Part shown: positions 1 to 64,000 of the stretch, piece after piece
Numbering within the stretch: position 1 is the first letter of the stretch
Layout: each line of letters starts with the position of its first letter
Assembly (NCBI RefSeq): GCF_000243255.1
Contig: NZ_CM001436.1
Coordinates: 470,077-534,076 of the forward strand
DNA: 64,000 nt
From: Methanoplanus limicola DSM 2279
GTDB taxonomy: Archaea > Halobacteriota > Methanomicrobia > Methanomicrobiales > Methanomicrobiaceae
Reading direction: 5' to 3'
Made by a program: the position numbers and the translations under genes
Notes under the pieces: model-generated
Database searches by the model: none
Seen by the model: the letters and a program-made list of their open reading frames with translations, nothing else
Told to the model about the DNA's origin: nothing

Positions 1-873
1 CATGGTACAGGAAAAACCTGCGCTGTGCAGTCTCTTGCAAAAGAGATCTATGGTGACTACTCAGATGAGAACCTGAGTGTAATCCAGGCAGGAATACTCT
101 TCACACAGGGGAAAACCTGGCTTGAAAATGAAGAGAGATTCTCCCACCTGTATAAGAAGGAAGACAGCTTAATAAATAATTTTAAGCATATCGTCAAGTG
201 GTATGCCTCCATGAGGCCCTTTGAGGCCGATTTTAAGATCCTTGCTTTTGAAGAGGCCGATATGCTCCCCTTCGCCGCACAGGCGGCACTCAGAAGGATT
301 ATGGAGAAATACAGCCGTACATGCAGATTCATTCTTCTGACAAGGCGTTCTTCCACTATAATTCCGGCAATATACTCCCGCTGCCTGCCCCTCTTCTTCA
401 AACCACTCCCAAATGAGACTGTCGTTAGGATAATGAAAGAGATAATGAAGAAAGAAGAGATTTCCGGAGATAAAATTCCGGATGACGACCTTGACCTGAT
501 TGCAGAGTTTTCAAAAGGGGACTGCCGCAAGGCAATAACATACCTCCAGATAACAGCAGCAAAAAGTGATGAAGCAGACATAATTGAACTGTCAAGGTCT
601 GAGATCTCATCGTTATCAGCCGCACTTTTTATGTCAATAAAGGCAGCAGATTTTGCAAAGTCAAAACAGACGGCAGAGATGATGATGATCGAATACGGAC
701 TCTCGGCGGGGGAAGTCATAAACGAGATCTCCAAAACTGCCAGAAGGGAATACAACGATCCAAGAATTGCGCTTATACTCGGAGATGCGGATTACAGCCT
801 GACAGAGGCCGGGAACGAATATCTCCAGATAAATGCACTAATATCAAATATTATATCAGAGGTTTTCAATTGA
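1..873 (+). CDS. Replication factor C small-subunit paralogue, 5' end cut by window
   Basis: This is a AAA+ clamp-loader ATPase that would help load the PCNA sliding clamp onto primed DNA. The frame is already open at base 1 with the Walker A motif HGTGKT, so the true start lies outside the window. Visible features in order are a Walker B variant FEEAD (canonical RFC: DEAD) followed by the typical AQAALRRIMEKYS stretch, the SRC arginine-finger motif (IYSRCLPL), the sensor-2 motif GDCRKAITYLQ, and a helical C-terminal collar. The family assignment is firm. The relaxed Walker B and divergent region before it suggest a second small-subunit paralogue rather than the main RfcS. It overlaps the next gene by four bases (TTGA), so the two are probably co-translated. 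Confidence 0.85.
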   Translation, partial: HGTGKTCAVQSLAKEIYGDYSDENLSVIQAGILFTQGKTWLENEERFSHLYKKEDSLINNFKHIVKWYASMRPFEADFKILAFEEADMLPFAAQAALRRIMEKYSRTCRFILLTRRSSTIIPAIYSRCLPLFFKPLPNETVVRIMKEIMKKEEISGDKIPDDDLDLIAEFSKGDCRKAITYLQITAAKSDEADIIELSRSEISSLSAALFMSIKAADFAKSKQTAEMMMIEYGLSAGEVINEISKTARREYNDPRIALILGDADYSLTEAGNEYLQINALISNIISEVFN

Positions 874-1577
874 AGAAGGTGTCCGAACATTACGACAGCG
901 TGGCAACTGTCTATGACAACCACTACGACCAGTCACAGGGGCAGATCTATTACAACCATATATGTGAAAATATAATGCCCAATATCCCAAAAGGAGGAAA
1001 ACTCCTGGACCTCGGATGCGGCACCGGATTATTCATGAGGAGGTATATTGCCCTTGGCGGCGAGGCAGTCGGGCTTGACATAAGCAGGGGAATGGTTATA
1101 AAGGGAAGTGAAAAATGCAGTGCTGATTTCATGACCGGAAATGCAGAAGTTCTGCCTTTCAGGGATGAAAGTTTTGATGCTGTTACAAGCCTTCTTGCTT
1201 TCTCATATCTTCAGAACCCGGAGGATATGCTTGAGGAGTCATTCCGAATCCTAAAGCCCGGAGGTTCAATCTCCATATGCACACTCGGGAAGAATGTCTT
1301 CACCACAATGGTGCCGGTTGCATACAGAATCGGTGAGAAGTTAAAGATAAAAAGGGTCGGGATGGCATACTTTGGTGAGCATTACTACCGCGAGGAGGAG
1401 CTTACGGCGCTTTTTGAGAAGATCGGATTTTCGGATATAAAGGTTGAGCGAAAGTCCTTCGCCCATGTGGACTTAAAACCGACCCTCTATTCATTCACAA
1501 AGAAACTTGAGCCTTTTGTCGAGGAGAAGATGCCATACCTCGCATTCAATATATGTGCTTCCGGTGTAAAACAATAG
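870..1577 (+). CDS. Class I SAM-dependent methyltransferase (Methyltransf_11/UbiE-like)
   Basis: The protein has a SAM-binding fold: motif I LLDLGCGTGLF near residues 44-54, the acidic post-motif LDIS, and the motif-IV-like region FRDESFDAVTSLLAFSYL followed by ILKPGG, the usual order of small-molecule methyltransferases. The substrate cannot be told from the sequence. The start is TTG at 870, overlapping the TGA stop of the upstream RFC gene, which implies translational coupling. A GTG at 879 is an alternative start. The length (235 aa) is normal for the family. Confidence 0.85.
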   Translation: MKKVSEHYDSVATVYDNHYDQSQGQIYYNHICENIMPNIPKGGKLLDLGCGTGLFMRRYIALGGEAVGLDISRGMVIKGSEKCSADFMTGNAEVLPFRDESFDAVTSLLAFSYLQNPEDMLEESFRILKPGGSISICTLGKNVFTTMVPVAYRIGEKLKIKRVGMAYFGEHYYREEELTALFEKIGFSDIKVERKSFAHVDLKPTLYSFTKKLEPFVEEKMPYLAFNICASGVKQ

Positions 1578-1670
1578 TATCCGGGCAGTTTTACAGTTGA
1601 TATATTCCGGGCTGCATAAGCCATCTGTGACTGTCATAATTAAATATATGGCAGCAGTAAACTATTTTTA

Positions 1671-2360
1671 ATGGCTTCAAAAACCTACCCCGGAAGGTGC
1701 CTAATCTCAAAGAATGACACAACAAAGAGAAAAGCCAAAACTGAGATATTAAGGGCGCTGAAAGAAGAGAGAGCCGAAGAGAAAACACCTCAGTCATGGC
1801 TCGTATTATTTAACGGAAGTGGCATGCCGGAGTTCTGGATCTATCTCCTTGTGGATAAAAAGGCAACCCTGGAGGATGTAGACAGAAAATTAAGGGATGT
1901 CTGGCTTGAATGCTGCGGTCACCTCTCATCTTTCACAATAGCCGGAAGGGAATATGAATCAAACCCGGAAGGATCATACCATGAAGACGCTAAGGGGATG
2001 GACATCAGGGTTGATAAGATATTCTGTGAAAATCTGACCGGAGAGCACATCTATGACTATGGAAGTTCAACATATCTGGACTTTAAGGTAATATCAAAAC
2101 TCCCGTACAGCACAAAAAAGGGATATGATGTGGAGATTGTCGCAAGGAATAAGATGCCTGAGGCAGTCTGCTCAGTCTGCGGCAAAGAGGCAACGATAAT
2201 CTGCCTGGAGTGCATGTATGACGGCTCAGACGAATATCTCTTCTGCGACGAGTGCTATGAAGATCACGAATGTGATGAAGGTATGCAGCTTCCGGTTGTG
2301 AACTCACCGCGCTGTGGAGTGTGTGGATATGAAGGTGGGCTTGATGATGATATGTGCTGA
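1671..2360 (+). CDS. pRiA4b ORF-3-like (PF07929-type) protein with C-terminal zinc-binding cysteines
   Basis: Residues about 55-150 have the pattern of the PF07929 family (a passenger protein of some mobile elements that also occurs as a chromosomal gene in methanogens): FWIYLLVDKKATLEDVDRKL, then DVWLECCGHLSSF. The C-terminal third carries CSVCGKEATIICLEC, CDECYEDHEC and CGVCGYEGG, that is several CxxC pairs likely to bind zinc. The function is unknown. The ATG at 1671 lies about 30 nt after a TATA-like stretch (TTAAATATA near 1639), so the message may be leaderless. I assign the family from memory of its pattern. Confidence 0.7.
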   Translation: MASKTYPGRCLISKNDTTKRKAKTEILRALKEERAEEKTPQSWLVLFNGSGMPEFWIYLLVDKKATLEDVDRKLRDVWLECCGHLSSFTIAGREYESNPEGSYHEDAKGMDIRVDKIFCENLTGEHIYDYGSSTYLDFKVISKLPYSTKKGYDVEIVARNKMPEAVCSVCGKEATIICLECMYDGSDEYLFCDECYEDHECDEGMQLPVVNSPRCGVCGYEGGLDDDMC

Positions 2361-2439
2361 CAGGCGCAGCAGTCATCCCTGAATTTTTTCCCGGGAGTTT
2401 CACCAGTTCTCCCGGATTTCAACATCAGATACAGTATTA

Positions 2440-3765
2440 TCAGTAACGCTCTTTTAATTTCGAGATTACTCTCATTTTCTTCTCTACGGCTTCATCTGCC
2501 GCCTTTTCGACACGCTTTTTCATGTCGTCTCTGTCGCCCGGAATTTTGTCAACGGCTTTTTTGAGCGGAGTGTATGCCGATTCCCTGAATTCCGGTACGA
2601 AATCCTTCATCTCACCATTGAGAATTATCTTAGAGTCTGATGGCCCTTCAGTCGCATAGCCAATCCTTCTCATCTTCACACCGGTTGCCTGCACAGTCGA
2701 AATAATCTCATCAGCAGCCTCAGGCGGTGCAACCACCAAAAGGGCGTCAAGGGATACACCGAGATAGTCGATATCAAGGGCGTCAAGCATTTTAAGGACA
2801 GTCGGGTCAACGAGGTCCCTCAGATTGCTCTCCTCGATAACGATTCTGCACCGGGCTGTCTCTGCCATCTCATATACATCACCCCTAAGGCCGCCGTTTG
2901 TAACGTCGGTCATTGAATGAATTTCAGAGAGGACGTCACTCTTAAGGAGGGCCTCACATGCCTTTAAGAAGGAGAGATTGATGGTCTTTTCAACTACCTC
3001 AGGAAATCCTGAATAAATTGCAGCGGTTGCAATTGTCCCTCCGCCTGCACCCTCGGTCATGAGAAGGACATCACCCGGAACGGTGGATGATCTTGCAGTG
3101 AGATGATCAGAGACCCCGACAGCACCCACACAGCCGGTCATTCTGTCTCCAAGCACCATGTCGCCGCCGATTCTGAGTGTTGAGCCGCTTACGAGGGGGA
3201 TATTCATCATCTCGCTCACAACCGAAATTCCGGCCGTGTAGTCAAAGATCTTTGAGACATCCCCGTCATCTGCTACGTGAATGTCGGATATCATCGCAAC
3301 CGGTTTTGCGCCCATCACATAGACGTCACGCAGTGTCGCCCTTGTTACGTGAAATCCCGCAAGGAAAGGAAAATCGGAGAGCCTGGAGTGCATCCCGTCA
3401 ACTGTGCTGATGATATACTTTCCGCCGGCGGTTACAACACCTGCATCGTCCATCTCGTCAACACCGACCTCTGCACCTGAATTTCCGATGATCTTCGGGA
3501 GCTGCCTGTGGGCAAAGAAGTCCCCTTCGCCCCTTGACCCAACACCAAATTCGCCCATCCCGACACCGGAGCGGTAATATTCAAAGAGATCACCTTTCAG
3601 TCCGGAGGAATTCTTTGCCTCGGTGATTACTGCTCTGGCAAAATTACGTGCATATTCATCTGAGCATGACTTGAATTTCAGTATATGTGCTGAAAGATTT
3701 TCGATTATTGTATTCTCATCCGCCCCTTCTGAGAGTTCTTTCCGGGCGAAATGCTCAACGTCCAT
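2440..3765 (-). CDS. AIR synthase-related protein (PurM/HypE/SelD superfamily)
   Basis: This 441-residue protein has the PurM-like ATP-binding organisation: a glycine/acidic N-terminal segment (GEFGVGSRGEGDFF near residue 72), a central DGMHSRLSDFPF stretch, GGDMVLGDRMTG, and the MTDVTNGGLRGDVYEM motif typical of HypE/SelD-type enzymes. The N-terminal ~90 residues and a charged C-terminal helix (about 60 residues) are additions that set it apart from HypE. Related archaeal proteins are uncharacterised; some relatives are methanogenesis markers. It could phosphorylate or dehydrate a carboxamide-like substrate, but this is inference. It is transcribed divergently from thiD, with 64 nt between the starts. 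Confidence 0.75.
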   Translation of the reverse strand: MDVEHFARKELSEGADENTIIENLSAHILKFKSCSDEYARNFARAVITEAKNSSGLKGDLFEYYRSGVGMGEFGVGSRGEGDFFAHRQLPKIIGNSGAEVGVDEMDDAGVVTAGGKYIISTVDGMHSRLSDFPFLAGFHVTRATLRDVYVMGAKPVAMISDIHVADDGDVSKIFDYTAGISVVSEMMNIPLVSGSTLRIGGDMVLGDRMTGCVGAVGVSDHLTARSSTVPGDVLLMTEGAGGGTIATAAIYSGFPEVVEKTINLSFLKACEALLKSDVLSEIHSMTDVTNGGLRGDVYEMAETARCRIVIEESNLRDLVDPTVLKMLDALDIDYLGVSLDALLVVAPPEAADEIISTVQATGVKMRRIGYATEGPSDSKIILNGEMKDFVPEFRESAYTPLKKAVDKIPGDRDDMKKRVEKAADEAVEKKMRVISKLKERY

Positions 3766-3829
3766 AGTAGTGTTTTTTCAGCATAGCATAATAAATGGTC
3801 ACAGATAATACAGCAGAGAGAGTTTGGAT

Positions 3830-4639
3830 ATGAATAATTATGACGAAATCCCTGCCGCATGCTCAATTGCAGGGTCGGACTCCGGCGGAGGCGCAGGCAT
3901 TCAGGCAGATCTTAAGACATTTTTATCCCTCGGGGTGTGGGGCTGCACGGTTGTAACGGCGGTGACGGCCCAGAACAGCCGGGAGGTTACAGGAGTCTGG
4001 AGCATGCCCGCAGAGGCCGTAGGGATGCAGATCCGGGCAGTAAGGGATGATTTTCCGGTAAGAGCATATAAGACCGGGATGCTTCCGGACAGCGGGATAA
4101 TAGAAGCGGTTTCTGATAATGTTTCAGGGGGTGTGCCCCTGATTATAGATCCGGTTATGGTATCGACAGGCGGCTCGCGGCTTATCGGGGAAGATGCGGT
4201 GATGGCGCTTATTGAGGTACTTATTCCGAAATCTGCGCTTGTAACACCAAATATCCCCGAGGCGGCTGTTCTTTCAGGCATTGATGAGATTTCCGGGATA
4301 AACGATATGGTTCACGCCGGAGAGCTTATCCTTGATCTGGGCGCAGGGGCGGTGCTCATCAAAGGCGGGCATCTGAAAGGGGATGTTTCAACCGACATTC
4401 TGGTTGAGAGGGAGAGGGTTACTGAGTTCTCAGCCCCAAGGCTGCCTGGTGATTTCCACGGGACGGGCTGCTGCCTCTCTTCCGCAATTGCGGCTTACAT
4501 GGCCAGGGGTATGGAGCTGTCTGCTGCATGCAGGTCAGCCAGGGATTTCGTCAATTGTGCCATATCTGAACCTTTCAGGTCAGTATCAGGGAGAACTGTA
4601 ATTAATCCAAAACTGCACACCAACACGGATAAATGCTGA
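3830..4639 (+). CDS. thiD: Hydroxymethylpyrimidine/phosphomethylpyrimidine kinase ThiD
   Basis: ThiD phosphorylates HMP and HMP-P in thiamine biosynthesis. The N-terminus has the ribokinase-family signature AGSDSGGGAGIQADLKTF, followed by GVWGCTVVTAVTAQNS, DPVMVSTGG and the C-terminal catalytic/anion-hole motif LPGDFHGTGCCLSSAIA. The length of 269 aa is that of a stand-alone ThiD; the ThiN domain that is often fused in archaea is missing here. I start at ATG 3830, with a purine-rich AGAGAG some 8 nt upstream. A TTG two codons earlier is possible. Confidence 0.93.
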   Translation: MNNYDEIPAACSIAGSDSGGGAGIQADLKTFLSLGVWGCTVVTAVTAQNSREVTGVWSMPAEAVGMQIRAVRDDFPVRAYKTGMLPDSGIIEAVSDNVSGGVPLIIDPVMVSTGGSRLIGEDAVMALIEVLIPKSALVTPNIPEAAVLSGIDEISGINDMVHAGELILDLGAGAVLIKGGHLKGDVSTDILVERERVTEFSAPRLPGDFHGTGCCLSSAIAAYMARGMELSAACRSARDFVNCAISEPFRSVSGRTVINPKLHTNTDKC

Positions 4640-4694
4640 ATAAGGAACAATAATATTTAAACTCTGAAGGAATAATTTAAGCAAAAGGATTTAA

Positions 4695-5162
4695 ATGCTG
4701 GATAATGTAGATAACGCAATTCTGAGTGAACTTGCAAAGGACGGAAGAACCTCCATGGCTGACCTTGGCAAAAAGCTCAGTATTGCTCCGTCAACGGTCT
4801 TTAAAAGGATTGAGAAGTTAAAATCAAGTGGAATTATACAGAGATTTACAATTGTAGTAAATCCGGAATTTTTCAGGCATTCCATAATTGTTTTCTTATC
4901 GATATCAGTAAACCCTATAGAAAAACCGGAGGTGGAGCATTTTCTGGTCAGGATGGACCATGTGCTTGAGGTTTATGAGACGCTTGAACCGAGCGATTTT
5001 CTTGCAAAAGTAAGGGTGCATGAGATTGCACAGCTGAAAAAAGATGTTTTAATTCCGCTTAGTGAACTTCCGGGTGTGAGGGATGTAAAGCCCATTTTAA
5101 CGGTTAAGAAGGTTAAAGAACAGTTCTGGAATATTGAGGAGTACGATCTGCATGGAAATTGA
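4695..5162 (+). CDS. Lrp/AsnC-family transcriptional regulator
   Basis: The N-terminal ~55 residues form the Lrp winged helix-turn-helix (LSELAKDGRTSMADLGKKL followed by VFKRIEKLKSSGIIQRF). The remainder is a RAM-like alpha/beta ligand domain that looks divergent and lacks the usual GxxD pattern. Such proteins act as local or global regulators that respond to amino acids; the effector is unknown. A likely ribosome site AAAGGA precedes ATG 4695, and a TATA-like ATATTTAAA lies near 4650. The gene overlaps the next by 11 nt, so the small membrane protein behind it is probably a functional partner. Confidence 0.88.
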   Translation: MLDNVDNAILSELAKDGRTSMADLGKKLSIAPSTVFKRIEKLKSSGIIQRFTIVVNPEFFRHSIIVFLSISVNPIEKPEVEHFLVRMDHVLEVYETLEPSDFLAKVRVHEIAQLKKDVLIPLSELPGVRDVKPILTVKKVKEQFWNIEEYDLHGN

Positions 5163-5430
5163 AATTTTAAACCAAATACTTGCCCTTATAACACTGATTC
5201 TGGGTGCGGCTCTGATAATATATCTTTACGATGCGTATAAGGCTGTCAGACAGCAGAGCCTTCTGCTTCTGATGTACGGTCTGTTTATGCTTGTGATGGG
5301 AATTATCCTGACTGATGTTACTACGCTTCTGGCTAAGGATTTATTCTGGATATTCTGGTCTGAGATATTTTCACGCCTGCTTGTGATCATCGGAATCTGT
5401 ACAATGATATATTCCATCCTGAGAGGTTAG
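5152..5430 (+). CDS. Small three-helix membrane protein of unknown function
   Basis: I do not recognise a family. The 92-residue product has three strongly hydrophobic segments (around residues 7-27, 36-60 and 66-89) separated by short charged loops, so it is almost certainly an integral membrane protein. I chose ATG 5152 because GAGGA lies 11 nt before it; an upstream in-frame TTG at 5134 lacks a ribosome site. It overlaps the end of the Lrp-type regulator by 11 nt. Small 3-TM proteins beside HTH regulators occur in other euryarchaea, which suggests membrane sensing coupled to the regulator (inference). Confidence 0.75.
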   Translation: MEIEILNQILALITLILGAALIIYLYDAYKAVRQQSLLLLMYGLFMLVMGIILTDVTTLLAKDLFWIFWSEIFSRLLVIIGICTMIYSILRG

Positions 5431-5434
5431 ATAT

Positions 5435-5875
5435 ATGGCTAAAACCGGTTCATTTGCGCGGGACTGGCAGTTAATCAAATTATCGAGGGATTTAAAGCCG
5501 CACAATATATCTGAAGAGGTTTTAAACCGGCTGATTGAGGATTCGGATGAGGAGACCGCTCAGAAGATTGAGAAAATAGTAGTTGATATAGGCAGGAGGG
5601 ACGGGAAAAGTGTTCATGAACGCATGAGCACGAGTATGGACCCTGAAACTGTTATTGAAGGTCTTTTAATCGCATCCGGAATAATGTACGAGTCAGGAGG
5701 GAGCGGAAGGGATTTTGTGATAGAGATTGCCCTTGATGAGAAGAATATTATATCATCTTCCATTCAGAACCCTAAACTGAATATTGCATATATCACCGGT
5801 TTTGCAGCGGCACTTGCCCCCGGCAGAATTGAGAATGACAGTAAATCCATCAGGATATACCCAAAAGACATCTAA
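5435..5875 (+). CDS. Conserved-looking hypothetical protein, 146 aa
   Basis: I do not recognise this family. The start ATG follows a GAGGT ribosome site that overlaps the end of the upstream membrane gene (4 nt between stop and start), so it is the third gene of the Lrp-type unit. The product is soluble, with an acidic helical N-terminal half (SDEETAQKIEKIVVDIGRRD) and a C-terminal half of alternating strands. No catalytic motif, metal site or signal peptide is visible. A role linked to the Lrp-like regulator and the small membrane protein is only suggested by position. Confidence 0.75.
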   Translation: MAKTGSFARDWQLIKLSRDLKPHNISEEVLNRLIEDSDEETAQKIEKIVVDIGRRDGKSVHERMSTSMDPETVIEGLLIASGIMYESGGSGRDFVIEIALDEKNIISSSIQNPKLNIAYITGFAAALAPGRIENDSKSIRIYPKDI

Positions 5876-6263
5876 AAATACACAGATCTGCACACACGCA
5901 GACATGCGTGCACACAGAGATACAGATATAGATAAAGCGGAACCAACACATAAACACACATATATTTTAAAATAAAATATCTCTAATCAAATAAATTGAA
6001 ATAATATTTCATAACCAAACACAAAGATGAATATTCCACACACAAAGAAAGAATATTTCCATTCTTCGCCTAAGTCCGCAAATTTGACAAAACATATATA
6101 TGTTAAGTCATAGGATAACTATTTGTTAAAACAGGCATTGGATCGGTGATTCATGCATGTTTGCCGGAGATGTCCGAGAGTTTTTTAATTTACAGACTGT
6201 CGATATCTCCGGGAAATTGTTCTGTCCGGATTTTTGTCCGTGGCAGGATGTGAGGTGAACATT
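5876..6263. other. Intergenic region and structured leader before the pilin gene
   Basis: This stretch has no supportable gene. It begins with a purine/CACA-rich sequence, then an AT-rich block, then a palindromic TATA element (6091-6104). Downstream, in the putative 5' leader, lies a perfect 8-bp inverted repeat CCGGAGAT (6164-6171) / ATCTCCGG (6205-6212) with a 33-nt loop. The leader ends in a GAGGTG ribosome site 6 nt before the pilin ATG. Confidence 0.6.
6091..6104 (+). promoter_or_regulatory. TATA-box palindrome, probable pilin promoter
   Basis: The 14-bp palindrome AACATATATATGTT is the strongest TATA-like signal in this intergenic region. Transcription starting about 25 nt downstream would give a leader of roughly 140 nt before the pilin start at 6264. 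Confidence 0.5.
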
Positions 6264-6457
6264 ATGAGATTTATGAAAGATGAAGAGGCAGTATCACCGG
6301 TTATCGGTGTTATCCTCATGGTCGCAATTACCGTCATTCTGGCGGCAGTAATTGCAGTATTTGTCTTCGGCCTCGCCGGAGATTTAGAGAGCGGTGCACA
6401 GAAGGATGTGCAGTTGACAACAAGCACTAATGGAACAGGCTATGTATGGGTCACAGT

Positions 6458-8222
6458 CATATAAGTCACTTTTAGCGTGAAGTCATCAATATTTCATTTT
6501 TGAGTATTACTCCCCAATAATCCCACACCCCACAACAGATCGGAACCTTTATATACTTTCGCGCGCCGCTTCGCGGAACCTGGAAATATGAATCATCAGC
6601 AAAAAGATGATAACAATTCCCTGAGGAATTGGCAGGAGAAATTACTCCCTCCTGAAGTTATTATGGAAAAGGCACGCAGTAATGGATTTATTAAGAGAAT
6701 GAGGAAATTAGATCCGACATATCTCTTATACGTCCTTATTTTTGGAATCAGTAGTCACTGTAAACCTACACTTGAAGAAATTCATCGTGACTATCAAGAC
6801 CTGGGTGGGAAATCTGCAGGGACAAAAGAGATTAGATATCAGAGTTTTCACAATCGTTTTGACAGTAATATGGCTCTTTTCTTACGAGCGATGCTGGATC
6901 ACTATATCAATATAACCTTTGCAGATTCACCTGCAAGATTAAAGGGTCCGGTTGGGATCCTGAAAGATATCTTGATACAGGACAGCAGCATCGTTCGATT
7001 GAGCAAAAAACTTGCAGAGGAATTTCCACCGGCAAGATCACGTAGTGAAGCTGCGGGATTGAAAATTCATGCAGTATATAGTGCTGTATCACATTCACTT
7101 AAATCATTTGAAATTACTGATGAAAAAACGCATGACTACAAGAAAATCAGGATTGATGGGAACATAAAAGACGTTCTTTTCCTTTTTGATTTAGGCTATT
7201 ATTCGCATTATGTTTTGGCAAACATCAATGAAAGAGGAGGATTTTTTGTTAGTCGGGTCAAGAATTCAGCCAAACCAAAATTAAAAGAAATTGTATCAGA
7301 ATCTAAGATTTTTGATAGTATTTTTGAAAAAGGAATGAATTTAGGAGACTTTCTTGAGAAAGTTCCAAAAAGCGATGAAATTGAGCTAATATGCACCTTT
7401 ACTGGAAGAGATAAAGAAAAACCATGGGGCAAAAAAAGAATTAATGCAGATTTCAGAGTCGTCTGTTTCTGGGATGAAAATGACAAGATTTGGCATAATT
7501 ATGTAACAAACTTACCTGGTGATGCTTACAAAAAGGACGAGATTTATCAGCTATATCGGTATCGATGGATAATTGAGCTGTTATTCAAGGAGATGAAAAG
7601 TGACTATGATCTTGGGAAATTTCTTTTAGCCAGGGAACCGCTTGCTCTGATCCATGTCTATTCTATGTTAATAAGGCTTGTTTTGAGCAGAAATCTGTAC
7701 AAAAAAATGGTAGCATCACTTGATGAAGATGAAAAACCTCGTTATGGTCCATTGTTATGGTCTAAAGTTTTTGCAGAGAAAGCTCACGAGTTCCTGAGTA
7801 TCATTGATCAGAGTATCTTTGGAAAAGAGAGTGTTGGTGAAAGATGGAAAAAATTGGAAGATTCATTGCGGCGACTTGCATGTAGCCGACATAAAGGATA
7901 CGACCGAATTTCACTCAAATATGTTGGCTTTTAAAGAGTAGAAGTCAATCCAACAATATTTGAGTCGTTAGCCTTAGCGATAGCTGTATTCAAAAATTCT
8001 AAAAATACGTTTAATATGCCATTATTTTACATTTGACATAATACAGCTTAGAAAATGGCTTGAGATAGCAACATTTTACCTCTTATTTCCTAATCTGCGC
8101 GAAGTATCTTCTTTTAGAATTTCTAAATCCTGTTAATTTAATCGGAAAATATTACTAATTAATACGTACACTCAAAAATGTATGCAATTTTTCAGTCCAG
8201 ATCCCTTAAACTGACTTATATG
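6458..8222 (+). mobile_element. IS4-family insertion sequence, 1765 bp, complete
   Basis: The ends are inverted repeats: CATATAAGTCA at 6458-6468 and its complement TGACTTATATG at 8212-8222, with weaker matching for several more bases. The flanks are a perfect 10-bp direct duplication GGGTCACAGT (6448-6457 and 8223-8232), a length typical of IS4-family insertions. It carries one intact transposase. The 290 nt after the transposase stop is non-coding AT-rich element DNA. Only this copy is in the window. Confidence 0.92.
6588..7934 (+). CDS. IS4-family DDE transposase
   Basis: The 448-residue protein has the IS4 catalytic layout: first Asp in IQDSSIVRL, second Asp in FDLGYYSH, and the family C1/YREK signature YRYRWIIELLFKEMK containing the Glu. 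It is full length with no frameshift, so the element may still be active. A TATA-like TTTATATA lies at about 6548-6555, 35-40 nt before the ATG. It resembles the archaeal ISH8/IS231-type branch, but the exact subgroup needs a comparison with ISfinder. Confidence 0.9.
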   Translation: MNHQQKDDNNSLRNWQEKLLPPEVIMEKARSNGFIKRMRKLDPTYLLYVLIFGISSHCKPTLEEIHRDYQDLGGKSAGTKEIRYQSFHNRFDSNMALFLRAMLDHYINITFADSPARLKGPVGILKDILIQDSSIVRLSKKLAEEFPPARSRSEAAGLKIHAVYSAVSHSLKSFEITDEKTHDYKKIRIDGNIKDVLFLFDLGYYSHYVLANINERGGFFVSRVKNSAKPKLKEIVSESKIFDSIFEKGMNLGDFLEKVPKSDEIELICTFTGRDKEKPWGKKRINADFRVVCFWDENDKIWHNYVTNLPGDAYKKDEIYQLYRYRWIIELLFKEMKSDYDLGKFLLAREPLALIHVYSMLIRLVLSRNLYKKMVASLDEDEKPRYGPLLWSKVFAEKAHEFLSIIDQSIFGKESVGERWKKLEDSLRRLACSRHKGYDRISLKYVGF

Positions 8223-8450
8223 GGGTCACAGTTTTCTCAGGTAGTGATGTTAGTAAATTAACATATATCAATGCAAGCCAAGGTGGAAATACTACAGCAC
8301 CAATATTAGGTACAGGAAGTGCAGGATCCATAACAGTTGGTGATTCTGCCAGCTCTGAGAAATTAAAATCAGGTGGAGAAATAATATTTACCGGAACATT
8401 TAACGATGGAACCAAACAGGTTATTGGAAAATCAACCTAAATTCCTTTTT

Positions 8451-9128
8451 TTAGATTAAATTAATATAATTAATTAGAATCTCAAGAGCCTCAAGTTCTC
8501 TTCTGCCGCCGCATTTCCTGACAAGTGATGCATGGTGGTTTATGAGCTCTAAGAGGTGTGGATCCCTGTTCATTACATATCTCGTTCCATGAACCGTTGC
8601 TTCAATTATAGATGAAAAACCGCGGTTTACAGGATGTATCCGGATGCTTCCGGTCTGTTCCCTTATCGGTGTAAGGTTTACAATCAGTGCCTCACCGGTG
8701 TCACGCTCAACCTCTGCTGAGAAGAGTATCCATGCCTCGGCATTTTTGAGATAGCAGAAATCTGTATCCTTCTCTTCACCGCTGTGAAGAGATCTATATC
8801 TGCATTTACCTCCCGCAAAAAAAGAGTCATCAATATCCCCAAAAGCGGTTTTTACATAGATGACCGGGTCATATATGAAATTTGCGACAACAATACCTTC
8901 ACGGGCAATGTTTTCAGCCGTATGTGTGCCGTGGAAGAGCACCATCTTCAGACTGTCAGGTTTTTCAGGTTTTTCAGGTTTTTCCGGATTATCGCGGTTG
9001 ATAATCCCAATAGGCGCAGCATTGAACTCACGCTCCGGCAGTCCGGCACCGGACTTATGTGCAGATGGTTCCCTGCGTGAAACTGTCGTTGCAATAATCT
9101 CGTTTATTCCGCCGCAGAGCAGTCCCAT
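8451..9128 (-). CDS. DUF447-family protein (FMN-binding split-barrel-like)
   Basis: The central and C-terminal parts match the archaeal DUF447 pattern as I recall it: VANFIYDPVIYVKTAFGD, AWILFSAEVERDTGEALIV and HGTRYVMNRDPH. The family is predicted to bind flavin and has no settled function. It occurs with CitG-like proteins in methanogens and in some methylotrophs. The N-terminal ~55 residues include a linker with three repeats of Glu-Lys-Pro encoded by a 9-nt tandem repeat near 8950-8985. The start overlaps the end of the CitG-like gene by 25 nt, so the two are coupled. Confidence 0.75.
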   Translation of the reverse strand: MGLLCGGINEIIATTVSRREPSAHKSGAGLPEREFNAAPIGIINRDNPEKPEKPEKPDSLKMVLFHGTHTAENIAREGIVVANFIYDPVIYVKTAFGDIDDSFFAGGKCRYRSLHSGEEKDTDFCYLKNAEAWILFSAEVERDTGEALIVNLTPIREQTGSIRIHPVNRGFSSIIEATVHGTRYVMNRDPHLLELINHHASLVRKCGGRRELEALEILINYINLI

Positions 9129-10042
9129 CTCCAGCCCTCCATAAGAGCGACAAAAATTCCGGCAATGACAATATCAGCAACAGAACCCGGATTGATACCT
9201 TTATCAAGGCAGTATATGTCAAAGTCCTCAGGGCTTAATACATCATTCACACTCACGGATTTATCTGCATTTATATTCCCTGAATCACTTAAGGATGCAG
9301 TTTTGGCCCTGAGACCGGAGAGAACCCCGGCAGCCATCTCCCTCGTCTGATCGGCAACCTCAGCCCCGTGCTTCTTTGCAACAAAAGTGTCATTTTCGGT
9401 GGCTAAAAGCTCAAGAAATGCCGGCCCTATTGCAGCACGCCCATGCCCGAACTCTTTTATCAGGTCCGCCGCTTTCCTGGTGAGTGAAAACCCGTTGATC
9501 CATTCTCCGGCAACCATATCACAGACAGAAGAGTACTCCATGACATCATACAGCGTCATACCCTTCTCACGAAGCTGCCGGATGGACTCAGGATCATTGA
9601 CATCGATCTCATCATCAGACTCATTCATGCGGACAGCTGTAAGCCCGAATGCCTTATAGAAGAAGACCGCATCATCAACCGTTGTCTGCTTCACGCATTC
9701 AAAAGCTCCGGGAATGCCCCTGCCCTTTATCAGCGGAATTAAGAGTATAAATGCACCAAAATGTGTATTTCCGCCGGAATGCGAATTAGTGGCCCAAACA
9801 GCATCATAAATAAGCTCACCAATTCCCTTATCCGGATCACAGACCTCAGCCTCATCAAACACAGGCCCGGCAAATATAGCCGATGCTAAAAAATGCTCAA
9901 GCCAGGTGTCGTCATAGTCATGCTTCCGGTCAACATTACCCGGCTTGACCTCGGCGCAGACCTCAAGCATCATAGCAGTCTGCGCCATGCCGGCAAGGGT
10001 ACTGCTCCGGTCAGAGCTTCCCGTCCGTCTTACTGTCATCAT
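9104..10042 (-). CDS. CitG-like (triphosphoribosyl-dephospho-CoA synthase family, COG1767) protein
   Basis: The family motif is visible: MLEVCAEVKPGNVDRKHDYDDT near the N-terminus, then NSHSGGNTHFGAFILLIPL, then a helical C-terminus ending with the PGSVADIVIAGIF pattern. CitG makes the citrate lyase prosthetic group in bacteria, but no citrate lyase genes are visible here. Archaeal relatives sit in C1-metabolism neighbourhoods and probably join an ATP-derived ribose or similar group to another acceptor (inference). It overlaps the upstream marker-9 gene by 32 nt and the downstream DUF447 gene by 25 nt: three genes translated as a tight unit. Confidence 0.8.
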   Translation of the reverse strand: MMTVRRTGSSDRSSTLAGMAQTAMMLEVCAEVKPGNVDRKHDYDDTWLEHFLASAIFAGPVFDEAEVCDPDKGIGELIYDAVWATNSHSGGNTHFGAFILLIPLIKGRGIPGAFECVKQTTVDDAVFFYKAFGLTAVRMNESDDEIDVNDPESIRQLREKGMTLYDVMEYSSVCDMVAGEWINGFSLTRKAADLIKEFGHGRAAIGPAFLELLATENDTFVAKKHGAEVADQTREMAAGVLSGLRAKTASLSDSGNINADKSVSVNDVLSPEDFDIYCLDKGINPGSVADIVIAGIFVALMEGWRWDCSAAE

Positions 10043-11165
10043 CAGATCCCCTCTCAGAAAAGATCTCCTTCATAATCTTCTCAGAGAGCCTGTGTTTGTA
10101 GCCCATATAATCAAAAAGGTTTATGCCCGCCTTCTTAAGCGAGATGTCCCTGAACATACAGGGCGTTGAACTCTTGCAGCACCATGCAAGGCTCCCAAAG
10201 CACGTAGTATCCCCATCCTCAAGCGGAGTGTTTTTGACAAGCGAAAGTTTGAGGTCATGATACTCCCTGGCAGTCATCCCGATTCTCTTCAGTGCCGGAA
10301 GAAGAGGGCACTGCTTAACCGGCATACAGCAGAATGTCAGGCTCCTTAGATCCCCGCCGCGGCATAACTGCTTAGGCGCATTGTACCAGCCCGTCTCATC
10401 AGCATACTTTGCAATGGCATTATCGAGATTTTTTAACGTCTCAGAATCCGCACGCCTTGCAAGTGAGATCAGGTCAGCACCATGCTGAAACATATCCTTT
10501 GCAGCCGGAAAGTCATTGATCGAATTATTGGCAATCAGTATTAACGGACAGCTGTTCCTTATCTGCTTCAGCTTACCAACGCCGAAATCCATCAGGTCAA
10601 CATGGATTATATCGGCCCCGGCTTTCCAGATAAGCTTTGAAAGCTCTGAATCATCAGGATTTACACCGGCTCTTATCTTCACAGAAACCGTAACGCCGAG
10701 ACTTTTCAGCGCCCTTATTGTATCACATAACTGATCTGTATTATTGAGGAGGTATTCACCGGAACAGGCACTGATCATGGCCTCCTGCCGGCAGTGTGCA
10801 TCTATCTCGTAAATTACATCCTTACCCAGTGCAGAAGCAATGTGCACAAAAGATTCCGGTGAAGAACCGCGTAGGTTTACACCCGGAACTATACCGGAAC
10901 CATTTAGTTTATCAGTCTGTGCCTTCAGTTCTGCAACAGGATCGTCATATACAAACTCCTTCCTGCCTTCCTCCAGAAGAACTGCACTTGCATTAATAGT
11001 CGGTTCATCAATAGAATAACCGCCGATGAATGCCATGCCGACATGCTCTTTTCTCTCAATGCAGTAATCCGCATCGACTATGCCGGCCATGGAGGAGAGT
11101 GCAACAGGCGTCTTCACAACCCTCTCATTTACCATCAGCTCATACCGGTCATAAGGATCCATCAT
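10011..11165 (-). CDS. Methanogenesis marker protein 9 (DUS/dihydroorotate-dehydrogenase-like TIM barrel with Cys-rich tail)
   Basis: The first ~290 residues look like an FMN TIM barrel of the dihydrouridine synthase or DHODH type (TPVALSSMAGIVDADYC, GVNLRGSSPESF, KIRAGVN, GADIIHVDLMDFG, HGADLISLARR). The C-terminal ~90 residues are cysteine-rich: LCRGGDLRSLTFCCMPVKQC, CFGSLAWCCKSSTPC, fitting the marker-9 domain and suggesting an iron-sulfur cluster. The family is restricted to methanogens and close relatives; its reaction is unknown. First gene of the unit with the CitG-like and DUF447 proteins. ATG 11165 follows AAGGGAT. Confidence 0.85.
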   Translation of the reverse strand: MMDPYDRYELMVNERVVKTPVALSSMAGIVDADYCIERKEHVGMAFIGGYSIDEPTINASAVLLEEGRKEFVYDDPVAELKAQTDKLNGSGIVPGVNLRGSSPESFVHIASALGKDVIYEIDAHCRQEAMISACSGEYLLNNTDQLCDTIRALKSLGVTVSVKIRAGVNPDDSELSKLIWKAGADIIHVDLMDFGVGKLKQIRNSCPLILIANNSINDFPAAKDMFQHGADLISLARRADSETLKNLDNAIAKYADETGWYNAPKQLCRGGDLRSLTFCCMPVKQCPLLPALKRIGMTAREYHDLKLSLVKNTPLEDGDTTCFGSLAWCCKSSTPCMFRDISLKKAGINLFDYMGYKHRLSEKIMKEIFSERGSDDDSKTDGKL

Positions 11166-11492
11166 TATCCCTTAACTTTTGTCATAGTATTTCTAATCTC
11201 TTTGGATAAGGATCAAAAGAGATGCAGAAATCATCACACAGGAGAGAATAGTGCCGTCTGAAAAAAACATAAAGCGGCAGATGCGCATCCTGGCAGAAAA
11301 TAAGGAGTATAACTTCTGGCCGAAAAACTCCCATAATCTGCTCAAATATCCCAATTAGAGCCATGCAAAAGAGAACTCGCAATAATATCCGGAACCGGAC
11401 CCACGGCCCAATCAATAATTCAGTTCTTTCATATGAGAACTTAAAACAGAACCGGTAATTATTTTTAATAAAATCGTTGTACATAGTATTAT
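11166..11492. other. Divergent intergenic region between the marker-9 unit and the F430 operon
   Basis: No gene is supported here. It should hold the promoters of both divergent units. The clearest element is the AT-rich box just upstream of cfbA. A 100-codon open frame on the minus strand crosses the region but has no ribosome site, and it looks like chance. Confidence 0.55.
11462..11472 (+). promoter_or_regulatory. TATA box of the cfb operon
   Basis: TTTTTAATAAA is centred about 26 nt before the cfbA ATG at 11493. This spacing puts the transcription start at or a few bases before the start codon, so the operon message is probably leaderless; no ribosome site is seen upstream of cfbA. Confidence 0.6.
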
Positions 11493-11897
11493 ATGGTTAA
11501 GAAAGGTTTCTTACTAGTAGGCCATGGCAGCAAAAAGCCATACAATAAACAGTTAATCGAGAGCACAGCAGCAATAATCTCCGGTAAAGAAGACGGATAT
11601 ATCGTAAAGTCCGCATTTATGGAGAACAGCTCCCCGACAATTCAGGAGATGCTTGAAGAATTCAAAAAGGAAGAGATCGACACACTTGTTGTTGTACCGC
11701 TCTTCCTCGCAAGAGGCATCCACATAGACAAAGACATACCTGAAATTCTCGGAATTGAAGAAGGCGGGCACAAAGGTACATTTGAGACAGACGCAGGAGA
11801 AGTCCCGCTCGTCTTTGCCCAGCCAATCGGAGACAACCCGATGCTTGCAGATCTCATGATCGAGAGTGCAAACCTTGCATTAGAGAATTACCTGTAA
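11493..11897 (+). CDS. cfbA: Sirohydrochlorin nickelochelatase CfbA
   Basis: CfbA inserts Ni2+ into sirohydrochlorin, the first step from sirohydrochlorin to coenzyme F430, the cofactor of methyl-CoM reductase. The 134-residue length is that of the short, homodimeric CbiX-type chelatase of archaea. The two conserved metal-binding His are visible in LVGHGSKKPYN (residue ~10) and LARGIHIDKDIP (~residue 75). It leads a gene set of F430 enzymes (cfbA-cfbE-cfbD-cfbB), which distinguishes it from a cobalt chelatase for B12. cfbE begins 8 nt after its stop. Confidence 0.95.
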   Translation: MVKKGFLLVGHGSKKPYNKQLIESTAAIISGKEDGYIVKSAFMENSSPTIQEMLEEFKKEEIDTLVVVPLFLARGIHIDKDIPEILGIEEGGHKGTFETDAGEVPLVFAQPIGDNPMLADLMIESANLALENYL

Positions 11898-11905
11898 TTA
11901 TTAAC

Positions 11906-13120
11906 ATGAATATTCTGGTGCTCGACACCATTCACGGCGGAGATGAGATATCCCGCCGCCTCATTTCTTTGGGCCATAACACCGACACTGTCGATGTTTA
12001 CAGGCATAAATCCGGAATTTCAGAAGGCAGTGCCCTATTAAAAAACTATGACCTGACAGCCTCGCCTGTTCATCTTGACCCGGAATATCCTCTCCTGAAA
12101 AAAGAGTGCAGAATTATCTCACATCATCAGGCGGCCGCAATGATAATCGGAGATAAAAAGCCTGAACTTATGATAGAGATTACAGGTGCAAAGGGAAAGA
12201 CAACAACCGCACATGCACTTGCCCATGTACTCAGAACACATAACAACAGACTGCTCCTGCATACATCAAAAGGAACAGTTGAATTTCCGGGCGGAAAAAC
12301 ACTCTGGAAGAAGAGCATAACCCCTGCATCGGTCATTGATGCAGCACTGTATGCCCATGAAAACGGTCTGTGGCTGATAGCCGAAGAGTCGCTCGGAGTT
12401 ACAGGGGCAGGGGATATAGCCATTCTGACATCAAAGGAGGACTATCCGATAGCATCCGGAAAAAAGAGCGCCATTAAGGCAAAACTGGGATCTATGAAGA
12501 ATTCCGGGACTGTAATCACCGCACCGGGAGAAGATCCGGGCGGAAACACCGGCGCATATCACTCAGAGGATATTACCGAAGTTAAAAACGGGGTCTGCCG
12601 CTATAGCTACAAAGGAATAAACGGCTCATTCAGAAACCCGCTGCTTGAGATTTCCGGATATAAAAAAGCCCTTCAGACAGCGGCAGCGACAGCCTGCATT
12701 CTTGGAATAGACCCTGCATGCCTGAAAGATTTTTTGGCGCTTGAAGGGAGGATGTCATCCGGAAAAAGGGGCAGCAACATAATTATAGACAATTCCAACA
12801 GCGGGGTCAATAAGCAGACAACTCTGGACGCTGTCAGGTATGCCAGAAAAGTCTCCCCAAAAGAGAATCTGACACTTGTTATAGGCCTTGAGGCGAATAA
12901 TATATGCGAAGGTTTTCCCGCTGAAGATATACTGGACGCCATCAGGCAGTCGGGAGCTGACAAGGTCGTTCTCGCCGGAGAGGCAGCGCGGCTGAAGGAG
13001 GAGGCAGAGGGGCTGACAGGATATGTAACCCTCTCATCCGGACTGTCTGACGGGAGAGAAACTGCGGAAAAAATAACAGATGATGGCTTAATTGTCCTTT
13101 CTGTAAAAACATGGAGATGA
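11906..13120 (+). CDS. cfbE: Coenzyme F430 synthetase CfbE (Mur-ligase type)
   Basis: CfbE closes the carbocyclic ring of 15,17(3)-seco-F430-17(3)-acid using ATP, giving F430. It has the Mur-ligase P-loop GAKGKTTTAHAL near residue 94 and further Mur-like features (NSGVNKQTTLDAVRYARK near residue 298 and the C-terminal Rossmann region). The order cfbA-cfbE-cfbD-cfbB makes the assignment firm. Its 404-aa length is typical. It is followed by cfbD after 6 nt. Confidence 0.93.
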   Translation: MNILVLDTIHGGDEISRRLISLGHNTDTVDVYRHKSGISEGSALLKNYDLTASPVHLDPEYPLLKKECRIISHHQAAAMIIGDKKPELMIEITGAKGKTTTAHALAHVLRTHNNRLLLHTSKGTVEFPGGKTLWKKSITPASVIDAALYAHENGLWLIAEESLGVTGAGDIAILTSKEDYPIASGKKSAIKAKLGSMKNSGTVITAPGEDPGGNTGAYHSEDITEVKNGVCRYSYKGINGSFRNPLLEISGYKKALQTAAATACILGIDPACLKDFLALEGRMSSGKRGSNIIIDNSNSGVNKQTTLDAVRYARKVSPKENLTLVIGLEANNICEGFPAEDILDAIRQSGADKVVLAGEAARLKEEAEGLTGYVTLSSGLSDGRETAEKITDDGLIVLSVKTWR

Positions 13121-13126
13121 TATTAT

Positions 13127-14197
13127 ATGCATTACATTCAGCCAAGACCAAGTTCAATAGTTGCTGCGCTTTACACTGTAAGGGATCTCGGAGTTGACCT
13201 TGCCATACTGCATGGGCCGTCCGGATGCTCATTTAAGCACGCGAGACTTCTGGAAGAGGACGGACTGCGGGTGCTCACCACCTCGCTCGCAGACAATGAA
13301 TTCATATTCGGCGGACAGAACATTCTCGAAGATGTCTTAAGATATGCAGAGTCTGAGTTTTCCCCGAAGAGAATAGCTGTTGTCGGCACATGCGTATCCA
13401 TGATAATCGGCGAGGACATGCAGGCCGCCATCGAGGATTCCGGGATAAAAACCCCGGCAATAGCGATAGACATACATGCAGGATTCCGCGAGAATATAGA
13501 CGGTGTAATCGCGGCACTTGAACCGGCGGCAGAGGCCGGATGGATTGATGCTGAAGAACTTGAGAGGCAGAAGTGGGTCTTAAAGGAGGCAAACCGGGTT
13601 GAAAAGGAGAGAGGCGCAGCATATAAGAAATATGTGCAGCCCTCAAGGGGCGACTTAAAGCACCTCGTTGCAGAGAGACTTGTGGAAACTGCCACCTCCG
13701 GAAAGAAGGGAGTTGCAGTCATGAACGCCAAGAAGGAGACCGCCTATATGTTTGCCGATGAACTTGTAGCCCTGCATGAGGTCTGCCCGGATGCAGATAT
13801 AACCTATATAGTAAATCTTGAGGAGAGAGGACTTCCAAAGGTCAGGCAGGATGCTGAAAATGTCCTTAAGGGAATAAAAGATGCAGGTATTATTCCGGTA
13901 CTGAAAGGCGCACTTGACGAGTACGGCGCAAACGGGGATATCCTTGGGGAAGCAATAAGGAAGCTGAAGCCGGACTTTGCCCTTATTGCCGGTGTGCCCC
14001 ATGCTATACCTCCGGAATATCTAAAAGGAATAGAACTTTTTTCGGTTACAAACGGACCCAGGCAGGTTGAACCATTAAAGGACTTCGGCCATGAGCATGT
14101 CGTTGTAGAGATTGACCTTCACCCAAAGACACTCGGAGTAAAGAATATTGTACCGGGTGAGTTCGGGGATGTCTTAAGAAGCTTTAAGCGGAGCTGA
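13127..14197 (+). CDS. cfbD: Ni-sirohydrochlorin a,c-diamide reductive cyclase, catalytic subunit CfbD
   Basis: CfbD is the NifD-like subunit which, with the NifH-like CfbC and ATP, carries out the multi-electron reduction and lactam ring closure of Ni-sirohydrochlorin a,c-diamide. Cysteines expected to ligate the [4Fe-4S] cluster are seen in LHGPSGCSFKHARLL (residue ~32) and VGTCVSMIIGED (residue ~90). The 356-residue size is far shorter than nitrogenase NifD, as expected. No cfbC gene is present in this operon or elsewhere in the window, so the reductase partner must be encoded elsewhere. Confidence 0.94.
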   Translation: MHYIQPRPSSIVAALYTVRDLGVDLAILHGPSGCSFKHARLLEEDGLRVLTTSLADNEFIFGGQNILEDVLRYAESEFSPKRIAVVGTCVSMIIGEDMQAAIEDSGIKTPAIAIDIHAGFRENIDGVIAALEPAAEAGWIDAEELERQKWVLKEANRVEKERGAAYKKYVQPSRGDLKHLVAERLVETATSGKKGVAVMNAKKETAYMFADELVALHEVCPDADITYIVNLEERGLPKVRQDAENVLKGIKDAGIIPVLKGALDEYGANGDILGEAIRKLKPDFALIAGVPHAIPPEYLKGIELFSVTNGPRQVEPLKDFGHEHVVVEIDLHPKTLGVKNIVPGEFGDVLRSFKRS

Positions 14198-14200
14198 AAA

Positions 14201-15577
14201 ATGAGATCTATTCTGATAACCGGAGACAGATCAGGCAGCGGAAAGACGAGTATAACCCTGGCCATCTCAGCAATACTTGCAAGGGAATACAAAGTCCAGC
14301 CGTTTAAGGTTGCAATGGATTATATCGATCCGTCGTACCTGACCGGAGTTACGGGCAGGATGTGCAGAAACCTTGACAGCTTTGTGATGAATCCGGATGA
14401 GATCAGCGACAGTTTCACGCATGCCTGCAAAGGCGCAGACATCGCAGTCATTGAAGGCGTGAGGGGGCTGTACGAAGGCTCAGAGTCCCTTGCTGACACA
14501 GGCTCAACAGCAAGCATTGCCAAGATGCTCAATGTCAATGTAATTCTTGTAATCGATGCCAGAAGCATTACCAGAAGTGCAGCGGCGATTGTTATGGGCT
14601 TTATGGCTTTTGACCCGAAAGTCCGGATAAAAGGTGTAATTCTCAATCAGGTGATAAGCGAGAAGCATACCAGAAAGGCAAAGGAGGCAATTGAGAGCGC
14701 GACCGGAATTCCGGTTATAGGTGCCATCCCCAGAAAGGAGGAGATGAAGCTTACCATGCGTCACCTTGGCCTGATTCCGTATATGGAAGGCAGAACAAAG
14801 GATGAATTCACTGAAAAACTGAAGGCCGTAACTGACATCGTTGAAGAGCATGTGGATATGGATGCACTTCTCTCACTTACAAACGATGTAGATATTGAGA
14901 AGCCGGAGAAGACAATCTTTGAGATGGGCAAATCTCCGGATATCAAAATAGGAATTGCTCTTGACGAGGCGTTCAATTTCTACTACAACGACCTCTTTGA
15001 CATACTAAAAGGACTAAATGCAGAGCCGGTATTCTTCAGCCCGGTTCATGACCGGCTGCCTGATGCAGAGGGCTATATATTCGGCGGCGGGTATCCGGAA
15101 CTCTTTGCCGGAGAGCTTGAGGGAAATTATGCCATGAGAGAGGCAGTGAGGGAAGTCTCTGCAAACGGGACACCGATATATGCCGAATGCGGCGGGCTGA
15201 TTTACCTGACTGAGAAGGTTGTTCTCAAAGCCGGCTGGAGCGACCTTAAAGAGGATGAAAGCTACTCAATGGCAGGGGTCTTTAAAGGCAGAACCGAAAT
15301 GCCGGTCGGAAGAGTGGTCAGCTATGTTGAAGGTGTCTCTTCCGGAGGGCCGCTTGGAGATGGCCCCTTTAAGGGCCACGAGTTCCACCACACCGATGTC
15401 ACACTTGACAGTGATACAAAGTACTCATATCTTCTCAGCCGCGGTAAGGGGATAAAAGGCAACAGGGACGGCGCTCTTGCGGACAATACCCTTGCATCAT
15501 ATACACACCTGCATCCTGCTGCGTCATATGATAAGATCAGCAGTTTTGTAAAAGCATGCAGAAATTTCCGGGATTAA
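14201..15577 (+). CDS. cfbB: Ni-sirohydrochlorin a,c-diamide synthase CfbB (CbiA family)
   Basis: CfbB amidates the a and c acetate side chains of Ni-sirohydrochlorin with glutamine and ATP. The N-terminal half has the dethiobiotin-synthetase-like P-loop GDRSGSGKTSI, and the C-terminal half is a class I glutamine amidotransferase with the nucleophilic Cys in YAECGGLIYL and the His-containing GHEFHHTDV. At 458 aa it is full length. The same family makes cobyrinate diamide (CbiA), but the position between cfbD and the operon end argues for the nickel substrate; dual use cannot be excluded. Confidence 0.92.
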   Translation: MRSILITGDRSGSGKTSITLAISAILAREYKVQPFKVAMDYIDPSYLTGVTGRMCRNLDSFVMNPDEISDSFTHACKGADIAVIEGVRGLYEGSESLADTGSTASIAKMLNVNVILVIDARSITRSAAAIVMGFMAFDPKVRIKGVILNQVISEKHTRKAKEAIESATGIPVIGAIPRKEEMKLTMRHLGLIPYMEGRTKDEFTEKLKAVTDIVEEHVDMDALLSLTNDVDIEKPEKTIFEMGKSPDIKIGIALDEAFNFYYNDLFDILKGLNAEPVFFSPVHDRLPDAEGYIFGGGYPELFAGELEGNYAMREAVREVSANGTPIYAECGGLIYLTEKVVLKAGWSDLKEDESYSMAGVFKGRTEMPVGRVVSYVEGVSSGGPLGDGPFKGHEFHHTDVTLDSDTKYSYLLSRGKGIKGNRDGALADNTLASYTHLHPAASYDKISSFVKACRNFRD

Positions 15578-15601
15578 AAGTAATTTAAACCCGGAAAATA
15601 C

Positions 15602-15674
15602 TATTTTTGTCAGCCGTAAATGGAGCAGGAAGCTCCATACGTGGTCAGACAATATTATTTTTGCAGACCGTAAA
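15602..15674. promoter_or_regulatory. Hairpin flanked by direct repeats between cfbB and ilvE
   Basis: Two imperfect 19-nt direct repeats, TATTTTTGTCAGCCGTAAA (15602-15620) and TATTTTTGCAGACCGTAAA (15656-15674), are spaced by 54 nt start to start. Immediately after the first lies a perfect 7-bp stem, ATGGAGC (15620-15626) and GCTCCAT (15632-15638), with a 5-nt loop. The arrangement looks like paired regulator sites, or a structured leader of ilvE. No known riboswitch matches. Confidence 0.45.
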
Positions 15675-15726
15675 ATTCCGGTGCGTATCAAAAAAATATT
15701 ACCTTCTACCGCCAAAGGATATTTTT

Positions 15727-16596
15727 ATGATTATATACCTGAATGGTGAATTTGTACCTAAGGAAGAGGCAAAGGTCTCTGTCTTTGATCACGGTCTTCT
15801 CTACGGCGACGGTGTCTTTGAAGGAATAAGGGCATATAACGGGAGAGTCTTCAGGCTTGGTGAACATCTTGACAGGCTTTACGACTCAGCCAAAACTATA
15901 GACCTTAACATAGGAATGTCAAAAGAGGATATGGCAGAGGCAACTCTTGAGACATTACGCAGAAATGAACTTAAGGACGCATACATCAGGCTTGTAGTCA
16001 CAAGGGGTGTCGGCGATCTCGGTCTTGATCCGCGCAAATGTGACAAGCCGACGATATTTATCATCGCAACCGGATGGGGGGCAATGTACGGGGACCTCTA
16101 TGAAAAAGGCCTTACTGCGGTCACGGTTTCGGTCAGGAGAAATCCGGCAGACGCGCTCCCGCCTAATGTCAAGAGTCTCAACTATCTCAATAACATCCTT
16201 GCAAAGATTGAGGCAAATTACAAGGGCGGCGATGAGGCAATATTCTTTGACACAAACGGATACGTAGCCGAAGGTTCGGGTGACAACATATTTGTCGTCA
16301 AGAACGGCACAATATTCACTCCGCACACCCTGAACAACCTGAGAGGCATTACGCGCCTTGTTCTCCTTGAGATTGCAGGTGAGATGGGCATTCCGGTCAG
16401 AGAGCAGAACCTCGGATACTTTGACCTCTATTCAGCCGATGAAGTTCTCGTCACCGGATCAGCAGCAGAGATTGCTCCGGTCACAAAGATTGACGGAAGA
16501 AGCATCGGTTCAGGAAGACCCGGCCCGGTTGCTGCACAGCTCGTTGCCGCGTTCAGGACAAAAACTTCAGAAGAAGGAACAGAAATCTATCAGTAA
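15727..16596 (+). CDS. ilvE: Branched-chain amino acid aminotransferase IlvE
   Basis: This is a fold-type IV PLP aminotransferase that makes valine, leucine and isoleucine from their keto acids. Diagnostic features are [18 protein letters not shown] near residue 20, the PLP lysine in [15 protein letters not shown] (~residue 155) and [13 protein letters not shown] (~residue 188). The ATG at 15727 is chosen because AAAGGAT precedes it and the homologous N-terminus begins there; the open frame runs 40 codons further upstream through the repeat and hairpin region. It is probably separately controlled from cfbB, given the 149-nt gap with structure. Confidence 0.93.
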
Positions 16597-16862
16597 CCTG
16601 ATTAAAGAGTTTCCGGACTCACCAAATATTTTAGAGATTTATTTTTGGAATAATTTCATTCCGGAGACTGAATTTAATATTAAGCCAAATAAACCAGAAA
16701 TTGTCTGATCAGTCACCCGGATGAACGGGTAATAATGACCACTGAACTGCCACTGCTGCATACCGGAAAACGGGCAAATCACAGCAGAACGATTTCAAAA
16801 ACTATATATCTGCATCATGCGTAGATAGTAAGGCAACGCTGATGACTCAACGGAGCACCATT

Positions 16863-16935
16863 GCTGCTATAGTGTAGGGGCCAATCATGCCGGCCTTTCA
16901 CGCCGGCGACTGGGGTTCGAATCCCCATAGCAGCA
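16863..16935 (+). tRNA. tRNA-Glu (anticodon TTC)
   Basis: A 7-bp acceptor stem GCTGCTA/TAGCAGC, an anticodon stem CCGGC/GCCGG around the loop CTTTCAC (anticodon TTC), and the T-loop TTCGAAT are all present. Discriminator is A; CCA is not encoded. A TATA-like CTATATATC lies at about 16802-16810. Confidence 0.95.
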
Positions 16936-16944
16936 TAATACCTC

Positions 16945-16970
16945 GTGTCCAAATCCGACACACTCTTTTT
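16945..16970 (+). terminator. Hairpin plus T-run after tRNA-Glu
   Basis: A 5-bp stem GTGTC (16945-16949) / GACAC (16957-16961) is followed by a run of five T at 16966-16970, ten bases after the tRNA 3' end. T-runs are the main termination signal in archaea; the stem may be incidental. Confidence 0.45.
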
Positions 16971-17548
16971 ATAAGACCAGATTTAACATTTGTTCATGCT
17001 TAAACAGGCATATCATAAAAATACCATAACCCATACAACAGAATATAACTACATATAGATCACACATCCAATTCAAATCCTAAAACACTATTTTAATCAG
17101 ATAATACAGCAATTCAGGCATTTTAAAATTAGGGAATTTTGATATCTGCATCATCAGTGCAAAACATCATGAGGCCTCCACCCTGCCCCTGCTCTGTACG
17201 AAATGAATAGAATTCATAATCATATTATATACATAAGAGAGTATACTGCCATTACCACACCAGAACGGTTTTTTCTGTAATATGCAAATGATGAATCATA
17301 CACCCACATATAACAGAGTAACAGCCTGAAAAAGATACATTACAATAATTAAAGTCTGAACTGCATAAATCACACATTAGAAGCTAAATACACCATATTA
17401 TAAACAAAAGGGCAGTTACAGACCCTTAAAGACTACAAAAAAACGCGCCGGGCACGCACATTACTGAATCCGGATAATATGATACAGTGGCACAGAAAAA
17501 GATAAAGCAGACCAGCCATAAATTCACCAATAGATACAGGCAGGAAGA
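16971..17548. other. AT-rich intergenic region before the CheB-CheR gene
   Basis: About 580 nt with no supportable gene on either strand. Short open frames here have no ribosome site and low-complexity translations. It probably contains the promoter of the chemosensory gene at 17549, but no single TATA box stands out. Confidence 0.5.
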
Positions 17549-20500
17549 ATGGAAGATAAACCAAAACCCAAAAAGACAGTCACCGGAGAGAAAGAGCCAC
17601 CAAAAAAGAGAGAAGGTGTTACAGAGAAAGATAAACCAGAAGACAGCAGCCACATCCCAATAGTCGGCATAGGTGCATCAGCCGGAGGTCTTGAGGCCCT
17701 GGAACTGTTCCTTGGAAATATGCCGCCTGACTCAGGAATGGCATTCGCAATTGTCCAGCACCTTGACCCGACGCACAAAGGGATTATGCCCGAACTCCTC
17801 CAGCGTGTCACCAAAATGAAAGTCATTCAGGTTAAAGACAATATGCAGGTCCTGCCGGACCATGTCTATGTAATTCCGCCTAACAGCGATATGTCCATCC
17901 TTCATGGAGTGCTCTTCCTGCTGGATCCGGCAGCTCCCCGCGGACTGCGCCTCCCTATAGACTATTTTTTCCGTTCCCTTGCAGAGGACCGGCAGGACGG
18001 GAGCATCGGAGTTATCCTGTCAGGTATGGGCACAGACGGAACAACCGGTCTGCGTGCCATCAAGGAAAAGGCAGGAATAGCATTTGTACAGGAACCCGCC
18101 TCGGCAAAATTTGACGGCATGCCACGCAGTGCTATTAACGCCGGACTCGCAGATATTGTTGCTCCGCCGGAAGAACTGCCGGGGAAGATAATCGCGTACC
18201 TCCGCCATACACCCACCGTCACCCGGCCGGAACCCATCATTGAGGAAAAATCAATGAACTCTCTCTCCAAAGTATTTGTCCTGCTCCGGGAACATACAGG
18301 ACATGATTTCACATATTACAAAAAAAGCTCGGTATATCGCCGGATTGAACGCCGCATGGCAATACACCAGATTGACAATGTAAATACCTATGTACGTTAT
18401 CTCAGGGAAAACCCGTCTGAACTGGACCTCCTGTTTCATGAACTGCTGATTGGAGTAACCGGTTTTTTCAGGGACCCGCCGGTGTGGGAATACATTAAGG
18501 AGAACCTGATTCCTATACTGGTCAGAGAAAAACCCAAAGAGACAAAATTCAGGGCCTGGGTCGCAGGATGTTCAACAGGTGAGGAAGCCTACTCACTTGC
18601 AATAATATTCAGAGAGGCCATGGATAAGTTAAAACCGGGCAGAAATTATACCCTTCAGATCTTTGCTACCGATCTTGACAGTGATGCAATTGAAAAAGCC
18701 AGACAGGGATTCTTCCTTCCAAATATCTCAGGTGATGTTTCTCCGGAGCGTCTCAGCCGTTTCTTTGCCAAAGAGGGAAACGGTTACCGGATTAAAAAAG
18801 AGATCAGGGAGACAGTGATCTTTGCATCCCAGAACATCATTATGGACCCGCCATTTACAAATCTGGACATTTTAAGCTGCAGGAATCTCCTCATATATCT
18901 GGAACCAAAGCTTCAGAAAAAGATCATACCGCTCTTCTTCTATTCTCTAAAACCCGGTGGTGTATTATTACTTGGAAGTTCTGAAACAGTCGGACCTTCA
19001 GATATTTTTTCCACCATAGATAACAAATTCAGGCTCTATAAAAGAAAGGACACATATATCCTGCCCGGAATGGCTGAATTCCCCATAACATCCCCATCAC
19101 ATTCACGCGAACTTCAGCATATTGATCCGCCAATAAGGAAGGAGATCAATCTTCAGGCACTTGCAGAACAGCTGATCCTCCGCAATTATTCACCACCGGC
19201 GGTCCTGACAACTGAAAAAGGAGATATTCTCTACCTGAACGGACGCACAGGAAAATATATTGAACCTCCGGCAGGAAAGGCCAACTGGAACATATTTGCT
19301 ATGGCACGCGATGGGCTGCGCTATGAGCTGTCCGGAACATTTCAGAAGGTAATCAGGGAACAGGGAACAATAACAGTAAGGAATATCCCGGTGCAGGGAG
19401 ACAGAGAAGTGTACCCCACAGACTGCACGGTCCAGTATATAATAGATCCCGGTGCACTTGCAGGAATGATTCTCATCGTCTTTTCGGATGCCAAAGCCAC
19501 CCCCAAGGTAAAAAAACCTGATAAAACCAGTTCCGCATCCGAATCAGATAACGAACGCATTAAAGAACTTGAGACAGAACTCCGGCGGAATTATGAGGAA
19601 CTCAGGACCACCCGTGAGGAGATGCAGACATCACAGGAAGAACTGAAATCCGCCAATGAAGAGATGCAGTCAACAAACGAGGAGCTTCAGTCCACAAACG
19701 AGGAACTGACAACTTCCAGAGAGGAGATGCAGTCCATGAATGAGGAACTCCAGACTGTCAACGCAGAACTGCAGGGCAGGATAGAAGAATTTTCCCGGAC
19801 GAACAATGACATGAAAAATCTGCTCAACAGCACAGAGATTGCAACAATATTCCTTGATGAAAATATGAACATCCGGCGGTTTACAATTCCTGCAACCCGG
19901 ATAATCCACCTAATTCCGGGAGATGAAGGGCGGCCGGTAACAGATATCGCCTCTGACCTCATCTATCCTGATCTTGTAAAGGATGCAGAAGATGTGCTGG
20001 AAACCCTTATATATTCAGAAAAAGAGATCGCAACCCGTGATAACCGGTGGTTCAGGGTTAGGATCATGCCATACAGAACGCTTGATAATATAATAGAGGG
20101 ACTTGTGGTAACCTTCGTTGAGATCACATCAGTCAAAAAGAAAGAATATGAACTCATCGCAGCAAGGGATTTAGCAGAGGGAATTATTGCAACTATCAGA
20201 GAACCTCTCCTTGTACTTGACAGTAATATGAAAATAATTGTTGCAAACCGCTCTTTTTATAAGATGTTCAATCTCCACAAAGAAGAGACTGAAGGGGAGT
20301 GCCTCTATTCCATAGGCGGCGGACAGTGGGACATTCCTGACCTTAGGGCCTTCCTTGAGACAGTCCTTCCTGAGGAAAAATCCTTTGATAATTATATCGT
20401 CAGGCACATACACCCTAAAACAGGTGAACGTATAATGGAACTCAATGCAAGGCAGATATTATCTGATGATCCCTCCTCTGAATTAATACTTCTTGCAATT

Positions 20501-20551
20501 GAAGATGTGACAGATCAAAAAGGGGGAAACATACATGAACCGGAAAGATGA
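17549..20551 (+). CDS. CheB-CheR fusion with coiled coil and two PAS domains
   Basis: A 1000-residue signalling protein. Residues ~35-215 form a CheB methylesterase (GIGASAGGLEALELF with the catalytic Ser, QHLDPTH, SGMGTDGTTGLRAIK). Residues ~232-495 form a CheR methyltransferase (YRRIERRMAIHQ, LLIGVTGFFRDPPVW, AWVAGCSTGEEAYSLAI). A long Glu-rich coiled coil (~665-760, repeated NEELQS/TNEELT units) leads to two PAS-like domains. Such fusions usually act outside canonical chemotaxis, pairing methylation chemistry with a histidine kinase. No CheA, CheW or MCP gene is nearby. It overlaps the start of the adjoining histidine kinase gene by 17 nt, so the two once formed one unit. Confidence 0.93.
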   Translation: MEDKPKPKKTVTGEKEPPKKREGVTEKDKPEDSSHIPIVGIGASAGGLEALELFLGNMPPDSGMAFAIVQHLDPTHKGIMPELLQRVTKMKVIQVKDNMQVLPDHVYVIPPNSDMSILHGVLFLLDPAAPRGLRLPIDYFFRSLAEDRQDGSIGVILSGMGTDGTTGLRAIKEKAGIAFVQEPASAKFDGMPRSAINAGLADIVAPPEELPGKIIAYLRHTPTVTRPEPIIEEKSMNSLSKVFVLLREHTGHDFTYYKKSSVYRRIERRMAIHQIDNVNTYVRYLRENPSELDLLFHELLIGVTGFFRDPPVWEYIKENLIPILVREKPKETKFRAWVAGCSTGEEAYSLAIIFREAMDKLKPGRNYTLQIFATDLDSDAIEKARQGFFLPNISGDVSPERLSRFFAKEGNGYRIKKEIRETVIFASQNIIMDPPFTNLDILSCRNLLIYLEPKLQKKIIPLFFYSLKPGGVLLLGSSETVGPSDIFSTIDNKFRLYKRKDTYILPGMAEFPITSPSHSRELQHIDPPIRKEINLQALAEQLILRNYSPPAVLTTEKGDILYLNGRTGKYIEPPAGKANWNIFAMARDGLRYELSGTFQKVIREQGTITVRNIPVQGDREVYPTDCTVQYIIDPGALAGMILIVFSDAKATPKVKKPDKTSSASESDNERIKELETELRRNYEELRTTREEMQTSQEELKSANEEMQSTNEELQSTNEELTTSREEMQSMNEELQTVNAELQGRIEEFSRTNNDMKNLLNSTEIATIFLDENMNIRRFTIPATRIIHLIPGDEGRPVTDIASDLIYPDLVKDAEDVLETLIYSEKEIATRDNRWFRVRIMPYRTLDNIIEGLVVTFVEITSVKKKEYELIAARDLAEGIIATIREPLLVLDSNMKIIVANRSFYKMFNLHKEETEGECLYSIGGGQWDIPDLRAFLETVLPEEKSFDNYIVRHIHPKTGERIMELNARQILSDDPSSELILLAIEDVTDQKGGNIHEPER

Positions 20552-20765
20552 CACCGGAAGAGAGCAGGAAGTCCCCTGTGAGGAACATGCCGTTCTGCGC
20601 ATAAAAGCCGAGGAAATCCTTAAGGAGAGAGCGCTGAACAGTTGGCAGGAGAGAAAAACTGCCGATGAACAGGCTCTGATACATGAACTGCAGGTGCACC
20701 AGATTGAACTTGAGATGCAGAATGAAGAGCTTAAACGTGCCCGTAATGAAGCCGATATACTACAC

Positions 20766-22501
20766 CAGTACTTTAAACATTTCCTGAAAAACCCCATTTT
20801 TTGCTCAGAGTATTTCTGCCCAACTTGAGAAAGTTAAGTACTTCTCTATTTTAATGACAAACCGCATGGACTACTGCGCGTAATACTGCGCGTTTACCCC
20901 AATATCGCCAAATTCTTTTAGAATTTAGCCAGAATTTACCTTATTTTTTTGACGTACGCCTGATTTATGGTGGGGTTTATATACTCTAAAAACCTCTCAT
21001 ATGGCAAATAATTGTCAAAATATAGGCAAATCAGAGCTTAATAAAGAAAATAAGCTTGGAAACCTTGAACCGATATGCGCTCTTGTTGAGGGGAATGTAA
21101 CCTTAACAGGTGGCAGAAACTATGATAGTCTAACGTTGATTCGGGGAGCTATCGCTACGGCATGTTCTAATAACTCAATATCTGGTTTTGCAAAAATGAC
21201 GGAAGGACTACCGTCCCATACGACTTGTCTAAAAAAACTTCATGGCCTTAATATGGAGGAATTGACACTAAATACTCCAAAAATGCTTTTAAAAGCGGGA
21301 AAAGGAATCCTTAAGAAAGGTCAGGAGTATGATTTTGCAATTGATATAACGCTAATTCCATATTATGGGAAAAAGGATAAAAAAAATCCTAAATCTCCAA
21401 TTGTAGGTGGAAAAAGAAAGGCATCGACAAATTATTTTGTTGGATACCTGACATTCTCGGTTGTAAATATGGATAAGCACCTTATACTTCAGGTTATTCC
21501 TTTGTTTAGAGATTCCACTAACCTCACCGCAATAAAGAATTGTGTTGATTTAATTTATGGATATGGATTCAAGATCAAATCTCTGATGCTTGACCGTGAG
21601 TTTTACTCTGCTGAAATCTTCAGTTACCTTAAGGAATCTGAAATTCCTCACATAGTGCCTGTTAAGAAGAACAGTGATGAACTCAAAAGGCAGCTGAAGG
21701 GAAAGAAATCAAAATCATTTGAATATGTTATAAACGCCAAATCGAAGAATAAGCTAAAATGTAAGGTGAAAATTGTTGATCGTGTCATTTACATGAAAGG
21801 TAAAAAGGGTAAAAAAGGTGCTCTTCATCGTGCTTTTGTTGTGTACAAAATTAATACTTCCCCAAAATCAATTAGTGAGCGATACAGGCATAGATTTGCC
21901 ATTGAATCAACATATGTCATTAATAATAAATTCAAAGTAAGAACATCCACCAAAGATCATGTGGTGAGATTTTTTTATTATCTAATTGCATGCATAATTC
22001 AGAATTTTTGGGTTTTAACAAAATGGAAGCGATTTGCAAAGATTCAGAGAGGACCAAAAGTAATAGACAGGGACAAATTCCCCTTAAATCATTATCTTGC
22101 CATCATATTTGAAGAAAGTATGACTCATTTTCGTATATTAAGGATTGATGAAATTGCTATAAGCTGACATTCTGACATCTCAATGAACGGAATATGCAGC
22201 TGCGACCGATTTAGCGGTAGCTATCTATAATTTTGTAACTTTTTCACTGGAAACAATACAATTTCAATTCAAAGATACTCTTTTCAGATTGATCTCGATG
22301 AGAAATGGAAGAATTTAATGAGGCCTAAATGGGGATGAGTGATGTTAATCAAAATAGGTTTACAAAATGTGCCTTGTGACCTCTGTGCAAAAAAACGGAG
22401 AATTTAGGGCTAATACTGTGATTTGGACAATTTAAGAGAGTATTTTAAATTTAATATTGTAGGTTCGAACATATTAATGATCGTCTAAGTTTAAAGTACT
22501 G
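20766..22501 (+). mobile_element. ISH3-like insertion sequence, copy 1, complete (1736 bp)
   Basis: Terminal inverted repeats are CAGTACTTTAAAC at the left (20766-20778) and its complement GTTTAAAGTACTG at the right (22489-22501). A 5-bp target duplication TACAC flanks it (20761-20765, 22502-22506). It carries an intact 388-residue transposase. Compared with copy 2 at 50885-52607 it has 12 extra bases near 20880, where ACTGCGCG is repeated (TAATACTGCGCG). The 334 nt after the transposase are non-coding. Confidence 0.92.
21001..22167 (+). CDS. ISH3-like (IS4-superfamily) transposase, intact
   Basis: The 388-residue product has an N-terminal helical DNA-binding region and a DDE core: first Asp in FAIDITLIPYYG, second Asp in LMLDREFYS, and the Glu in RYRHRFAIESTY, the spacing seen in ISH3-type archaeal transposases. 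A TATA-like TTTATATA at 20976-20983 lies about 20 nt before the ATG, so the message should be leaderless or nearly so. No frameshift is present, in contrast to copy 2. Confidence 0.88.
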   Translation: MANNCQNIGKSELNKENKLGNLEPICALVEGNVTLTGGRNYDSLTLIRGAIATACSNNSISGFAKMTEGLPSHTTCLKKLHGLNMEELTLNTPKMLLKAGKGILKKGQEYDFAIDITLIPYYGKKDKKNPKSPIVGGKRKASTNYFVGYLTFSVVNMDKHLILQVIPLFRDSTNLTAIKNCVDLIYGYGFKIKSLMLDREFYSAEIFSYLKESEIPHIVPVKKNSDELKRQLKGKKSKSFEYVINAKSKNKLKCKVKIVDRVIYMKGKKGKKGALHRAFVVYKINTSPKSISERYRHRFAIESTYVINNKFKVRTSTKDHVVRFFYYLIACIIQNFWVLTKWKRFAKIQRGPKVIDRDKFPLNHYLAIIFEESMTHFRILRIDEIAIS

Positions 22502-24105
22502 TACACTATAAATATGTTGACCTCTATGATTTTGCTCCTGTAGGCTACTTCACCATAGACCATAAAGGTACCATACTTGAGGTAAATCTGACCGGATGCA
22601 AACTCCTTGGTCACGAGAGACAGAAAACCATCGGCCACCGCCTTCAGTCTTATTTACTTCCGGAAAGTTTACCGGCATTCAGTTCATTCTGCCGGAATAT
22701 AATCGAAAACGGGGTAAAACAGACATGCGAAGTGGAACTTCTCAGGGATAAGGAGAGACGCTTCTTTGCCCATGTGCAGGGAACAAAAATTCCGGAGAAC
22801 GGGGAAGATTCAGCAGTGATCCGGATGACAATCTCAGACATCACAGAACGGAGAGAGATTGAAGAGAGGCTGAGTGAGAGCGAAAATAAGTACCGCAATC
22901 TTTTCCAGTCAATGTTAAACGGATTTGCGGTTCATGAGATCATCTGCAATGTAGAAGATATCCCATATGATTACAGATTTCTGGATATAAACCCCGCATT
23001 TGAGAGGATGACCGGACTTCCCCGTGAGCAGGTGATAGGCAGAACCGTTCTTCAGGTCCTGCCACAGACTGAAAAAGTCTGGATTGAACGGTACGGAAAT
23101 GTAGCACTTACCGGAAAATCGGATCATTTTGAGGAGTTTAAGCAGGATTTAGGCAAATATTTTGAAGTAAATGTATACAGGAATTCTCCGAACCAGTTCA
23201 CCACCATCTTTTCCGATATTACGGAGAGAAAAAATGCAGAAATGGCTCTTCACCTGGTTAACAGTAAACTCAACCTGCTCTCCAGCATCACCCGGCATGA
23301 TATTCTGAATGGTATTACTGTTCTGCTTGGATATATTGAACTTGCAAGTGAAGAGCCACTGAACCCGGAAATTAAAGAATATCTCAAAATCCTCAATGAA
23401 ACAACGAATACAATTCAGCACCAGATCGAATTTACCAAAGAATACCAGGAGATCGGTGTAAATGCAGCAGTCTGGCAGAATGTCACAAATGTGGTGGTGA
23501 AAGCCGGTTCAGCATTTAAACAGGATGAAGTAACTCTGAAGACAGCATGTAATGATGTCGAGATATTTGCAGATCCTCTTCTGCTGAAAGTATTCTATAA
23601 TCTCTATGATAATGCATTCCGGTATGCTGCTCCGTTCACGACAATCACATTATCATGTTATGAGACGGAAGAAGGATTATATGTTGTATTCTCAGATGAT
23701 GGTGCAGGAATACCGGCTGATGAACGGAAAAATCTCTTTAAACGTGGCTTTGGGAAGCACACAGGACTGGGACTGTTCCTCTCACGGGAGATCCTTTCCA
23801 TTACCGGAATTACAATTACGGAGAACGGTGAACCGGGGAAGGGAGCAAGATTTGAGATGACTGTGCCAAAAGGTGCATACCGGTTCACCGGAGAACCAAT
23901 AAGTAATTTCAGAAAAATGTAGATGAATTACAATTGTTATTTAAACTCTTAATGATATTCAGCCGGGCAGCGCTGCCTGCATCTCTTATAGTATAATCCC
24001 GGCAGGCAGTAAAGTAACAGGAAAAACCCCGGAATATATTAACGGAAATTACGGAGAAACCCAAATATCACGCAGAAAAGATAATTAAAAAAAAGTTATC
24101 CGGGA

Positions 24106-25296
24106 TTATTTATTGATATGAACAACCTTTGCCGGCGGAAAACCGTTAAAATAAGTTGATGACGCATGTGAATATGCACCGATATTCTCAGAAAATACAA
24201 GGTCACCGATCTCAAGCTCAGGCAGTTCCGCAGAGAGTGTTATTGTATCAAATGCGTCACAGGTTGGCCCGAAAACTGCTGAAATCTGAGTTTCACCGTC
24301 CTTAAATGAGAGGACCGGATAATTGCAGTGGTCAAATACCTGCCCGGAGTAAGTGTGGTAAACACCGTCATTAATGTAATAGCAGGGCTTACCATCCCTA
24401 AATGCCTTCCCGATAACCTTTGCAACAAGAGAGCAGGCATTTGCCACAAGAAATCTGCCGGGTTCAGCCATAATCTGAATTTCCGGTGAAAAAAGCCGCT
24501 CAATCTCTTCATTCAGCTGGGTTGCAAGTGTCCGTATTGACTTAACATACGGATTATACTTTACAGGGAAACCTCCGCCAATATCCAGAAGCTTGATCTT
24601 TTCGCCTGTACGCAGTTCAAACTCCGTTAAAATCTCTGCCGAGAGTTCAAGGGCCAGAATATAATTTTCAAAGTTGGTACACTGGCTGCCTACATGAAAA
24701 CTCAGCCCCTCGACTGTAAGGCCCATCTCAAAAGCTTCGACAATCAGGTCAACAGCATCACCCGGCTCAACTCCGAACTTTGAGGAAAGCTCCACAACCG
24801 AACCGGTATTTGGAACCCTCAACCGCAGAACAAGTCCGGCCTGAGGAGAATATTTTTTTATCTTCTTTAATTCCTCAATATTATCAAACGTTACAAGGGG
24901 CCGGTAACGATCAAGAGCCTCAAGAGTTTCTGTTGGTTTAATTGTATTTGCGTAGATGATATTCTGGTATATCCACTCAAGCTGCTCTTCCTCGGAGAGA
25001 TGCTTTATATTTTCATATACAAGCATAAATTCCGGCATTGACGCAACATCAAAACTGCACCCCAAATCATAAAGTGTCTTTATAATCTCAGGATTTGAAT
25101 TTGCTTTCACTGCATAATATACCTGGACATCCGGCATACGCTCTTTAAATTCACGGTAATTATCTCTTATCTGTTCATGATTAATAACAAATATTGGTGT
25201 GCCGTGTTCTTTAGCCAGATTCTGAAGCAGCTCTTTATTCTTAGAGCCAATGTGGTGTACGGGAATACTCTGCCCCTCAATTTCCATTTTATTCAC
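24106..25296 (-). CDS. Fold-type III PLP decarboxylase, ornithine/lysine-decarboxylase-like
   Basis: An alanine-racemase-fold PLP enzyme of 396 aa. The PLP lysine sits in VYYAVKANSNPEI (~residue 63); HVGSQCTNF, LDIGGGFPVKYNP and IMAEPGRFLVAN are the family landmarks, and FGPTCDAFDTI carries the catalytic Cys. The GPTCD form resembles ornithine/lysine decarboxylases more than diaminopimelate decarboxylase (which usually has GxxCES). A role in polyamine synthesis is therefore likely but not certain. The start may be GTG 25296 (AGGAGG about 9 nt upstream) or ATG 25287. It is monocistronic. Confidence 0.85.
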   Translation of the reverse strand: MNKMEIEGQSIPVHHIGSKNKELLQNLAKEHGTPIFVINHEQIRDNYREFKERMPDVQVYYAVKANSNPEIIKTLYDLGCSFDVASMPEFMLVYENIKHLSEEEQLEWIYQNIIYANTIKPTETLEALDRYRPLVTFDNIEELKKIKKYSPQAGLVLRLRVPNTGSVVELSSKFGVEPGDAVDLIVEAFEMGLTVEGLSFHVGSQCTNFENYILALELSAEILTEFELRTGEKIKLLDIGGGFPVKYNPYVKSIRTLATQLNEEIERLFSPEIQIMAEPGRFLVANACSLVAKVIGKAFRDGKPCYYINDGVYHTYSGQVFDHCNYPVLSFKDGETQISAVFGPTCDAFDTITLSAELPELEIGDLVFSENIGAYSHASSTYFNGFPPAKVVHINK

Positions 25297-26200
25297 TTCC
25301 TTTAACCTCCTGCTTCAAAAACAATGAAATTAATAACGAAGGCCGTTATCCGGCAGTTCAGAGATTCACCATCATTGTGCATTGCAGGGAGATTAGACGT
25401 TATTTTTGAATTGATTCCAAAATCCAGCCACCATACCGAATTATAACGGATTTATCCGGAGGATTTGTTATTCTGATAAATTATCAAAATAATAATTCAT
25501 TCCAGACTTAAAAACTTTTAGAAAATTGACAAAATATAACATTTAAAACATACCGACAATAATATGACGAAAACCAACTAAAATAAATTAGCAAAATAAT
25601 CAATTAAAACAGTCAGAATCAAACCATAAGCTGTAAACCAATATAAATTTTTAAAAAATATACTTTAAAAGTCATATTATAATTAACAGCAAAAATACGT
25701 TAAATTTCGCCATTTTTTATCATTTTTAACTCAAAATAGAGATATACAAATATATGAACAGGAACCTGCCGGCAGAGAAAATATATGAAAAATATACGGA
25801 TTCAGCCAATATTCACCGCATAAAATAATATTCTAATATCATAATGCGCAGAATCTCTTCAGAAAAAAGAGCAGAATAAACCTTATTTACAGTGGCAGAA
25901 TAGAGGTGCGGCATTATAACCGGCGAATCCGGAAATACTGCACACCAACCAGACATTTACCGAATCAAAACAATATAAAGTCACAATATTAAAATATAAG
26001 AACAATATTGCCCCAAAATAGAGAAATCACTGCATAAGACCAAAATTAAAATTTAAAACAATATTGCCCCAAAATAGAGAAATCACTGCATAAGACCAAA
26101 ATTACATGATACTAACAATCACATATAGAATATATCTACAATTAACACAGAAGAGTATACTGTCACACAATGAACAGACAGAAGAAGGCGGCAGAATATC
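25297..26200. other. Long AT-rich divergent intergenic region
   Basis: About 900 nt, very AT-rich, with no supportable gene on either strand. It must hold the promoters for the decarboxylase (minus) and the RMD1-like gene (plus). Several AT tracts could be TATA boxes; none is clearly best. A 48-bp direct duplication lies near its right end (26001-26104). Confidence 0.55.
26001..26104. repeat. Tandem direct repeat, 48 bp, period 56
   Basis: The sequence beginning AACAATATTGCCCCAAAATA at 26001-26048 is repeated without change at 26057-26104; the 8 nt between are AT-only. The unit contains no inverted repeat of note. It may be a recent slippage or duplication event, or a doubled operator upstream of the RMD1-like gene. 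Confidence 0.8.
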
Positions 26201-27262
26201 TTGATTTCAATCCGATTTTACAGAATATACGACACCGGAATGGAGATAGACCTGGATCTCCTGGAAGAAAAACTGGCCCGGACATTTTCAACAACAAGGA
26301 CAAACTTTGTCAGAGTCAAACCAAAATCAATAATTCTTGAAAACAAGCCAATACTTATCAAAACAGACCCGATAGAGACTGAAATAGAGGGAAGAAGATA
26401 TAAATTCGGAGTTTCAGCAAGAATATATGACATAGGTGCGTTCAGCATCTGCTTTATCTATGAAAACAGTGAAGGAAACTACAGTGATCTTGAGGAGACA
26501 GCGCTTCAGCTTGCAACCGGAGATCCACTGTCAAATCTCTTTTCAGATTACGTTAATCTGATAGGCAGCTCTTTAAAACCGCTTATAAAAGACTTCAGTT
26601 ATGATACAGAATTTTATGAAGATTATACAATATATGCTACAGACACGGCAGAAATAACCGGAGACCCTGTAATTCTCCTCATGGGCGAAAGAGCGGACTA
26701 TTCAGCACAGATGCGTGACGAAGTGACAAAGAACACGCAGAGTTATACAAAAGATGACCTTGCCATCCTCTCATGGGACTCAGCACTTTTGTGCAGCCCG
26801 GAAAATCCCCAGGACCTGATTGATCTGATTGAATTTGCAAATGTGCAGGTTTTAGAACTTCGATATTATGATATGGAGCTTAACAGGCAGATGGAAAAAA
26901 TGTATGATAACATCAATCATGCTGACCGCCTCCCCAATTTTCTCAGGACAAGGAAGTACCACTCAATTATGTCAGAACTGATGGAGAGAAACGCCGAGAT
27001 CTCAGAAGTCATTGAAAAGGTCAGAAATCTGATTAAGATAACAGAGAATGTCTATTACGCACAGATATATGAGACGACATTAAAAGTTGTAAGGTGCAGC
27101 CAGTGGACAGAGAGCGTCAGCAGAAAAACTGAGATAATACAGGATAACTACTCAATGCTCTCAGACGAGGTCAGAATCCAGCATTCAAATTTCCTGGAGT
27201 GGATTGTCATCATACTGATTGCAATGGAGCTTGTCCTTGGAGTATGGCATTATCTTCTGTAA
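26201..27262 (+). CDS. RMD1/DUF155-family membrane-anchored protein
   Basis: The 353-residue protein matches the RMD1/YagE (DUF155) layout: an N-terminal alpha/beta region, a central region with QLATGDPLSNLFSDY, a long helical segment with VLELRYYDMELNRQMEKMYD, and one C-terminal membrane helix (WIVIILIAMELVLGVW) that anchors it. The family is widespread and poorly understood; yeast members act in meiosis or at mitochondrial membranes. The start is TTG 26201 with only a weak ribosome site. An ATG 31 nt upstream is in another frame. Confidence 0.75.
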   Translation: MISIRFYRIYDTGMEIDLDLLEEKLARTFSTTRTNFVRVKPKSIILENKPILIKTDPIETEIEGRRYKFGVSARIYDIGAFSICFIYENSEGNYSDLEETALQLATGDPLSNLFSDYVNLIGSSLKPLIKDFSYDTEFYEDYTIYATDTAEITGDPVILLMGERADYSAQMRDEVTKNTQSYTKDDLAILSWDSALLCSPENPQDLIDLIEFANVQVLELRYYDMELNRQMEKMYDNINHADRLPNFLRTRKYHSIMSELMERNAEISEVIEKVRNLIKITENVYYAQIYETTLKVVRCSQWTESVSRKTEIIQDNYSMLSDEVRIQHSNFLEWIVIILIAMELVLGVWHYLL

Positions 27263-27543
27263 GGAATATCTCCTGCCACCCGTTATCCCTTCAGAAGAGA
27301 GGAGAGGATCAGATCAGCATTATATACAGCCCATAACCAATAACATACAGGTATTTTGTAATATGACCGAAGACAGATATGCAGAATCTAACACAGGACT
27401 CTTATCCTATACCTGTGGCACTGCATTTTTCTTTGGTTTTTTTAGCTTATTCAGCTTTAGATAGGGCTCCGGATTAAAAATAAAATCCGGCAGCCCCTGT
27501 ATTTTTCCGGTCATCATTCTCAAAATACCGTGAGGTTTCTACT

Positions 27544-27675
27544 ATGTTTGGTATATCTGATCCCGGTATATGGGCAGGTTACCTGCTGTCATTTATCCTG
27601 ACGGCAGGATGTATAGCGTACGGCATAATCAACTGGAAAAAAGGCTCTGAAGAGGAGAGAGAGAATGGCAGTTGA
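27544..27675 (+). CDS. Symporter small accessory protein, 43 aa
   Basis: The product has one hydrophobic helix (IWAGYLLSFILTAGCIAYGI) followed by the charged tail NWKKGSEEER. This is the pattern of the tiny accessory proteins found just before sodium:solute symporters in archaea and some bacteria. GTGAGGT lies about 8 nt before ATG 27544. The end overlaps the symporter start by 11 nt, so the two are translated together and probably form a complex in the membrane. Confidence 0.82.
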   Translation: MFGISDPGIWAGYLLSFILTAGCIAYGIINWKKGSEEERENGS

Positions 27676-29233
27676 CACCCTGACCTTTGCCGTAATCACA
27701 CTCATCTATCTGGCAGCAGTGGTGTTTCTCGGCTACCTGGGATACCGGCAGACGAAGGGAAGCGATGATTTCCTCATTGCCGGAAGAAAGATAAATCCGG
27801 TCGTTCTGGCACTCTCCTATGGTGCAACATTCATAAGCACCTCTGCAATAGTAGGATTCGGAGGCATATCCGCCCAGCTTGGAATGGGCCTTGTCTGGCT
27901 GACCGTGCTCTGCATCGGTGTCGGAGTTCTTATCGCATTCATAATATTCGGGAAGAGAACAAGAAGCCTCGGACAGAAGACAGGTGCCCTTACGTACCCT
28001 GATCTGCTCGGTAAATGCTATAACTCAGTATTTATAAGGAAAGTTTCGGCACTCATAATTATTGTCAGTATGCCGATATACACAGCAGCCATTCTTATCG
28101 GGGGTGCAAGATTCATTGAGACGACACTGTCAGTACCCTATGACACCGCACTGCTCGCATTTGCAGCAATTGTTGCACTCTATGTAATACTTGGCGGACT
28201 TATTGCAGTCATGTACACAGACGCACTTCAGGGTGCCATCATGTTTGTCGGAATGACGATTCTTCTTATTCTGACATACATATACCTCGGCGGAGTGACT
28301 GCGGCAAACTCCGCACTTGATTCCTTCTCACCGCTTGTTCCGGAAGGGCTTGCAGCAGCAGGTATGACAGGATGGGCTTCCATGCCGGAATTTCTCTCAC
28401 CCATATGGCTCACAATGATAACAACAATGGTCCTTGGTGTAGGAATCGGTGTCCTTGCCCAGCCCCAGCTTGCAGTCCGCTTTATGACAGTGAAGGACAA
28501 CCGTTCAATTCACAGGGCTGTGATGATAGGAGGGCCGTTTGTGCTTATGATGACAGGTGTTGCATTCACCGTAGGACCTCTGACAAACGTCTGGTTTATG
28601 AAAAATTCCGGTATGCTTGCGGTTGACGCTGCCGGAGGAAATGTTGACAGCATAATTCCGCTGTACATCAACTCTGCAATGCCTGATCTCTTCATTGTAA
28701 TCTTTATGCTCGCACTGCTGGCAGCGGCAATGTCAACATTAAGCTCACTCTTCCATACAATGGGAACAACAATAGGATATGACCTAAACCCCCTTGTAAA
28801 AGAGAACAAACCTTCAATGAAGGCAATCCAGATCGGAACTCTGGCAATGATCATCGTGAGCACAATTGTTGCATACGCACTTCCGGAGAACATCATAGCA
28901 AGGGCAACGGTCATATTCATGGGTCTCTGTGCAGCAGCATTCATTCCGGCATTTGCCCACGCACTGTACTCGGAAAAACCCTCAGTCTATGCAGCAAAGA
29001 TAAGCATTACAGCAGGTGCTGTATCATGGTTTCTGTGGACCGCATTTGTCCATGTTAAGGAGTCATCTGTTCTTGGGATATCTGACGCACTCTTTGGGGT
29101 ACAGTCAGTTCTTCCAATGCCGTGGGGAGTTGTAAACCCGATTGTAATCGCCCTTCCGGTATCAGCAATTGCACTCTTTGCAGCTTTAGTCATCGAGAAA
29201 AACAGAACTGACAGATTATGCGGGACAGCATAG
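27665..29233 (+). CDS. Sodium:solute symporter (SSS family)
   Basis: A 522-residue polytopic membrane protein with about 13 hydrophobic segments and the SSS landmarks: GSDDFLIAGRKINPVVLALS in the first loop, STSAIVGFGGISAQLG, VYIILGG-like ALYVILGGLIAVMYTDALQG and AAAMSTLSSLFHTMGTT. It would import a small solute driven by Na+; the substrate (acetate, proline, pantothenate or other) cannot be read from the sequence. It depends on the overlapping 43-residue partner gene. A hairpin and T-run follow at once. Confidence 0.9.
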   Translation: MAVDTLTFAVITLIYLAAVVFLGYLGYRQTKGSDDFLIAGRKINPVVLALSYGATFISTSAIVGFGGISAQLGMGLVWLTVLCIGVGVLIAFIIFGKRTRSLGQKTGALTYPDLLGKCYNSVFIRKVSALIIIVSMPIYTAAILIGGARFIETTLSVPYDTALLAFAAIVALYVILGGLIAVMYTDALQGAIMFVGMTILLILTYIYLGGVTAANSALDSFSPLVPEGLAAAGMTGWASMPEFLSPIWLTMITTMVLGVGIGVLAQPQLAVRFMTVKDNRSIHRAVMIGGPFVLMMTGVAFTVGPLTNVWFMKNSGMLAVDAAGGNVDSIIPLYINSAMPDLFIVIFMLALLAAAMSTLSSLFHTMGTTIGYDLNPLVKENKPSMKAIQIGTLAMIIVSTIVAYALPENIIARATVIFMGLCAAAFIPAFAHALYSEKPSVYAAKISITAGAVSWFLWTAFVHVKESSVLGISDALFGVQSVLPMPWGVVNPIVIALPVSAIALFAALVIEKNRTDRLCGTA

Positions 29234-29247
29234 CCCCGCTTTTTTTT
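29220..29247 (+). terminator. Hairpin plus T8 at the end of the symporter gene
   Basis: A 5-bp GC stem GCGGG (29220-29224) / CCCGC (29235-29239) overlaps the stop codon and is followed by eight T (29240-29247). This separates the symporter unit from the VWA gene downstream. Confidence 0.6.
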
Positions 29248-29427
29248 CATAACCAAAAGTTCAGCATCCACACCCCGGATTATGATATTTGCAGAGCATT
29301 TCAGATCACTCTGAATATTTATCCGGCCAAAACCGAATGTATATTTATGCCACCGTTCTAATATCAGATTACAGGCTGATATACGATTATAGATAAACAA
29401 TTATACAATTATTATGAGGTTAATGAC

Positions 29428-30129
29428 ATGACACTTGAGGAAATGGTCGAGATCGCATACCCGCAGCAGCCCCACTGTCCGACAATACTTCTTCTGGACA
29501 CATCAGGCTCAATGAACATCAGTGGCAAAATTGATGACTTAAATTCCGGAATTAAGACCTTCAAAGAAGAGATCGAAAAAGACGACCTCGCAAGAAAGAG
29601 AATTGATCTTGCAGTGGTGGCATTCGGACAGTCTGTGCAGGTGGTTTCAGGCTTTAAGTCAATTGAGGAGTTCGAACCGGAAGTTCTCGTAGCAGACGGC
29701 TTAACCCCTATGGGAAGTGCGATTAAAAAAGCCGTTGAGATGCTTGAGGCAAGAAAGGACGAATACAAAAAGGAGGGTATTGATTATTACCGGCCATGGA
29801 TATTCATGATAACAGACGGTGAACCGACTGACATGAAAGAGGGCGATGAACTCTGGAGCGAAACTCTGAATGCTGTCCACAACGGAGAGAAAGAAGGAAA
29901 ATTCCTCTTCTTCACAGTAGGTGTAGATGAAGCTGATATGGAGACTTTAAAGATGATTGCCCCGCCTAACAGGCCACCGATCAAACTTAAGGAGAACCAC
30001 TTCAATGAGATGTTCATCTGGCTGTCAAGAAGCCAGGCCAAAGTTTCGGCCTCGAAAGTCGGAGAACAGGTAGTCCTTGAAGACCCCTTTGACATGCTCA
30101 GCGGATGGGGAGAAATTCCCACAATATAA
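29428..30129 (+). CDS. TerY-like von Willebrand factor A protein (TerY-P triad)
   Basis: A 233-residue VWA domain with a complete MIDAS: LLLDTSGSMN (DxSxS, residues ~23-32), the Thr in DGLTPMGSA, and the Asp in MITDGEPTD. This places it with TerY-type proteins, which bind metal and are expressed with a PP2C phosphatase and a kinase. The start ATG follows GAGGT. The phosphatase gene begins 6 nt after its stop. In bacteria the triad is linked to tellurite and other chemical-stress systems; here no other ter gene is nearby. Confidence 0.88.
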   Translation: MTLEEMVEIAYPQQPHCPTILLLDTSGSMNISGKIDDLNSGIKTFKEEIEKDDLARKRIDLAVVAFGQSVQVVSGFKSIEEFEPEVLVADGLTPMGSAIKKAVEMLEARKDEYKKEGIDYYRPWIFMITDGEPTDMKEGDELWSETLNAVHNGEKEGKFLFFTVGVDEADMETLKMIAPPNRPPIKLKENHFNEMFIWLSRSQAKVSASKVGEQVVLEDPFDMLSGWGEIPTI

Positions 30130-30135
30130 CCATTT

Positions 30136-30945
30136 ATGAAGAATGAAAATAATATGCTGCCGGAGAATATACCTTCTGTTTTCGGCGCAAGAGTAACCGG
30201 CCCGTCACATATAAAGAAAGGCATACCATGCCAGGACGCTATGGCTTTTGAGGCTATAAGAGAGTCAACAGCAGTAATAGCAGTCTCAGACGGCCTTGGC
30301 AGTGCAAAGTTTTCAGAGATCGGATCTGAAATTGCCGTCAGATCCGCAGGTAAAATGATAACTGATCTCTTCAGGGAGAAGATCGGTGATACAATCCTCG
30401 CCGATATAACCAAGAACAGGGAAATCATTGAAAATTCCTTCCTGCATGCAAGAGAATCCATCCGGAGATATGCAGAAGAGAACGGCCTCAAAACCGGAGA
30501 ACTCGCCTGCACCCTGATGGTTGTGCTTATTGACCGGAATTATGTATCATGCGGACATGTCGGAGACGGCGCCATTGTAGGCATCAGAGAAGGAGAGCCG
30601 ATAATAATCTCAGACCCCGGATATTCGGAGTACATAAACGAGACAACACCGATAACCTCTGAAAGATGGAAAGGTGATCTCAGGATAAAGGAGAACATAC
30701 AGGGCATAGATTCAGTATCTGTATTCACTGACGGATGCCAGAGAGCCGTCCTCACAAAACCGGGCGGGAAATACCAGCCGCACATCCCTTTTTTCAACCC
30801 ATTTAACCGATATATAAGCAGTATAACAGACTTTGATGAGGCATCAGATGACCTGAAAAATCTTCTTTTATCCGGAATGATGACAGAAAACTCCGAGGAT
30901 GACAAGACATTTGTTGTCGGGGTTATAAACCGGAAAAACGATTAA
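30136..30945 (+). CDS. PP2C-type protein phosphatase (TerY-P triad)
   Basis: A 269-residue metal-dependent Ser/Thr phosphatase. Metal-binding acidic residues are seen in CQDAMAFE, AVSDGLGSAKFSEIGSE, CGHVGDGAIVGI and VFTDGCQRAV. It lies between the VWA and kinase genes with gaps of 6 and 12 nt. By analogy with other triads it should reverse the phosphorylation done by the adjoining kinase (established neighbourhood, inferred substrate). No membrane segment is present. Confidence 0.88.
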   Translation: MKNENNMLPENIPSVFGARVTGPSHIKKGIPCQDAMAFEAIRESTAVIAVSDGLGSAKFSEIGSEIAVRSAGKMITDLFREKIGDTILADITKNREIIENSFLHARESIRRYAEENGLKTGELACTLMVVLIDRNYVSCGHVGDGAIVGIREGEPIIISDPGYSEYINETTPITSERWKGDLRIKENIQGIDSVSVFTDGCQRAVLTKPGGKYQPHIPFFNPFNRYISSITDFDEASDDLKNLLLSGMMTENSEDDKTFVVGVINRKND

Positions 30946-30957
30946 AAGGCACCTTAA

Positions 30958-33363
30958 ATGGATAAAACCTTTGTATATGACCGTAAAGGAATAAAATACA
31001 CCCTCATCCGTCCGCCAAGGAAAGGCGGGGAAGGGGAGGTATTCAGATTATCTGAAAATCCTGCCCTCTGTGCAAAGATATACTACAGAAATGTAATTAC
31101 AGAGGAGATCTGCGAGAAGATCACCTCAATGACTGACAACCCTCCCGCCGGCGATCTTACTGAACACAATAAAAAAACCCGTTCAGCATCAATAGCATGG
31201 CCTTTGAGCGAGCTGTATAAATATCCGGGCCGAAAAGATTTCTGCGGCTTTCTGATGCCGGTCATTGACACAGAACTCTTCAGAGAGGCACATATGTATT
31301 ATGACCCTGAAGACCGGAGCAGATATCTGAGTGGATCATTTACATGGAAGTACCTCCTCACAGCAGCCTATAATATCGCCTGCACCGTCTCTGCAATACA
31401 CAAAAGCGGGCACTGCATAGGAGATATGAGCGGCAGCAATATCCTTGTCGCAAGGACGGCTGCGATCTCTGTCATTGACTGCGACTCTTTTCAGATAGAG
31501 AATAAAAAGACCGGCAAAAAATTCTTCACAAAAGTCGCAACCGGAGATTATCTTGCACCTGAACTTATGGGCATAAATTTCCGCACTGAAAATATAGACA
31601 GGTATTATTCAGACCTCTTTTCACTCTCCATTCTCATATTCAAATTCCTGATGAACGGTGTTCATCCCTTTCAGGCGAGAGGGAAAGGAGTTGATGACTA
31701 CCCGACAACCGAGCATAAGATAAAGAACGGAATATTTCCCTACCTGAGAAATGTCAGGCAGATATATCCGCCACTCTATGCCCCGCCTTATGCCATACTC
31801 CCGCCTGAGATAAGGGCACTGTTTGAGAGATGCTTCGTTAAAGGCATAGATAAGCCGTATATGCGCCCGGATGCAGAAGAATGGGTAAAAGTACTGCAGG
31901 ATGAACTTTCCGGGCTGAAACAGTGCTGCAATAACCCAAACCACTGGCACTCCGGATATCTTCAGGTATGTCCCTGGTGTGAAATACTGAAGATTAAAAA
32001 GAAGGAATATTTCCCATATAACGGCCCAAAAGTTGTAAAACCCGAGTCAGGAGCAGTGGAAAACGGAGCCGGCAGAGAGAATCCGGCCGGTGAACCGGCA
32101 GAAAATATTAAAAAAAATCAGGAAAACGCAGCTGAAAAGAGAGAACCTGACAGGGCAAAAGATGAAAAGAGAACATATGCGACAGCAGCAGCAAAAGTTC
32201 CGGTAAGGAAAATACCTTCAGAAACAGGCATTCCTCCGGAAAAAGAAAAGAGAAAAACTGTTACATCCGGAGAAAAAGAAGGCAGGGTAGATTCGGATAT
32301 AAACCCATCATCAGATCCGGAGAATAAAAGTACTCCAATATGCCCCCCTCCAAAAGCGGCAGATAATCCGGTCACAGATAATCCGGTCACAGGTAATCCG
32401 GTCACAGATAATCCAGCCACAGATAATCCGGTCACAGATAATCCGGTCACAGGTAATCCGGTCACAATTACATCCCGGATAAAGAATACAGCCATGCCCG
32501 ATACAGGTAAAAATTCAGCTGCAATAAAAGATAATACAAATACGGCCGGAGATAGCAGACAGATAAAAGATATAAAATCCACATATCCGAAAACACCAGG
32601 GATAAATGCCGGGCCGATTACAAAAACTGAAAAAATAAAAACTGAAAAAAAGAAAGTTGGAAAAACGGAAGTTGGAAAAACGGAAGTTGGAAAAACGGAA
32701 ACTCTCCCTGAAAAGAGAGAGACTGCTCTGTTAAAACCGGAGATCATACCGGGTGCAATTGATCTGAAATTTGACCCGGACTGTGACAATAAGGCAGAGA
32801 TAGAGATAATAAACAGAAATGAAGAACCTCTTGAAATTACAGCAGAACCCCTCCACAGATGGATAATTCTTCCTGAGAAGGGTTTCACTGTCATAGACAG
32901 AAAAATTATTGAGATAACGGTTGACAGGTCACACTTTGAAGGCATAATTCCGGGCATAAAATACAAATCCTGGATAAGATTCAAAACACCGGCGGGACCT
33001 GAAAGGACTGAAATAAATGTCTCATTGCAGAAAAAACCCTTGCTGACCATAATTACGGATAAGAGGCTCATCTTCAGGGGCATTGAAAAGCCGGAGAAAT
33101 ACACTTCAGACGACAGTCAGAAGGAATATGCACAGAATATTGAGATAATCAATTCGGGAGAGAGAACACTTAAAGGTGAGATAACATCCGATAAAAACTG
33201 GATTGCCGCAGAACCGGAGAGTTTCTCCATAAAAGGAAAGCAGGAGATAAATATCACCATAATTCCGGAACATATGAGCGATAAAGCCATCCAGACCGGA
33301 AAAATAGCTGTAATATCAAACGGCGGCAGATGTGAGATACAGGTGATTGCATCACTGAGATGA
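30958..33363 (+). CDS. TerY-P-type protein kinase with zinc-ribbon, repeat linker and C-terminal beta-sandwich domains
   Basis: An 801-residue protein. Residues ~10-320 form a kinase domain: glycine loop GGEGEVFRL, ATP lysine in CAKIYY, catalytic-loop HKSGHCIGDMSGSNILV and the metal-binding DCDSFQI in place of DFG. Next comes a Cys/His cluster CCNNPNHWHSGYLQVCPWCE (~321-341) that may bind zinc. A low-complexity charged linker (~345-590) includes seven DNPVT-like and three VGKTE pentapeptides encoded by 15-nt tandem repeats. The last ~200 residues look like two BACON/Ig-like beta-sandwiches (WIILPEKGFTV, WIAAEPESFSI). The kinase ends the VWA-PP2C-kinase operon. Confidence 0.85.
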   Translation: MDKTFVYDRKGIKYTLIRPPRKGGEGEVFRLSENPALCAKIYYRNVITEEICEKITSMTDNPPAGDLTEHNKKTRSASIAWPLSELYKYPGRKDFCGFLMPVIDTELFREAHMYYDPEDRSRYLSGSFTWKYLLTAAYNIACTVSAIHKSGHCIGDMSGSNILVARTAAISVIDCDSFQIENKKTGKKFFTKVATGDYLAPELMGINFRTENIDRYYSDLFSLSILIFKFLMNGVHPFQARGKGVDDYPTTEHKIKNGIFPYLRNVRQIYPPLYAPPYAILPPEIRALFERCFVKGIDKPYMRPDAEEWVKVLQDELSGLKQCCNNPNHWHSGYLQVCPWCEILKIKKKEYFPYNGPKVVKPESGAVENGAGRENPAGEPAENIKKNQENAAEKREPDRAKDEKRTYATAAAKVPVRKIPSETGIPPEKEKRKTVTSGEKEGRVDSDINPSSDPENKSTPICPPPKAADNPVTDNPVTGNPVTDNPATDNPVTDNPVTGNPVTITSRIKNTAMPDTGKNSAAIKDNTNTAGDSRQIKDIKSTYPKTPGINAGPITKTEKIKTEKKKVGKTEVGKTEVGKTETLPEKRETALLKPEIIPGAIDLKFDPDCDNKAEIEIINRNEEPLEITAEPLHRWIILPEKGFTVIDRKIIEITVDRSHFEGIIPGIKYKSWIRFKTPAGPERTEINVSLQKKPLLTIITDKRLIFRGIEKPEKYTSDDSQKEYAQNIEIINSGERTLKGEITSDKNWIAAEPESFSIKGKQEINITIIPEHMSDKAIQTGKIAVISNGGRCEIQVIASLR
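32361..32465 (+). repeat. In-frame 15-nt tandem repeat, 7 units
   Basis: Seven copies of AGATAATCCGGTCAC-like units encode (D/G)NP(V/A)T pentapeptides inside the linker of the kinase gene. Differences between units are single bases, so the array is young and likely variable in number between strains. Confidence 0.9.
32656..32700 (+). repeat. In-frame 15-nt tandem repeat, 3 units
   Basis: Three identical copies of GTTGGAAAAACGGAA encode VGKTE in the same kinase linker, about 190 nt after the first array. Keeping the period a multiple of three preserves the frame. Confidence 0.9.
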
Positions 33364-33589
33364 ATTCCGGGATAAGGCATACGTCCTGAAAATCAAAAGG
33401 CCGCCCGAAAGGCCGGACAGGAATATACCGGCATAAAGATCTAAAAATCTGAAAATACTTATATAATAGCCTCAAAACATAATTACACCAGAAATCCCGG
33501 CATTTCAGAAAAGAGATAAATTTCACCCTTACATCAGTTACGGTTACTGACCTGAGAAGAGAATTAAAAATGCGGACTCTATACACAGG

Positions 33590-33679
33590 TCAGAACTTTT
33601 TACTGCGGTACTTCAGCATCTGAGATACTCTTCTGTAATCATCATCAGACAACTGCCGTGCGGGTTTTCTGTTAATCAT
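33590..33679 (-). CDS. 29-residue basic small protein with a perfect Shine-Dalgarno
   Basis: The ATG at 33679 follows AAGGAGGTGG, the strongest ribosome site in the window, with ideal spacing. The frame reads MINRKPARQLSDDDYRRVSQ and nine more residues before TGA. The product is basic and probably helical, with no membrane segment. I do not recognise a family. The ~220 nt on each side hold nothing else I can support, so it is a stand-alone gene between the kinase and the PH-domain gene. Confidence 0.6.
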   Translation of the reverse strand: MINRKPARQLSDDDYRRVSQMLKYRSKKF

Positions 33680-33841
33680 GCTCCACCTCCTTATAAATCA
33701 TACAGATAATTCTCTCTTCTTTGGCCGGCATAAATCAGCCCCGAAGATAATTCAGAATCACGATAAAAACCAAAAATTACTCCATAAAATGTGATTTTTC
33801 CCAAACTGACCAACAAAGTTTCCGGGAATGAAAGGAACAGG

Positions 33842-33851
33842 TATATATTTA
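33842..33851 (+). promoter_or_regulatory. TATA box of the PH-domain gene
   Basis: TATATATTTA is centred about 30 nt before ATG 33876, which implies a leaderless or very short-leader message. It lies inside the longer open frame that begins at 33828, which argues for the later start. Confidence 0.55.
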
Positions 33852-33875
33852 TCAGAGACCGTAAAACATGACATT

Positions 33876-34535
33876 ATGGCTAATGTAAAGACCGGAAAAG
33901 ACTTCAAACCGGAAATTCAGTTTAAAAACTACAACCTGATCCTCACATCACTGACTGTGATATTTATAATCCTGTTATGTGCAGTATGGTTTGCATTTCC
34001 AATCTCAGAATTCCTGCCCGGAATGGCAGAGATATACATCGCGGCAATAATCATCCTCCCGCTTGTATTCGTTATATACTGGAACCCGCTTTACTACAGG
34101 TCAATTGTTTACAGACTTGACAATGAGGAGATGTCATGGAAGAGAGGTGTCTGGTTCAGGCAGACAGGCATAGTGCCGTACAACCGCATAACCAATGTAG
34201 ATATTTCACAGGGGCCGCTGATGAGAATATATAATATCTCTGACCTTAAGATCCAGACTGCCGGTTATTCCGGGCAGAAAAATTCAGAGATAGCCATCAA
34301 AGGCATAGACAACCCTGAAGAGATACGTGACCTTATTCTGGACTATGTCAGAAACAGAAAGCCACAGACATCGGTAACCGGAGGGGAGGAGGAGAGAGGC
34401 GTCCATACAGATTACAATACAGGCAGCAGCACAACCGGCAGATATTCCGGTGAGAGTGACAGGGATTTAAACAGACAGATGCTGACTGAGCTTAAGGAGA
34501 TAAAAAGACTGCTTGAAGAGAAGAGAGAAAGATAA
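33876..34535 (+). CDS. Membrane-anchored bacterial PH-domain (DUF304-type) protein
   Basis: About 219 residues: two adjoining membrane helices (ILTSLTVIFIILLCAVWFAF and the IYIAAIIILPLVFVIYW region), then a bPH2/DUF304 domain (YYRSIVYRLDNEEMSWKRGV, GIVPYNRITNVDISQGPLMR, IYNISDLKIQTAGYSG), then a disordered linker and a C-terminal helix LTELKEIKRLLEEKRER. Related proteins act at the membrane; ligand unknown. I use ATG 33876 rather than 33828 because a TATA box lies between them. A hairpin and T-run follow the stop. Confidence 0.82.
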   Translation: MANVKTGKDFKPEIQFKNYNLILTSLTVIFIILLCAVWFAFPISEFLPGMAEIYIAAIIILPLVFVIYWNPLYYRSIVYRLDNEEMSWKRGVWFRQTGIVPYNRITNVDISQGPLMRIYNISDLKIQTAGYSGQKNSEIAIKGIDNPEEIRDLILDYVRNRKPQTSVTGGEEERGVHTDYNTGSSTTGRYSGESDRDLNRQMLTELKEIKRLLEEKRER

Positions 34536-34542
34536 TATCCAT

Positions 34543-34566
34543 CCGGAAATATCCGGCCCTTTTTTT
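34543..34566 (+). terminator. Hairpin plus T7 after the PH-domain gene
   Basis: CCGGA (34543-34547) / TCCGG (34552-34556) forms a 5-bp stem with a 4-nt loop, followed by seven T at 34560-34566. Confidence 0.6.
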
Positions 34567-34616
34567 ATGTAAATCCGGCAGTAAATTCCGGAATAAAACT
34601 GATTATATGGAGAACA

Positions 34617-35036
34617 TCAGCCATTGACCTTTTTATTCAGCATCAGGACATTCTCAACGCCATCCCTTGTATATATCATATCGTCAGAGAACTCCTTTAC
34701 AAGATGAACACCAAGCCCGCCTATATCCCTCTCTTCAGCCGGAGAACCGGTATCAGGCACAGGGGCATCCTTAAGCGGGTTAAAAACCCGCCCCCTGTCA
34801 CGGAACTCCATCTCAATTACCTCACCATTGAAGGTGCACCTGAATGAGAAAAAACCGCCCAGAATATAACCGTGGCTGACAATATTCTGGGTAATCTCCT
34901 CAAAGATAAGCTCTGCCCCCATAGATATCTTTTCAGGCACCAGAAGCATCAGAAGATAATCTGAAAAAGCCTCTGAAAGAGTGGACAGTTTATCCTCTGT
35001 CAGGGAATCCGTCCTGTAATAAAAAATTCTGCTCAT
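34617..35036 (-). CDS. RsbW-like anti-sigma-type ATP-binding (HATPase) protein
   Basis: A 139-residue GHKL ATPase of the serine-kinase/anti-sigma type: the N-box FEEITQNIVSHGY (~residue 67), the G1-like EFRDRGRVFNPL and the G2-like GGLGVHLVKEFSDDMIY are visible. In bacteria RsbW binds and phosphorylates an STAS partner and sequesters a sigma factor. Archaea have no sigma factor, so its released target is unknown. It is the last gene of a minus-strand set: STAS, phosphatase, HATPase (63 nt after the phosphatase stop). Confidence 0.87.
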   Translation of the reverse strand: MSRIFYYRTDSLTEDKLSTLSEAFSDYLLMLLVPEKISMGAELIFEEITQNIVSHGYILGGFFSFRCTFNGEVIEMEFRDRGRVFNPLKDAPVPDTGSPAEERDIGGLGVHLVKEFSDDMIYTRDGVENVLMLNKKVNG

Positions 35037-35099
35037 ATCATATCCACCTCTTGATTATATTTTTATTATTGCAATGATACACTGTATTTCCCGGATATC

Positions 35100-36461
35100 T
35101 TATAACACCTTCAGAATTACAAGCGTGATATCATCAAACTGTAATTCACCGGAAGAATGACTGCTGACAGATTCAGTTATTGAACCTGCAATCCTCTCCG
35201 GAGATTCATATCTGTTATTTAGAATGACCTCTTTTAACCTTTCCTCTCCAAACTCTTCATCATCACCGTTTATTGCCTCGGTAATGCCATCCGTAAAGTA
35301 AACTATCAGGTCTCCGGATGAGACATTAACCTCACCTGTGCCATACTCATTATCCTCAATAACACCAAGAGCCATCCCGGTCGGGTTGAGACGCAGGAAT
35401 TCATCCCCGGAAGCTTTAAGGAGAAAAGGAGGGCAGTGGCCGGCATTTGCATAAACAATCCTGCCGGAACCGGGGTCAACAACCGAGTAGCAGAGCGTCA
35501 CAAACATGCCGGACTCAGACTCACCTGAGATCATATTATTGGCACTCTCCAAAGCCCGCTTAACTGACCTGTGCCACCCTGCGCTTGCGTGCATAAGGGT
35601 CTTTGAGAGCATCATGAACAATGCCGCAGGCACACCCTTACCGGAAACGTCAGCGATTACAATGCCGGTACTGCCGCCGGCGCAGTCCACAAAGTCATAG
35701 AAATCCCCGCCTACCTCCTTTGCAGGAGTGTTCATGGCATAGAGGCTGAATCCCGGAATATCAGGCATCTTTTTGGGGAGGAAATCATTCTGGATCTCAG
35801 AGGCTATGTCAAGTTCGGCCTTATTCCTCGCAACCTCGGACCTGTAAAGATTCCTCTCCCCTTCAGTTTTTCTCTCAGTAAGGATATTACTGACAAGATA
35901 CGAGAAGATGAACATACCTATTGCATTCGCAAGGATCATGGGTAGTGCCGCACGGCTTACAATCTCATACGCAACCTCAGGCGGACTTACAAGAAGGATG
36001 GTGATCAGCATATGAAAAGACTCCATAGCTACAGCAAAGGCAACCGCAATTTTAACCCCGGCAAAACGATCTTTAAGGAGGATATACAAAATTCCGGCAA
36101 AAACTCCGCTTAAGACTGTCGCAAGGCTGCATGGCAGGCAGGTCGGCCCGCCCATTGTAAACCTCTGCACACCACCGATAATACCCGCGCCAATACCGAC
36201 ATATGGTCCGCAGAAGAGACCGGCGGCCATCGGACCGAGATCACGGACATTCAGCGGTGCACCGAGCACCTCAACGCCGCCAAGGGTGCCGTAAACAGAC
36301 AGCAGCCCGAAGAAGATAATAAGAACAGTCCGGTTCTTCCACGTAAACCTTCTCTCAAGAGCCTCAGTAAACCAGTGCGAACGGGTTACAAAGACAGAGA
36401 AAACTACAATTACACATATAAGACCAAAAAGGTCAAGAAACAGACTCAGTTCTCCGGCCAT
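35100..36461 (-). CDS. RsbU/SpoIIE-type PP2C phosphatase with LytS-like membrane sensor
   Basis: The N-terminal ~200 residues form a 5TM-5TMR_LYT-like sensor (VRDLGPMAAGLFCGPYVGIG and GVQRFTMGGPTCLPCSLATV), followed by a short coiled segment and a SpoIIE phosphatase (~215-453): PAKEVGGDFYDFVD, IVIADVSGKGVPAALFM, VYFTDGITEAING and DDITLVILKVL. It would dephosphorylate the STAS partner in answer to a membrane signal. Its start is 21 nt after the STAS gene. At 453 aa both domains are complete. Confidence 0.9.
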   Translation of the reverse strand: MAGELSLFLDLFGLICVIVVFSVFVTRSHWFTEALERRFTWKNRTVLIIFFGLLSVYGTLGGVEVLGAPLNVRDLGPMAAGLFCGPYVGIGAGIIGGVQRFTMGGPTCLPCSLATVLSGVFAGILYILLKDRFAGVKIAVAFAVAMESFHMLITILLVSPPEVAYEIVSRAALPMILANAIGMFIFSYLVSNILTERKTEGERNLYRSEVARNKAELDIASEIQNDFLPKKMPDIPGFSLYAMNTPAKEVGGDFYDFVDCAGGSTGIVIADVSGKGVPAALFMMLSKTLMHASAGWHRSVKRALESANNMISGESESGMFVTLCYSVVDPGSGRIVYANAGHCPPFLLKASGDEFLRLNPTGMALGVIEDNEYGTGEVNVSSGDLIVYFTDGITEAINGDDEEFGEERLKEVILNNRYESPERIAGSITESVSSHSSGELQFDDITLVILKVL

Positions 36462-36482
36462 AAAAAAAATTTACATGCTGAA

Positions 36483-36818
36483 TTATTCAAATTTCAGCAG
36501 GGCCTCTTTATCAGAATTACAGATATCAAATATACTGTCAAAACCTGATATCCTGAAGACATCACTTACAAAAGGCTTCAGACCCGACAGCTTTATCTCT
36601 CCGCCGAAAGGTTTTACCTTTTTTAACGCTGCAAGAAGAACTCTCAGCCCTGAACTGCTGATATAATCCACACCTTCCATATTCACAATAAATTTGTCAG
36701 AACCTGCCTCAATAAGAGATTTAAGCTTATCATCAAGGAGGGAGGAGTTTCTGGCATCAATACGGCCATTTACCAGAATAATATTTACTGAGCCGGATAT
36801 TTTATTTTCAATCTCCAT
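36483..36818 (-). CDS. STAS-domain anti-sigma-factor-antagonist-like protein (RsbV/SpoIIAA type)
   Basis: A 111-residue single STAS domain, with the phospho-acceptor serine region VDYISSSGLRVLLAALKKV and the usual start SGSVNIILVNGRIDARNS. It is the first gene of the set with the phosphatase and HATPase genes. In partner switching it is phosphorylated by the HATPase and dephosphorylated by the SpoIIE-type phosphatase. All three parts needed for a switch are present and look intact. Confidence 0.9.
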   Translation of the reverse strand: MEIENKISGSVNIILVNGRIDARNSSLLDDKLKSLIEAGSDKFIVNMEGVDYISSSGLRVLLAALKKVKPFGGEIKLSGLKPFVSDVFRISGFDSIFDICNSDKEALLKFE

Positions 36819-37011
36819 AGTTGATACAGTATTTCTACCATATCAGATAATATTTTTCTGGTTGACCTTCATAAATGTAAAACGGAATAACTGCCTCCCG
36901 CATGGACTTAATATTTATTATATACACCCGGAAAGGCAGGCGGCAGCATGGCCGGCATAACAGAAGAATAACCGCATTAAAAAGAGAGTATAAAGACCGG
37001 AGAGCAAATAA

Positions 37012-37737
37012 TTGCAGATATTATCAATAAAGACAATCAGAGCAAAGAGAGAAGAACTTGAATCAGAATATGCTCTGCTGACCGAATTTCCGGAAGGAAA
37101 ACTTGCAGAGATAATTGAAGATGTGGGATTTAAATGCACATTATGCGGGAAATGCTGCACAAAGGAGTTCAACGACCACGTATTCCTCCTCGACACGGAC
37201 ATCGACCGGGCAAAGAGAATAGATCCATCCTCAATAGTCCCTGCGCCTTATTTTGAACTCTGCGATCAGCACGGGAATTTCTATGTCTCCGGATATTCAC
37301 TCAGATGCAGAGAAAACGGCGACTGCATATTTCTGAAAGAGAACAGGTGCACAATCTACAGTGACAGATTTTCAATATGCAGAGTATATCCGTTCATGCT
37401 TCACAGGGAGGAAGATGAAAACGGAGCATATGACTTCAGGCAGATCTCCGGATTAAACCTGCACGGCGAGTATAACCACCCGGTAAGCCGGGAGGAAGCA
37501 GAAGATATTGCCAAAAGGACGATAGCCTATGAGAAGGAATTTCTAAAAAAAGAGATTGCATTTTACAGTGCTGTACTTGAGTATTTTGATAAAAACGGTC
37601 TGAAACCTGTAAGAAGGATATACGACCGGAAGATGAAGGAATTCAATGATGATATTCCGGTTGTTGTCTATGTATTCAGCAAAGGGAATTTTGAGAGAAA
37701 TACCGTTAAATTATCAGACTATACATCTGAGACCTGA
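37012..37737 (+). CDS. YkgJ-type cysteine-cluster protein
   Basis: The signature is CTLCGKCCTKEF near residue 42, then FLKENRCTIYSDRFSICRVYP near residue 105, the eight-Cys pattern of the CxxCxxCC (YkgJ) family, thought to bind zinc or an iron-sulfur cluster. The 241-residue protein has a helical charged C-terminal half. The function is unknown. The start is TTG 37012 with GGAGAG about 9 nt upstream. Confidence 0.85.
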   Translation: MQILSIKTIRAKREELESEYALLTEFPEGKLAEIIEDVGFKCTLCGKCCTKEFNDHVFLLDTDIDRAKRIDPSSIVPAPYFELCDQHGNFYVSGYSLRCRENGDCIFLKENRCTIYSDRFSICRVYPFMLHREEDENGAYDFRQISGLNLHGEYNHPVSREEAEDIAKRTIAYEKEFLKKEIAFYSAVLEYFDKNGLKPVRRIYDRKMKEFNDDIPVVVYVFSKGNFERNTVKLSDYTSET

Positions 37738-37757
37738 ATCAGAGATGATTACAGAGT

Positions 37758-37829
37758 CATGATTTACAGGGACATGATTTACAGGGACATGATTTACAGG
37801 GACATGATTTACAGGGACATGATTTACAG
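37758..37829. repeat. Intergenic 15-nt tandem repeat, about 5 units
   Basis: CATGATTTACAGGGA is repeated at 37758, 37773, 37788, 37803 and 37818, the last unit being cut to 12 nt, with no mismatch. A degenerate relative (GATGATTACAGAG) precedes it. It sits between the YkgJ-type gene and the endonuclease gene, which starts at 37866. Confidence 0.92.
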
Positions 37830-37865
37830 ACAGGATAATTAATCCGAAGGTCAATTAATTACCCA

Positions 37866-39251
37866 ATGGCTAAAAAGAAGTCAAAAAAGTCACCTATGTC
37901 AAAATATGTAGTGGCAATTGCAGTACTGCTCCTGTCACTTGCAGTCCTCACCGGGATCGGAAGCAAAACAGGATTAAATACAGCAGATTCCGGATTTATA
38001 GATGAAAATATCCCGGAGATCTCTGAATTTGAGAGATATATCGATATAATACTCTCCTTCATAAGAAATACCGGAAGCAAAAATCCTGCAGAAGAGACTG
38101 AGACAATAACTGCCGGCTCTTTTAACATCCAGGTATTCGGGCAGAGTAAGGCATCAGATGATGAAGTGATGACCACACTTGCCAGAATCATCCGGAACTT
38201 TGACATCATTGCCATTCAGGAGATAAGAGACAGTTCGGAAACAGCAGCACCCCTCCTGTTAGAGTATGTAAACTCTGACGGGTCAGATTACGGCATGTTT
38301 ATCGGCGAACGGCTTGGCCGGACATCAAGCAAAGAGCAGTACGCCTTCATATACAACAGAAACACCATCAGGCCGGCAGGAGCACCTGTCACCTATCCTG
38401 ACAGTACTGAAACAGATCTCTTCCACAGAGAGCCGTACATAATGCCCTTTGAGACCACAGGCGGGGACTTCACAGCAACCTATGCTGTAATCCATACAGA
38501 CCCTGACGAGGCGGATGAAGAGATTCCGGCACTGATCCATGTCATGGATTATATGAAAGGGATACTTCCCGGAGATGACGCATTAATCCTCATGGGTGAC
38601 CTCAACGCAGACTGCTCATACTTTGATGAGGATTCATATATCACGCTGAAATCAGAAAAATACAATTGGCTGATCGGCAACGGTGAGGACACCACCACCG
38701 GAAATACAGTCTGCACATATGACAGGATTATATTAAACGGCGGAGAGGATTACTACACAGGTGAGTCAGGAGTATTCAGGTTTGACACCATTTACGGACT
38801 CACCCGGGACGAATCACTGAAGGTATCCGACCATTACCCGGTTTATGCGAAATTTAAAATCTCCAGAGACGGGACAGTTCCTGCTGTAATCAGCACTCCC
38901 TCAGGCCCCTCAGACTCATGCAGCGGCGACAGCTGCATTCAGGAGTCCAAAATCATAATTACAGGGATAAACCCGGTTTCTGAAGAGGTAACCATACAGA
39001 ATGCAGGGGATGAGGATAAACAGATCTCCGGATGGCGCCTCTCAGACAGCGGCAGTGAAAACTCATACATCTTCCCGCAGTACACGATAAGAGCCGGAGC
39101 ATCAGTGACGATAACTCCGGATATGAACAGTACAGAAGAGAACATACTGGTCTGGCAGACCGGTGATGAGATCTGGGATGACAGCGGCGACTGCGCTTTT
39201 CTTTATGATGAGAACGGGAATCCGGCATCAGAGTTCTGCATCAGCATATGA
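37866..39251 (+). CDS. Secreted or membrane-anchored endonuclease/exonuclease/phosphatase-family protein with lamin-tail domain
   Basis: The N-terminus has a basic stretch and one hydrophobic helix (YVVAIAVLLLSLAVLTGIG), a signal anchor. Residues ~80-335 form a DNase I-like metal hydrolase: GSFNIQVFGQSK, FDIIAIQEIRD, YAFIYNR, LMGDLNADCSYF and VSDHYPVYAKF carry the metal and catalytic residues. Residues ~355-461 look like a lamin-tail domain (VTIQNAGDEDKQISGWRL). It would cut nucleic acid or phosphodiesters outside the cell. The 15-nt repeat array lies directly upstream. Confidence 0.87.
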   Translation: MAKKKSKKSPMSKYVVAIAVLLLSLAVLTGIGSKTGLNTADSGFIDENIPEISEFERYIDIILSFIRNTGSKNPAEETETITAGSFNIQVFGQSKASDDEVMTTLARIIRNFDIIAIQEIRDSSETAAPLLLEYVNSDGSDYGMFIGERLGRTSSKEQYAFIYNRNTIRPAGAPVTYPDSTETDLFHREPYIMPFETTGGDFTATYAVIHTDPDEADEEIPALIHVMDYMKGILPGDDALILMGDLNADCSYFDEDSYITLKSEKYNWLIGNGEDTTTGNTVCTYDRIILNGGEDYYTGESGVFRFDTIYGLTRDESLKVSDHYPVYAKFKISRDGTVPAVISTPSGPSDSCSGDSCIQESKIIITGINPVSEEVTIQNAGDEDKQISGWRLSDSGSENSYIFPQYTIRAGASVTITPDMNSTEENILVWQTGDEIWDDSGDCAFLYDENGNPASEFCISI

Positions 39252-39395
39252 AATGCCGCGTAACTTACAGGCGGGACCTTCACCGCCAAAATAAGATGCA
39301 GGCAGGCCGCGGGCAGGTCTCAGGGAATCCGGTAACGCCGTCTGCCACACGGCATCATAATCTTTTTTCAGTAATCAGGACCCCAGAATAACCTG

Positions 39396-40871
39396 ATGAG
39401 AATTCCGGCACTAAAAGAGATCATACCCCGGATTCTATGCATAGACAAACTCCAGAGACAGACCATAATATCCCTGACATCCCTTTTAATCCTCACATTA
39501 ACCGGATTCATATCAACAATCTACTTTGCCCATGTGCTCGGCGCAGAGGGACTTGGGGGTTATAAAATATTCCTTGCCTACCTTGCAGTATTCTCTCTCC
39601 TCTCCGAAGGCGGAATATCGGCCGCAATGATAAAAAGAATAAGCGAAGGTGGAGATTCCGGTTCATACTACTCGGCATCGCTCTTCCTGAGGGCCGTTCT
39701 GATAGCAGGAGTCATATCCGGAATTATAATCGCAAAACCGGCATTCATAGACCTGACAGAATCAGGACTCTATTACCTGCTCATCTTAGCCGTAATTTCG
39801 GGTGGGATATACAACCTCATAATCTCCGCCAACTATGGTGCAGGAATGGTTGGCATGAGCCAGATATCTGCTCTCGGAAATGAGACAGGCAGAATAACAT
39901 CCCAGGTTTTAACGGTTTTTTTCGGATTCGGGTCTGCCGGACTTGCGGCCGGACATATAGCAGGGTTCATCACAGGGGCGGCCATCGCATTCCGCTACAG
40001 GACTGTCCGTCTGGCACGTTTTGGTATGGAGCACATAAGATCAATTTACACCTATGCAAAATGGTCCTTTCTCTCATGTGCAGGCACTACAATAACTGCT
40101 TATGCAGACACCATCCTTGTCGGGTACTTCCTTACAAATTACGAGGTTGGGATCTATGGCATCGCACTGCAGTTTTCAGCAATAGCAACACTTGCAGCCG
40201 CAGCAATGATAAACGCCCTCTTTCCGCAGTTAAGTCTGTGGCATAAGGAAGGAGAATACAGTATGATTGAAAATGCGGTCAAAAAATCACTCGCCTATGC
40301 GCTTATCCCGGCATTGCCGGCAGTCACCGGAGGCATTATCCTCAGCGATAACATCCTCTACTTCCTCTATGGCGCAGATTTTGCAGAGGGCGCAGCAGCG
40401 CTGCGGATAATACTTCCGGCACAGATATTCAGTATATTTTTACTGACCGGAATCATGTGTTTAAACGCATTCAACCGCCCAAAGGAGAGCTTCCGGGTTA
40501 CAATATCGGCAGCAGCCTTAAACATCTGCTTAAACCTGCTGCTCATACCTCTCTTCGGTATAAACGGTTCTGCACTGGCATTTCTGGCAACAATGGCATT
40601 GTCTGCATTGTACTCAGCAGTATTGCTGAGAGATACACTGCCACTAAAGCCTGATATTCCGGTTGTAAAAGATATAATCACATCCTCTGCCATGATGGCA
40701 GTATTTATTCTGGCTCAAAGAGAGGTATTTGCCCCTGATTCCTGGCCAGTCCTGTTTGCAATAGTTATTTCAGGGGCATTGCTTTACTCCGGAATACTCT
40801 GTACGAAAAACCGGATGATAAAAGAGGATATTCAGGAGGTCCTGAAAAAATCCGGGATGATAAAAAGCTGA
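39396..40871 (+). CDS. Oligosaccharide flippase family protein (MATE/MOP superfamily)
   Basis: A 491-residue membrane protein with about 12-14 hydrophobic segments. The N-terminal LLILTLTGFISTIYFAHVLG, AVFSLLSEGGISAAMIKRIS and the later YADTILVGYFLTNYEVGIYG are the usual landmarks of Wzx-like flippases, which move lipid-linked sugars across the membrane for glycoprotein or exopolysaccharide assembly. No glycosyltransferase genes are beside it, so its substrate pathway is elsewhere. Confidence 0.87.
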   Translation: MRIPALKEIIPRILCIDKLQRQTIISLTSLLILTLTGFISTIYFAHVLGAEGLGGYKIFLAYLAVFSLLSEGGISAAMIKRISEGGDSGSYYSASLFLRAVLIAGVISGIIIAKPAFIDLTESGLYYLLILAVISGGIYNLIISANYGAGMVGMSQISALGNETGRITSQVLTVFFGFGSAGLAAGHIAGFITGAAIAFRYRTVRLARFGMEHIRSIYTYAKWSFLSCAGTTITAYADTILVGYFLTNYEVGIYGIALQFSAIATLAAAAMINALFPQLSLWHKEGEYSMIENAVKKSLAYALIPALPAVTGGIILSDNILYFLYGADFAEGAAALRIILPAQIFSIFLLTGIMCLNAFNRPKESFRVTISAAALNICLNLLLIPLFGINGSALAFLATMALSALYSAVLLRDTLPLKPDIPVVKDIITSSAMMAVFILAQREVFAPDSWPVLFAIVISGALLYSGILCTKNRMIKEDIQEVLKKSGMIKS

Positions 40872-40923
40872 GAACACGCACCGGAATTATCAGAATAATA
40901 TAATTCCGGACATTAAAACTGAT

Positions 40924-41376
40924 CTACTGTTCAATACCGGAAATGCACTCTGCCGACAGTGATGCAAGTTCGGTCTTCTTCTCTATCTCCGCAACAGACT
41001 TAATCGCCTCAAGCACATGCACAGACTCTTCGAGAAATCCAAGAATGTCAGCCGGATAGAGATCTATACCATATTCGTCCTGCAAAACATCACCGATCTG
41101 ATGGTGATCAAGCCCGGTCATCCTCAGCTCAATAATCGTCTTTGCAAACTTCTTCTCCGGACATCCGCATAAAGGACTGCCTTTGCAGTTGCAGTCAAGA
41201 AAGTCCCTGAAGATATTTAACAGCTGCTCCTTTAGTCTTTTGTCCATCCTGCGGTAATTCATACAGGACGTGACAGCCTCAAGAAAAGGGCCGGTGAATA
41301 CTGACTCAGGCACCCTGTAACCGACAATATTCTGGAGATATTTAGCCCTTCTGAAACGGGCTTTTCGTGCAATCAT
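40924..41376 (-). CDS. Conserved archaeal protein resembling DUF5814
   Basis: A 150-residue protein with RRAKYLQNIVGYRVPESVFT at the start, a cysteine group CNCKGSPLCGCPEKKF in the middle and a helical region LRMTGLDHHQIGDVLQDEYG. As I recall, this pattern (DUF5814) occurs both alone and at the C-terminus of archaeal helicases. The four cysteines may bind zinc. It follows the DUF2150-like gene by 20 nt on the same strand. The function is unknown; the family name is held with moderate confidence. Confidence 0.65.
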   Translation of the reverse strand: MIARKARFRRAKYLQNIVGYRVPESVFTGPFLEAVTSCMNYRRMDKRLKEQLLNIFRDFLDCNCKGSPLCGCPEKKFAKTIIELRMTGLDHHQIGDVLQDEYGIDLYPADILGFLEESVHVLEAIKSVAEIEKKTELASLSAECISGIEQ

Positions 41377-41396
41377 AAAAAAATATATATTATATT

Positions 41397-42032
41397 TTAA
41401 GCTTCACCAAACTGCTCATCAAAGTTTTTGAGTGACTTTAAAGACTCAGCCATCTCATCAACTTCAATCAGCCAGTCGTCAAACATGGTCGGTTCTTCAA
41501 AGTCACCGCGGAGGTACTTGCCGCAGCATGAACCGCCGTCAAGAACCTTTGCACCGATGTCAGCGGCAATCTTCAGTGCAGCCTCAGGGTCTTCATCGGA
41601 GATGGCACGTCCCTCCTTTACAAGGTCCTTTATTTCCCCTTCACCGATTTCACCCCTGATATAATTCTTGCATGACATAAAGAGAACAAGGAAGCGCATC
41701 TGGACGCCGCCGAGAATATCGGTCAGTTCATCCTCAGGCAGATCTGCCATAATGATCTCCTCAACCTCATTTAACTTTGCAAGAGCCATATCCTGATTAT
41801 AACTTCCATTCTGAACAAGTTTGATAATCTTCAGAACGGAGACATTGATGTCCTTTGTAAAGTTGTCAAGTGATGCAAGCCCCTCAGGCATCTCTTCGCT
41901 CTCCGGGTCGCCTTCAAAATCCATCTCCTTTAAAGTAAGAATCCAGTTGTCCCATCTCTCCTGTGTATAGAAATAATAGAGAACTGACTGCGGTTCACTC
42001 TTGTCTTTATCTTTCTTCTTTTTCCCTGCCAT
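41397..42032 (-). CDS. Archaeal conserved acidic protein, probably DUF2150
   Basis: A 211-residue acidic soluble protein: FYTQERWDNWILTLKEMDFE near the N-terminus and a helical remainder with GGSCCGKYLRGDFEEP. The N-terminal pattern fits the archaeal family DUF2150 as I remember it. No catalytic motif is evident. The adjoining downstream gene (20 nt) is another archaeal conserved protein, so the two form an operon of unknown role. Confidence 0.65.
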   Translation of the reverse strand: MAGKKKKDKDKSEPQSVLYYFYTQERWDNWILTLKEMDFEGDPESEEMPEGLASLDNFTKDINVSVLKIIKLVQNGSYNQDMALAKLNEVEEIIMADLPEDELTDILGGVQMRFLVLFMSCKNYIRGEIGEGEIKDLVKEGRAISDEDPEAALKIAADIGAKVLDGGSCCGKYLRGDFEEPTMFDDWLIEVDEMAESLKSLKNFDEQFGEA

Positions 42033-42223
42033 AATTACTTCACTATTTCTGATTCATATCATAAAAGGTATTTCTATTTTCACACATTCTCAGGAAGAAA
42101 AACCTGTTGCCAGTTAAGCCATCTGAAATAATCCGGCCCCGTTCTGACAGAAAAAGAGGCACTTCTCAGAGATTAACTGCCGGGAATTATTAAATTACCT
42201 GAAACTTAAGTACAGCGTACAAA

Positions 42224-43414
42224 ATGAATAAAGCTGTAATGATCAGATACGGGGAGATATTCCTCAAAAGTGAATCAGTCCAGAGGCATTACCTCAGAAT
42301 ACTTGACAATAATATCAAAAACGCCCTCAAAACAGGTGGAATAGAGCACAGAATAGAGAGACACAGGGGCAGAATTTTAATCTACGGAGACAACCCTGAA
42401 GGAATTGTCAGCATAGTCACAAAAATATTCGGTGTCCTTGACGCCTGTATTGCTGAAGTTACAGAACCTGACAGGGAAATTCTCGAGAAAAAAGCTGCTG
42501 AGATCGCTGCAAAGTCATTAAGACCGGGAATGAGCTTTGCTGTAAGGCCAAAGAGGTCCAATATGAAAGGCTTTACAAGCCAGGAACTTGGTGCATCAAC
42601 AGGCGACAGGATATGGGAACTTGTCCCTGACTTAACAGTTGACCTTAAAAATCCTGATTACGAGATATTTGTCGAGGCAAGAACAGAGGGCGGCCTTATA
42701 TATGACAGAAGGATAAAAGGGCCGGCCGGACTTCCGGTTGGGACACAGGGGGAAGTCCTCTCGCTAATCTCCGCCGGGATCGACTCTCCGGTGGCCGCAT
42801 GGCTTGTCATGAGAAGGGGATGCACATCCTCGTTCATATTCTTCAGGGGAAAAGGATACTTTGGCAGAGATACTGAAGATGCAATGCTTGAAAATATGAA
42901 AAATCTTTCACAGTGGTGTCCGGGCAGAAAGATCAGACTTTATTCCATAGATCTGGAGGATTTCTACACCGAAATTCTGGATAAGATAACACCAAGGTAC
43001 CTCTGCCTTGTATGCAAGAGGTTTATGATGCACCTCTCATCACTCATCGCTGTCAGAAAAGGAATGTACGGCATTGTTATGGGCAACAACCTCGGACAGG
43101 TGGCCTCGCAGACACTTGCCAATATGGCGGTTACAGAAGAGATTGTCCCGCCCGGACTTCCGCTTCTTCAGCCTCTCCTGACGTGGGATAAAGAGGAGAT
43201 CGTTGACCTTGCAAGAAAGATCGGCACATTCAGGGAATTCGCAGGCGATCTTGACTGCTCAGTCGTCCCCAAACATCCGGCAGTCTCAGCTACAATTGCC
43301 GACCTTAAAGCAGAAGAGGAGAAACTGTATTATGCCACCCTCACAGAAAAATGCATGGAGTCCTTAGAAGAGATAAAAATAATGAATGGAGAGATTATCG
43401 ACTCAGATAACTGA
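42224..43414 (+). CDS. thiI: tRNA 4-thiouridine synthase ThiI (archaeal type)
   Basis: ThiI adenylates U8 of tRNA and adds sulfur. The N-terminal ~165 residues contain a THUMP domain; the PP-loop is SAGIDSPVAAWLVMRRG near residue 186. There is no rhodanese domain, as in other archaea. Three cysteines expected of archaeal ThiI (CLVCKRF near 266 and LDCSVVPKHP near 346) could hold an iron-sulfur cluster. A TATA-like TTATTAAAT lies about 33 nt before the ATG. Its stop overlaps the 3' end of the convergent SepCysS gene by 12 nt. Confidence 0.93.
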   Translation: MNKAVMIRYGEIFLKSESVQRHYLRILDNNIKNALKTGGIEHRIERHRGRILIYGDNPEGIVSIVTKIFGVLDACIAEVTEPDREILEKKAAEIAAKSLRPGMSFAVRPKRSNMKGFTSQELGASTGDRIWELVPDLTVDLKNPDYEIFVEARTEGGLIYDRRIKGPAGLPVGTQGEVLSLISAGIDSPVAAWLVMRRGCTSSFIFFRGKGYFGRDTEDAMLENMKNLSQWCPGRKIRLYSIDLEDFYTEILDKITPRYLCLVCKRFMMHLSSLIAVRKGMYGIVMGNNLGQVASQTLANMAVTEEIVPPGLPLLQPLLTWDKEEIVDLARKIGTFREFAGDLDCSVVPKHPAVSATIADLKAEEEKLYYATLTEKCMESLEEIKIMNGEIIDSDN

Positions 43415-44581
43415 GAGGCAATTATCCTCTGCAATCTCCCTGAAGGATGCTGCCACATGATCGGTCTGCTTCCTGGTAAGGCCGTATGTATTATACTTCC
43501 ATACCCTTGTCGAACCGGGGATAACACCTGTAATACCCCTCTTTTTCAGTTCACTGGAGAAGAAATATCCCCTCTTTTTATGGTTCTGTGCCACTTTGTC
43601 AAACGATTCTATGGTATTTATTCTTGTGAGGGTATGCTCCCTTGGACTGTCGCTCTGGCAGACTGTGCCCTCTATCGAAGTTAAGGCATCTGTGATTATC
43701 CTGCTGTGCTCAACCTCACGATCCCACTCAGTAACACGCTTCTGAACCTCCGGAAAAGATGCTATAAGGCCCATGACTGTCACGCCCATAAGAGTGCAGC
43801 CCATCATCTCAACCTCCTTTATGCCAAATGTCCGGCCGGTTACATCACCTTTGGCAGTGATTGTCCGGAAGACAACATCAGCATACTCCTCATTTGCCGC
43901 AAGAACACCTGACGGCGCAGGTGCTGCCATGCTCTTGTGACCTGACCCGACTATGAAATCAACACCGAGAGCTTTTCCGTCAACGGGCATAACTCCGACA
44001 GAATAGGCACCATTCAGCAGGACAGGAATGTCGTACTGATGTGCGGCCTTTACAATGCCCTTTATGTCGTGAATATTGCCATACTGGTAGTCCACATGCT
44101 CGACATAGAGCAGAGGGGGCGTCTTACCAAATTTTGCAATGACTTCCTCAATCCTCTCAGCCGCATTGTCACCGGTTATATGATTATTCTCATCCTTTGG
44201 GATCTCACACGGAATACCCCCGGACTGCTCAACAGATACAAACTCGGTATAATGTGACAGTGCTGTAAGAATCACAGGGTCACCCTTCTGAACGAGTGAG
44301 CTGGCAACTGCCTGAAAACCACGCCTTGCTCCGGGGACTACCCTCAGCTGGTCCATATTGAGCCATTTTGCACAGTCTTCATGAAACTCTGCAATAGGCG
44401 GCTTTCTGATATAATCAAGCCTGAACGGCTTTAAGCAGTTGTCACAGACCGAATACCCGTCTGAATAGGCAATAACAGCCTTCTGTGCCTCATTTGTCAG
44501 CCGGCCACCGGCCTGAATCGGATCTATATTGATATATAATTCCTCAACTTCCCTCGTATCAATACTGCCTGTGCACTTCAT
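43403..44581 (-). CDS. pscS: O-phospho-L-seryl-tRNA:Cys-tRNA synthase (SepCysS)
   Basis: SepCysS converts Sep-tRNA(Cys) to Cys-tRNA(Cys), the route by which many methanogens make cysteine. The fold-type I PLP lysine is in VGSGHKSMAAPAPSG (~residue 209), and the conserved cysteines are seen in SVCDNCLKPFRL (N-terminal) and EMMGCTLMG. At 392 aa it is full length. The ATG at 44581 overlaps the TGA stop of the 60-residue gene upstream (ATGA), which suggests the two proteins are made together. Confidence 0.93.
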   Translation of the reverse strand: MKCTGSIDTREVEELYINIDPIQAGGRLTNEAQKAVIAYSDGYSVCDNCLKPFRLDYIRKPPIAEFHEDCAKWLNMDQLRVVPGARRGFQAVASSLVQKGDPVILTALSHYTEFVSVEQSGGIPCEIPKDENNHITGDNAAERIEEVIAKFGKTPPLLYVEHVDYQYGNIHDIKGIVKAAHQYDIPVLLNGAYSVGVMPVDGKALGVDFIVGSGHKSMAAPAPSGVLAANEEYADVVFRTITAKGDVTGRTFGIKEVEMMGCTLMGVTVMGLIASFPEVQKRVTEWDREVEHSRIITDALTSIEGTVCQSDSPREHTLTRINTIESFDKVAQNHKKRGYFFSSELKKRGITGVIPGSTRVWKYNTYGLTRKQTDHVAASFREIAEDNCLSVI

Positions 44582-44760
44582 TTTAAGATCTCCTGCTCAA
44601 GGATTGAAACCTGTTTTTTCAGCTTTTCTATCGTTTTTTCGGCCTTCTGCCTCTCTGCCTCGTCAAAATCATGATCAGGAGCAGTCTTCCTGAAAAGAGA
44701 TCTGATATCGGTCAGAAGAAACAGAGCCTGAAATAATGCATCAACGGCTCTCTGCGACAT
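44578..44760 (-). CDS. 60-residue helical protein coupled to SepCysS; candidate short SepCysE
   Basis: The product is a probable two-helix protein: VDALFQALFLLTDIRSLFRK and a charged coiled-coil helix AEKTIEKLKKQVSILEQEIL. It shares a 4-nt overlap (ATGA) with SepCysS. In class I methanogens the adaptor SepCysE, about 200 aa, bridges SepRS, SepCysS and tRNA. This ORF could be a minimal version or only its interaction helix; that is inference from position. No ribosome site is striking before its ATG. Confidence 0.65.
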   Translation of the reverse strand: MSQRAVDALFQALFLLTDIRSLFRKTAPDHDFDEAERQKAEKTIEKLKKQVSILEQEILK

Positions 44761-44895
44761 AAATCCACCTGGTTAAACTAACTGCATATAATTGATTTTT
44801 GTCAATTAAAAAAGTGGCCTTATGAGGTATTTTATCAGAAAATTTATGACCAAAAATAAAACGATGAAATACTGTAAAAGATATAATTTTAATAA

Positions 44896-46716
44896 ATGAT
44901 TCCCGGATTTGGAAAATATGCCTCTATAAACAGAACGATACTCATCGGAATAATAATCGGGATTATTTCAGGATTTGGGGCATACCTGTTCTTTCAGGGA
45001 TTAAAATACGGCTCTTTATTTGTTTCGGAATATCTTCTCGGATATCATATGCCGCATGAAGGCGAGACCATCCGGATAATATCACAATGGTCTCCTCCGG
45101 CGACAATATGGCTCATTCTTCCGGTAATATGCACAGGTGCACTGATTTCGGGGTATATTGTGTACCGCTTCGCGCCTGAGGCAGAAGGGCATGGCACTGA
45201 CGCAGCAATTAAGGCCTTTCACAAAGGAAGCAAAGTCAGGTGGCGCGTCCCGGTTGTAAAGGCCATCGCCTCAATAATCACCATATCAAGCGGCGGAAGT
45301 GCCGGCAGGGAAGGTCCGACAGCACAGATCTCTGCAGGTTTTGGTTCAATTGCCGCAGATTTCCTGAACCTCTCTGAGAGGGAGAGAAGAATTGCTATCG
45401 CAACCGGAATTGGGGCAGGTATAGGTACAATATTTAAAGCACCTTTAGGCGGAGCAATTCTGGCGGCTGAAATCCTTTATACAAGAGACTTTGAGGCAGA
45501 TGCCATACTTCCGGCATTCATAGCATCAATAACAGGATATACTATATTTGGCTTTTTTGAAGGCTACAATCCTGTATTCGGCGAGGCAAAACTCTTCTGG
45601 GAACCTTCCCAGATACCCCTTTTCCTTATTCTGGGAATTATCTGCGCGGCATTTGGAGTTGCATATATCAGAACATTTTACGGGACAAGGAAAATATTCA
45701 GTGATTTTTTCATAAAGCACAATCTGCCGCCGTACTTAAAACCGGTTTTTGGGGCACTCATTATTGCATTATTGGTCATTGCAATGGCGCACATATCTCC
45801 GGATGCGATGATAACAGGACTTGCAAGTCTTGGAACAGGATATGGCTTTCTTCAGATTGCAATGTACAACCTGCTGCCACTCTCTGTCCTTTTATTCCTG
45901 CCGTTTACAAAGATCATCACAACATCACTTACAATCGGTTCAGGCGGGAGTGGCGGAGTCTTCGCCCCGGGACTTGCTGTAGGTGGTGCAGCAGGTGGAG
46001 CTTTCGGACTTATTCTCAATCTGGTATTCCCTGAGATTGTTCCTGTGGCATCCGTTCCGGCATTTGTGATAGTCGGTATGATTGCACTCTTTGGCAGTAT
46101 TGCAAATGCCCCAATCGCTGTGATGATCATGGTAACTGAGATGACAAGCGACTATTCTATACTTGTACCGGCTATGGGGGCTGTTGCGATCTCAACTATT
46201 CTGACAGGTGAGGATACAATATTTAAGGAACAGATTAGGACAAAGGCTGAATCAGAAGCACACAGAGAGGAATATCAGATAGAAATTCTTCAGAATATCA
46301 AAGCCTGTGAAGCAATGGTAAAACCCGAAGATCTTATAACCGTACATCCGGATGACTCATGCAGTGAAGTATACAGGATGATGAATGAAAACAGGCATAC
46401 CGGATTTCCGGTAACAGAAAACGGTCTGCTGACAGGGATAATAACACACAGAGATATCTCTCCTGAGAACGGGAAAATCCCATGCACGGATGTCCGGGAG
46501 AGGATGAAAAATGATCTTATAACTCTTTATGAAGAATCCACACTTGATAACGCCCTGTACCTGATGATGAAAAACAGCATACATCATATACCGGTGGTGG
46601 ATAAAAATAATGTAAAAGAGCTTAAGGGATTTATTACATCGACCAATATTATGCGGGCATATACTTCCGGAATGAGAGATATAAAAGTTGAATTGCAGAA
46701 AAAACAGCAACAATAA
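44896..46716 (+). CDS. ClC-family chloride channel/transporter with CBS pair
   Basis: A 606-residue protein: about ten membrane segments and the ClC selectivity motifs GSAGREGPTAQ with the gating Glu, GIGAGIGTIFKAPLGG, and GSGGSGGVFAPGLAVGG. The C-terminal ~140 residues hold two CBS domains (ITVHPDDSCSEVYRMM and ITLYEESTLDNALYLMM) that probably sense a nucleotide. It exchanges or conducts Cl- (or F-). It stands alone, divergent from the SepCysS unit. Confidence 0.92.
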   Translation: MIPGFGKYASINRTILIGIIIGIISGFGAYLFFQGLKYGSLFVSEYLLGYHMPHEGETIRIISQWSPPATIWLILPVICTGALISGYIVYRFAPEAEGHGTDAAIKAFHKGSKVRWRVPVVKAIASIITISSGGSAGREGPTAQISAGFGSIAADFLNLSERERRIAIATGIGAGIGTIFKAPLGGAILAAEILYTRDFEADAILPAFIASITGYTIFGFFEGYNPVFGEAKLFWEPSQIPLFLILGIICAAFGVAYIRTFYGTRKIFSDFFIKHNLPPYLKPVFGALIIALLVIAMAHISPDAMITGLASLGTGYGFLQIAMYNLLPLSVLLFLPFTKIITTSLTIGSGGSGGVFAPGLAVGGAAGGAFGLILNLVFPEIVPVASVPAFVIVGMIALFGSIANAPIAVMIMVTEMTSDYSILVPAMGAVAISTILTGEDTIFKEQIRTKAESEAHREEYQIEILQNIKACEAMVKPEDLITVHPDDSCSEVYRMMNENRHTGFPVTENGLLTGIITHRDISPENGKIPCTDVRERMKNDLITLYEESTLDNALYLMMKNSIHHIPVVDKNNVKELKGFITSTNIMRAYTSGMRDIKVELQKKQQQ

Positions 46717-46921
46717 AAAAAAGGAATAAATTAAATCCCGGGTTTCCCTAACCTTTTTTCACCAGCATAATTCTAATTAAATATAATCAAAAGACAGATT
46801 TATTGAATCTGTCCACCTTATGATTGATTTTATGGAGGTAAAGAAATGGTAAAATGATAATAAGGGCCGGGGGATAATACGGCTCTTTTACCACAACCAT
46901 CATTCAATAAAAATATATTAT

Positions 46922-48154
46922 TTAATTGAATATATTGAAAATCTGGTCATCGCCTGTGTCACTAAGGCGCTTTCTCTCTGTTGGTTCTTCAACAAGTGCA
47001 AGAACCGGAAGATCAAGGTTTACACCAGGTTCATATCCAAACATCTCCTGCATTTCAACCTGTAGTGCGTGCATGTAGAGCGCATTTGGAATATCCATTG
47101 CACAAAGCTCTTCGCACTGACCACAGTTGACACATGAATCTGATACGTGGACATATCTGATCATATGGAACATAAATGGAGGTGGAACCTGGCCGGGTGT
47201 TACAAGGTATGGTTTCTTTGTTGAGCACTCAACACAGTAACAGATTGGACAGTTCTCAATGCACTGGTAGCATTTGATACAGCGTGAAGTCTCTTTCATA
47301 ATGAAGCTCAGGCGGTCCTGGCCCTCGCCCATTGCTGCGAACTGCTCTTCCCTTGCTTTATCTGCAAGTTTGTACATTGCCTGCTCGATCTTGGCGCGGA
47401 TTGCAACGAATTTTGGATCCGTTGGTGCGGTCTCAATTCCGCCTGAAACTTTGTTTATAAGTTCAGCGCCTTTGTCTGAGCATACTTCGATGAATGTTGC
47501 CTTGCCGGCTTTATCAGCTGGTACACCCCAGTTACCGCATGCAATATCACACTGGCGCGGGACCTTGGTCTTACAGCGCTGGCAGTTTGCACGGCGTCCG
47601 TATCCCTCTTCCTCAAGTTCGTCGATCTTTATGCCTTTGTGTTCACCGTCTTTTGTAACAATGATGAACTGGCCTTTGTCGATCTCTTCCTTTACAACAT
47701 CGTCCGGGCTGACTCCGAACTTCTCTTCAATCATCTTTCTTCCTGCAACAGGACTGATTGAACCACCGCAGTTAAGACCGATTGTGTAGATGTTGTCGAG
47801 ATTGATCTGCTGCCTCTTTGCAAGTTCATAGAGTGCCTTTGCATCGCAACCCTTCAGGGTTACTGCAAGCTTCATGTTCTTTGCACCGTCAAGGAACTTC
47901 TTGATCAGTTTTGGCATCAGAAGGGTACCACAGTGAAGTGAACCGCTGAGTCTCTCGATGTCTTCCGGATTTGTGATGAATGCAGGTTTTGCATCGTAAA
48001 TATCGTAGCCCTTCTCGACTGCGAATACTGCATCAACAAGGCCGGTTTCAAGGGCGTTTTTAAGTATTGCTGTTACTGCACCGCCGCACTCTCCTTTCTC
48101 AAGGTAAGCGGCATCCTTTGCCCATGCAAGTAACATATCTCCATTTGCTACCAT
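46922..48154 (-). CDS. fdhB: F420-dependent formate dehydrogenase beta subunit FdhB
   Basis: FdhB passes electrons from the FdhA molybdo/tungsto-pterin site to coenzyme F420 via flavin and Fe-S. The 410-residue protein has the FrhB/FdhB N-terminal and C-terminal halves and Cys motifs CQRCKTKVPRQCDIACGNWG, CIKCYQCIENCPICYC and CVNCGQCEELCAMDIP, the last two being [4Fe-4S] sites. It starts 2 nt after the fdhA stop, with AGGAGG in the end of fdhA. A tiny MEVKKW open frame with a good ribosome site at about 46830 is on the other strand and probably meaningless. Confidence 0.95.
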   Translation of the reverse strand: MVANGDMLLAWAKDAAYLEKGECGGAVTAILKNALETGLVDAVFAVEKGYDIYDAKPAFITNPEDIERLSGSLHCGTLLMPKLIKKFLDGAKNMKLAVTLKGCDAKALYELAKRQQINLDNIYTIGLNCGGSISPVAGRKMIEEKFGVSPDDVVKEEIDKGQFIIVTKDGEHKGIKIDELEEEGYGRRANCQRCKTKVPRQCDIACGNWGVPADKAGKATFIEVCSDKGAELINKVSGGIETAPTDPKFVAIRAKIEQAMYKLADKAREEQFAAMGEGQDRLSFIMKETSRCIKCYQCIENCPICYCVECSTKKPYLVTPGQVPPPFMFHMIRYVHVSDSCVNCGQCEELCAMDIPNALYMHALQVEMQEMFGYEPGVNLDLPVLALVEEPTERKRLSDTGDDQIFNIFN

Positions 48155-48156
48155 CT

Positions 48157-50223
48157 TCAGGCCTCCTGAATCTTTTCAACCTTTATGGCACATGCCTTGT
48201 ACTCCGGAATCTTGGAGATTGGGTCAAGTGCATCGTTTGTAAGCCTGTTTACCGGGCATTCTGCGAAGTGGAACGGCATGAACATTACACCTTTCATAAT
48301 GTCTTTTGTTACCTTTGCAGTTACCTCAACTTCACCACGTCTTGTGATTGCACGTACCTTCTCGCCGTATGCAATTCCAAGTTCCTTTGCATCTTCTGTG
48401 TTGATCTCAATCCATCCTGTCGGGACCTCATTGTCAAGTGTCGGTGAGTTTCTGGTCATTGTACCTGTATGCCAGTGCCAGATTGTCCTTCCGGTTGTGA
48501 AGATATACGGATATTCCTCATCAGGAACTTCTGCCGGTGGTTTCCACTCAATTGCTGTAAGAATTCCAAGACCGTCAGGTGTTGCAAATTTCTGGGTGTG
48601 CAGAATTGGTGTACCGGGGTGGTCAGCTTCAGGGCATGGCCAGTGGAGTGCCTCAGGCTTCTCAAGTCTTTCGTAGTTCATACCGTGGTATGATGGTGTG
48701 ACTGCTGCAATCTCATTGAAGACATCCTCTGAGGTCTCCCATGCAAACTGGTCTGCATATCCCATTGCTCCTGCAACCTCTGCAATGATCTTCCAGTCAA
48801 GTTTTGCCTCTCCAGGTGGGTCCTGTGCCTTTCTCCATTTCTGGACACGGCGTTCGGTTGAGGTCTGGGTACCGTCTTTCTCTGCGTAGCAGGTTGCAGG
48901 CAGGACAACGTCGGCGATCTGGGCTGTCTCTGTAAGGAAGATATCCTGGACAACGAGGAATTCAAGTGACTCGAATGCATGCTTTGCATGGTCAATGTTT
49001 GGATCTGAGAGAAGCGGGTTCTCACCCATGATGTACATTGCCTTGAGTTCACCAGGGTTGTCAGACATGACGTTTACCATGGTGGTAACTTCGTATCCGT
49101 TCTCGGCAGGTGCAATTCCGTCAGGGAATCCCCATGCATCCTCGAACTTCTTGTGTGCTGCAGGGTCAATTACCTTCTGGTATCCTGTAAATACAACAGG
49201 GAGTGCTCCCATATCACAGGCACCCTGAACATTGTTCTGTCCACGGAGTGCGTTTACACCGGCTCCAGGCTTACCGAGGTTTCCGGTAACCATCTGCAGG
49301 TTTGCAGTTGACTTCACATTGTCAACACCGACTGTGTGCTGGGTGATACCCATGGAGTACAGGAGTGCTCCGCTCTCTGCCTTTGCATAGAGTTCTGCTG
49401 CCTCTCTGAGCTGGGCTGCAGGAATTCCGGAGATCTTCTCAACATTTTCCGGTGAGTACTCGTCCTTCATTACAAGGGCCTTAAGCTCCTCAAAGCCTGT
49501 TGTCCTGTTTGCAATGAACTCCTTGTCTTCCCATCCGTTCTTGATGATCTCATGCATGAAGCAGTTGAGGATTGCGACATCGCTTCCTGACTTAAACTGC
49601 ATGTAGATGTCAGCCTGCTTTGCAGTAGGGGTGTACCTTGGATCTGCGTATATGAGCTTTGCACCATTCTTCTTTGCCATCATCACCCTGCGCCCGATAA
49701 GCGGGTGCTGCTCAAATGTGTTACTTCCGATGATGAAGATACACTTTGATTCAGCAATATCAGGAATGGAGTTTGTCATTGCACCTGATCCGAATACTGC
49801 TGCAAGTCCTGCAACTGTTGAGGAGTGGCAGAGACGTGCACAGTGGTCAATGTGCTTTGTCTTGAGTGCACCGCGTGCAAATTTCATGAGCGCGTAGTTG
49901 TCTTCATTGGAAGTACGTGCTGATGAGAGACATGCTGTCTCTTCCGGCTTGTAGCCCTTAAACTTCTCTGCAATGAGCTTGTATGCCTCATCCCAGGTAG
50001 CTTCAACGAATTTACCATCTTTCTTAATGAGCGGTGTTGTCAGCCTGTTTGGGCTGTTCACAAACTCATAAGCATATGTGCCCTTTGGACAGGTTTTACC
50101 TTCATTCACGGGTGAGCGCTGATACGCTGTAGAACCCACGACCTTACCGTCTTTAACGGCAAGATTGAAAGTACAACCTGTTCCGCAGTAGGGACATGTT
50201 GTCTGAACAAACTTGAGATCCAT
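48157..50223 (-). CDS. fdhA: Formate dehydrogenase alpha subunit FdhA
   Basis: The catalytic molybdopterin (or tungstopterin) subunit, 688 aa. The N-terminal [4Fe-4S] site is CPYCGTGCTF; the active-site residue is Cys in HCARLCHSST, not selenocysteine. GQNNVQGACDMGALP and the C-terminal RTIWHWHTGTMTRNSPTL are cofactor-binding landmarks of the DMSO-reductase family. Ribosome site GAGGT precedes ATG. The 265-nt upstream gap before the small membrane gene probably holds its own promoter, though read-through from the fdhC unit is possible. Confidence 0.95.
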   Translation of the reverse strand: MDLKFVQTTCPYCGTGCTFNLAVKDGKVVGSTAYQRSPVNEGKTCPKGTYAYEFVNSPNRLTTPLIKKDGKFVEATWDEAYKLIAEKFKGYKPEETACLSSARTSNEDNYALMKFARGALKTKHIDHCARLCHSSTVAGLAAVFGSGAMTNSIPDIAESKCIFIIGSNTFEQHPLIGRRVMMAKKNGAKLIYADPRYTPTAKQADIYMQFKSGSDVAILNCFMHEIIKNGWEDKEFIANRTTGFEELKALVMKDEYSPENVEKISGIPAAQLREAAELYAKAESGALLYSMGITQHTVGVDNVKSTANLQMVTGNLGKPGAGVNALRGQNNVQGACDMGALPVVFTGYQKVIDPAAHKKFEDAWGFPDGIAPAENGYEVTTMVNVMSDNPGELKAMYIMGENPLLSDPNIDHAKHAFESLEFLVVQDIFLTETAQIADVVLPATCYAEKDGTQTSTERRVQKWRKAQDPPGEAKLDWKIIAEVAGAMGYADQFAWETSEDVFNEIAAVTPSYHGMNYERLEKPEALHWPCPEADHPGTPILHTQKFATPDGLGILTAIEWKPPAEVPDEEYPYIFTTGRTIWHWHTGTMTRNSPTLDNEVPTGWIEINTEDAKELGIAYGEKVRAITRRGEVEVTAKVTKDIMKGVMFMPFHFAECPVNRLTNDALDPISKIPEYKACAIKVEKIQEA

Positions 50224-50488
50224 AATCTAACCTCTTACAAAGAAAGAGTCGGAATGATAGTATTAATTCATTTTCATTTACATTTGATAAATGAGCATTA
50301 TCAGTGGGTCTGAAATGAGATCATAATTCTAAAAATATTACAGGCACATTTAACCATAATCATATGGAAACCAATTTATCTTAACACAATAGCACAGATT
50401 CACCTAATTATACCCTAACATGATGCAAACAGACAATCCGCGCTCAAAAAATGACTGAATTTAAAAAAAATTAAATATTTATAACAAA

Positions 50489-50818
50489 TCAGTACTTTTT
50501 GATTAAGCGTACTGCTATAACAGATATAGTCACCGCATACATAATCTGCATAATGATTCCGGTTGTAAACTCACTGTAGGGATTGAAGATAAGCACTGCA
50601 TAAAGAGGAGCCATTATCGCAACAATATCTTTTTTATCTCTCAGAAATGCAACAATACCAAGAATAAAAGATGATATCACGCACCCGGCAACGCCCGAAT
50701 AAGTTAAAATACCGCCGACAGCCACAGAGATTGCAATACCTCCAAAGGATAATGCCGCAACAACCGCCACAGTATATTTAAAATAAGTATCTACAGCATT
50801 CTTCAGTTTACCTGTCAT
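50489..50818 (-). CDS. Small polytopic membrane protein of unknown function
   Basis: I do not recognise a family. The 109-residue protein has about four hydrophobic segments (VAVVAALSFGGIAISVAVGG, SSFILGIVAFL, IMAPLYAVLIF and MQIMYAVTISVIAVRL) and ends in a basic tail. It lies between fdhA and the IS copy, on the same strand. Without the IS it would be about 100 nt downstream of the OB-fold membrane gene, so it may have been part of the formate unit. Confidence 0.7.
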   Translation of the reverse strand: MTGKLKNAVDTYFKYTVAVVAALSFGGIAISVAVGGILTYSGVAGCVISSFILGIVAFLRDKKDIVAIMAPLYAVLIFNPYSEFTTGIIMQIMYAVTISVIAVRLIKKY

Positions 50819-50884
50819 ATTGATAGTATTAGAAAGATAAAGCTAAAAGTTAAGCGGAAACGAATCCGGGAAGTAAAATAATAC

Positions 50885-52607
50885 CAGTACTTTAAACTTA
50901 GACGATCATTAATATGTTCGAACCTACAATATTAAATTTAAAATGCTCTATTAAATTGCCCAAATCGCAGTATTGGCCCTAAATTCTCCGTTTTTTTGCA
51001 CAGAGGTCACAAGGCACATTTTGTAAACCTATTTTGATTAACATCACTCATCCCCATTTAGGCCTCATTACATTCTTCCATTTCTCATCGAGATCAATCT
51101 GAAAAGAGTATCTTTGAATTGAAATTGTGTTGTTTCCAGTGAAAAAGTTACAAAATTATAGATAGCTACCGCTAAATCGGTCGCAGCTGCATATTCCGTT
51201 CATTGAGATGTCAGAATGTCAGCTTATAGCAATTTCATCAATCCTTAATATACGAAAATGAGTCATACTTTCTTCAAATATGATGGCAAGATAATGATTT
51301 AAGGGGAATTTGTCCCTGTCTATTACTTTTGGTCCTCTCTGAATCTTTGCAAATCGCTCCCATTTTGTTAAAACCCAAAAATTCTGAATTATGCATGCAA
51401 TTAGATAATAAAAAAATCTCACCACATGATCTTTGGTGGATGTTCTTACTTTGAATTTATTATTAATGACATATGTTGATTCAATGGCAAATCTATGCCT
51501 GTATCGCTCACTAATTGATTGTGGGGAAGTATTAATTTTGTACACAACAAAAGCACGATGAAGAGCACCTTTTTTACCCTTTTTACCTTTCATGTAAATG
51601 ACACGATCAACAATTTTCACCTTACATTTTAGCTTATTCTTCGATTTGGCGTTTATAACATATTCAAATGATTTTGATTTCTTTCCCTTCAGCTGCCTTT
51701 TGAGTTCATCACTGTTCTTCTTAACAGGCACTATGTGAGGAATTTCAGATTCCTTAAGGTAACTGAAGATTTCAGCAGAGTAAAACTCACGGTCAAGCAT
51801 CAGAGATTTGATCTTGAATCCATATCCATAAATTAAATCAACACAATTCTTTATTGCGGTGAGGTTAGTGGAATCTCTAAACAAAGGAATAACCTGAAGT
51901 ATAAGGTGCTTATCCATATTTACAACCGAGAATGTCAGGTATCCAACAAAATAATTTGTCGATGCCTTTCTTTTTCCACCTACAATTGGAGATTTAGGAT
52001 TTTTTTATCCTTTTTCCCATAATATGGAATTAGCGTTATATCAATTGCAAAATCATACTTCTGACCTTTCTTAAGGATTCCTTTTCCCGCTTTTAAAAGC
52101 ATTTTTGGAGTATTTAGTGTCAATTCCTCCATATTAAGGCCATGAAGTTTTTTAGACAAGTCGTATGGGACGGTAGTCCTTCCGTCATTTTTGCAAAACC
52201 GGATATTGAGTTATTAGAACATGCCGTAGCGATAGCTCCCCGAATCAACGTTAGACTATCATAGTTTCTGCCACCTGTTAAGGTTACATTCCCCTCAACA
52301 AGAGCGCATATCGGTTCAAGGTTTCCAAGCTTATTTTCTTTATTAAGCTCCGATTTGCCTATATTTTGACAATTATTTGCCATATGAGGGGTTTTTGAGA
52401 GTATATAAACCCCACCATAAATCAGGCGTACGTCAAAAAAATAAGGTGAATTCTGGCTAAATTCTAAAAGAATTTGGCGATATTGGGGTAAACGCGCAGT
52501 AGTCCATGCGGTTTGTCATTAAAATAGAGAAGTACTTAACTTTCTCAAGTTGGGCAGAAATACTCTGAGCAAAAAATGGGGTTTTTCAGGAAATGTTTAA
52601 AGTACTG
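50885..52607 (-). mobile_element. ISH3-like insertion sequence, copy 2, decayed transposase (1723 bp)
   Basis: Same ends as copy 1: CAGTACTTTAAAC at 50885-50897 and the complement at 52595-52607. The target duplication is 6 bp, TAATAC (50879-50884 and 52608-52613), one base longer than for copy 1. It lies in the intergenic space between the OB-fold gene and the 109-residue membrane gene, oriented on the minus strand. Relative to copy 1 it lacks the 12-nt TAATACTGCGCG duplication, and its transposase carries two single-base losses. Confidence 0.92.
51219..52383 (-). pseudogene. ISH3-like transposase, two frameshifts
   Basis: Nearly identical to the intact transposase at 21001-22167, but with 6 instead of 7 A in the run after residue ~77 (near 52153 on the plus strand) and 7 instead of 8 A near 52003. 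The first shift ends the N-terminal fragment after about 87 residues (52383 to 52120); the rest is readable from 51917 to 51219. A few substitutions also differ (for example Lys to Glu in KWER). It could move only if copy 1 supplies transposase, or if slippage at the A-runs restores the frame. Confidence 0.88.
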
Positions 52608-52638
52608 TAATACAGTAAATTGAAAATTTTTTCTGAAG

Positions 52639-53148
52639 TTAATTCGCTTCCTTTTTATCGATTTTGCGAATAATTACTGCATTGATTACAGGATCTCCGA
52701 CCAGGACATATCTCTTGATAACCTGCCCGTAAACCTCTACAATGTCATCCTTGTTTATGTCCTCCGAAACCCCGGTGAACATTTTTACCGAAATCTCCCC
52801 TGTCCGGTCTGCAACAAGAAACTGAGGCCTGTTAAGTGACTTAAACATCGCCCTCTCAGTGACACCCTCAATTCTGACGATGTTTCCTATTGAGGACTCA
52901 TTGATTGTCTTAATCCTGACAGGTTTCGCCTCTGCCTCATATACAGGCGCGAGATCATTGTACTCCGTAGCACTCATATAACTAAGAATCAGCGGAATTA
53001 CAAATAATGCTGCAATAACGGGAATTCCCCATAATAATGACCTGTAATCTCCTGTAAGAATTACATAGACCAAAAAAAAGAATGCAAAAAATCCCACCAC
53101 CCCGATATTGATGGCCGAGATATTTACATTCGTATTTTTAATTTTCAT
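52639..53148 (-). CDS. Two-helix membrane protein with an OB-fold-like domain
   Basis: The 169-residue protein has two adjoining hydrophobic helices (IGVVGFFAFFFLVYVIL and LWGIPVIAALFVIPLILSYM), then a ~90-residue beta-rich soluble domain: NIVRIEGVTERAMFKSL, FLVADRTGEISVKMF, DIVEVYGQVIKRYVLVGDP. The latter has the strand order of OB-fold nucleic-acid-binding domains (tRNA_anti-like). The role is unknown. It begins 10 nt after fdhC and is clearly in the same transcript, which makes it a candidate accessory protein of formate uptake. Confidence 0.75.
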   Translation of the reverse strand: MKIKNTNVNISAINIGVVGFFAFFFLVYVILTGDYRSLLWGIPVIAALFVIPLILSYMSATEYNDLAPVYEAEAKPVRIKTINESSIGNIVRIEGVTERAMFKSLNRPQFLVADRTGEISVKMFTGVSEDINKDDIVEVYGQVIKRYVLVGDPVINAVIIRKIDKKEAN

Positions 53149-53158
53149 TTAAAACCGT

Positions 53159-54028
53159 TTATTTGGCTGCTTCAATATCTTTTCTGAATGCAATCCAGTA
53201 GATGACACCAACAAAGAGCATACCGCCGACGATGTTTCCGATTGTGACGACGATGATGTTGTTTGTCCACATTGTTACCCAGCTAAGGTTTGCAAGTTTT
53301 GCACCGACTGCTGCTGCCTGGTCTGCACTGAGATATGGAGCGGTCAGAATTCCGGCAGGGATGAAGTACATGTTTGCTACACAGTGCTCAAATCCTGTTG
53401 CAACGAAGGCCATGATTGGGAACCAGATACCGACAATCTTACCGATTGCATCATCTGCACAAATTCCGAGAAGAATTGCAAGGTTGACGAGCCAGTTACA
53501 ACAGATTGCCTTAAGGAAGCATGACCATGTTGCTGCAAGGCCGATATAACTTGTCTTTCCTGCTGCAATGCTTACTGCTGTCACACCAAAGGCAGTTGCT
53601 GATCCGACACCAGCTGCACTCCATGATGTGAGCGGACCGTATGCCATAAAGTAAGCGAATACGAGTGAACCGATAAGGTTACCTATGTAAACCCATATCC
53701 AGAGATTAAGAACTGAACCCCAGCTGACCCTGTGGATAAAGGCAGCCATAGGTGCAAACATTGCGTCTCCGGTAAAGAGTTCTGCACCGGTAAGCACGAT
53801 GATTATAAGTCCGACAGGGAACACGGCACCAAGAACTAACTTTGCAATACCTGCTCCGAGGAAGCCTGCAGTGCCAGTATAACATACTGTTGCAAGTGCT
53901 GCTCCCATTGCGATATATGCTCCGGCCATAAAGCCACGTAGAAGCATATTCTGCATGGAAAGACCTACTTTTGCCTTTCCTGCATCTCCTGTTTTAGCAA
54001 CTATTGTTGCTGGGGGATGAAAAACCAT
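53159..54028 (-). CDS. fdhC: Formate/nitrite-family transporter FdhC
   Basis: A 289-residue FNT-family channel with six membrane segments. MLLRGFMAGAYIAMGAALAT and TGAELFTGDAMFAPMAAFIH are the family signatures; AICCNWLVNLAI and the FEHCVANMYFIPAG motif follow. It takes up formate for the FdhAB enzyme encoded downstream. The start ATG follows the strong ribosome site GGAGGAAATGTA. First gene of the formate cluster on the minus strand. Confidence 0.94.
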   Translation of the reverse strand: MVFHPPATIVAKTGDAGKAKVGLSMQNMLLRGFMAGAYIAMGAALATVCYTGTAGFLGAGIAKLVLGAVFPVGLIIIVLTGAELFTGDAMFAPMAAFIHRVSWGSVLNLWIWVYIGNLIGSLVFAYFMAYGPLTSWSAAGVGSATAFGVTAVSIAAGKTSYIGLAATWSCFLKAICCNWLVNLAILLGICADDAIGKIVGIWFPIMAFVATGFEHCVANMYFIPAGILTAPYLSADQAAAVGAKLANLSWVTMWTNNIIVVTIGNIVGGMLFVGVIYWIAFRKDIEAAK

Positions 54029-54514
54029 TACATTTCCTCCAAATTGTTATGCCTGATTGAAATAACAAACGTACCTCACATTTCGTAGGCAGATAAGAAT
54101 CAATTTAGGATGATATTAAAATCTTTCCAATTTATCCGGAGTATTTGATGTATAATGCCCAAATCAGAATATTGAACCAGCCCAACACTCGCCGAAAACA
54201 TATTTACATTTTAAATAGGTAAATCATATTTGATTAATGAAAAAGTAAAACACGCATTATCATACAAATATTTCAGATAAAAAAGCTGAGGTGTGGATAA
54301 TTAAAAAAACAGCACCGCAGTCAATAATTATAGACATCCGGACACAAACAGGTAATAATTAACATCAATTATAATGATAAAAGCAGTCACTACAGCAGGT
54401 ATGATACCGGGGCATGAGAGTTTAAAGATAACAGGTGCGCCTTTTTCAGCATAAGTCAATAATTAACAGCAAAAATGGGTATTTATATCAAAAACGTATA
54501 AATTACATCATAAT
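54029..54514. other. AT-rich divergent intergenic region upstream of fdhC
   Basis: About 490 nt with no supportable gene. It carries the fdhC promoter (minus strand; the AT-rich ACATTTTAAATAGG near 54205 is one candidate box) and the promoter of the zinc-ribbon gene at 54515 (TATTTATATC near 54480). Nothing else is evident. Confidence 0.5.
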
Positions 54515-55051
54515 ATGAGGGATGTAAAGATTCCGCCAATGCTGATTCAGCTGATTGATTCAGGAATATCCGGCATTGACGGGAAAATCTTTGAAAATGC
54601 AGATAAATGTCCGGAATGTGCAGGAAAGCTGATCACGCATGACTTCAGAAGGAAAAAATTTGCGACAAGAATTTACAGAGAACAGAGAAATCCGGTATAT
54701 GTCAAAGTTAAACGGTTCAGATGCAGAGAATGCGGCAGACTGGTTTACGCCGATGAACCATTTTATCCGAAAATCAGGACAGGCGCACCGGTTGTGGACT
54801 TCTGCCTCGCAAACAGTGAAAGATATTCATATGCTCATATTTCAAGAATCCTTAAGCACCTGCATATTTATGCCAGCCCTTCATCTGTCAGAAACTGTGC
54901 ATCAGCAGACCTGAATATGCCTCCCGCAGTGGAGATGCATGGTGTATTCTTCCCGGCATCTCTGTTAAATCTTGCAGATGTCGGCTTTCCTGACAATTCA
55001 GGCATGGGAATGCCGGCAATTATGCAGATGATCTCAGAGAGGCATTTTTAA
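54515..55051 (+). CDS. Zinc-ribbon/HTH protein resembling the N-terminus of a transposase
   Basis: The 178-residue protein has a zinc ribbon (CPECAGKL with CRECGRLVYADEPF) followed by a helical segment CLANSERYSYAHISRILKHL with the feel of a transposase helix-turn-helix. No DDE catalytic core follows; the frame ends after an unrelated glycine/methionine-rich tail. It may be a domesticated DNA-binding domain or a remnant. Inverted repeats or target duplications of an element are not seen around it. The ATG follows a TATA box by about 30 nt. Confidence 0.65.
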   Translation: MRDVKIPPMLIQLIDSGISGIDGKIFENADKCPECAGKLITHDFRRKKFATRIYREQRNPVYVKVKRFRCRECGRLVYADEPFYPKIRTGAPVVDFCLANSERYSYAHISRILKHLHIYASPSSVRNCASADLNMPPAVEMHGVFFPASLLNLADVGFPDNSGMGMPAIMQMISERHF

Positions 55052-55071
55052 AAAAAAGAGGGGTCACCCCG

Positions 55072-55245
55072 TCAGCTGCCGGATTCCTTAAGCGGTTCCG
55101 CATCATAGGGGCAGAATATCTCATCACCGGATGTCCGGTAACCACAGAGAGGGCATACCTTCTCCTTTCTCTTCCCCCCGCCAAAAAAGGGTATCAGCGG
55201 GATAAAAAGAAACATAAAGAAGAACGGGAATCCGAGGTACAGCAA
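55072..55245 (-). CDS. 57-residue membrane/zinc-ribbon mini-protein
   Basis: The frame gives one hydrophobic helix (FPFFFMFLFIPLIPFFGG), a basic stretch KRKEK, and a zinc ribbon CPLCGYRTSGDEIFCPYD. The pattern is convincing, yet there is no ATG or GTG: TTG 55245 with GGGGAT upstream is the best start, while the open frame extends further upstream into the end of mfnF. It probably is co-transcribed with mfnF/mfnD. The function is unknown. Confidence 0.55.
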   Translation of the reverse strand: MLYLGFPFFFMFLFIPLIPFFGGGKRKEKVCPLCGYRTSGDEIFCPYDAEPLKESGS

Positions 55246-55286
55246 TAAAATACTGATCCCCAGCGACCCCGCCAGAAGTATAAGGC

Positions 55287-56240
55287 TTAAAACTCCCCTC
55301 TGCGTAGCGCCACCTCCCTGACGGCAAAGGCAGGCAGCGCATCAGAGAAGCTCTCTGACTCTTTCCGGAAGTCAAGGCCGCCAAACTCCTTTACGATGAT
55401 ATGTGACCCGATTCCGGCTGCAATTATCGAGTCGCACCCTGTCTTATCCATCACATCCCTTATTGAAGAGCCGATTATCTCCATCTGCATACTATAAAAT
55501 TCACGTGCAATATCAAGCGCGCCCTCCTCTCCAATCTCACAGAGATCTGAGCATACTACCCTTGCAAGCCGCCGGAGTGAGGAGTTGTAGTCCCTGCCTG
55601 CACCATCTGCCGCAGGAGAGGTATAGCCGGCCTCAGAGATGTTTCCAAGGACCAGATGAGCATCTGCACTCTGTGCGAAATATTCACTGCTCACAGGTGT
55701 ATTTATGCCGTTTACAGATGCAGACCTGATTACAGCCGGAACTGTTGTCCGGAGGGTCCCCGAATATACAAGATAACCTGCCCTGAGCCTGTCGAGATCA
55801 GTCATGCCTCTGAGTGTTTCAAATGAGTTCAGAGGAATTATATCCACAGTCGTGCTGCCCATGTCCACAAGAAGGGATGAGGGATACTTCTCCCGCAGAT
55901 AATCGGCAGAAGCAAGCCAGTTCGCAGCCGCAAGTGAGCAATCAGGTCCGGTGTGGAACTGCCCGTCCATCCCGTAAAAATATGAGTCAGGCACTGCATC
56001 CCTGACAGATTTTACGATATATTCTATCCCTTCGTTCTTATCCGAAAATCCGTCCGCGAGCTCACCGCTCATCACAACAGCCGCAGTTTTTCCGGAATAT
56101 ACCTTCAGCAGTTCGGTTAACGGAGAATCCTGCCACATAGGACAGTAGTGAATTACGACATCCCTGCCGTCCACAATCTTCAGGTTTGCACCGCCTACGT
56201 CAATGCCGATAACAGAATCAGGATTCATACCGCCTTTCAA
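55287..56240 (-). CDS. mfnF: Methanofuran biosynthesis protein MfnF (hydantoinase/ASKHA fold)
   Basis: MfnF joins the aminomethylfuran phosphate unit to gamma-glutamyltyramine, giving the core of methanofuran, the C1 carrier for the first step of CO2 reduction. The ASKHA nucleotide-fold motifs are IGIDVGGANLKIVDG at the N-terminus and LLVDMGSTTVDIIPL in the middle. About 317 aa, as expected. The start may be TTG 56240 (overlapping mfnD by 4 nt) or ATG 56228. The coupled mfnD gene strengthens the call. Confidence 0.9.
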   Translation of the reverse strand: MKGGMNPDSVIGIDVGGANLKIVDGRDVVIHYCPMWQDSPLTELLKVYSGKTAAVVMSGELADGFSDKNEGIEYIVKSVRDAVPDSYFYGMDGQFHTGPDCSLAAANWLASADYLREKYPSSLLVDMGSTTVDIIPLNSFETLRGMTDLDRLRAGYLVYSGTLRTTVPAVIRSASVNGINTPVSSEYFAQSADAHLVLGNISEAGYTSPAADGAGRDYNSSLRRLARVVCSDLCEIGEEGALDIAREFYSMQMEIIGSSIRDVMDKTGCDSIIAAGIGSHIIVKEFGGLDFRKESESFSDALPAFAVREVALRRGEF

Positions 56241-57124
56241 AGCCTCTTCACCCCGCCTTTTGTGTCAAAGGAAACCCTTCCGTTCAGGTGCACCTCTTCA
56301 GGCACATTGCCCTTTGATGACTCCACGAGAATATCAGCTATCTCCTCCTCCATAACCGCCGCTATGCCGACAAGGCTCGTTGTCGGTCTCGGATTTACAT
56401 CAACAACATAGACCTTATCAGCAACCACAACGTCAATTCCGGTATAGCCCTGACACCCAAGGACATTGAGTGTCTTTACTGCCGTATCTATTATCTCATC
56501 CGCCCTTGGGTGCTCCACAGGTGTTTCACCGCCGAGGTACCGGTAATGCCCGTCCTCTGTTCGCTCGATGTACTGCCTGTTCAGTGCAAGGACAAGCGGC
56601 GGCCTTCCGCTGTATGAATTGCAGGTATCGCCTACAAGCCGGCTTCCCACAAGGCTGACGCTGATATGTTCACCTTCAATATACTCCTGGCCGAATTCAT
56701 CATCACCAGGAATACCGTCTGAAAGGCGCATATTCTGACCGTCAACACCTTTGACCTTCTTTATGATGCGCACACCGGAGTCAACTTCGCGCGGGACAGC
56801 TATACCGTGCATTGTGAGTATATCCCCGGTTCTCCTCTTATTGGAGCAGATAGTGATATTCAGGCTGCCGCAGCCGAGGCTTCTGGTATTGTCCTCAAGA
56901 ATCTTTGTAAATCTGCCCAAGAGATCGTCAGGTGCAACCACAATACCGACATCACAGAGAGGTGCAAGGCGCTTTAATTCTTCAGAAAAATCACCGCCTT
57001 CAGGGGAAAAAACCTCATATCCGCATCTCTCAAAACTCTCAGAGAGTACTTTAAGCATAGCAGCACCCTCAGGTGCAAGGTCAGGTTCATTGAATACCGT
57101 ATATTCGGCAACGAGGGCCTTCAT
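56237..57124 (-). CDS. mfnD: Tyramine:L-glutamate ligase MfnD (ATP-grasp)
   Basis: MfnD links glutamate to tyramine in methanofuran synthesis. The ATP-grasp features are DEFGQEYIEGEHISVSLVG (~residue 150), GYTGIDVVVADKVYVVDVNP (metal-binding Asp and Asn, ~residue 225) and the RPTTSLVGI stretch. At 295 aa it fits the family (COG2232-like). Tyrosine decarboxylase mfnA is not in the window. Its stop overlaps the start of mfnF, so the two steps are made as a unit. Confidence 0.88.
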   Translation of the reverse strand: MKALVAEYTVFNEPDLAPEGAAMLKVLSESFERCGYEVFSPEGGDFSEELKRLAPLCDVGIVVAPDDLLGRFTKILEDNTRSLGCGSLNITICSNKRRTGDILTMHGIAVPREVDSGVRIIKKVKGVDGQNMRLSDGIPGDDEFGQEYIEGEHISVSLVGSRLVGDTCNSYSGRPPLVLALNRQYIERTEDGHYRYLGGETPVEHPRADEIIDTAVKTLNVLGCQGYTGIDVVVADKVYVVDVNPRPTTSLVGIAAVMEEEIADILVESSKGNVPEEVHLNGRVSFDTKGGVKRL

Positions 57125-57196
57125 TGAATAATTATTTCGGCTAAAATAAAATTAGGATGACGATCCTTGCCGGAGTTATGCCGGCTGACCCGGAGG

Positions 57197-58495
57197 CTAT
57201 AGATCCTTACTTTTTTTCAGGTCATCAATCGCCTTTTTCATCCGGTTCTCTTTGGAATCCTTCTTTTTCACTGGCTGGGTTGCAGCCTTTTTATTATAAT
57301 ACTCAAGATCACAGTTTTCAGATTTAAGCCTGTCAACTTTTGCCGTGAGCCATTCAACCTCTCTTCTTCCCTTACCGCATTCAGAGAAGAGATAGCCGAG
57401 GATGAATGAGACTGCCGACATTATAACCGCAAGAATGCCAAGAACAATAAACTGAATGTTGCAGCTGCTGTAATCCGGAATAATGCCTGAGGCAGCATTT
57501 ACACCACCGGAAGGATTATCCACAGCAGAGGTGTCGGAGGTTTTGGAGTTATCTGCCGTATCAGATATTCCGGAACTGTTCCCGCCGGACTGTGTACCCG
57601 GTGAAGTGACGGCTGACGGAGTCAGAACCGGATATTCACCACCGTAACTCTTTCCAGAGGCAAATCCACTGTAATCAAGAGTCAGAACATTATTATCCTC
57701 ATTGCTCTCTGCAAGAATACCTGTGCAGTCGCCCGTTATTTTTATAAGAGACCCTTCACCGACCATTTCCACAGGAATATTATAAGTGGACTGAACCGAC
57801 TCTCCGGGATTTAAGGAGATTTCAATCCCATCAGTCACATTTTGCCCGCCCACCTCAAGCATCAGCATTGCAGATGGTATCACAGCGCCGCCGGTGTTCT
57901 CAACAGTATAATAGAGAGTAACAAAAGAGGGGAATTTCTCATTGTAAGAGACCTCCGCACCTGCTATCGAAATATCCGGGAGAGATGAAGGCGCATTGAC
58001 CATAATCTCAGCCACCTGCCAGTCATCTGGAGAAGTAAGCCCTACACCGCGCTTGTCCCGGACATAATATGCCGGAGAAAATTTCCATAATCCGGATTTT
58101 TCCGGGGTGAAAGGCGCCCTCACCCTAAATTTACTTCCGGGTTCAATTACCTCGTTTATATACGAACCGCCAACTGCGATCTCTTCACCGTCAGGAGATG
58201 TAGCCATGAAATAAAGACCGTTTGGCAGAGTAACCGTAAGCGGATTGGGCATCTCTGCACTATATTCCAGATAGTAAGAGAGAAGTATGCTATCTCCGGG
58301 TTCCGGTTTATCACTGTCGCCTGATATTGTGAAATCCTTTAGTGTGAGCCGGTGATCTGACACCAGAGTATCTTCCTGGCTGAAATATACCATATCCTCT
58401 GCTGAGGCAGAGAATACAGAGGTAAAAATGGCCAGGATAATTATTGAAAAATATAATATCTTTTTTTCCGGGAGGAACATCAGCAGACTCCTCAT
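57197..58495 (-). CDS. Surface protein with signal peptide, CARDB domain and C-terminal membrane helix
   Basis: Residues ~12-32 are a signal peptide (ILYFSIIILAIFTSVFSAS). Next come two beta-sandwich regions; the second (~170-275, SYNEKFPSFVTLYYTVENTG and NIPVEMVGEGSLIKI, ESNEDNNVLTL) is a CARDB-like adhesion domain. A Ser/Gly/Thr-rich linker leads to a membrane helix (FIVLGILAVIMSAVSFILGY) and a cytoplasmic charged coiled coil. It is a cell-surface anchored protein, perhaps part of the envelope. The ligand is unknown. Confidence 0.83.
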   Translation of the reverse strand: MRSLLMFLPEKKILYFSIIILAIFTSVFSASAEDMVYFSQEDTLVSDHRLTLKDFTISGDSDKPEPGDSILLSYYLEYSAEMPNPLTVTLPNGLYFMATSPDGEEIAVGGSYINEVIEPGSKFRVRAPFTPEKSGLWKFSPAYYVRDKRGVGLTSPDDWQVAEIMVNAPSSLPDISIAGAEVSYNEKFPSFVTLYYTVENTGGAVIPSAMLMLEVGGQNVTDGIEISLNPGESVQSTYNIPVEMVGEGSLIKITGDCTGILAESNEDNNVLTLDYSGFASGKSYGGEYPVLTPSAVTSPGTQSGGNSSGISDTADNSKTSDTSAVDNPSGGVNAASGIIPDYSSCNIQFIVLGILAVIMSAVSFILGYLFSECGKGRREVEWLTAKVDRLKSENCDLEYYNKKAATQPVKKKDSKENRMKKAIDDLKKSKDL

Positions 58496-58693
58496 TATAT
58501 TTCGTTTTTGTCTGATAAAGAACTAATCATTATTTATTTAAGACAGGAATTATATCACGAATAAGAATAATTTCCGGCAGCCGCAGCCGGATCTATACTG
58601 CCGCCAGGCGATCTGAACACAACATTATCAAAAGGAAAAAAAGCCTTAAAACCATTCATTTAATATTTCAGTGGCCGCAATTAAAAACGGGTT

Positions 58694-59476
58694 ATGAAGC
58701 CGAAAATTTTACTTACAAACGATGACGGAGTTACATCAACAGGGCTTTGGGCTGCATATGATGCACTCTCTGAATTTGCCGAGGTGATCGTTGCCGCACC
58801 ATCAACACAGCAGAGTGCTGTGGGTAGATCTATATCCATATTTGAGCCGATAAGAGTAAACAGGATTACAATAAACGGAAATGAGGCATATTCTGTCGGC
58901 GGCAAACCGACCGATTCGGTCATAATCGGACTGTATGCACTGAAAATAAAACCCGACCTTGTAGTATCCGGAGTCAACATTGGTGAAAACCTCTCCTTTG
59001 AGTCTGTAATGACCTCCGGAACAGTAGGCGCTGCACTTGAAGCGGCAAATCATAACTATCCGGCTGTTGCCTTCTCACTTCAGGTCGAGGACCAGGCTGA
59101 CAAATTTGATGACCCGGGATTTTATTCAAAGAACTTTGAAAATGCAAAGAATGTCATAAAAACGGTCTGCAAAAAACTCTTAAATGAAGGATTCCCGGAA
59201 GGTGCCGATGTAATCAACGTCAATATCCCAAGCGAGATAAAAGGCGGATATGAAATTACAAGGCTTGCAGAGAAACTCTTTGAGACCGGAGTTGAGAAGA
59301 GGCTTGACCCGAGGGGCAAACCCTATTTCTGGATAAACGGACCGCTGTATGAGGTGGCAGAGGAAGGAACCGATGTTCATGCGGTATCAAACGGAAATAT
59401 ATCAATAACGCCGCTCACCCTCGACTGTACATCATACAGAAGTATGGAAGATATGAAGAATAATTTTAAATTATAA
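58694..59476 (+). CDS. surE: 5'/3'-nucleotidase SurE
   Basis: SurE dephosphorylates nucleoside monophosphates with a divalent metal. The N-terminal ILLTNDDGVTSTGL motif carries the two metal-binding Asp, and SGVNIGENLSFESVMTSGTVGAALEA carries the other conserved Asn, Ser and the anion site. At 260 aa it is complete. A TATA-like TTTAATATTT at 58659-58668 is about 30 nt before the ATG; no ribosome site is seen, so it is probably leaderless. Confidence 0.94.
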   Translation: MKPKILLTNDDGVTSTGLWAAYDALSEFAEVIVAAPSTQQSAVGRSISIFEPIRVNRITINGNEAYSVGGKPTDSVIIGLYALKIKPDLVVSGVNIGENLSFESVMTSGTVGAALEAANHNYPAVAFSLQVEDQADKFDDPGFYSKNFENAKNVIKTVCKKLLNEGFPEGADVINVNIPSEIKGGYEITRLAEKLFETGVEKRLDPRGKPYFWINGPLYEVAEEGTDVHAVSNGNISITPLTLDCTSYRSMEDMKNNFKL

Positions 59477-59508
59477 TTTTTTTTACGGAAAAACAGAGAG
59501 AAATTATT

Positions 59509-59976
59509 TTATTCCGAAAGAATTTCACGGAATTTTTCAGCTACCGCAGGATCCTTCTCCTGAGAAAGCGCTTTTCTTATCTCTTCAATCGCTGTAGGGC
59601 TGCCTGATTTTTTTATTGAGAGGGCAGTAATTCTTCTGACATAGTCATTTTCATCTCTCAAAAGAGGAATCAGAGCAATTCCCACCTCAGGAATTCCAAA
59701 TTCACCGAGGCTTTTTGCCGACATATACCTCACATGATCCTTTTCATCCCTAATTCCGGCGAGCAGGGGACTGATTGATCTCTCATCAGCTATCATACCA
59801 AGGGCTTCAGCCGCACGATATCTGACAATCCAGTCTTTATCATCAAGAAGAGGAATCAGACTCAAAACTGACTTTGATCCAAGCCCTGCAAGATTTTCAG
59901 CCGCCCTTTTTCTGGTATCCTTTGATGGATTCCTGAGGAGTTCGACATTGAGAATAATCTGATCCTGTACTGACAT
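59509..59976 (-). CDS. HEAT-repeat (PBS-lyase-like) protein
   Basis: The 155 residues form about five HEAT-like helical repeats: RKRAAENLAGLGSKSVLSLI, VRYRAAEALGMIADERSISP, VRYMSAKSLGEFGIPEVGIA, VRRITALSIKKSGSPTAIEE. Such proteins are scaffolds; no enzyme motif is present. It is convergent with surE (32 nt between stops). Confidence 0.85.
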   Translation of the reverse strand: MSVQDQIILNVELLRNPSKDTRKRAAENLAGLGSKSVLSLIPLLDDKDWIVRYRAAEALGMIADERSISPLLAGIRDEKDHVRYMSAKSLGEFGIPEVGIALIPLLRDENDYVRRITALSIKKSGSPTAIEEIRKALSQEKDPAVAEKFREILSE

Positions 59977-60170
59977 TACATTAATTATTGAACTGCTGAT
60001 TATAAAATGATCCTGTTAAGGCAGAATTCTGCCGAATTATCATAATTCCCCGCAGATATGACGAACGATTATGCACACCACAATAGATCAGAATATGAAA
60101 TTATTTTGATATTTTCCGGCATCCCTGAAAAATATAGATGATATTTTGGATAATAGCAGATATTACGACC

Positions 60171-61592
60171 TTATTTTAGCCCACCAGGAAATAAATCATC
60201 AAATCCCTCCATGAACCTGTCTATATCGGCTTCATCATAAGGGCCGGATTCATATCCGGTAAATACAGAGAGAACGCCGTTGAATGTTGAGGCAGTGAGG
60301 AGAAAACCGGGAGGATAGCAGACAACCGGAAGAAAACATAAATCCTCCGGACTGAGAAGTGTACCGTTCTTTCCCGGAATATTGCTGAATTTTTCGCCGG
60401 AAATTACACCAATATTGGATAAAACAGGATTTTTGAGGTCTGAATCACGATATGTTGAGATCATGCCGTCAAAGAACTCTTTTATCCGCGGTATGCCTTC
60501 GTTATAGAGATTTCTGTAGAAGAGGACTGAACCAAGCCCCAGATTACTATTTTTCCTCTCTTTTGTTGCTGCAATTATACCAGGCAGAATATCTTCAATA
60601 CCAAAATATCTGCTGGTAACTGCAGAAATTTCATACGCAGCCGAGAGGTTTGCCGGTGAGCAGTTCTCAATATCCGGAATATACCTCCTGAGATCGGCAG
60701 AGGTCAGCATGGCATTCTTCCGGTTGTCATCCACAGGGTCATCTCTGACCTTACAAAGCGCCAGGAAAAATACGGCTATCAAAAGGTCGTTTACTGTCCC
60801 GCCATACCTCCTGCATACCTCCTTTGCCTCTGAGAGCCTCTCATGATCAAAGTCCCTCCTCGCCATTCTCCTCTCCCCACGCCCGTGGTACAGAAAAGGG
60901 AAATTCCAGGTGTCGGTAATCTTTTCCTCTTCTGTCAGTGCCTCTTTTAAGACGGAATCAGGATACATATCATAGATCCGGGATAAAGAACGGTCAGGAG
61001 ACTGAATTTCCGGTATGAATCCGGAATTGTCATACAAATTCCTGTACACTGTAAATATGTATTCCGATATATCAACCAGACCGCGTGCGTCCATCGCACC
61101 GTGATGGCATGTCACTGTGATCAGGTCACTTCCGGGATATTCTGTTCTGAAAAGGTCAACCCTGATCTGCGGGCCGGATCTGACATCAAGAGGCTTTGGC
61201 GGTATCTTATATGGTATTTCTTCAGGGTTGCAGTCTTTGTGAAATACAAATGCATCCGGATATCTTTCAGGCCCTGTTCTCTCCCAGAAGCACCGGTTCT
61301 CCGATTCCACAAACTTTGCAGAGAGAAACGGCACAGACCCAAGTGTGAGGATAACTGATCTCCTGAGAATTTCCTCATCCATCATGCCGGAGTAACGCAC
61401 CATGAGGTGCATTGTCGGATCATAAATCCTCTCAAAGAAGACATTGAATACATCAAAAGGTTCTGCGGTAAAACGGCAGTTTTGCCCGGAATCTGAATCC
61501 GGTCCAGGTTCAGAATTCAGACCGGAATTATCTTTATCCTGTGCAGGCATGTTAAGAAAATAATGAACTGTATCAGATAAAGAGATTATCAA
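60171..61592 (-). CDS. Condensation-domain-like acyltransferase
   Basis: The 473-residue protein has the HHxxxD acyltransferase motif of the condensation-domain/alcohol acetyltransferase superfamily, as VTCHHGAMDARGLVDI near residue 160, and a DFDHERLSEAKEVCRRYGGT... region followed by VNDLLIAVFFLALCKV, the typical core helix. No adenylation or carrier domain is attached or nearby, so it is a free-standing enzyme, perhaps acting in lipid or surface ester synthesis (inference). It stands alone, 9 nt from the tRNA-Asp gene. Confidence 0.77.
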   Translation of the reverse strand: MIISLSDTVHYFLNMPAQDKDNSGLNSEPGPDSDSGQNCRFTAEPFDVFNVFFERIYDPTMHLMVRYSGMMDEEILRRSVILTLGSVPFLSAKFVESENRCFWERTGPERYPDAFVFHKDCNPEEIPYKIPPKPLDVRSGPQIRVDLFRTEYPGSDLITVTCHHGAMDARGLVDISEYIFTVYRNLYDNSGFIPEIQSPDRSLSRIYDMYPDSVLKEALTEEEKITDTWNFPFLYHGRGERRMARRDFDHERLSEAKEVCRRYGGTVNDLLIAVFFLALCKVRDDPVDDNRKNAMLTSADLRRYIPDIENCSPANLSAAYEISAVTSRYFGIEDILPGIIAATKERKNSNLGLGSVLFYRNLYNEGIPRIKEFFDGMISTYRDSDLKNPVLSNIGVISGEKFSNIPGKNGTLLSPEDLCFLPVVCYPPGFLLTASTFNGVLSVFTGYESGPYDEADIDRFMEGFDDLFPGGLK

Positions 61593-61601
61593 AAAGGGAT
61601 A

Positions 61602-61674
61602 CGCCCAGTACGGAATTCGAATCCGTGTCGCAGCCGTGACAGGGCTGCATGATAGGCCACTACACTAACTGGGC
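61602..61674 (-). tRNA. tRNA-Asp (anticodon GTC), copy 1
   Basis: On the minus strand the acceptor stem GCCCAGT/ACTGGGC, the anticodon loop CTGTCAC (GTC) and the T-loop TTCGAAT are clear. Discriminator G; CCA not encoded. Identical over all 73 nt to two further copies in the window. Confidence 0.96.
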
Positions 61675-61814
61675 AGACTTATGCTTAAAATCAGCATAAT
61701 ATATTGAACATAAGAGTTATTTAAACATTTGATCTGGCATTGCTCCGGTCGCAGAAGGAATATGACCGGAAGAGGACAGAGATGCAGGGTAAAATGAAAT
61801 ATAATATTTAAATT

Positions 61815-62789
61815 TCAGTTCTCTTCAGAAATTCTGAAAAATATTCCGCGGTTCTCCCTTTTTTCTCTGATTCTTCCCTCTTCAATCAGAAGCTGGATAT
61901 ACTTGTTCACCTCATTTTTGTGCATCCCGAGAACGGATGAAAGGTCACCGGCAGTGCAGGGCCTGCGCCTTATCGTCTGCATGATCTGCTCCACTGCATC
62001 GCCGGAAAAACTGCCTATACCAGACCTTGACGATGGTCTGCCTGTTATCTCCGTTCCTTCGTAACCAAGACCTGCCGCAAATCTCTCCATCTCTTCAGGA
62101 GTTGCCGCCCTGATCCAGTCAACCACTCCGGGACGGTCAAGAGTATTGAGCTGAACCCTGTCAGGCGCAATCCTGTGCACTGCCTCCGACAGAGCAGCAA
62201 GTTCTTCTTCAGTATCGTTCAGTCCCGGAACAACAAATATTTCAAGCCAGATCTCACCGGAAAACTCCTTTCTAAGTTCTGCAAGCCCAAAGATTATCTC
62301 ATCAATCACTACTGAACTACACGGACGGTCAATCTTCATAAACCCTGCCTCTGTCGCAGAGTCAAGCGAAGGGATAATCACATCCATATCCATGACCTCA
62401 TCCCGGACACTCTTATCTGAAAAAAGACCGCCATTGGTTAGAAGAGCGATTCTGTAACCCGGAAATTTACTCTTTATGTAACGGCAGATCTCACCTGTAC
62501 CGCTGTGAAGCGTCGGCTCACCTGAGCCGGAAAATGTGATATAGTCAAGCCTGGGAGAAGCTGAAAGGTACGAGTCAAGCTCTTCTGTAACTTCTGCGGT
62601 GGGGACATACTCGCGCCTCTTTGCAGTAAGGGAGGTGGTCCTGCCGCATTCACAGTATATACAGTTGTAGTTGCATGTCTTCGGCGGTACAAGGTCTATC
62701 CCAAGAGATATTCCAAGCCTTCGCGAAGGAACAGGCCCGAAGAGATGCCTGTAATTATTAGCATTATTTGTATCGTTATTCATATGCAC
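61815..62789 (-). CDS. Radical SAM protein with C-terminal winged helix
   Basis: The radical SAM cluster motif is CNYNCIYC (CxxxCxxC, residues ~39-46), followed by YITFSGSGEPTL and the beta-strand elements IALLTNGGLF, of the COG0731-like type. The C-terminal ~70 residues form a winged HTH (RRPCTAGDLSSVLGMHKNEV), so DNA or RNA could be contacted. The reaction is unknown. The ATG and several Asn-rich residues at the start may be trimmed to a later in-frame Met. Confidence 0.87.
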   Translation of the reverse strand: MHMNNDTNNANNYRHLFGPVPSRRLGISLGIDLVPPKTCNYNCIYCECGRTTSLTAKRREYVPTAEVTEELDSYLSASPRLDYITFSGSGEPTLHSGTGEICRYIKSKFPGYRIALLTNGGLFSDKSVRDEVMDMDVIIPSLDSATEAGFMKIDRPCSSVVIDEIIFGLAELRKEFSGEIWLEIFVVPGLNDTEEELAALSEAVHRIAPDRVQLNTLDRPGVVDWIRAATPEEMERFAAGLGYEGTEITGRPSSRSGIGSFSGDAVEQIMQTIRRRPCTAGDLSSVLGMHKNEVNKYIQLLIEEGRIREKRENRGIFFRISEEN

Positions 62790-63020
62790 CGGCAGGGATC
62801 AATATTCACAATTGATGATAATTAAAGCATCCAAAATATCACATCACCAAAAAGGCCCTGATGACGGATGAAGCAGAGAGATGTATCACAGGAACTATCC
62901 ATAAACAGAAAAATCTGACTTTACACAGATTACAGACGTAATGCAGATGCATAGATCAGAAATTAAAGAGACTTTAAAATCCGGAGAAAATCTGCAAAAA
63001 TCGTGACAAAAAATATAATA

Positions 63021-63093
63021 CGCCCAGTACGGAATTCGAATCCGTGTCGCAGCCGTGACAGGGCTGCATGATAGGCCACTACACTAACTGGGC
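63021..63093 (-). tRNA. tRNA-Asp (anticodon GTC), copy 2
   Basis: Identical over all 73 nt to the gene at 61602-61674, with the same anticodon arm and T-loop. Flanking sequence matches only for two or three bases on either side. Confidence 0.96.
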
Positions 63094-63309
63094 AGTAAAG
63101 TAATTTTACCATACTAGATTGTCACAATAAACATTTTAACCCTTCGGTTTGGATATTTGTAAAGAATCAGGGAAAATGAAGAGATATTCAACGGTGCACA
63201 CTCAGGAGAAATTCCGGCAGGAAACAAAACCGGTAATGAACAGGAAAAAAAGAAAATATTCACGGGCATTTCAGACAGAATAAAATAATAATAGTGAAAA
63301 TACTGCATA

Positions 63310-63588
63310 ATGGAAGATGACGAGTCATACAGGCGCGCAAAGGAGAAGGTACAGGAGCTGAAGGGTTTTTATTCACATCTCTCAGCATACATCCTCGTGA
63401 ACATCATACTTATTCTGATAAATCTGATAACATCCCCGCAGTCACTCTGGTTCTACTGGATAACTCTCTTCTGGGGGATAGGTATACTGGTTCATGCATG
63501 GAACACATTTGGACACTGTAAAATCCTCGATAAGAACTGGGAAGATAAAAAAATAAAGGAATACATGGATAAGGAGAAGAAGAACTGA
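63310..63588 (+). CDS. 2TM-domain protein
   Basis: A 92-residue protein of the 2TM family: a basic helical start (RRAKEKVQELKGFYSHLSAY), then two membrane helices (ILVNIILILINLITS and WFYWITLFWGIGILVHAWNT), then NWEDKKIKEYMDKE. Such domains occur alone or fused to sensor proteins. It is a single gene between two tRNA-Asp copies. Confidence 0.85.
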   Translation: MEDDESYRRAKEKVQELKGFYSHLSAYILVNIILILINLITSPQSLWFYWITLFWGIGILVHAWNTFGHCKILDKNWEDKKIKEYMDKEKKN

Positions 63589-63846
63589 AAGGAATATTCA
63601 GAGGCAAATCAGATTATAATTAACAGAATATGAAGAATAATGAGATAATGATCAACTTTTAGCTGAAGGGAATACCGGAAAACTTCAGATTAACCTTCAT
63701 CCGTCTCCGGAAAAATAATAAGGAACTTTTTTTGCAGTCATCCGGGAACTTATCCGGGCGTCCGGATTATCATAACCGGATAAATCAGTATAAAGGTAAA
63801 TATTCACAGTTAAAACTTAAGAGAAATAATAAAACAAAAAGGGTTA

Positions 63847-63919
63847 CGCCCAGTACGGAATTCGAATCCGTGTCGCAGCCGTGACAGGGCTGCATGATAG
63901 GCCACTACACTAACTGGGC
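63847..63919 (-). tRNA. tRNA-Asp (anticodon GTC), copy 3
   Basis: A third identical copy. It lies 35 nt downstream (in transcription direction) of the partial tRNA at the window end, so the two are probably on one transcript. Confidence 0.96.
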
Positions 63920-63935
63920 AAAATTCAGACTCTTT

Positions 63936-63956
63936 GACTCACCAAAAAGGTGAGTC
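63936..63956 (-). terminator. 8-bp hairpin with central T-run next to the partial tRNA
   Basis: GACTCACC (63936-63943) and GGTGAGTC (63949-63956) form a perfect inverted repeat around five A (T on the minus strand). It overlaps the last two bases of the tRNA 3' end. It may be a processing or partial termination signal between the two tRNA genes. Confidence 0.4.
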
Positions 63957-64000
63957 CCGCCTCCCGGATTCGAACCGGGGACATCGCGGTAGCCGCGCAG
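63955..64000 (-). tRNA. 3' part of a tRNA, probably intron-containing tRNA-Tyr, cut by window end
   Basis: On the minus strand the T-arm is CCCGG/CCGGG with T-loop TTCGAAT, preceded by the variable region ATGTC and a half anticodon stem CCGCG; the acceptor 3' strand is AGGCGGG with discriminator A. The implied first base is C (C1-G72), which in archaea marks tRNA-Tyr. Directly before the anticodon-stem half there is no 7-nt loop but CTGCGCGGCTA, which fits the 3' end of an intron. A class II long arm is less likely because five bases separate it from the T-stem. Confidence 0.6.

Follow-up and report, generated by a model that had tools for sequence, protein, structure and literature searches.

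The three genes and their products

In the 64,000-nucleotide stretch of Methanoplanus limicola DNA analyzed in this work (the window), three adjacent genes, lying on the + strand at positions 29428-33363 and separated from one another by 6 and 12 nt, code for a VWA protein, a PP2C phosphatase, and a Ser/Thr kinase. The features of the locus, together with the neighboring genes relevant to its interpretation, are the following:

29428..30129, + strand: VWA protein, YegL-like (233 aa; Pfam VWA, E 1.7e-10)
30136..30945, + strand: PP2C phosphatase, PphC/YegK-like (269 aa; Pfam PP2C_2, E 2.1e-41)
30958..33363, + strand: Ser/Thr kinase, YegI-like (801 aa; Pkinase, E 2.6e-9), with zinc ribbon, linker, and two sandwiches
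30985..31911, + strand: kinase domain, residues ~10-318 (K40, D156, N161, D176; from YegI and family alignments, the AlphaFold model, and Foldseek kinase matches)
31912..32025, + strand: zinc ribbon C323-x5-H329-x8-C338-PW-C341 (invariant in 16 family members and E. coli YegI)
32026..32727, + strand: predicted disordered, repeat-rich linker, residues ~357-590 (pLDDT ~30; neither length nor sequence conserved)
32737..33027, + strand: predicted PapD-like beta-sandwich 1, residues ~594-690 (model pLDDT ~90; structural matches with Z ~11-12 over 94-98 residues)
33034..33360, + strand: predicted PapD-like beta-sandwich 2, residues ~693-801 (from the model; also present in single-sandwich family members)
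34617-36818, - strand: HATPase anti-sigma-like, SpoIIE-type phosphatase, and STAS genes (Pfam)

The open reading frames and the Pfam matches bear out the original prediction: the VWA/PP2C/kinase triad is complete, its motifs are intact, and its genes are closely spaced. The MIDAS site of the VWA protein (D24-x-S26-x-S28, T93, and D130) is invariant in an alignment with six divergent homologues, and the metal-binding residues of the PP2C protein (D34, D52-G53, G143-D144-G145, D199-G200, and D255-D256) are all conserved in E. coli PphC, with which it shares 29% identity. As for the kinase, the K, the catalytic D, the N, and the metal-binding D are retained in all the 16 aligned members of the family, while the canonical DFG motif is absent, being replaced by DSF; a PDB sequence search with this protein retrieved generic kinases only. 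The comparison with a genome of the same genus gave dN/dS values of 0.08 for the VWA gene, 0.10 for the PP2C gene, 0.075 for the kinase domain, and 0.05 for the ribbon, which point to purifying selection. No exact TTTAWATA box was found near the operon, and a promoter scan carried out with a bacterial consensus was left out of account.

Architecture and distribution of the kinase

The Cys/His cluster of the kinase (C323, H329, C338, and C341), previously regarded as an addition to the minimal triad, is invariant in the 16 family members and corresponds to the ordinary zinc ribbon of such kinases (C-x5-H-x8-CPWC), which also occurs in YegI; TerY-P kinases with a C-terminal zinc ribbon have been described (PMC11090510). 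The ribbon is followed by a linker whose residues 360-588 are predicted to be disordered in the AlphaFold model, and whose repeat-rich nature, already noticed, is confirmed by 15-bp tandem repeats (seven units at positions 32360-32466, with another array at 32646-32700). The linker shares just 31% identity with its same-genus copy, where the repeats are not conserved; for this reason, we rejected the idea that they represent a functional feature. The kinase of the window contains neither a transmembrane segment (no 19-residue stretch exceeds 1.6 on the Kyte-Doolittle scale) nor a profile match to a helix-hairpin-helix (HhH) domain.

Structure prediction of the C-terminal region (residues 590-801) yielded two beta-sandwiches with a mean pLDDT of 90.2, in agreement with their number as first proposed; their assignment to BACON was not upheld, since the PapD-like/ASH/MSP fold is closer than BACON. 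Each sandwich matches this fold with Z values of 10.5-12.6 over 86-98 residues and an rmsd of ~2 (Foldseek E values down to 1e-12), and the structural matches of sandwich 1 include PapD-type chaperone domains, the SCS2 MSP domain, and HYDIN. Sequence profiles are far less informative: sandwich 2 matches Pfam Cep192_D6 below the cut-off (E 2.1e-7), the BACON match is also below the cut-off (17.4 bits vs. 25, E 0.0044), and the sandwich profile retrieved weak matches only among PDB sequences (the best being 2qsv, E 0.011). The fold is the same as that of the domains of CEP192 SPD-2, HYDIN, and SCS2, which are eukaryotic cytoskeletal or membrane-contact proteins; at ~10-15% identity, this likeness does not imply a shared function. 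It is plausible that the sandwiches bind a target. In the closest pair, sandwich 2 shows a dN/dS of 0.63, a value compatible both with a weak constraint and with a changing specificity. Further copies of the tandem sandwiches were not found in the same genome.

Far from being peculiar to one genome, the elaborated kinase represents the standard architecture of the family. The kinase is present in 21 of the 27 genomes of the same family, and the three genes are co-inherited, the VWA-PP2C-kinase order being maintained wherever the locus is complete, with flanking genes conserved across genera. The phyletic search for the kinase-sandwich fusion revealed that the architecture with linker and C-terminal sandwiches corresponds to one clade, confined to this family of methanogens, and that the kinase clade follows the family. 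The nearest kinases outside the family (42-49% identity), also encoded in VWA-PP2C-kinase loci, belong to Candidatus Aquicultor, Nitrospirota, and Methanospirillaceae-type archaea, and their tails are different: the first ends in a hydrophobic C-terminal tail, the Nitrospirota kinase has no sandwich and carries an extra Cys-rich motif at its C-terminus, and in the Methanospirillaceae-type archaeal kinases the sandwiches are N-terminal, with HEAT repeats in some of them. The YegI-type triads of Bacteroidota, Planctomycetota, Pseudomonadota, Verrucomicrobiota, and Methanoregula share the same genes, gene order, and ribbon, but possess an HhH tail and no sandwiches. On the whole, the tail of YegI-type kinases may consist of HhH, HEAT repeats, WD40 (as annotated in Trichormus), or, in the family of the window, sandwiches; such a varying tail on the same kinase fits the idea of a modular recognition slot. 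Several relatives of the triad also lack the HhH domain, and the transmembrane segments and HhH tail were treated here as a variable trait.

In five genomes of the family, the VWA and PP2C genes have been mostly or wholly lost, leaving a 3' stub of the PP2C gene before the kinase gene. These genomes represent a natural experiment on the mutual dependence of the three parts. Two of them belong to a lineage whose kinase has lost K40 and D176, and such a decay of the active site where VWA and PP2C are gone is what mutual dependence of the parts would predict. This dependence is backed by one lineage only, since the catalytic residues are not visibly lost, in the part seen, in the deletion genomes G010, G021, and G025.

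Relationship with YegL-PphC-YegI and with TerY-P systems

Sequence and gene order make the triad the archaeal equivalent of E. coli yegL-pphC-yegI. The VWA-PP2C-kinase order is common to both, although in E. coli K-12 yegJ is located between pphC (yegK) and yegI. The two kinases share ~23% overall identity, together with the K, the D, the DSF motif, and the C-x5-H-x8-CPWC ribbon. They differ in what follows the ribbon: in YegI, two transmembrane segments and then a helix-hairpin-helix tail; in the kinase of the window, the linker and the two PapD-like sandwiches. According to work cited in PMC13232886, YegI autophosphorylates on serine and PphC removes the phosphate.

The label TerY-P originally given to the triad holds in the broad sense, in that a one-strand gene trio, a full MIDAS (DxSxS...T...D), and a kinase with a C-terminal zinc ribbon were all found; it does not hold in the strict sense, as the VWA protein and the kinase fall within the YegL/PphC/YegI branch, apart from ter-operon TerY. 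Indeed, the VWA protein can be placed in the YegL branch because it is 51% identical to YegL and only ~27% identical to the VWA proteins of plasmid ter operons. In the ter operon of plasmid NZ_CP128619.1, VWA, PP2C, and kinase genes lie together, as in the window, but the neighbors of the VWA gene code for TerW, TerD, and a TerY-C protein, and the kinase bears an InaA-like annotation. The reported absence of tellurite genes extends to the whole 3.2 Mb genome, which harbors no TerD or TerC family genes. Such an absence had been taken as a pointer to another stress; however, it is normal for the YegL/PphC/YegI branch (E. coli yegLKI has none alongside) and is thus, by itself, uninformative about stress.

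A putative phosphorylation switch and alternative explanations

The scenario that we favor, with a probability of roughly 60%, is that the three-gene operon represents a soluble, housekeeping-type switch of the YegL-PphC-YegI type for reversible Ser/Thr phosphorylation, whose sandwiches dock a client. By analogy with E. coli, the kinase would autophosphorylate and the PP2C protein would strip the phosphates off again; one or a few client proteins would also be phosphorylated by the kinase. The VWA protein, via its MIDAS metal site, might tether both enzymes or gate them on a divalent metal or protein ligand. Where YegI has its membrane anchor and helix-hairpin-helix, the flexible linker would bear one or two PapD-like sandwiches located in the cytoplasm; by keeping the client close to the kinase, these domains might set its specificity.

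A bolder and rather doubtful extension is that methanogen triads form a signalling class of their own, where PapD-like sandwiches at either end of the YegI-type kinase would recruit one specific cytoplasmic client, e.g., an assembly or filament protein, in the manner of eukaryotic ASH domains, the switch being retargeted by the swapping of recognition domains.

It is unlikely that the triad acts as a TerY-P-type anti-phage defence, where infection would trigger a phosphorylation that halts growth or the virus. TerY-P modules do stand alone as defence systems or sit in CoCoNuT loci (PMC11090510, PMC7699616), the kinase being fused to a zinc ribbon or an OB-fold (Gao 2020, PMC11090510), and the OB-fold variant was reported to be active against T7-like phages; however, these modules occur in a mobile or defence context, and sandwiches are not described in the accessible parts of the texts of Gao 2020 and PMC11090510. 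A defence role is also suggested by PADLOC matches, although these are weak: TerY over part of the VWA protein (E 8.3e-6), none for PP2C, and generic kinase models for the kinase (PD-T4-6/mads_6, up to 1.5e-7). On the other hand, no PADLOC model recognizes YegL or PphC of E. coli, and those matching YegI are generic kinase models alone. The chromosomal position and flanks conserved across genera, the kinase clade that follows the family, the immediate neighbors without defence genes, and the fact that the relatives in phage and plasmid records are all distant argue against this possibility.

Slightly less probable is that the switch provides an extra input to the partner-switching stress pathway encoded at 34617-36818. 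These genes adjoin the triad in the window, in its genus, and in parts of two other genera, but they lie on the opposite strand and are missing beside the triad in genera g3, g4, and g6, where the triad travels without these genes.

We consider improbable, too, that the kinase is mainly a scaffold (a pseudokinase), with the sandwiches carrying the function. This idea might be suggested by the DSF motif and by genome G011, whose sandwich is still under purifying selection (dN/dS 0.07-0.13) despite the loss of the active site; on the other hand, the catalytic and metal-binding residues persist in every aligned member, the kinase domain is itself constrained, and YegI, with the same DSF motif, autophosphorylates, according to the text cited above. 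Lastly, a metal or tellurite stress module like that of ter operons is very improbable, in spite of the MIDAS site, the zinc ribbon, and the hypothesis that the TerY-P triad is a metal-sensing switch (PMC11090510), given the lack of TerD and TerC and the distance from ter-operon VWA proteins.

Homologues of YegL-PphC-YegI occur in many phyla of bacteria and in some archaea. Comparing the HhH, WD40, HEAT, and PapD-like tails attached to a common conserved core suggests that the choice of client lies with the tail; the soluble sandwiches of methanogens might be used as bait, giving a route to this client.

The genome also harbors a second PP2C gene (L002), located near a canonical Hanks kinase and outside any triad.

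The triad and its relationship to YegL-PphC-YegI

The triad is composed of three ORFs separated by 6 nt (VWA/PP2C) and 12 nt (PP2C/kinase), and a GAGG can be read directly in the sequence 8 nt upstream of the ATG of the VWA gene:

29428-30129, + strand, VWA protein of 233 aa
30136-30945, + strand, PP2C phosphatase of 269 aa
30958-33363, + strand, kinase of 801 aa

The alignments revealed all the MIDAS residues of the VWA protein, intact metal-binding aspartates in the PP2C and, in the kinase, the lysine, the catalytic Asp, the Asn and the metal-binding Asp; thus, the intact, closely spaced three-part system of the original prediction is confirmed. The gene order is identical to that of E. coli K-12 yegL-pphC-yegI; identity to the E. 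coli counterpart is 51% for the VWA protein (YegL) and 29% for the PP2C (PphC), and the kinase can be aligned with YegI through the zinc ribbon, sharing a DSF motif and C-x5-H-x8-CPWC. In contrast, its identity to VWAs encoded in plasmid ter operons is just ~27% for the VWA protein, and a whole-genome search retrieved neither TerD nor TerC, in agreement with the predicted lack of tellurite genes alongside the triad (the one plasmid ter locus inspected harbors terW, TerD, TerY-C, PP2C and an InaA-like kinase). Taken together, these sequence comparisons place the triad in the YegL/PphC/YegI branch. The Cys/His cluster, previously regarded as extra to the minimal triad, is standard equipment of such kinases, since C-x5-H-x8-CPWC also occurs in YegI.

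Structure and distribution of the kinase tail

The triad core is ordinary, while the tail is real and family-wide; a sandwich tail is apparently undescribed in the open-licence papers to which the literature search was confined, the defining 2012 TerY-P paper lying outside them. YegI-type kinases of many bacteria and of Methanoregula have an HhH tail and, in those tested, TM segments after the ribbon, whereas no TM segment was found in the window kinase, whose residues 360-588 form a linker predicted to be disordered. Because TM and other membrane segments are missing, the two C-terminal sandwiches are probably cytoplasmic, together with the kinase. Structure prediction of these domains alone with 16 relatives gave a mean pLDDT of 90.2; comparison of the model related each of them to PapD-like folds (fimbrial chaperone N-domains, the SCS2 MSP and HYDIN domains) and the pair to the CEP192 SPD-2 domain, the Pfam matches to Cep192_D6 and BACON both being under cut-off. 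Hence, the prediction of two sandwiches holds, but their BACON assignment gives way to a PapD-like one.

The proposed phyletic search retrieved the kinase in 21 of the 27 Methanomicrobiaceae genomes, with weaker matches in a few genomes of the order. In a quick tree of 79 kinase domains, several deep forks of which are open, the C-terminal-sandwich kinases group together in a single clade (support 99); its named members are Methanomicrobiaceae, and it takes in L069, labelled 'other' owing to a split frame, the sandwich being encoded in the next reading frame. The nearest kinases (Nitrospirota and Candidatus Aquicultor) have no sandwiches; the more distant Methanospirillaceae-type ones have one to three N-terminal sandwiches and, in some cases, C-terminal HEAT repeats. 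The number of sandwiches in family kinases is one or two, and it is the second that is always retained. Compared with the same-genus relative, dN/dS computed per part was 0.08 (VWA), 0.10 (PP2C), 0.075 (kinase), 0.05 (ribbon), 0.38 (linker, poorly alignable), 0.20 (sandwich 1) and 0.63 (sandwich 2); the fast evolution of the latter (105 codons) may reflect relaxed constraint or changing specificity.

Some related loci differ in architecture. In two same-order genomes (L145 502-3918, L146 28-3363), the triad kinases have as many as three sandwiches at the N-terminus together with two tandem kinase domains, of which the second is apparently degenerate, and two relatives of the window kinase (L070 4653-8339, L144 457-3402) combine an N-terminal sandwich with C-terminal HEAT repeats. 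A plasmid of the cyanobacterium Trichormus bears a triad whose kinase is annotated with WD-40 repeats (L174 2523-6040). A second, distant triad type exists in the same order (L049 10066-10902, L050 6811-8295, L052 6619-8148); its next gene encodes a common N-terminal RCEGLLRDTC motif region plus HEAT repeats or a beta-helix.

Loss of VWA and PP2C

Five same-family genomes (G010, G011, G021, G025, G027) possess the kinase, with the VWA absent or truncated and the PP2C reduced to a C-terminal stub directly before it. The G011 and G027 kinases, sisters in the tree, have Arg for the ATP lysine and Glu for the metal-binding Asp; that of G027, which has a split frame, lacks the catalytic Asp as well. 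The G011 sandwich still shows a pairwise dN/dS of 0.07-0.13. The decay of the kinase active site in the G011/G027 lineage, which has lost most or all of VWA and PP2C, supports a likely mutual dependence of the three genes, but in a single lineage and from mostly drafts or metagenome bins, and the active site looks intact in G010 and G021. Among the loci compared, L168, L169, L170, L171 and L045 have lost most of VWA and PP2C, keeping the PP2C stub and the kinase, with a decayed kinase active site in L168 and L170.

Possible function and chromosomal setting

As cited in PMC13232886, the E. coli kinase YegI undergoes autophosphorylation on serine, which PphC reverses. By analogy, the kinase would autophosphorylate and the PP2C remove the phosphate; the VWA protein would serve as a metal-dependent scaffold or gate, and the sandwiches, held on a flexible arm, would dock the client. 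Across the kinase family it is the tail that varies (HhH, HEAT, WD40 as annotated, sandwiches), and because of this variation we take it as the putative specificity element.

The genes flanking the triad are conserved across genera, in particular those for a CxxCxxCC protein and an endonuclease/LTD protein, and therefore the triad is passed on as part of the chromosome and not as a mobile island. A defence system is possible, as TerY-P relatives protect against phages (PMC11090510, PMC7699616), but it is less likely given the synteny of the locus, its vertical inheritance and the weak PADLOC matches.

Beside the triad, on the minus strand (34617-36818), lies an archaeal partner-switching set composed of a HATPase gene, a gene for a SpoIIE-type phosphatase carrying 5TMR, and a STAS gene; it is syntenic in a few family genomes. 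At eight relatives' loci (L034, L035, L038, L039, L040, L041, L044, L046) a conserved gene of ~165 aa, which is not beside the triad in the window, lies just 3' of the kinase on the same strand; its product has a hydrophobic, signal-like N-terminal segment and no Pfam match. Elsewhere in the source genome, a second PP2C, a canonical Hanks kinase and a gene with an apparent FHA-like end are located close together (G000:C1:3177932-3182056).

Follow-up and report, generated by a model that had tools for sequence, protein, structure and literature searches.

The window (the whole 64,000-nucleotide stretch of Methanoplanus limicola DNA analysed here) carries a minus-strand gene for SepCysS, preceded by a small open reading frame (ORF) whose stop codon is interlocked with the SepCysS start codon. 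Mukai et al. (2017, mBio, PMC5424206) gave such short peptides the names SepCysSn, when split from SepCysS, and SepCysSN, when fused to it; the description is repeated in Mukai et al. 2022 (PMC8762117) and in a 2022 review (PMC9499178), and we adopt both names. The features at the locus are:

43403-44581, minus strand: SepCysS gene (TIGR02539, 402 bits against a cut-off of 365; NF006810, 587 bits; position in the SepCysS tree)
44578-44581, minus strand: ATGA overlap of the SepCysSn stop and SepCysS start, read from the sequence; a 4-base overlap recurs in 68 of the best 80 loci
44578-44760, minus strand: SepCysSn ORF, 60 codons (60 amino acids), ATG start, TGA stop
44590-44594, minus strand: AGGAG, the likely ribosome-binding site of SepCysS, within the final SepCysSn codons and 8 bases 5' of the ATG
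44765-44770, minus strand: AGGTGG, the probable SepCysSn ribosome-binding site, 4 bases 5' of the SepCysSn ATG

SepCysSn lies in a different frame from SepCysS and ends at its own stop codon, so the copy in the window is not fused. An earlier note, made from the sequence alone, had drawn attention to a 60-residue ORF sharing ATGA with SepCysS, and both the overlap and the identity of the downstream gene proved correct. At its other end, SepCysS meets a ThiI-like gene (assigned by eye; 42224-43414, plus strand) tail to tail with a 12-base overlap. A ThiI-like homologue occurs near SepCysS in 45 of the best 80 loci described below, 68 of which include at least 1500 bases downstream, and it is mostly convergent with SepCysS among the 40 matches listed. 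The divergent neighbour of SepCysSn appears by eye to encode a CLC chloride channel with CBS domains (44896-46716, plus strand), and no homologue of it was found in the best 80 loci. Elsewhere in the window, three tRNA-Asp(GTC) genes fall inside 2.3 kb (61601-63920, minus strand).

Conservation of the gene pair

A collection of ~84,980 species genomes was scanned using a SepCysS alignment, rather than the small ORF, as the query. The scan returned 531 confirmed relatives, of which the best 80 served as named loci; these are mostly from Methanomicrobiales (including Methanoculleus, Methanogenium, Methanomicrobium, Methanofollis, Methanocalculus, Methanoregula, Methanolinea, and Methanospirillum), with some Euryarchaeota bins and one delta-proteobacterial bin (L200). 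The small ORF is present immediately 5' of SepCysS in all 80 (profile E 1e-21 to 1e-33), bearing out the expectation that the gene pair would be conserved in the order. The junction between the genes is tight: besides the 68 loci with the 4-base overlap, five overlap by 1 base, one abuts, four are separated by 1 base and one by 2 bases, with the geometry of L180 left unscored. A Shine-Dalgarno (SD)-like tetramer sits at the same place 5' of SepCysS in all 79 scored loci of the best 80. Every one of the 469 SepCysSn pairs at moderate synonymous distance has a dN/dS below 1 (median 0.23); these pairs share sequences and are not independent. Five internal residues are invariant (D18, R20, R24, A27, and P28). 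A spurious ORF was considered and rejected on the strength of the 80/80 conservation and the median dN/dS. The ORF at 44578-44760 is a real gene, the first of a two-gene unit with SepCysS. Searches of Pfam and NCBIfam gave only chance-level matches, both for the window ORF and for 68 relatives.

Genome-level counts within the order agree with the locus survey. SepCysS was detected in 187 of 199 Methanomicrobiales genomes (E<=1e-40, hand count), and a profile of the split form matches 185 of these 187 (E 0.001, scored as presence anywhere in the genome). The remaining two (G117 and G169) carry the domain in fused form, so that all 187 have it, split or fused. Among the 12 genomes of the order without SepCysS, 11 also lack the domain and one (G044) has it. 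Across the phylum, a profile of mixed split and fused sequences matches 166 of 391 genomes, 98 in the order and 68 outside it (hand count).

The kind of peptide is not new, having been described in 2017 under the name SepCysSn (PMC5424206). What is new is a sharper statement of constancy, namely that across Methanomicrobiales the domain is constant with SepCysS, at 80 of 80 best loci and in 187 of 187 genomes. Methanomicrobiales were not found named for SepCysSn in the main texts of PMC5424206 and PMC8762117, whose figures or supplements may list the lineage; none of the genera of the order that were searched for is named in the main text of PMC5424206.

Relationship of SepCysSn to SepCysE

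The SepCysE of M. jannaschii (MJ1481) has three parts: residues 1-24 bind SepRS, 35-101 bind SepCysS, and 111-213 bind tRNA-Cys (PMC5688128). MJ1481 was the top match when the single SepCysSn sequence was searched against the PDB (E 0.44), and its score improved as relatives were added. A profile of 39 split relatives found it at E 0.0041 (next unrelated match 0.7), and a profile of 68 split members (the window plus 67 named relatives, near-copies having been dropped from the 80) placed it first among 177,635 PDB sequences at E 0.0018 (next unrelated match 1.0). Such values weigh more than their face value because SepCysE had been put forward before the searches, in the earlier note, which proposed a profile comparison with it. 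A 47-residue MJ1481 fragment scored 20.1 bits against the split profile (A4), a score matched by none of 2000 composition shuffles (best 8.9) and by far exceeding that of its reversal (-0.2). The SepCysSn profile and SepCysE also have in common an AP.H.L turn motif. The profile built from fused sequences only (A2) gave no SepCysE match in its PDB search, and the mixed split and fused profile (A5) ranked it first, yet at E 0.14.

Structure prediction points in the same direction. AlphaFold2 models SepCysSn as a pair of helices, at residues 3-26 and at 34-58 (mean pLDDT 96.4), as the description of a two-helix ORF had anticipated. With this model as the Foldseek query, ranks 1-5 of 350,542 chains are SepCysE at probability 1.00, with E-values of 0.13-0.26 and none below 0.001. 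VIA-align superposes SepCysSn 1-60 on SepCysE 42-100 (rmsd 1.9 over 59 residues, 22% identity) with Z of 8.0-8.1, values tied with those of unrelated helical hairpins, against a best Z of 8.7. The family-invariant R20 and R24 have no counterpart in MJ1481 in the SepCysSn alignments; therefore the interface must differ in part.

From these comparisons, in which the sequence E-values are modest, SepCysSn is a homologue of the domain by which SepCysE, near its N-terminus, binds SepCysS. The result gives a small uncharacterised family, with no Pfam or NCBIfam match above chance level, a secure identity and a partner against which it can be tested. The SepCysS-binding domain (SepCysE 35-101) is the part recovered by the profile, Foldseek, and VIA-align comparisons. 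The SepRS-binding N-helix (1-24) is absent: only four residues separate the upstream stop from M1 of SepCysSn, and residue 1 of the model aligns with MJ1481 residue 42. The tRNA-binding C-terminal domain (111-213) is likewise absent from the ORF, which ends at the equivalent of MJ1481 residue 100, after helix 2. Described earlier as a candidate minimal SepCysE, the peptide is indeed SepCysE-like, short, and coupled to SepCysS, but it corresponds to the middle domain only (MJ1481 42-100).

Split and fused forms

To place the window among its relatives, 101 SepCysS loci were compared: the window, 60 from the order, and 40 from elsewhere in the phylum, picked for spread over families and genera. 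The domain is a split ORF in 39 (the window included) and fused to the SepCysS N-terminus in 37, and 25 have no match (E <0.1); these 25 include L078, where the upstream sequence is masked, and L081, where the split gene is interrupted. Split and fused domains form one family (hhalign 98.7%, E 2.6e-16). When the 101 SepCysS proteins are placed on a tree, 78 domain carriers, counting L078 as unscored and L081 as split, and 23 proteins without the domain lie on opposite sides of a branch supported at 100%. One SepCysS clade carries the domain, and two other SepCysS types in the phylum do not. From the split or fused domain and an insertion near the active site, the SepCysS of the window probably falls in clade VII of Mukai et al.

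Split rows sit in two parts of the tree, one being the window's order and the other family f7. An AU test rejects a single origin of the split form (p 0.0019), which puts the number of origins of split genes at two or more. Because the outer branches in the carrier clade bear the fused form, the simplest and most likely reading, which depends on the rooting, is that a fused SepCysSN ancestor underwent fission, at least twice, to give the split gene. In genome G283 (G283:C130:11773-12675), a second, separate domain match in an 85-aa open frame is located ~560 bases before a fused copy.

The genome of the window itself contains both forms. A second SepCysS, with a fused domain, begins 16 bases after a tRNA-Cys gene (G000:C1:2554715 onward):

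L032:628-716 (G000:C1:2554627-2554715), in the window's own genome: tRNA-Cys(GCA), then fused SepCysSN-SepCysS

Of the 37 fused loci, 23 were scanned for a tRNA-Cys gene and 18 have one; of the 39 split loci, 10 were scanned and none has one. The presence of tRNA-Cys beside clade VII SepCysS was already reported by Mukai et al. 2017 (PMC5424206). In another genome, G155, the split SepCysSn (L219, G155:C1:90900-97000) is broken within helix 2 by inserted DNA with a 546-residue open frame that we take, by eye, for a transposase. The C-terminal SepCysSn remnant still overlaps SepCysS, and the genome retains a fused copy (L080) and has CysRS. This break, a single case, fits interchangeable roles of the split and fused forms.

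CysRS was matched in only 22 of 199 genomes of the order (E 1e-60), and in the genome of the window no CysRS score exceeded 31 bits against a cut-off of 340. Given that most genomes of the order are without a CysRS match, they probably have no means of making Cys-tRNA other than the SepCysSn/SepCysS pair.

Proposed role and comparison with known systems

We consider it likely that SepCysSn is a constitutive subunit on the SepCysS dimer, encoded by the first gene of a translationally coupled unit and forming no bridge to SepRS, the binding being argued from homology. Coupled translation would produce SepCysSn and SepCysS together, and SepCysSn would then bind the SepCysS dimer as the N-terminal domain dimer of SepCysE does in 3WKR, 3WKS, and 5X6B, stabilising or shaping the enzyme. 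Without an N-helix or C-terminal domain it would neither tether SepRS nor carry tRNA by itself. Retention of the same domain inside the SepCysS chain in the fused form, also in the genome of the window, counts in favour of the subunit model.

The earlier note saw in the ORF a missing short adaptor or a tRNA-channelling helix. That SepCysSn works as a minimal adaptor, joining SepRS to SepCysS and channelling Sep-tRNA, might be expected from homology to the N-terminal domain of SepCysE and from the SepRS encoded in the genome of the window (655 bits), but we regard this as very unlikely. Both terminal parts of SepCysE are missing, and deletion of the N-helix from SepCysE abolished SepRS binding in M. 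jannaschii, where the SepRS loops ILDEF, FNGE, and ALVSN hold that helix (PMC5688128). By eye, among four sequences, these docking loops read TPEGI, FCGM, and ALTGE in the genome of the window, and those of A. fulgidus SepRS (2DU3) are equally unlike M. jannaschii. The 2ODR SepRS, which we take to be that of M. maripaludis, retains VMDEI and AFVSN loops in the same comparison. Nor is SepCysSn basic, with 11 K+R against 11 D+E, and this balance makes a tRNA-binding role of its own unlikely. With no N-helix, no C-terminal domain, and unlike SepRS loops, a SepRS-SepCysS adaptor or tRNA-channelling helix is therefore unsupported.

That SepCysSn is a helical-hairpin partner of SepCysS with an independent origin, convergent with SepCysE, would accord with the modest sequence scores and with how common two-helix hairpins are; the first rank of SepCysE in both the PDB and Foldseek searches and the shared turn motif make it highly improbable. 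Least probable is that the ORF acts mainly in cis as a short coupling leader that positions the SepCysS start codon and its ribosome-binding site, for although the overlap is conserved and the near-invariant E57 sits where GAG forms part of the SD-like site in the final SepCysSn codons, the dN/dS of 0.23, the invariant internal residues, and the keeping of the domain as protein in the fused form all speak against it.

The subunit model for SepCysSn can be extended, more tentatively and at somewhat less than an even chance, to the whole SepCysS clade as a two-part enzyme in which the hairpin subunit is obligatory, in cis or in trans, without a SepRS tether. If so, an ancestral role in SepCysS itself, in the shape of the dimer, the entry of tRNA, or the transfer of sulfur, would be common to the class I SepCysE scaffold and SepCysSn, with the SepRS bridge as a distinct property. 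SepCysSn makes the function of the N-terminal domain testable without its tie to SepRS.

Among known systems, SepCysE (MJ1481; 3WKR, 3WKS, 5X6B, and 5X6C) has the fold and sequence of its SepCysS-binding domain in common with SepCysSn and differs in possessing a SepRS-binding N-helix and a tRNA-binding C-terminal domain, SepCysSn being C-terminally truncated and without either. The fused SepCysSN has the same domain in the same SepCysS clade, whereas the window copy is a separate gene in another frame. SepCysSn as described by Mukai et al. in 2017 is a separate gene directly 5' of SepCysS and C-terminally truncated relative to SepCysE, both of which are true of the ORF in the window.
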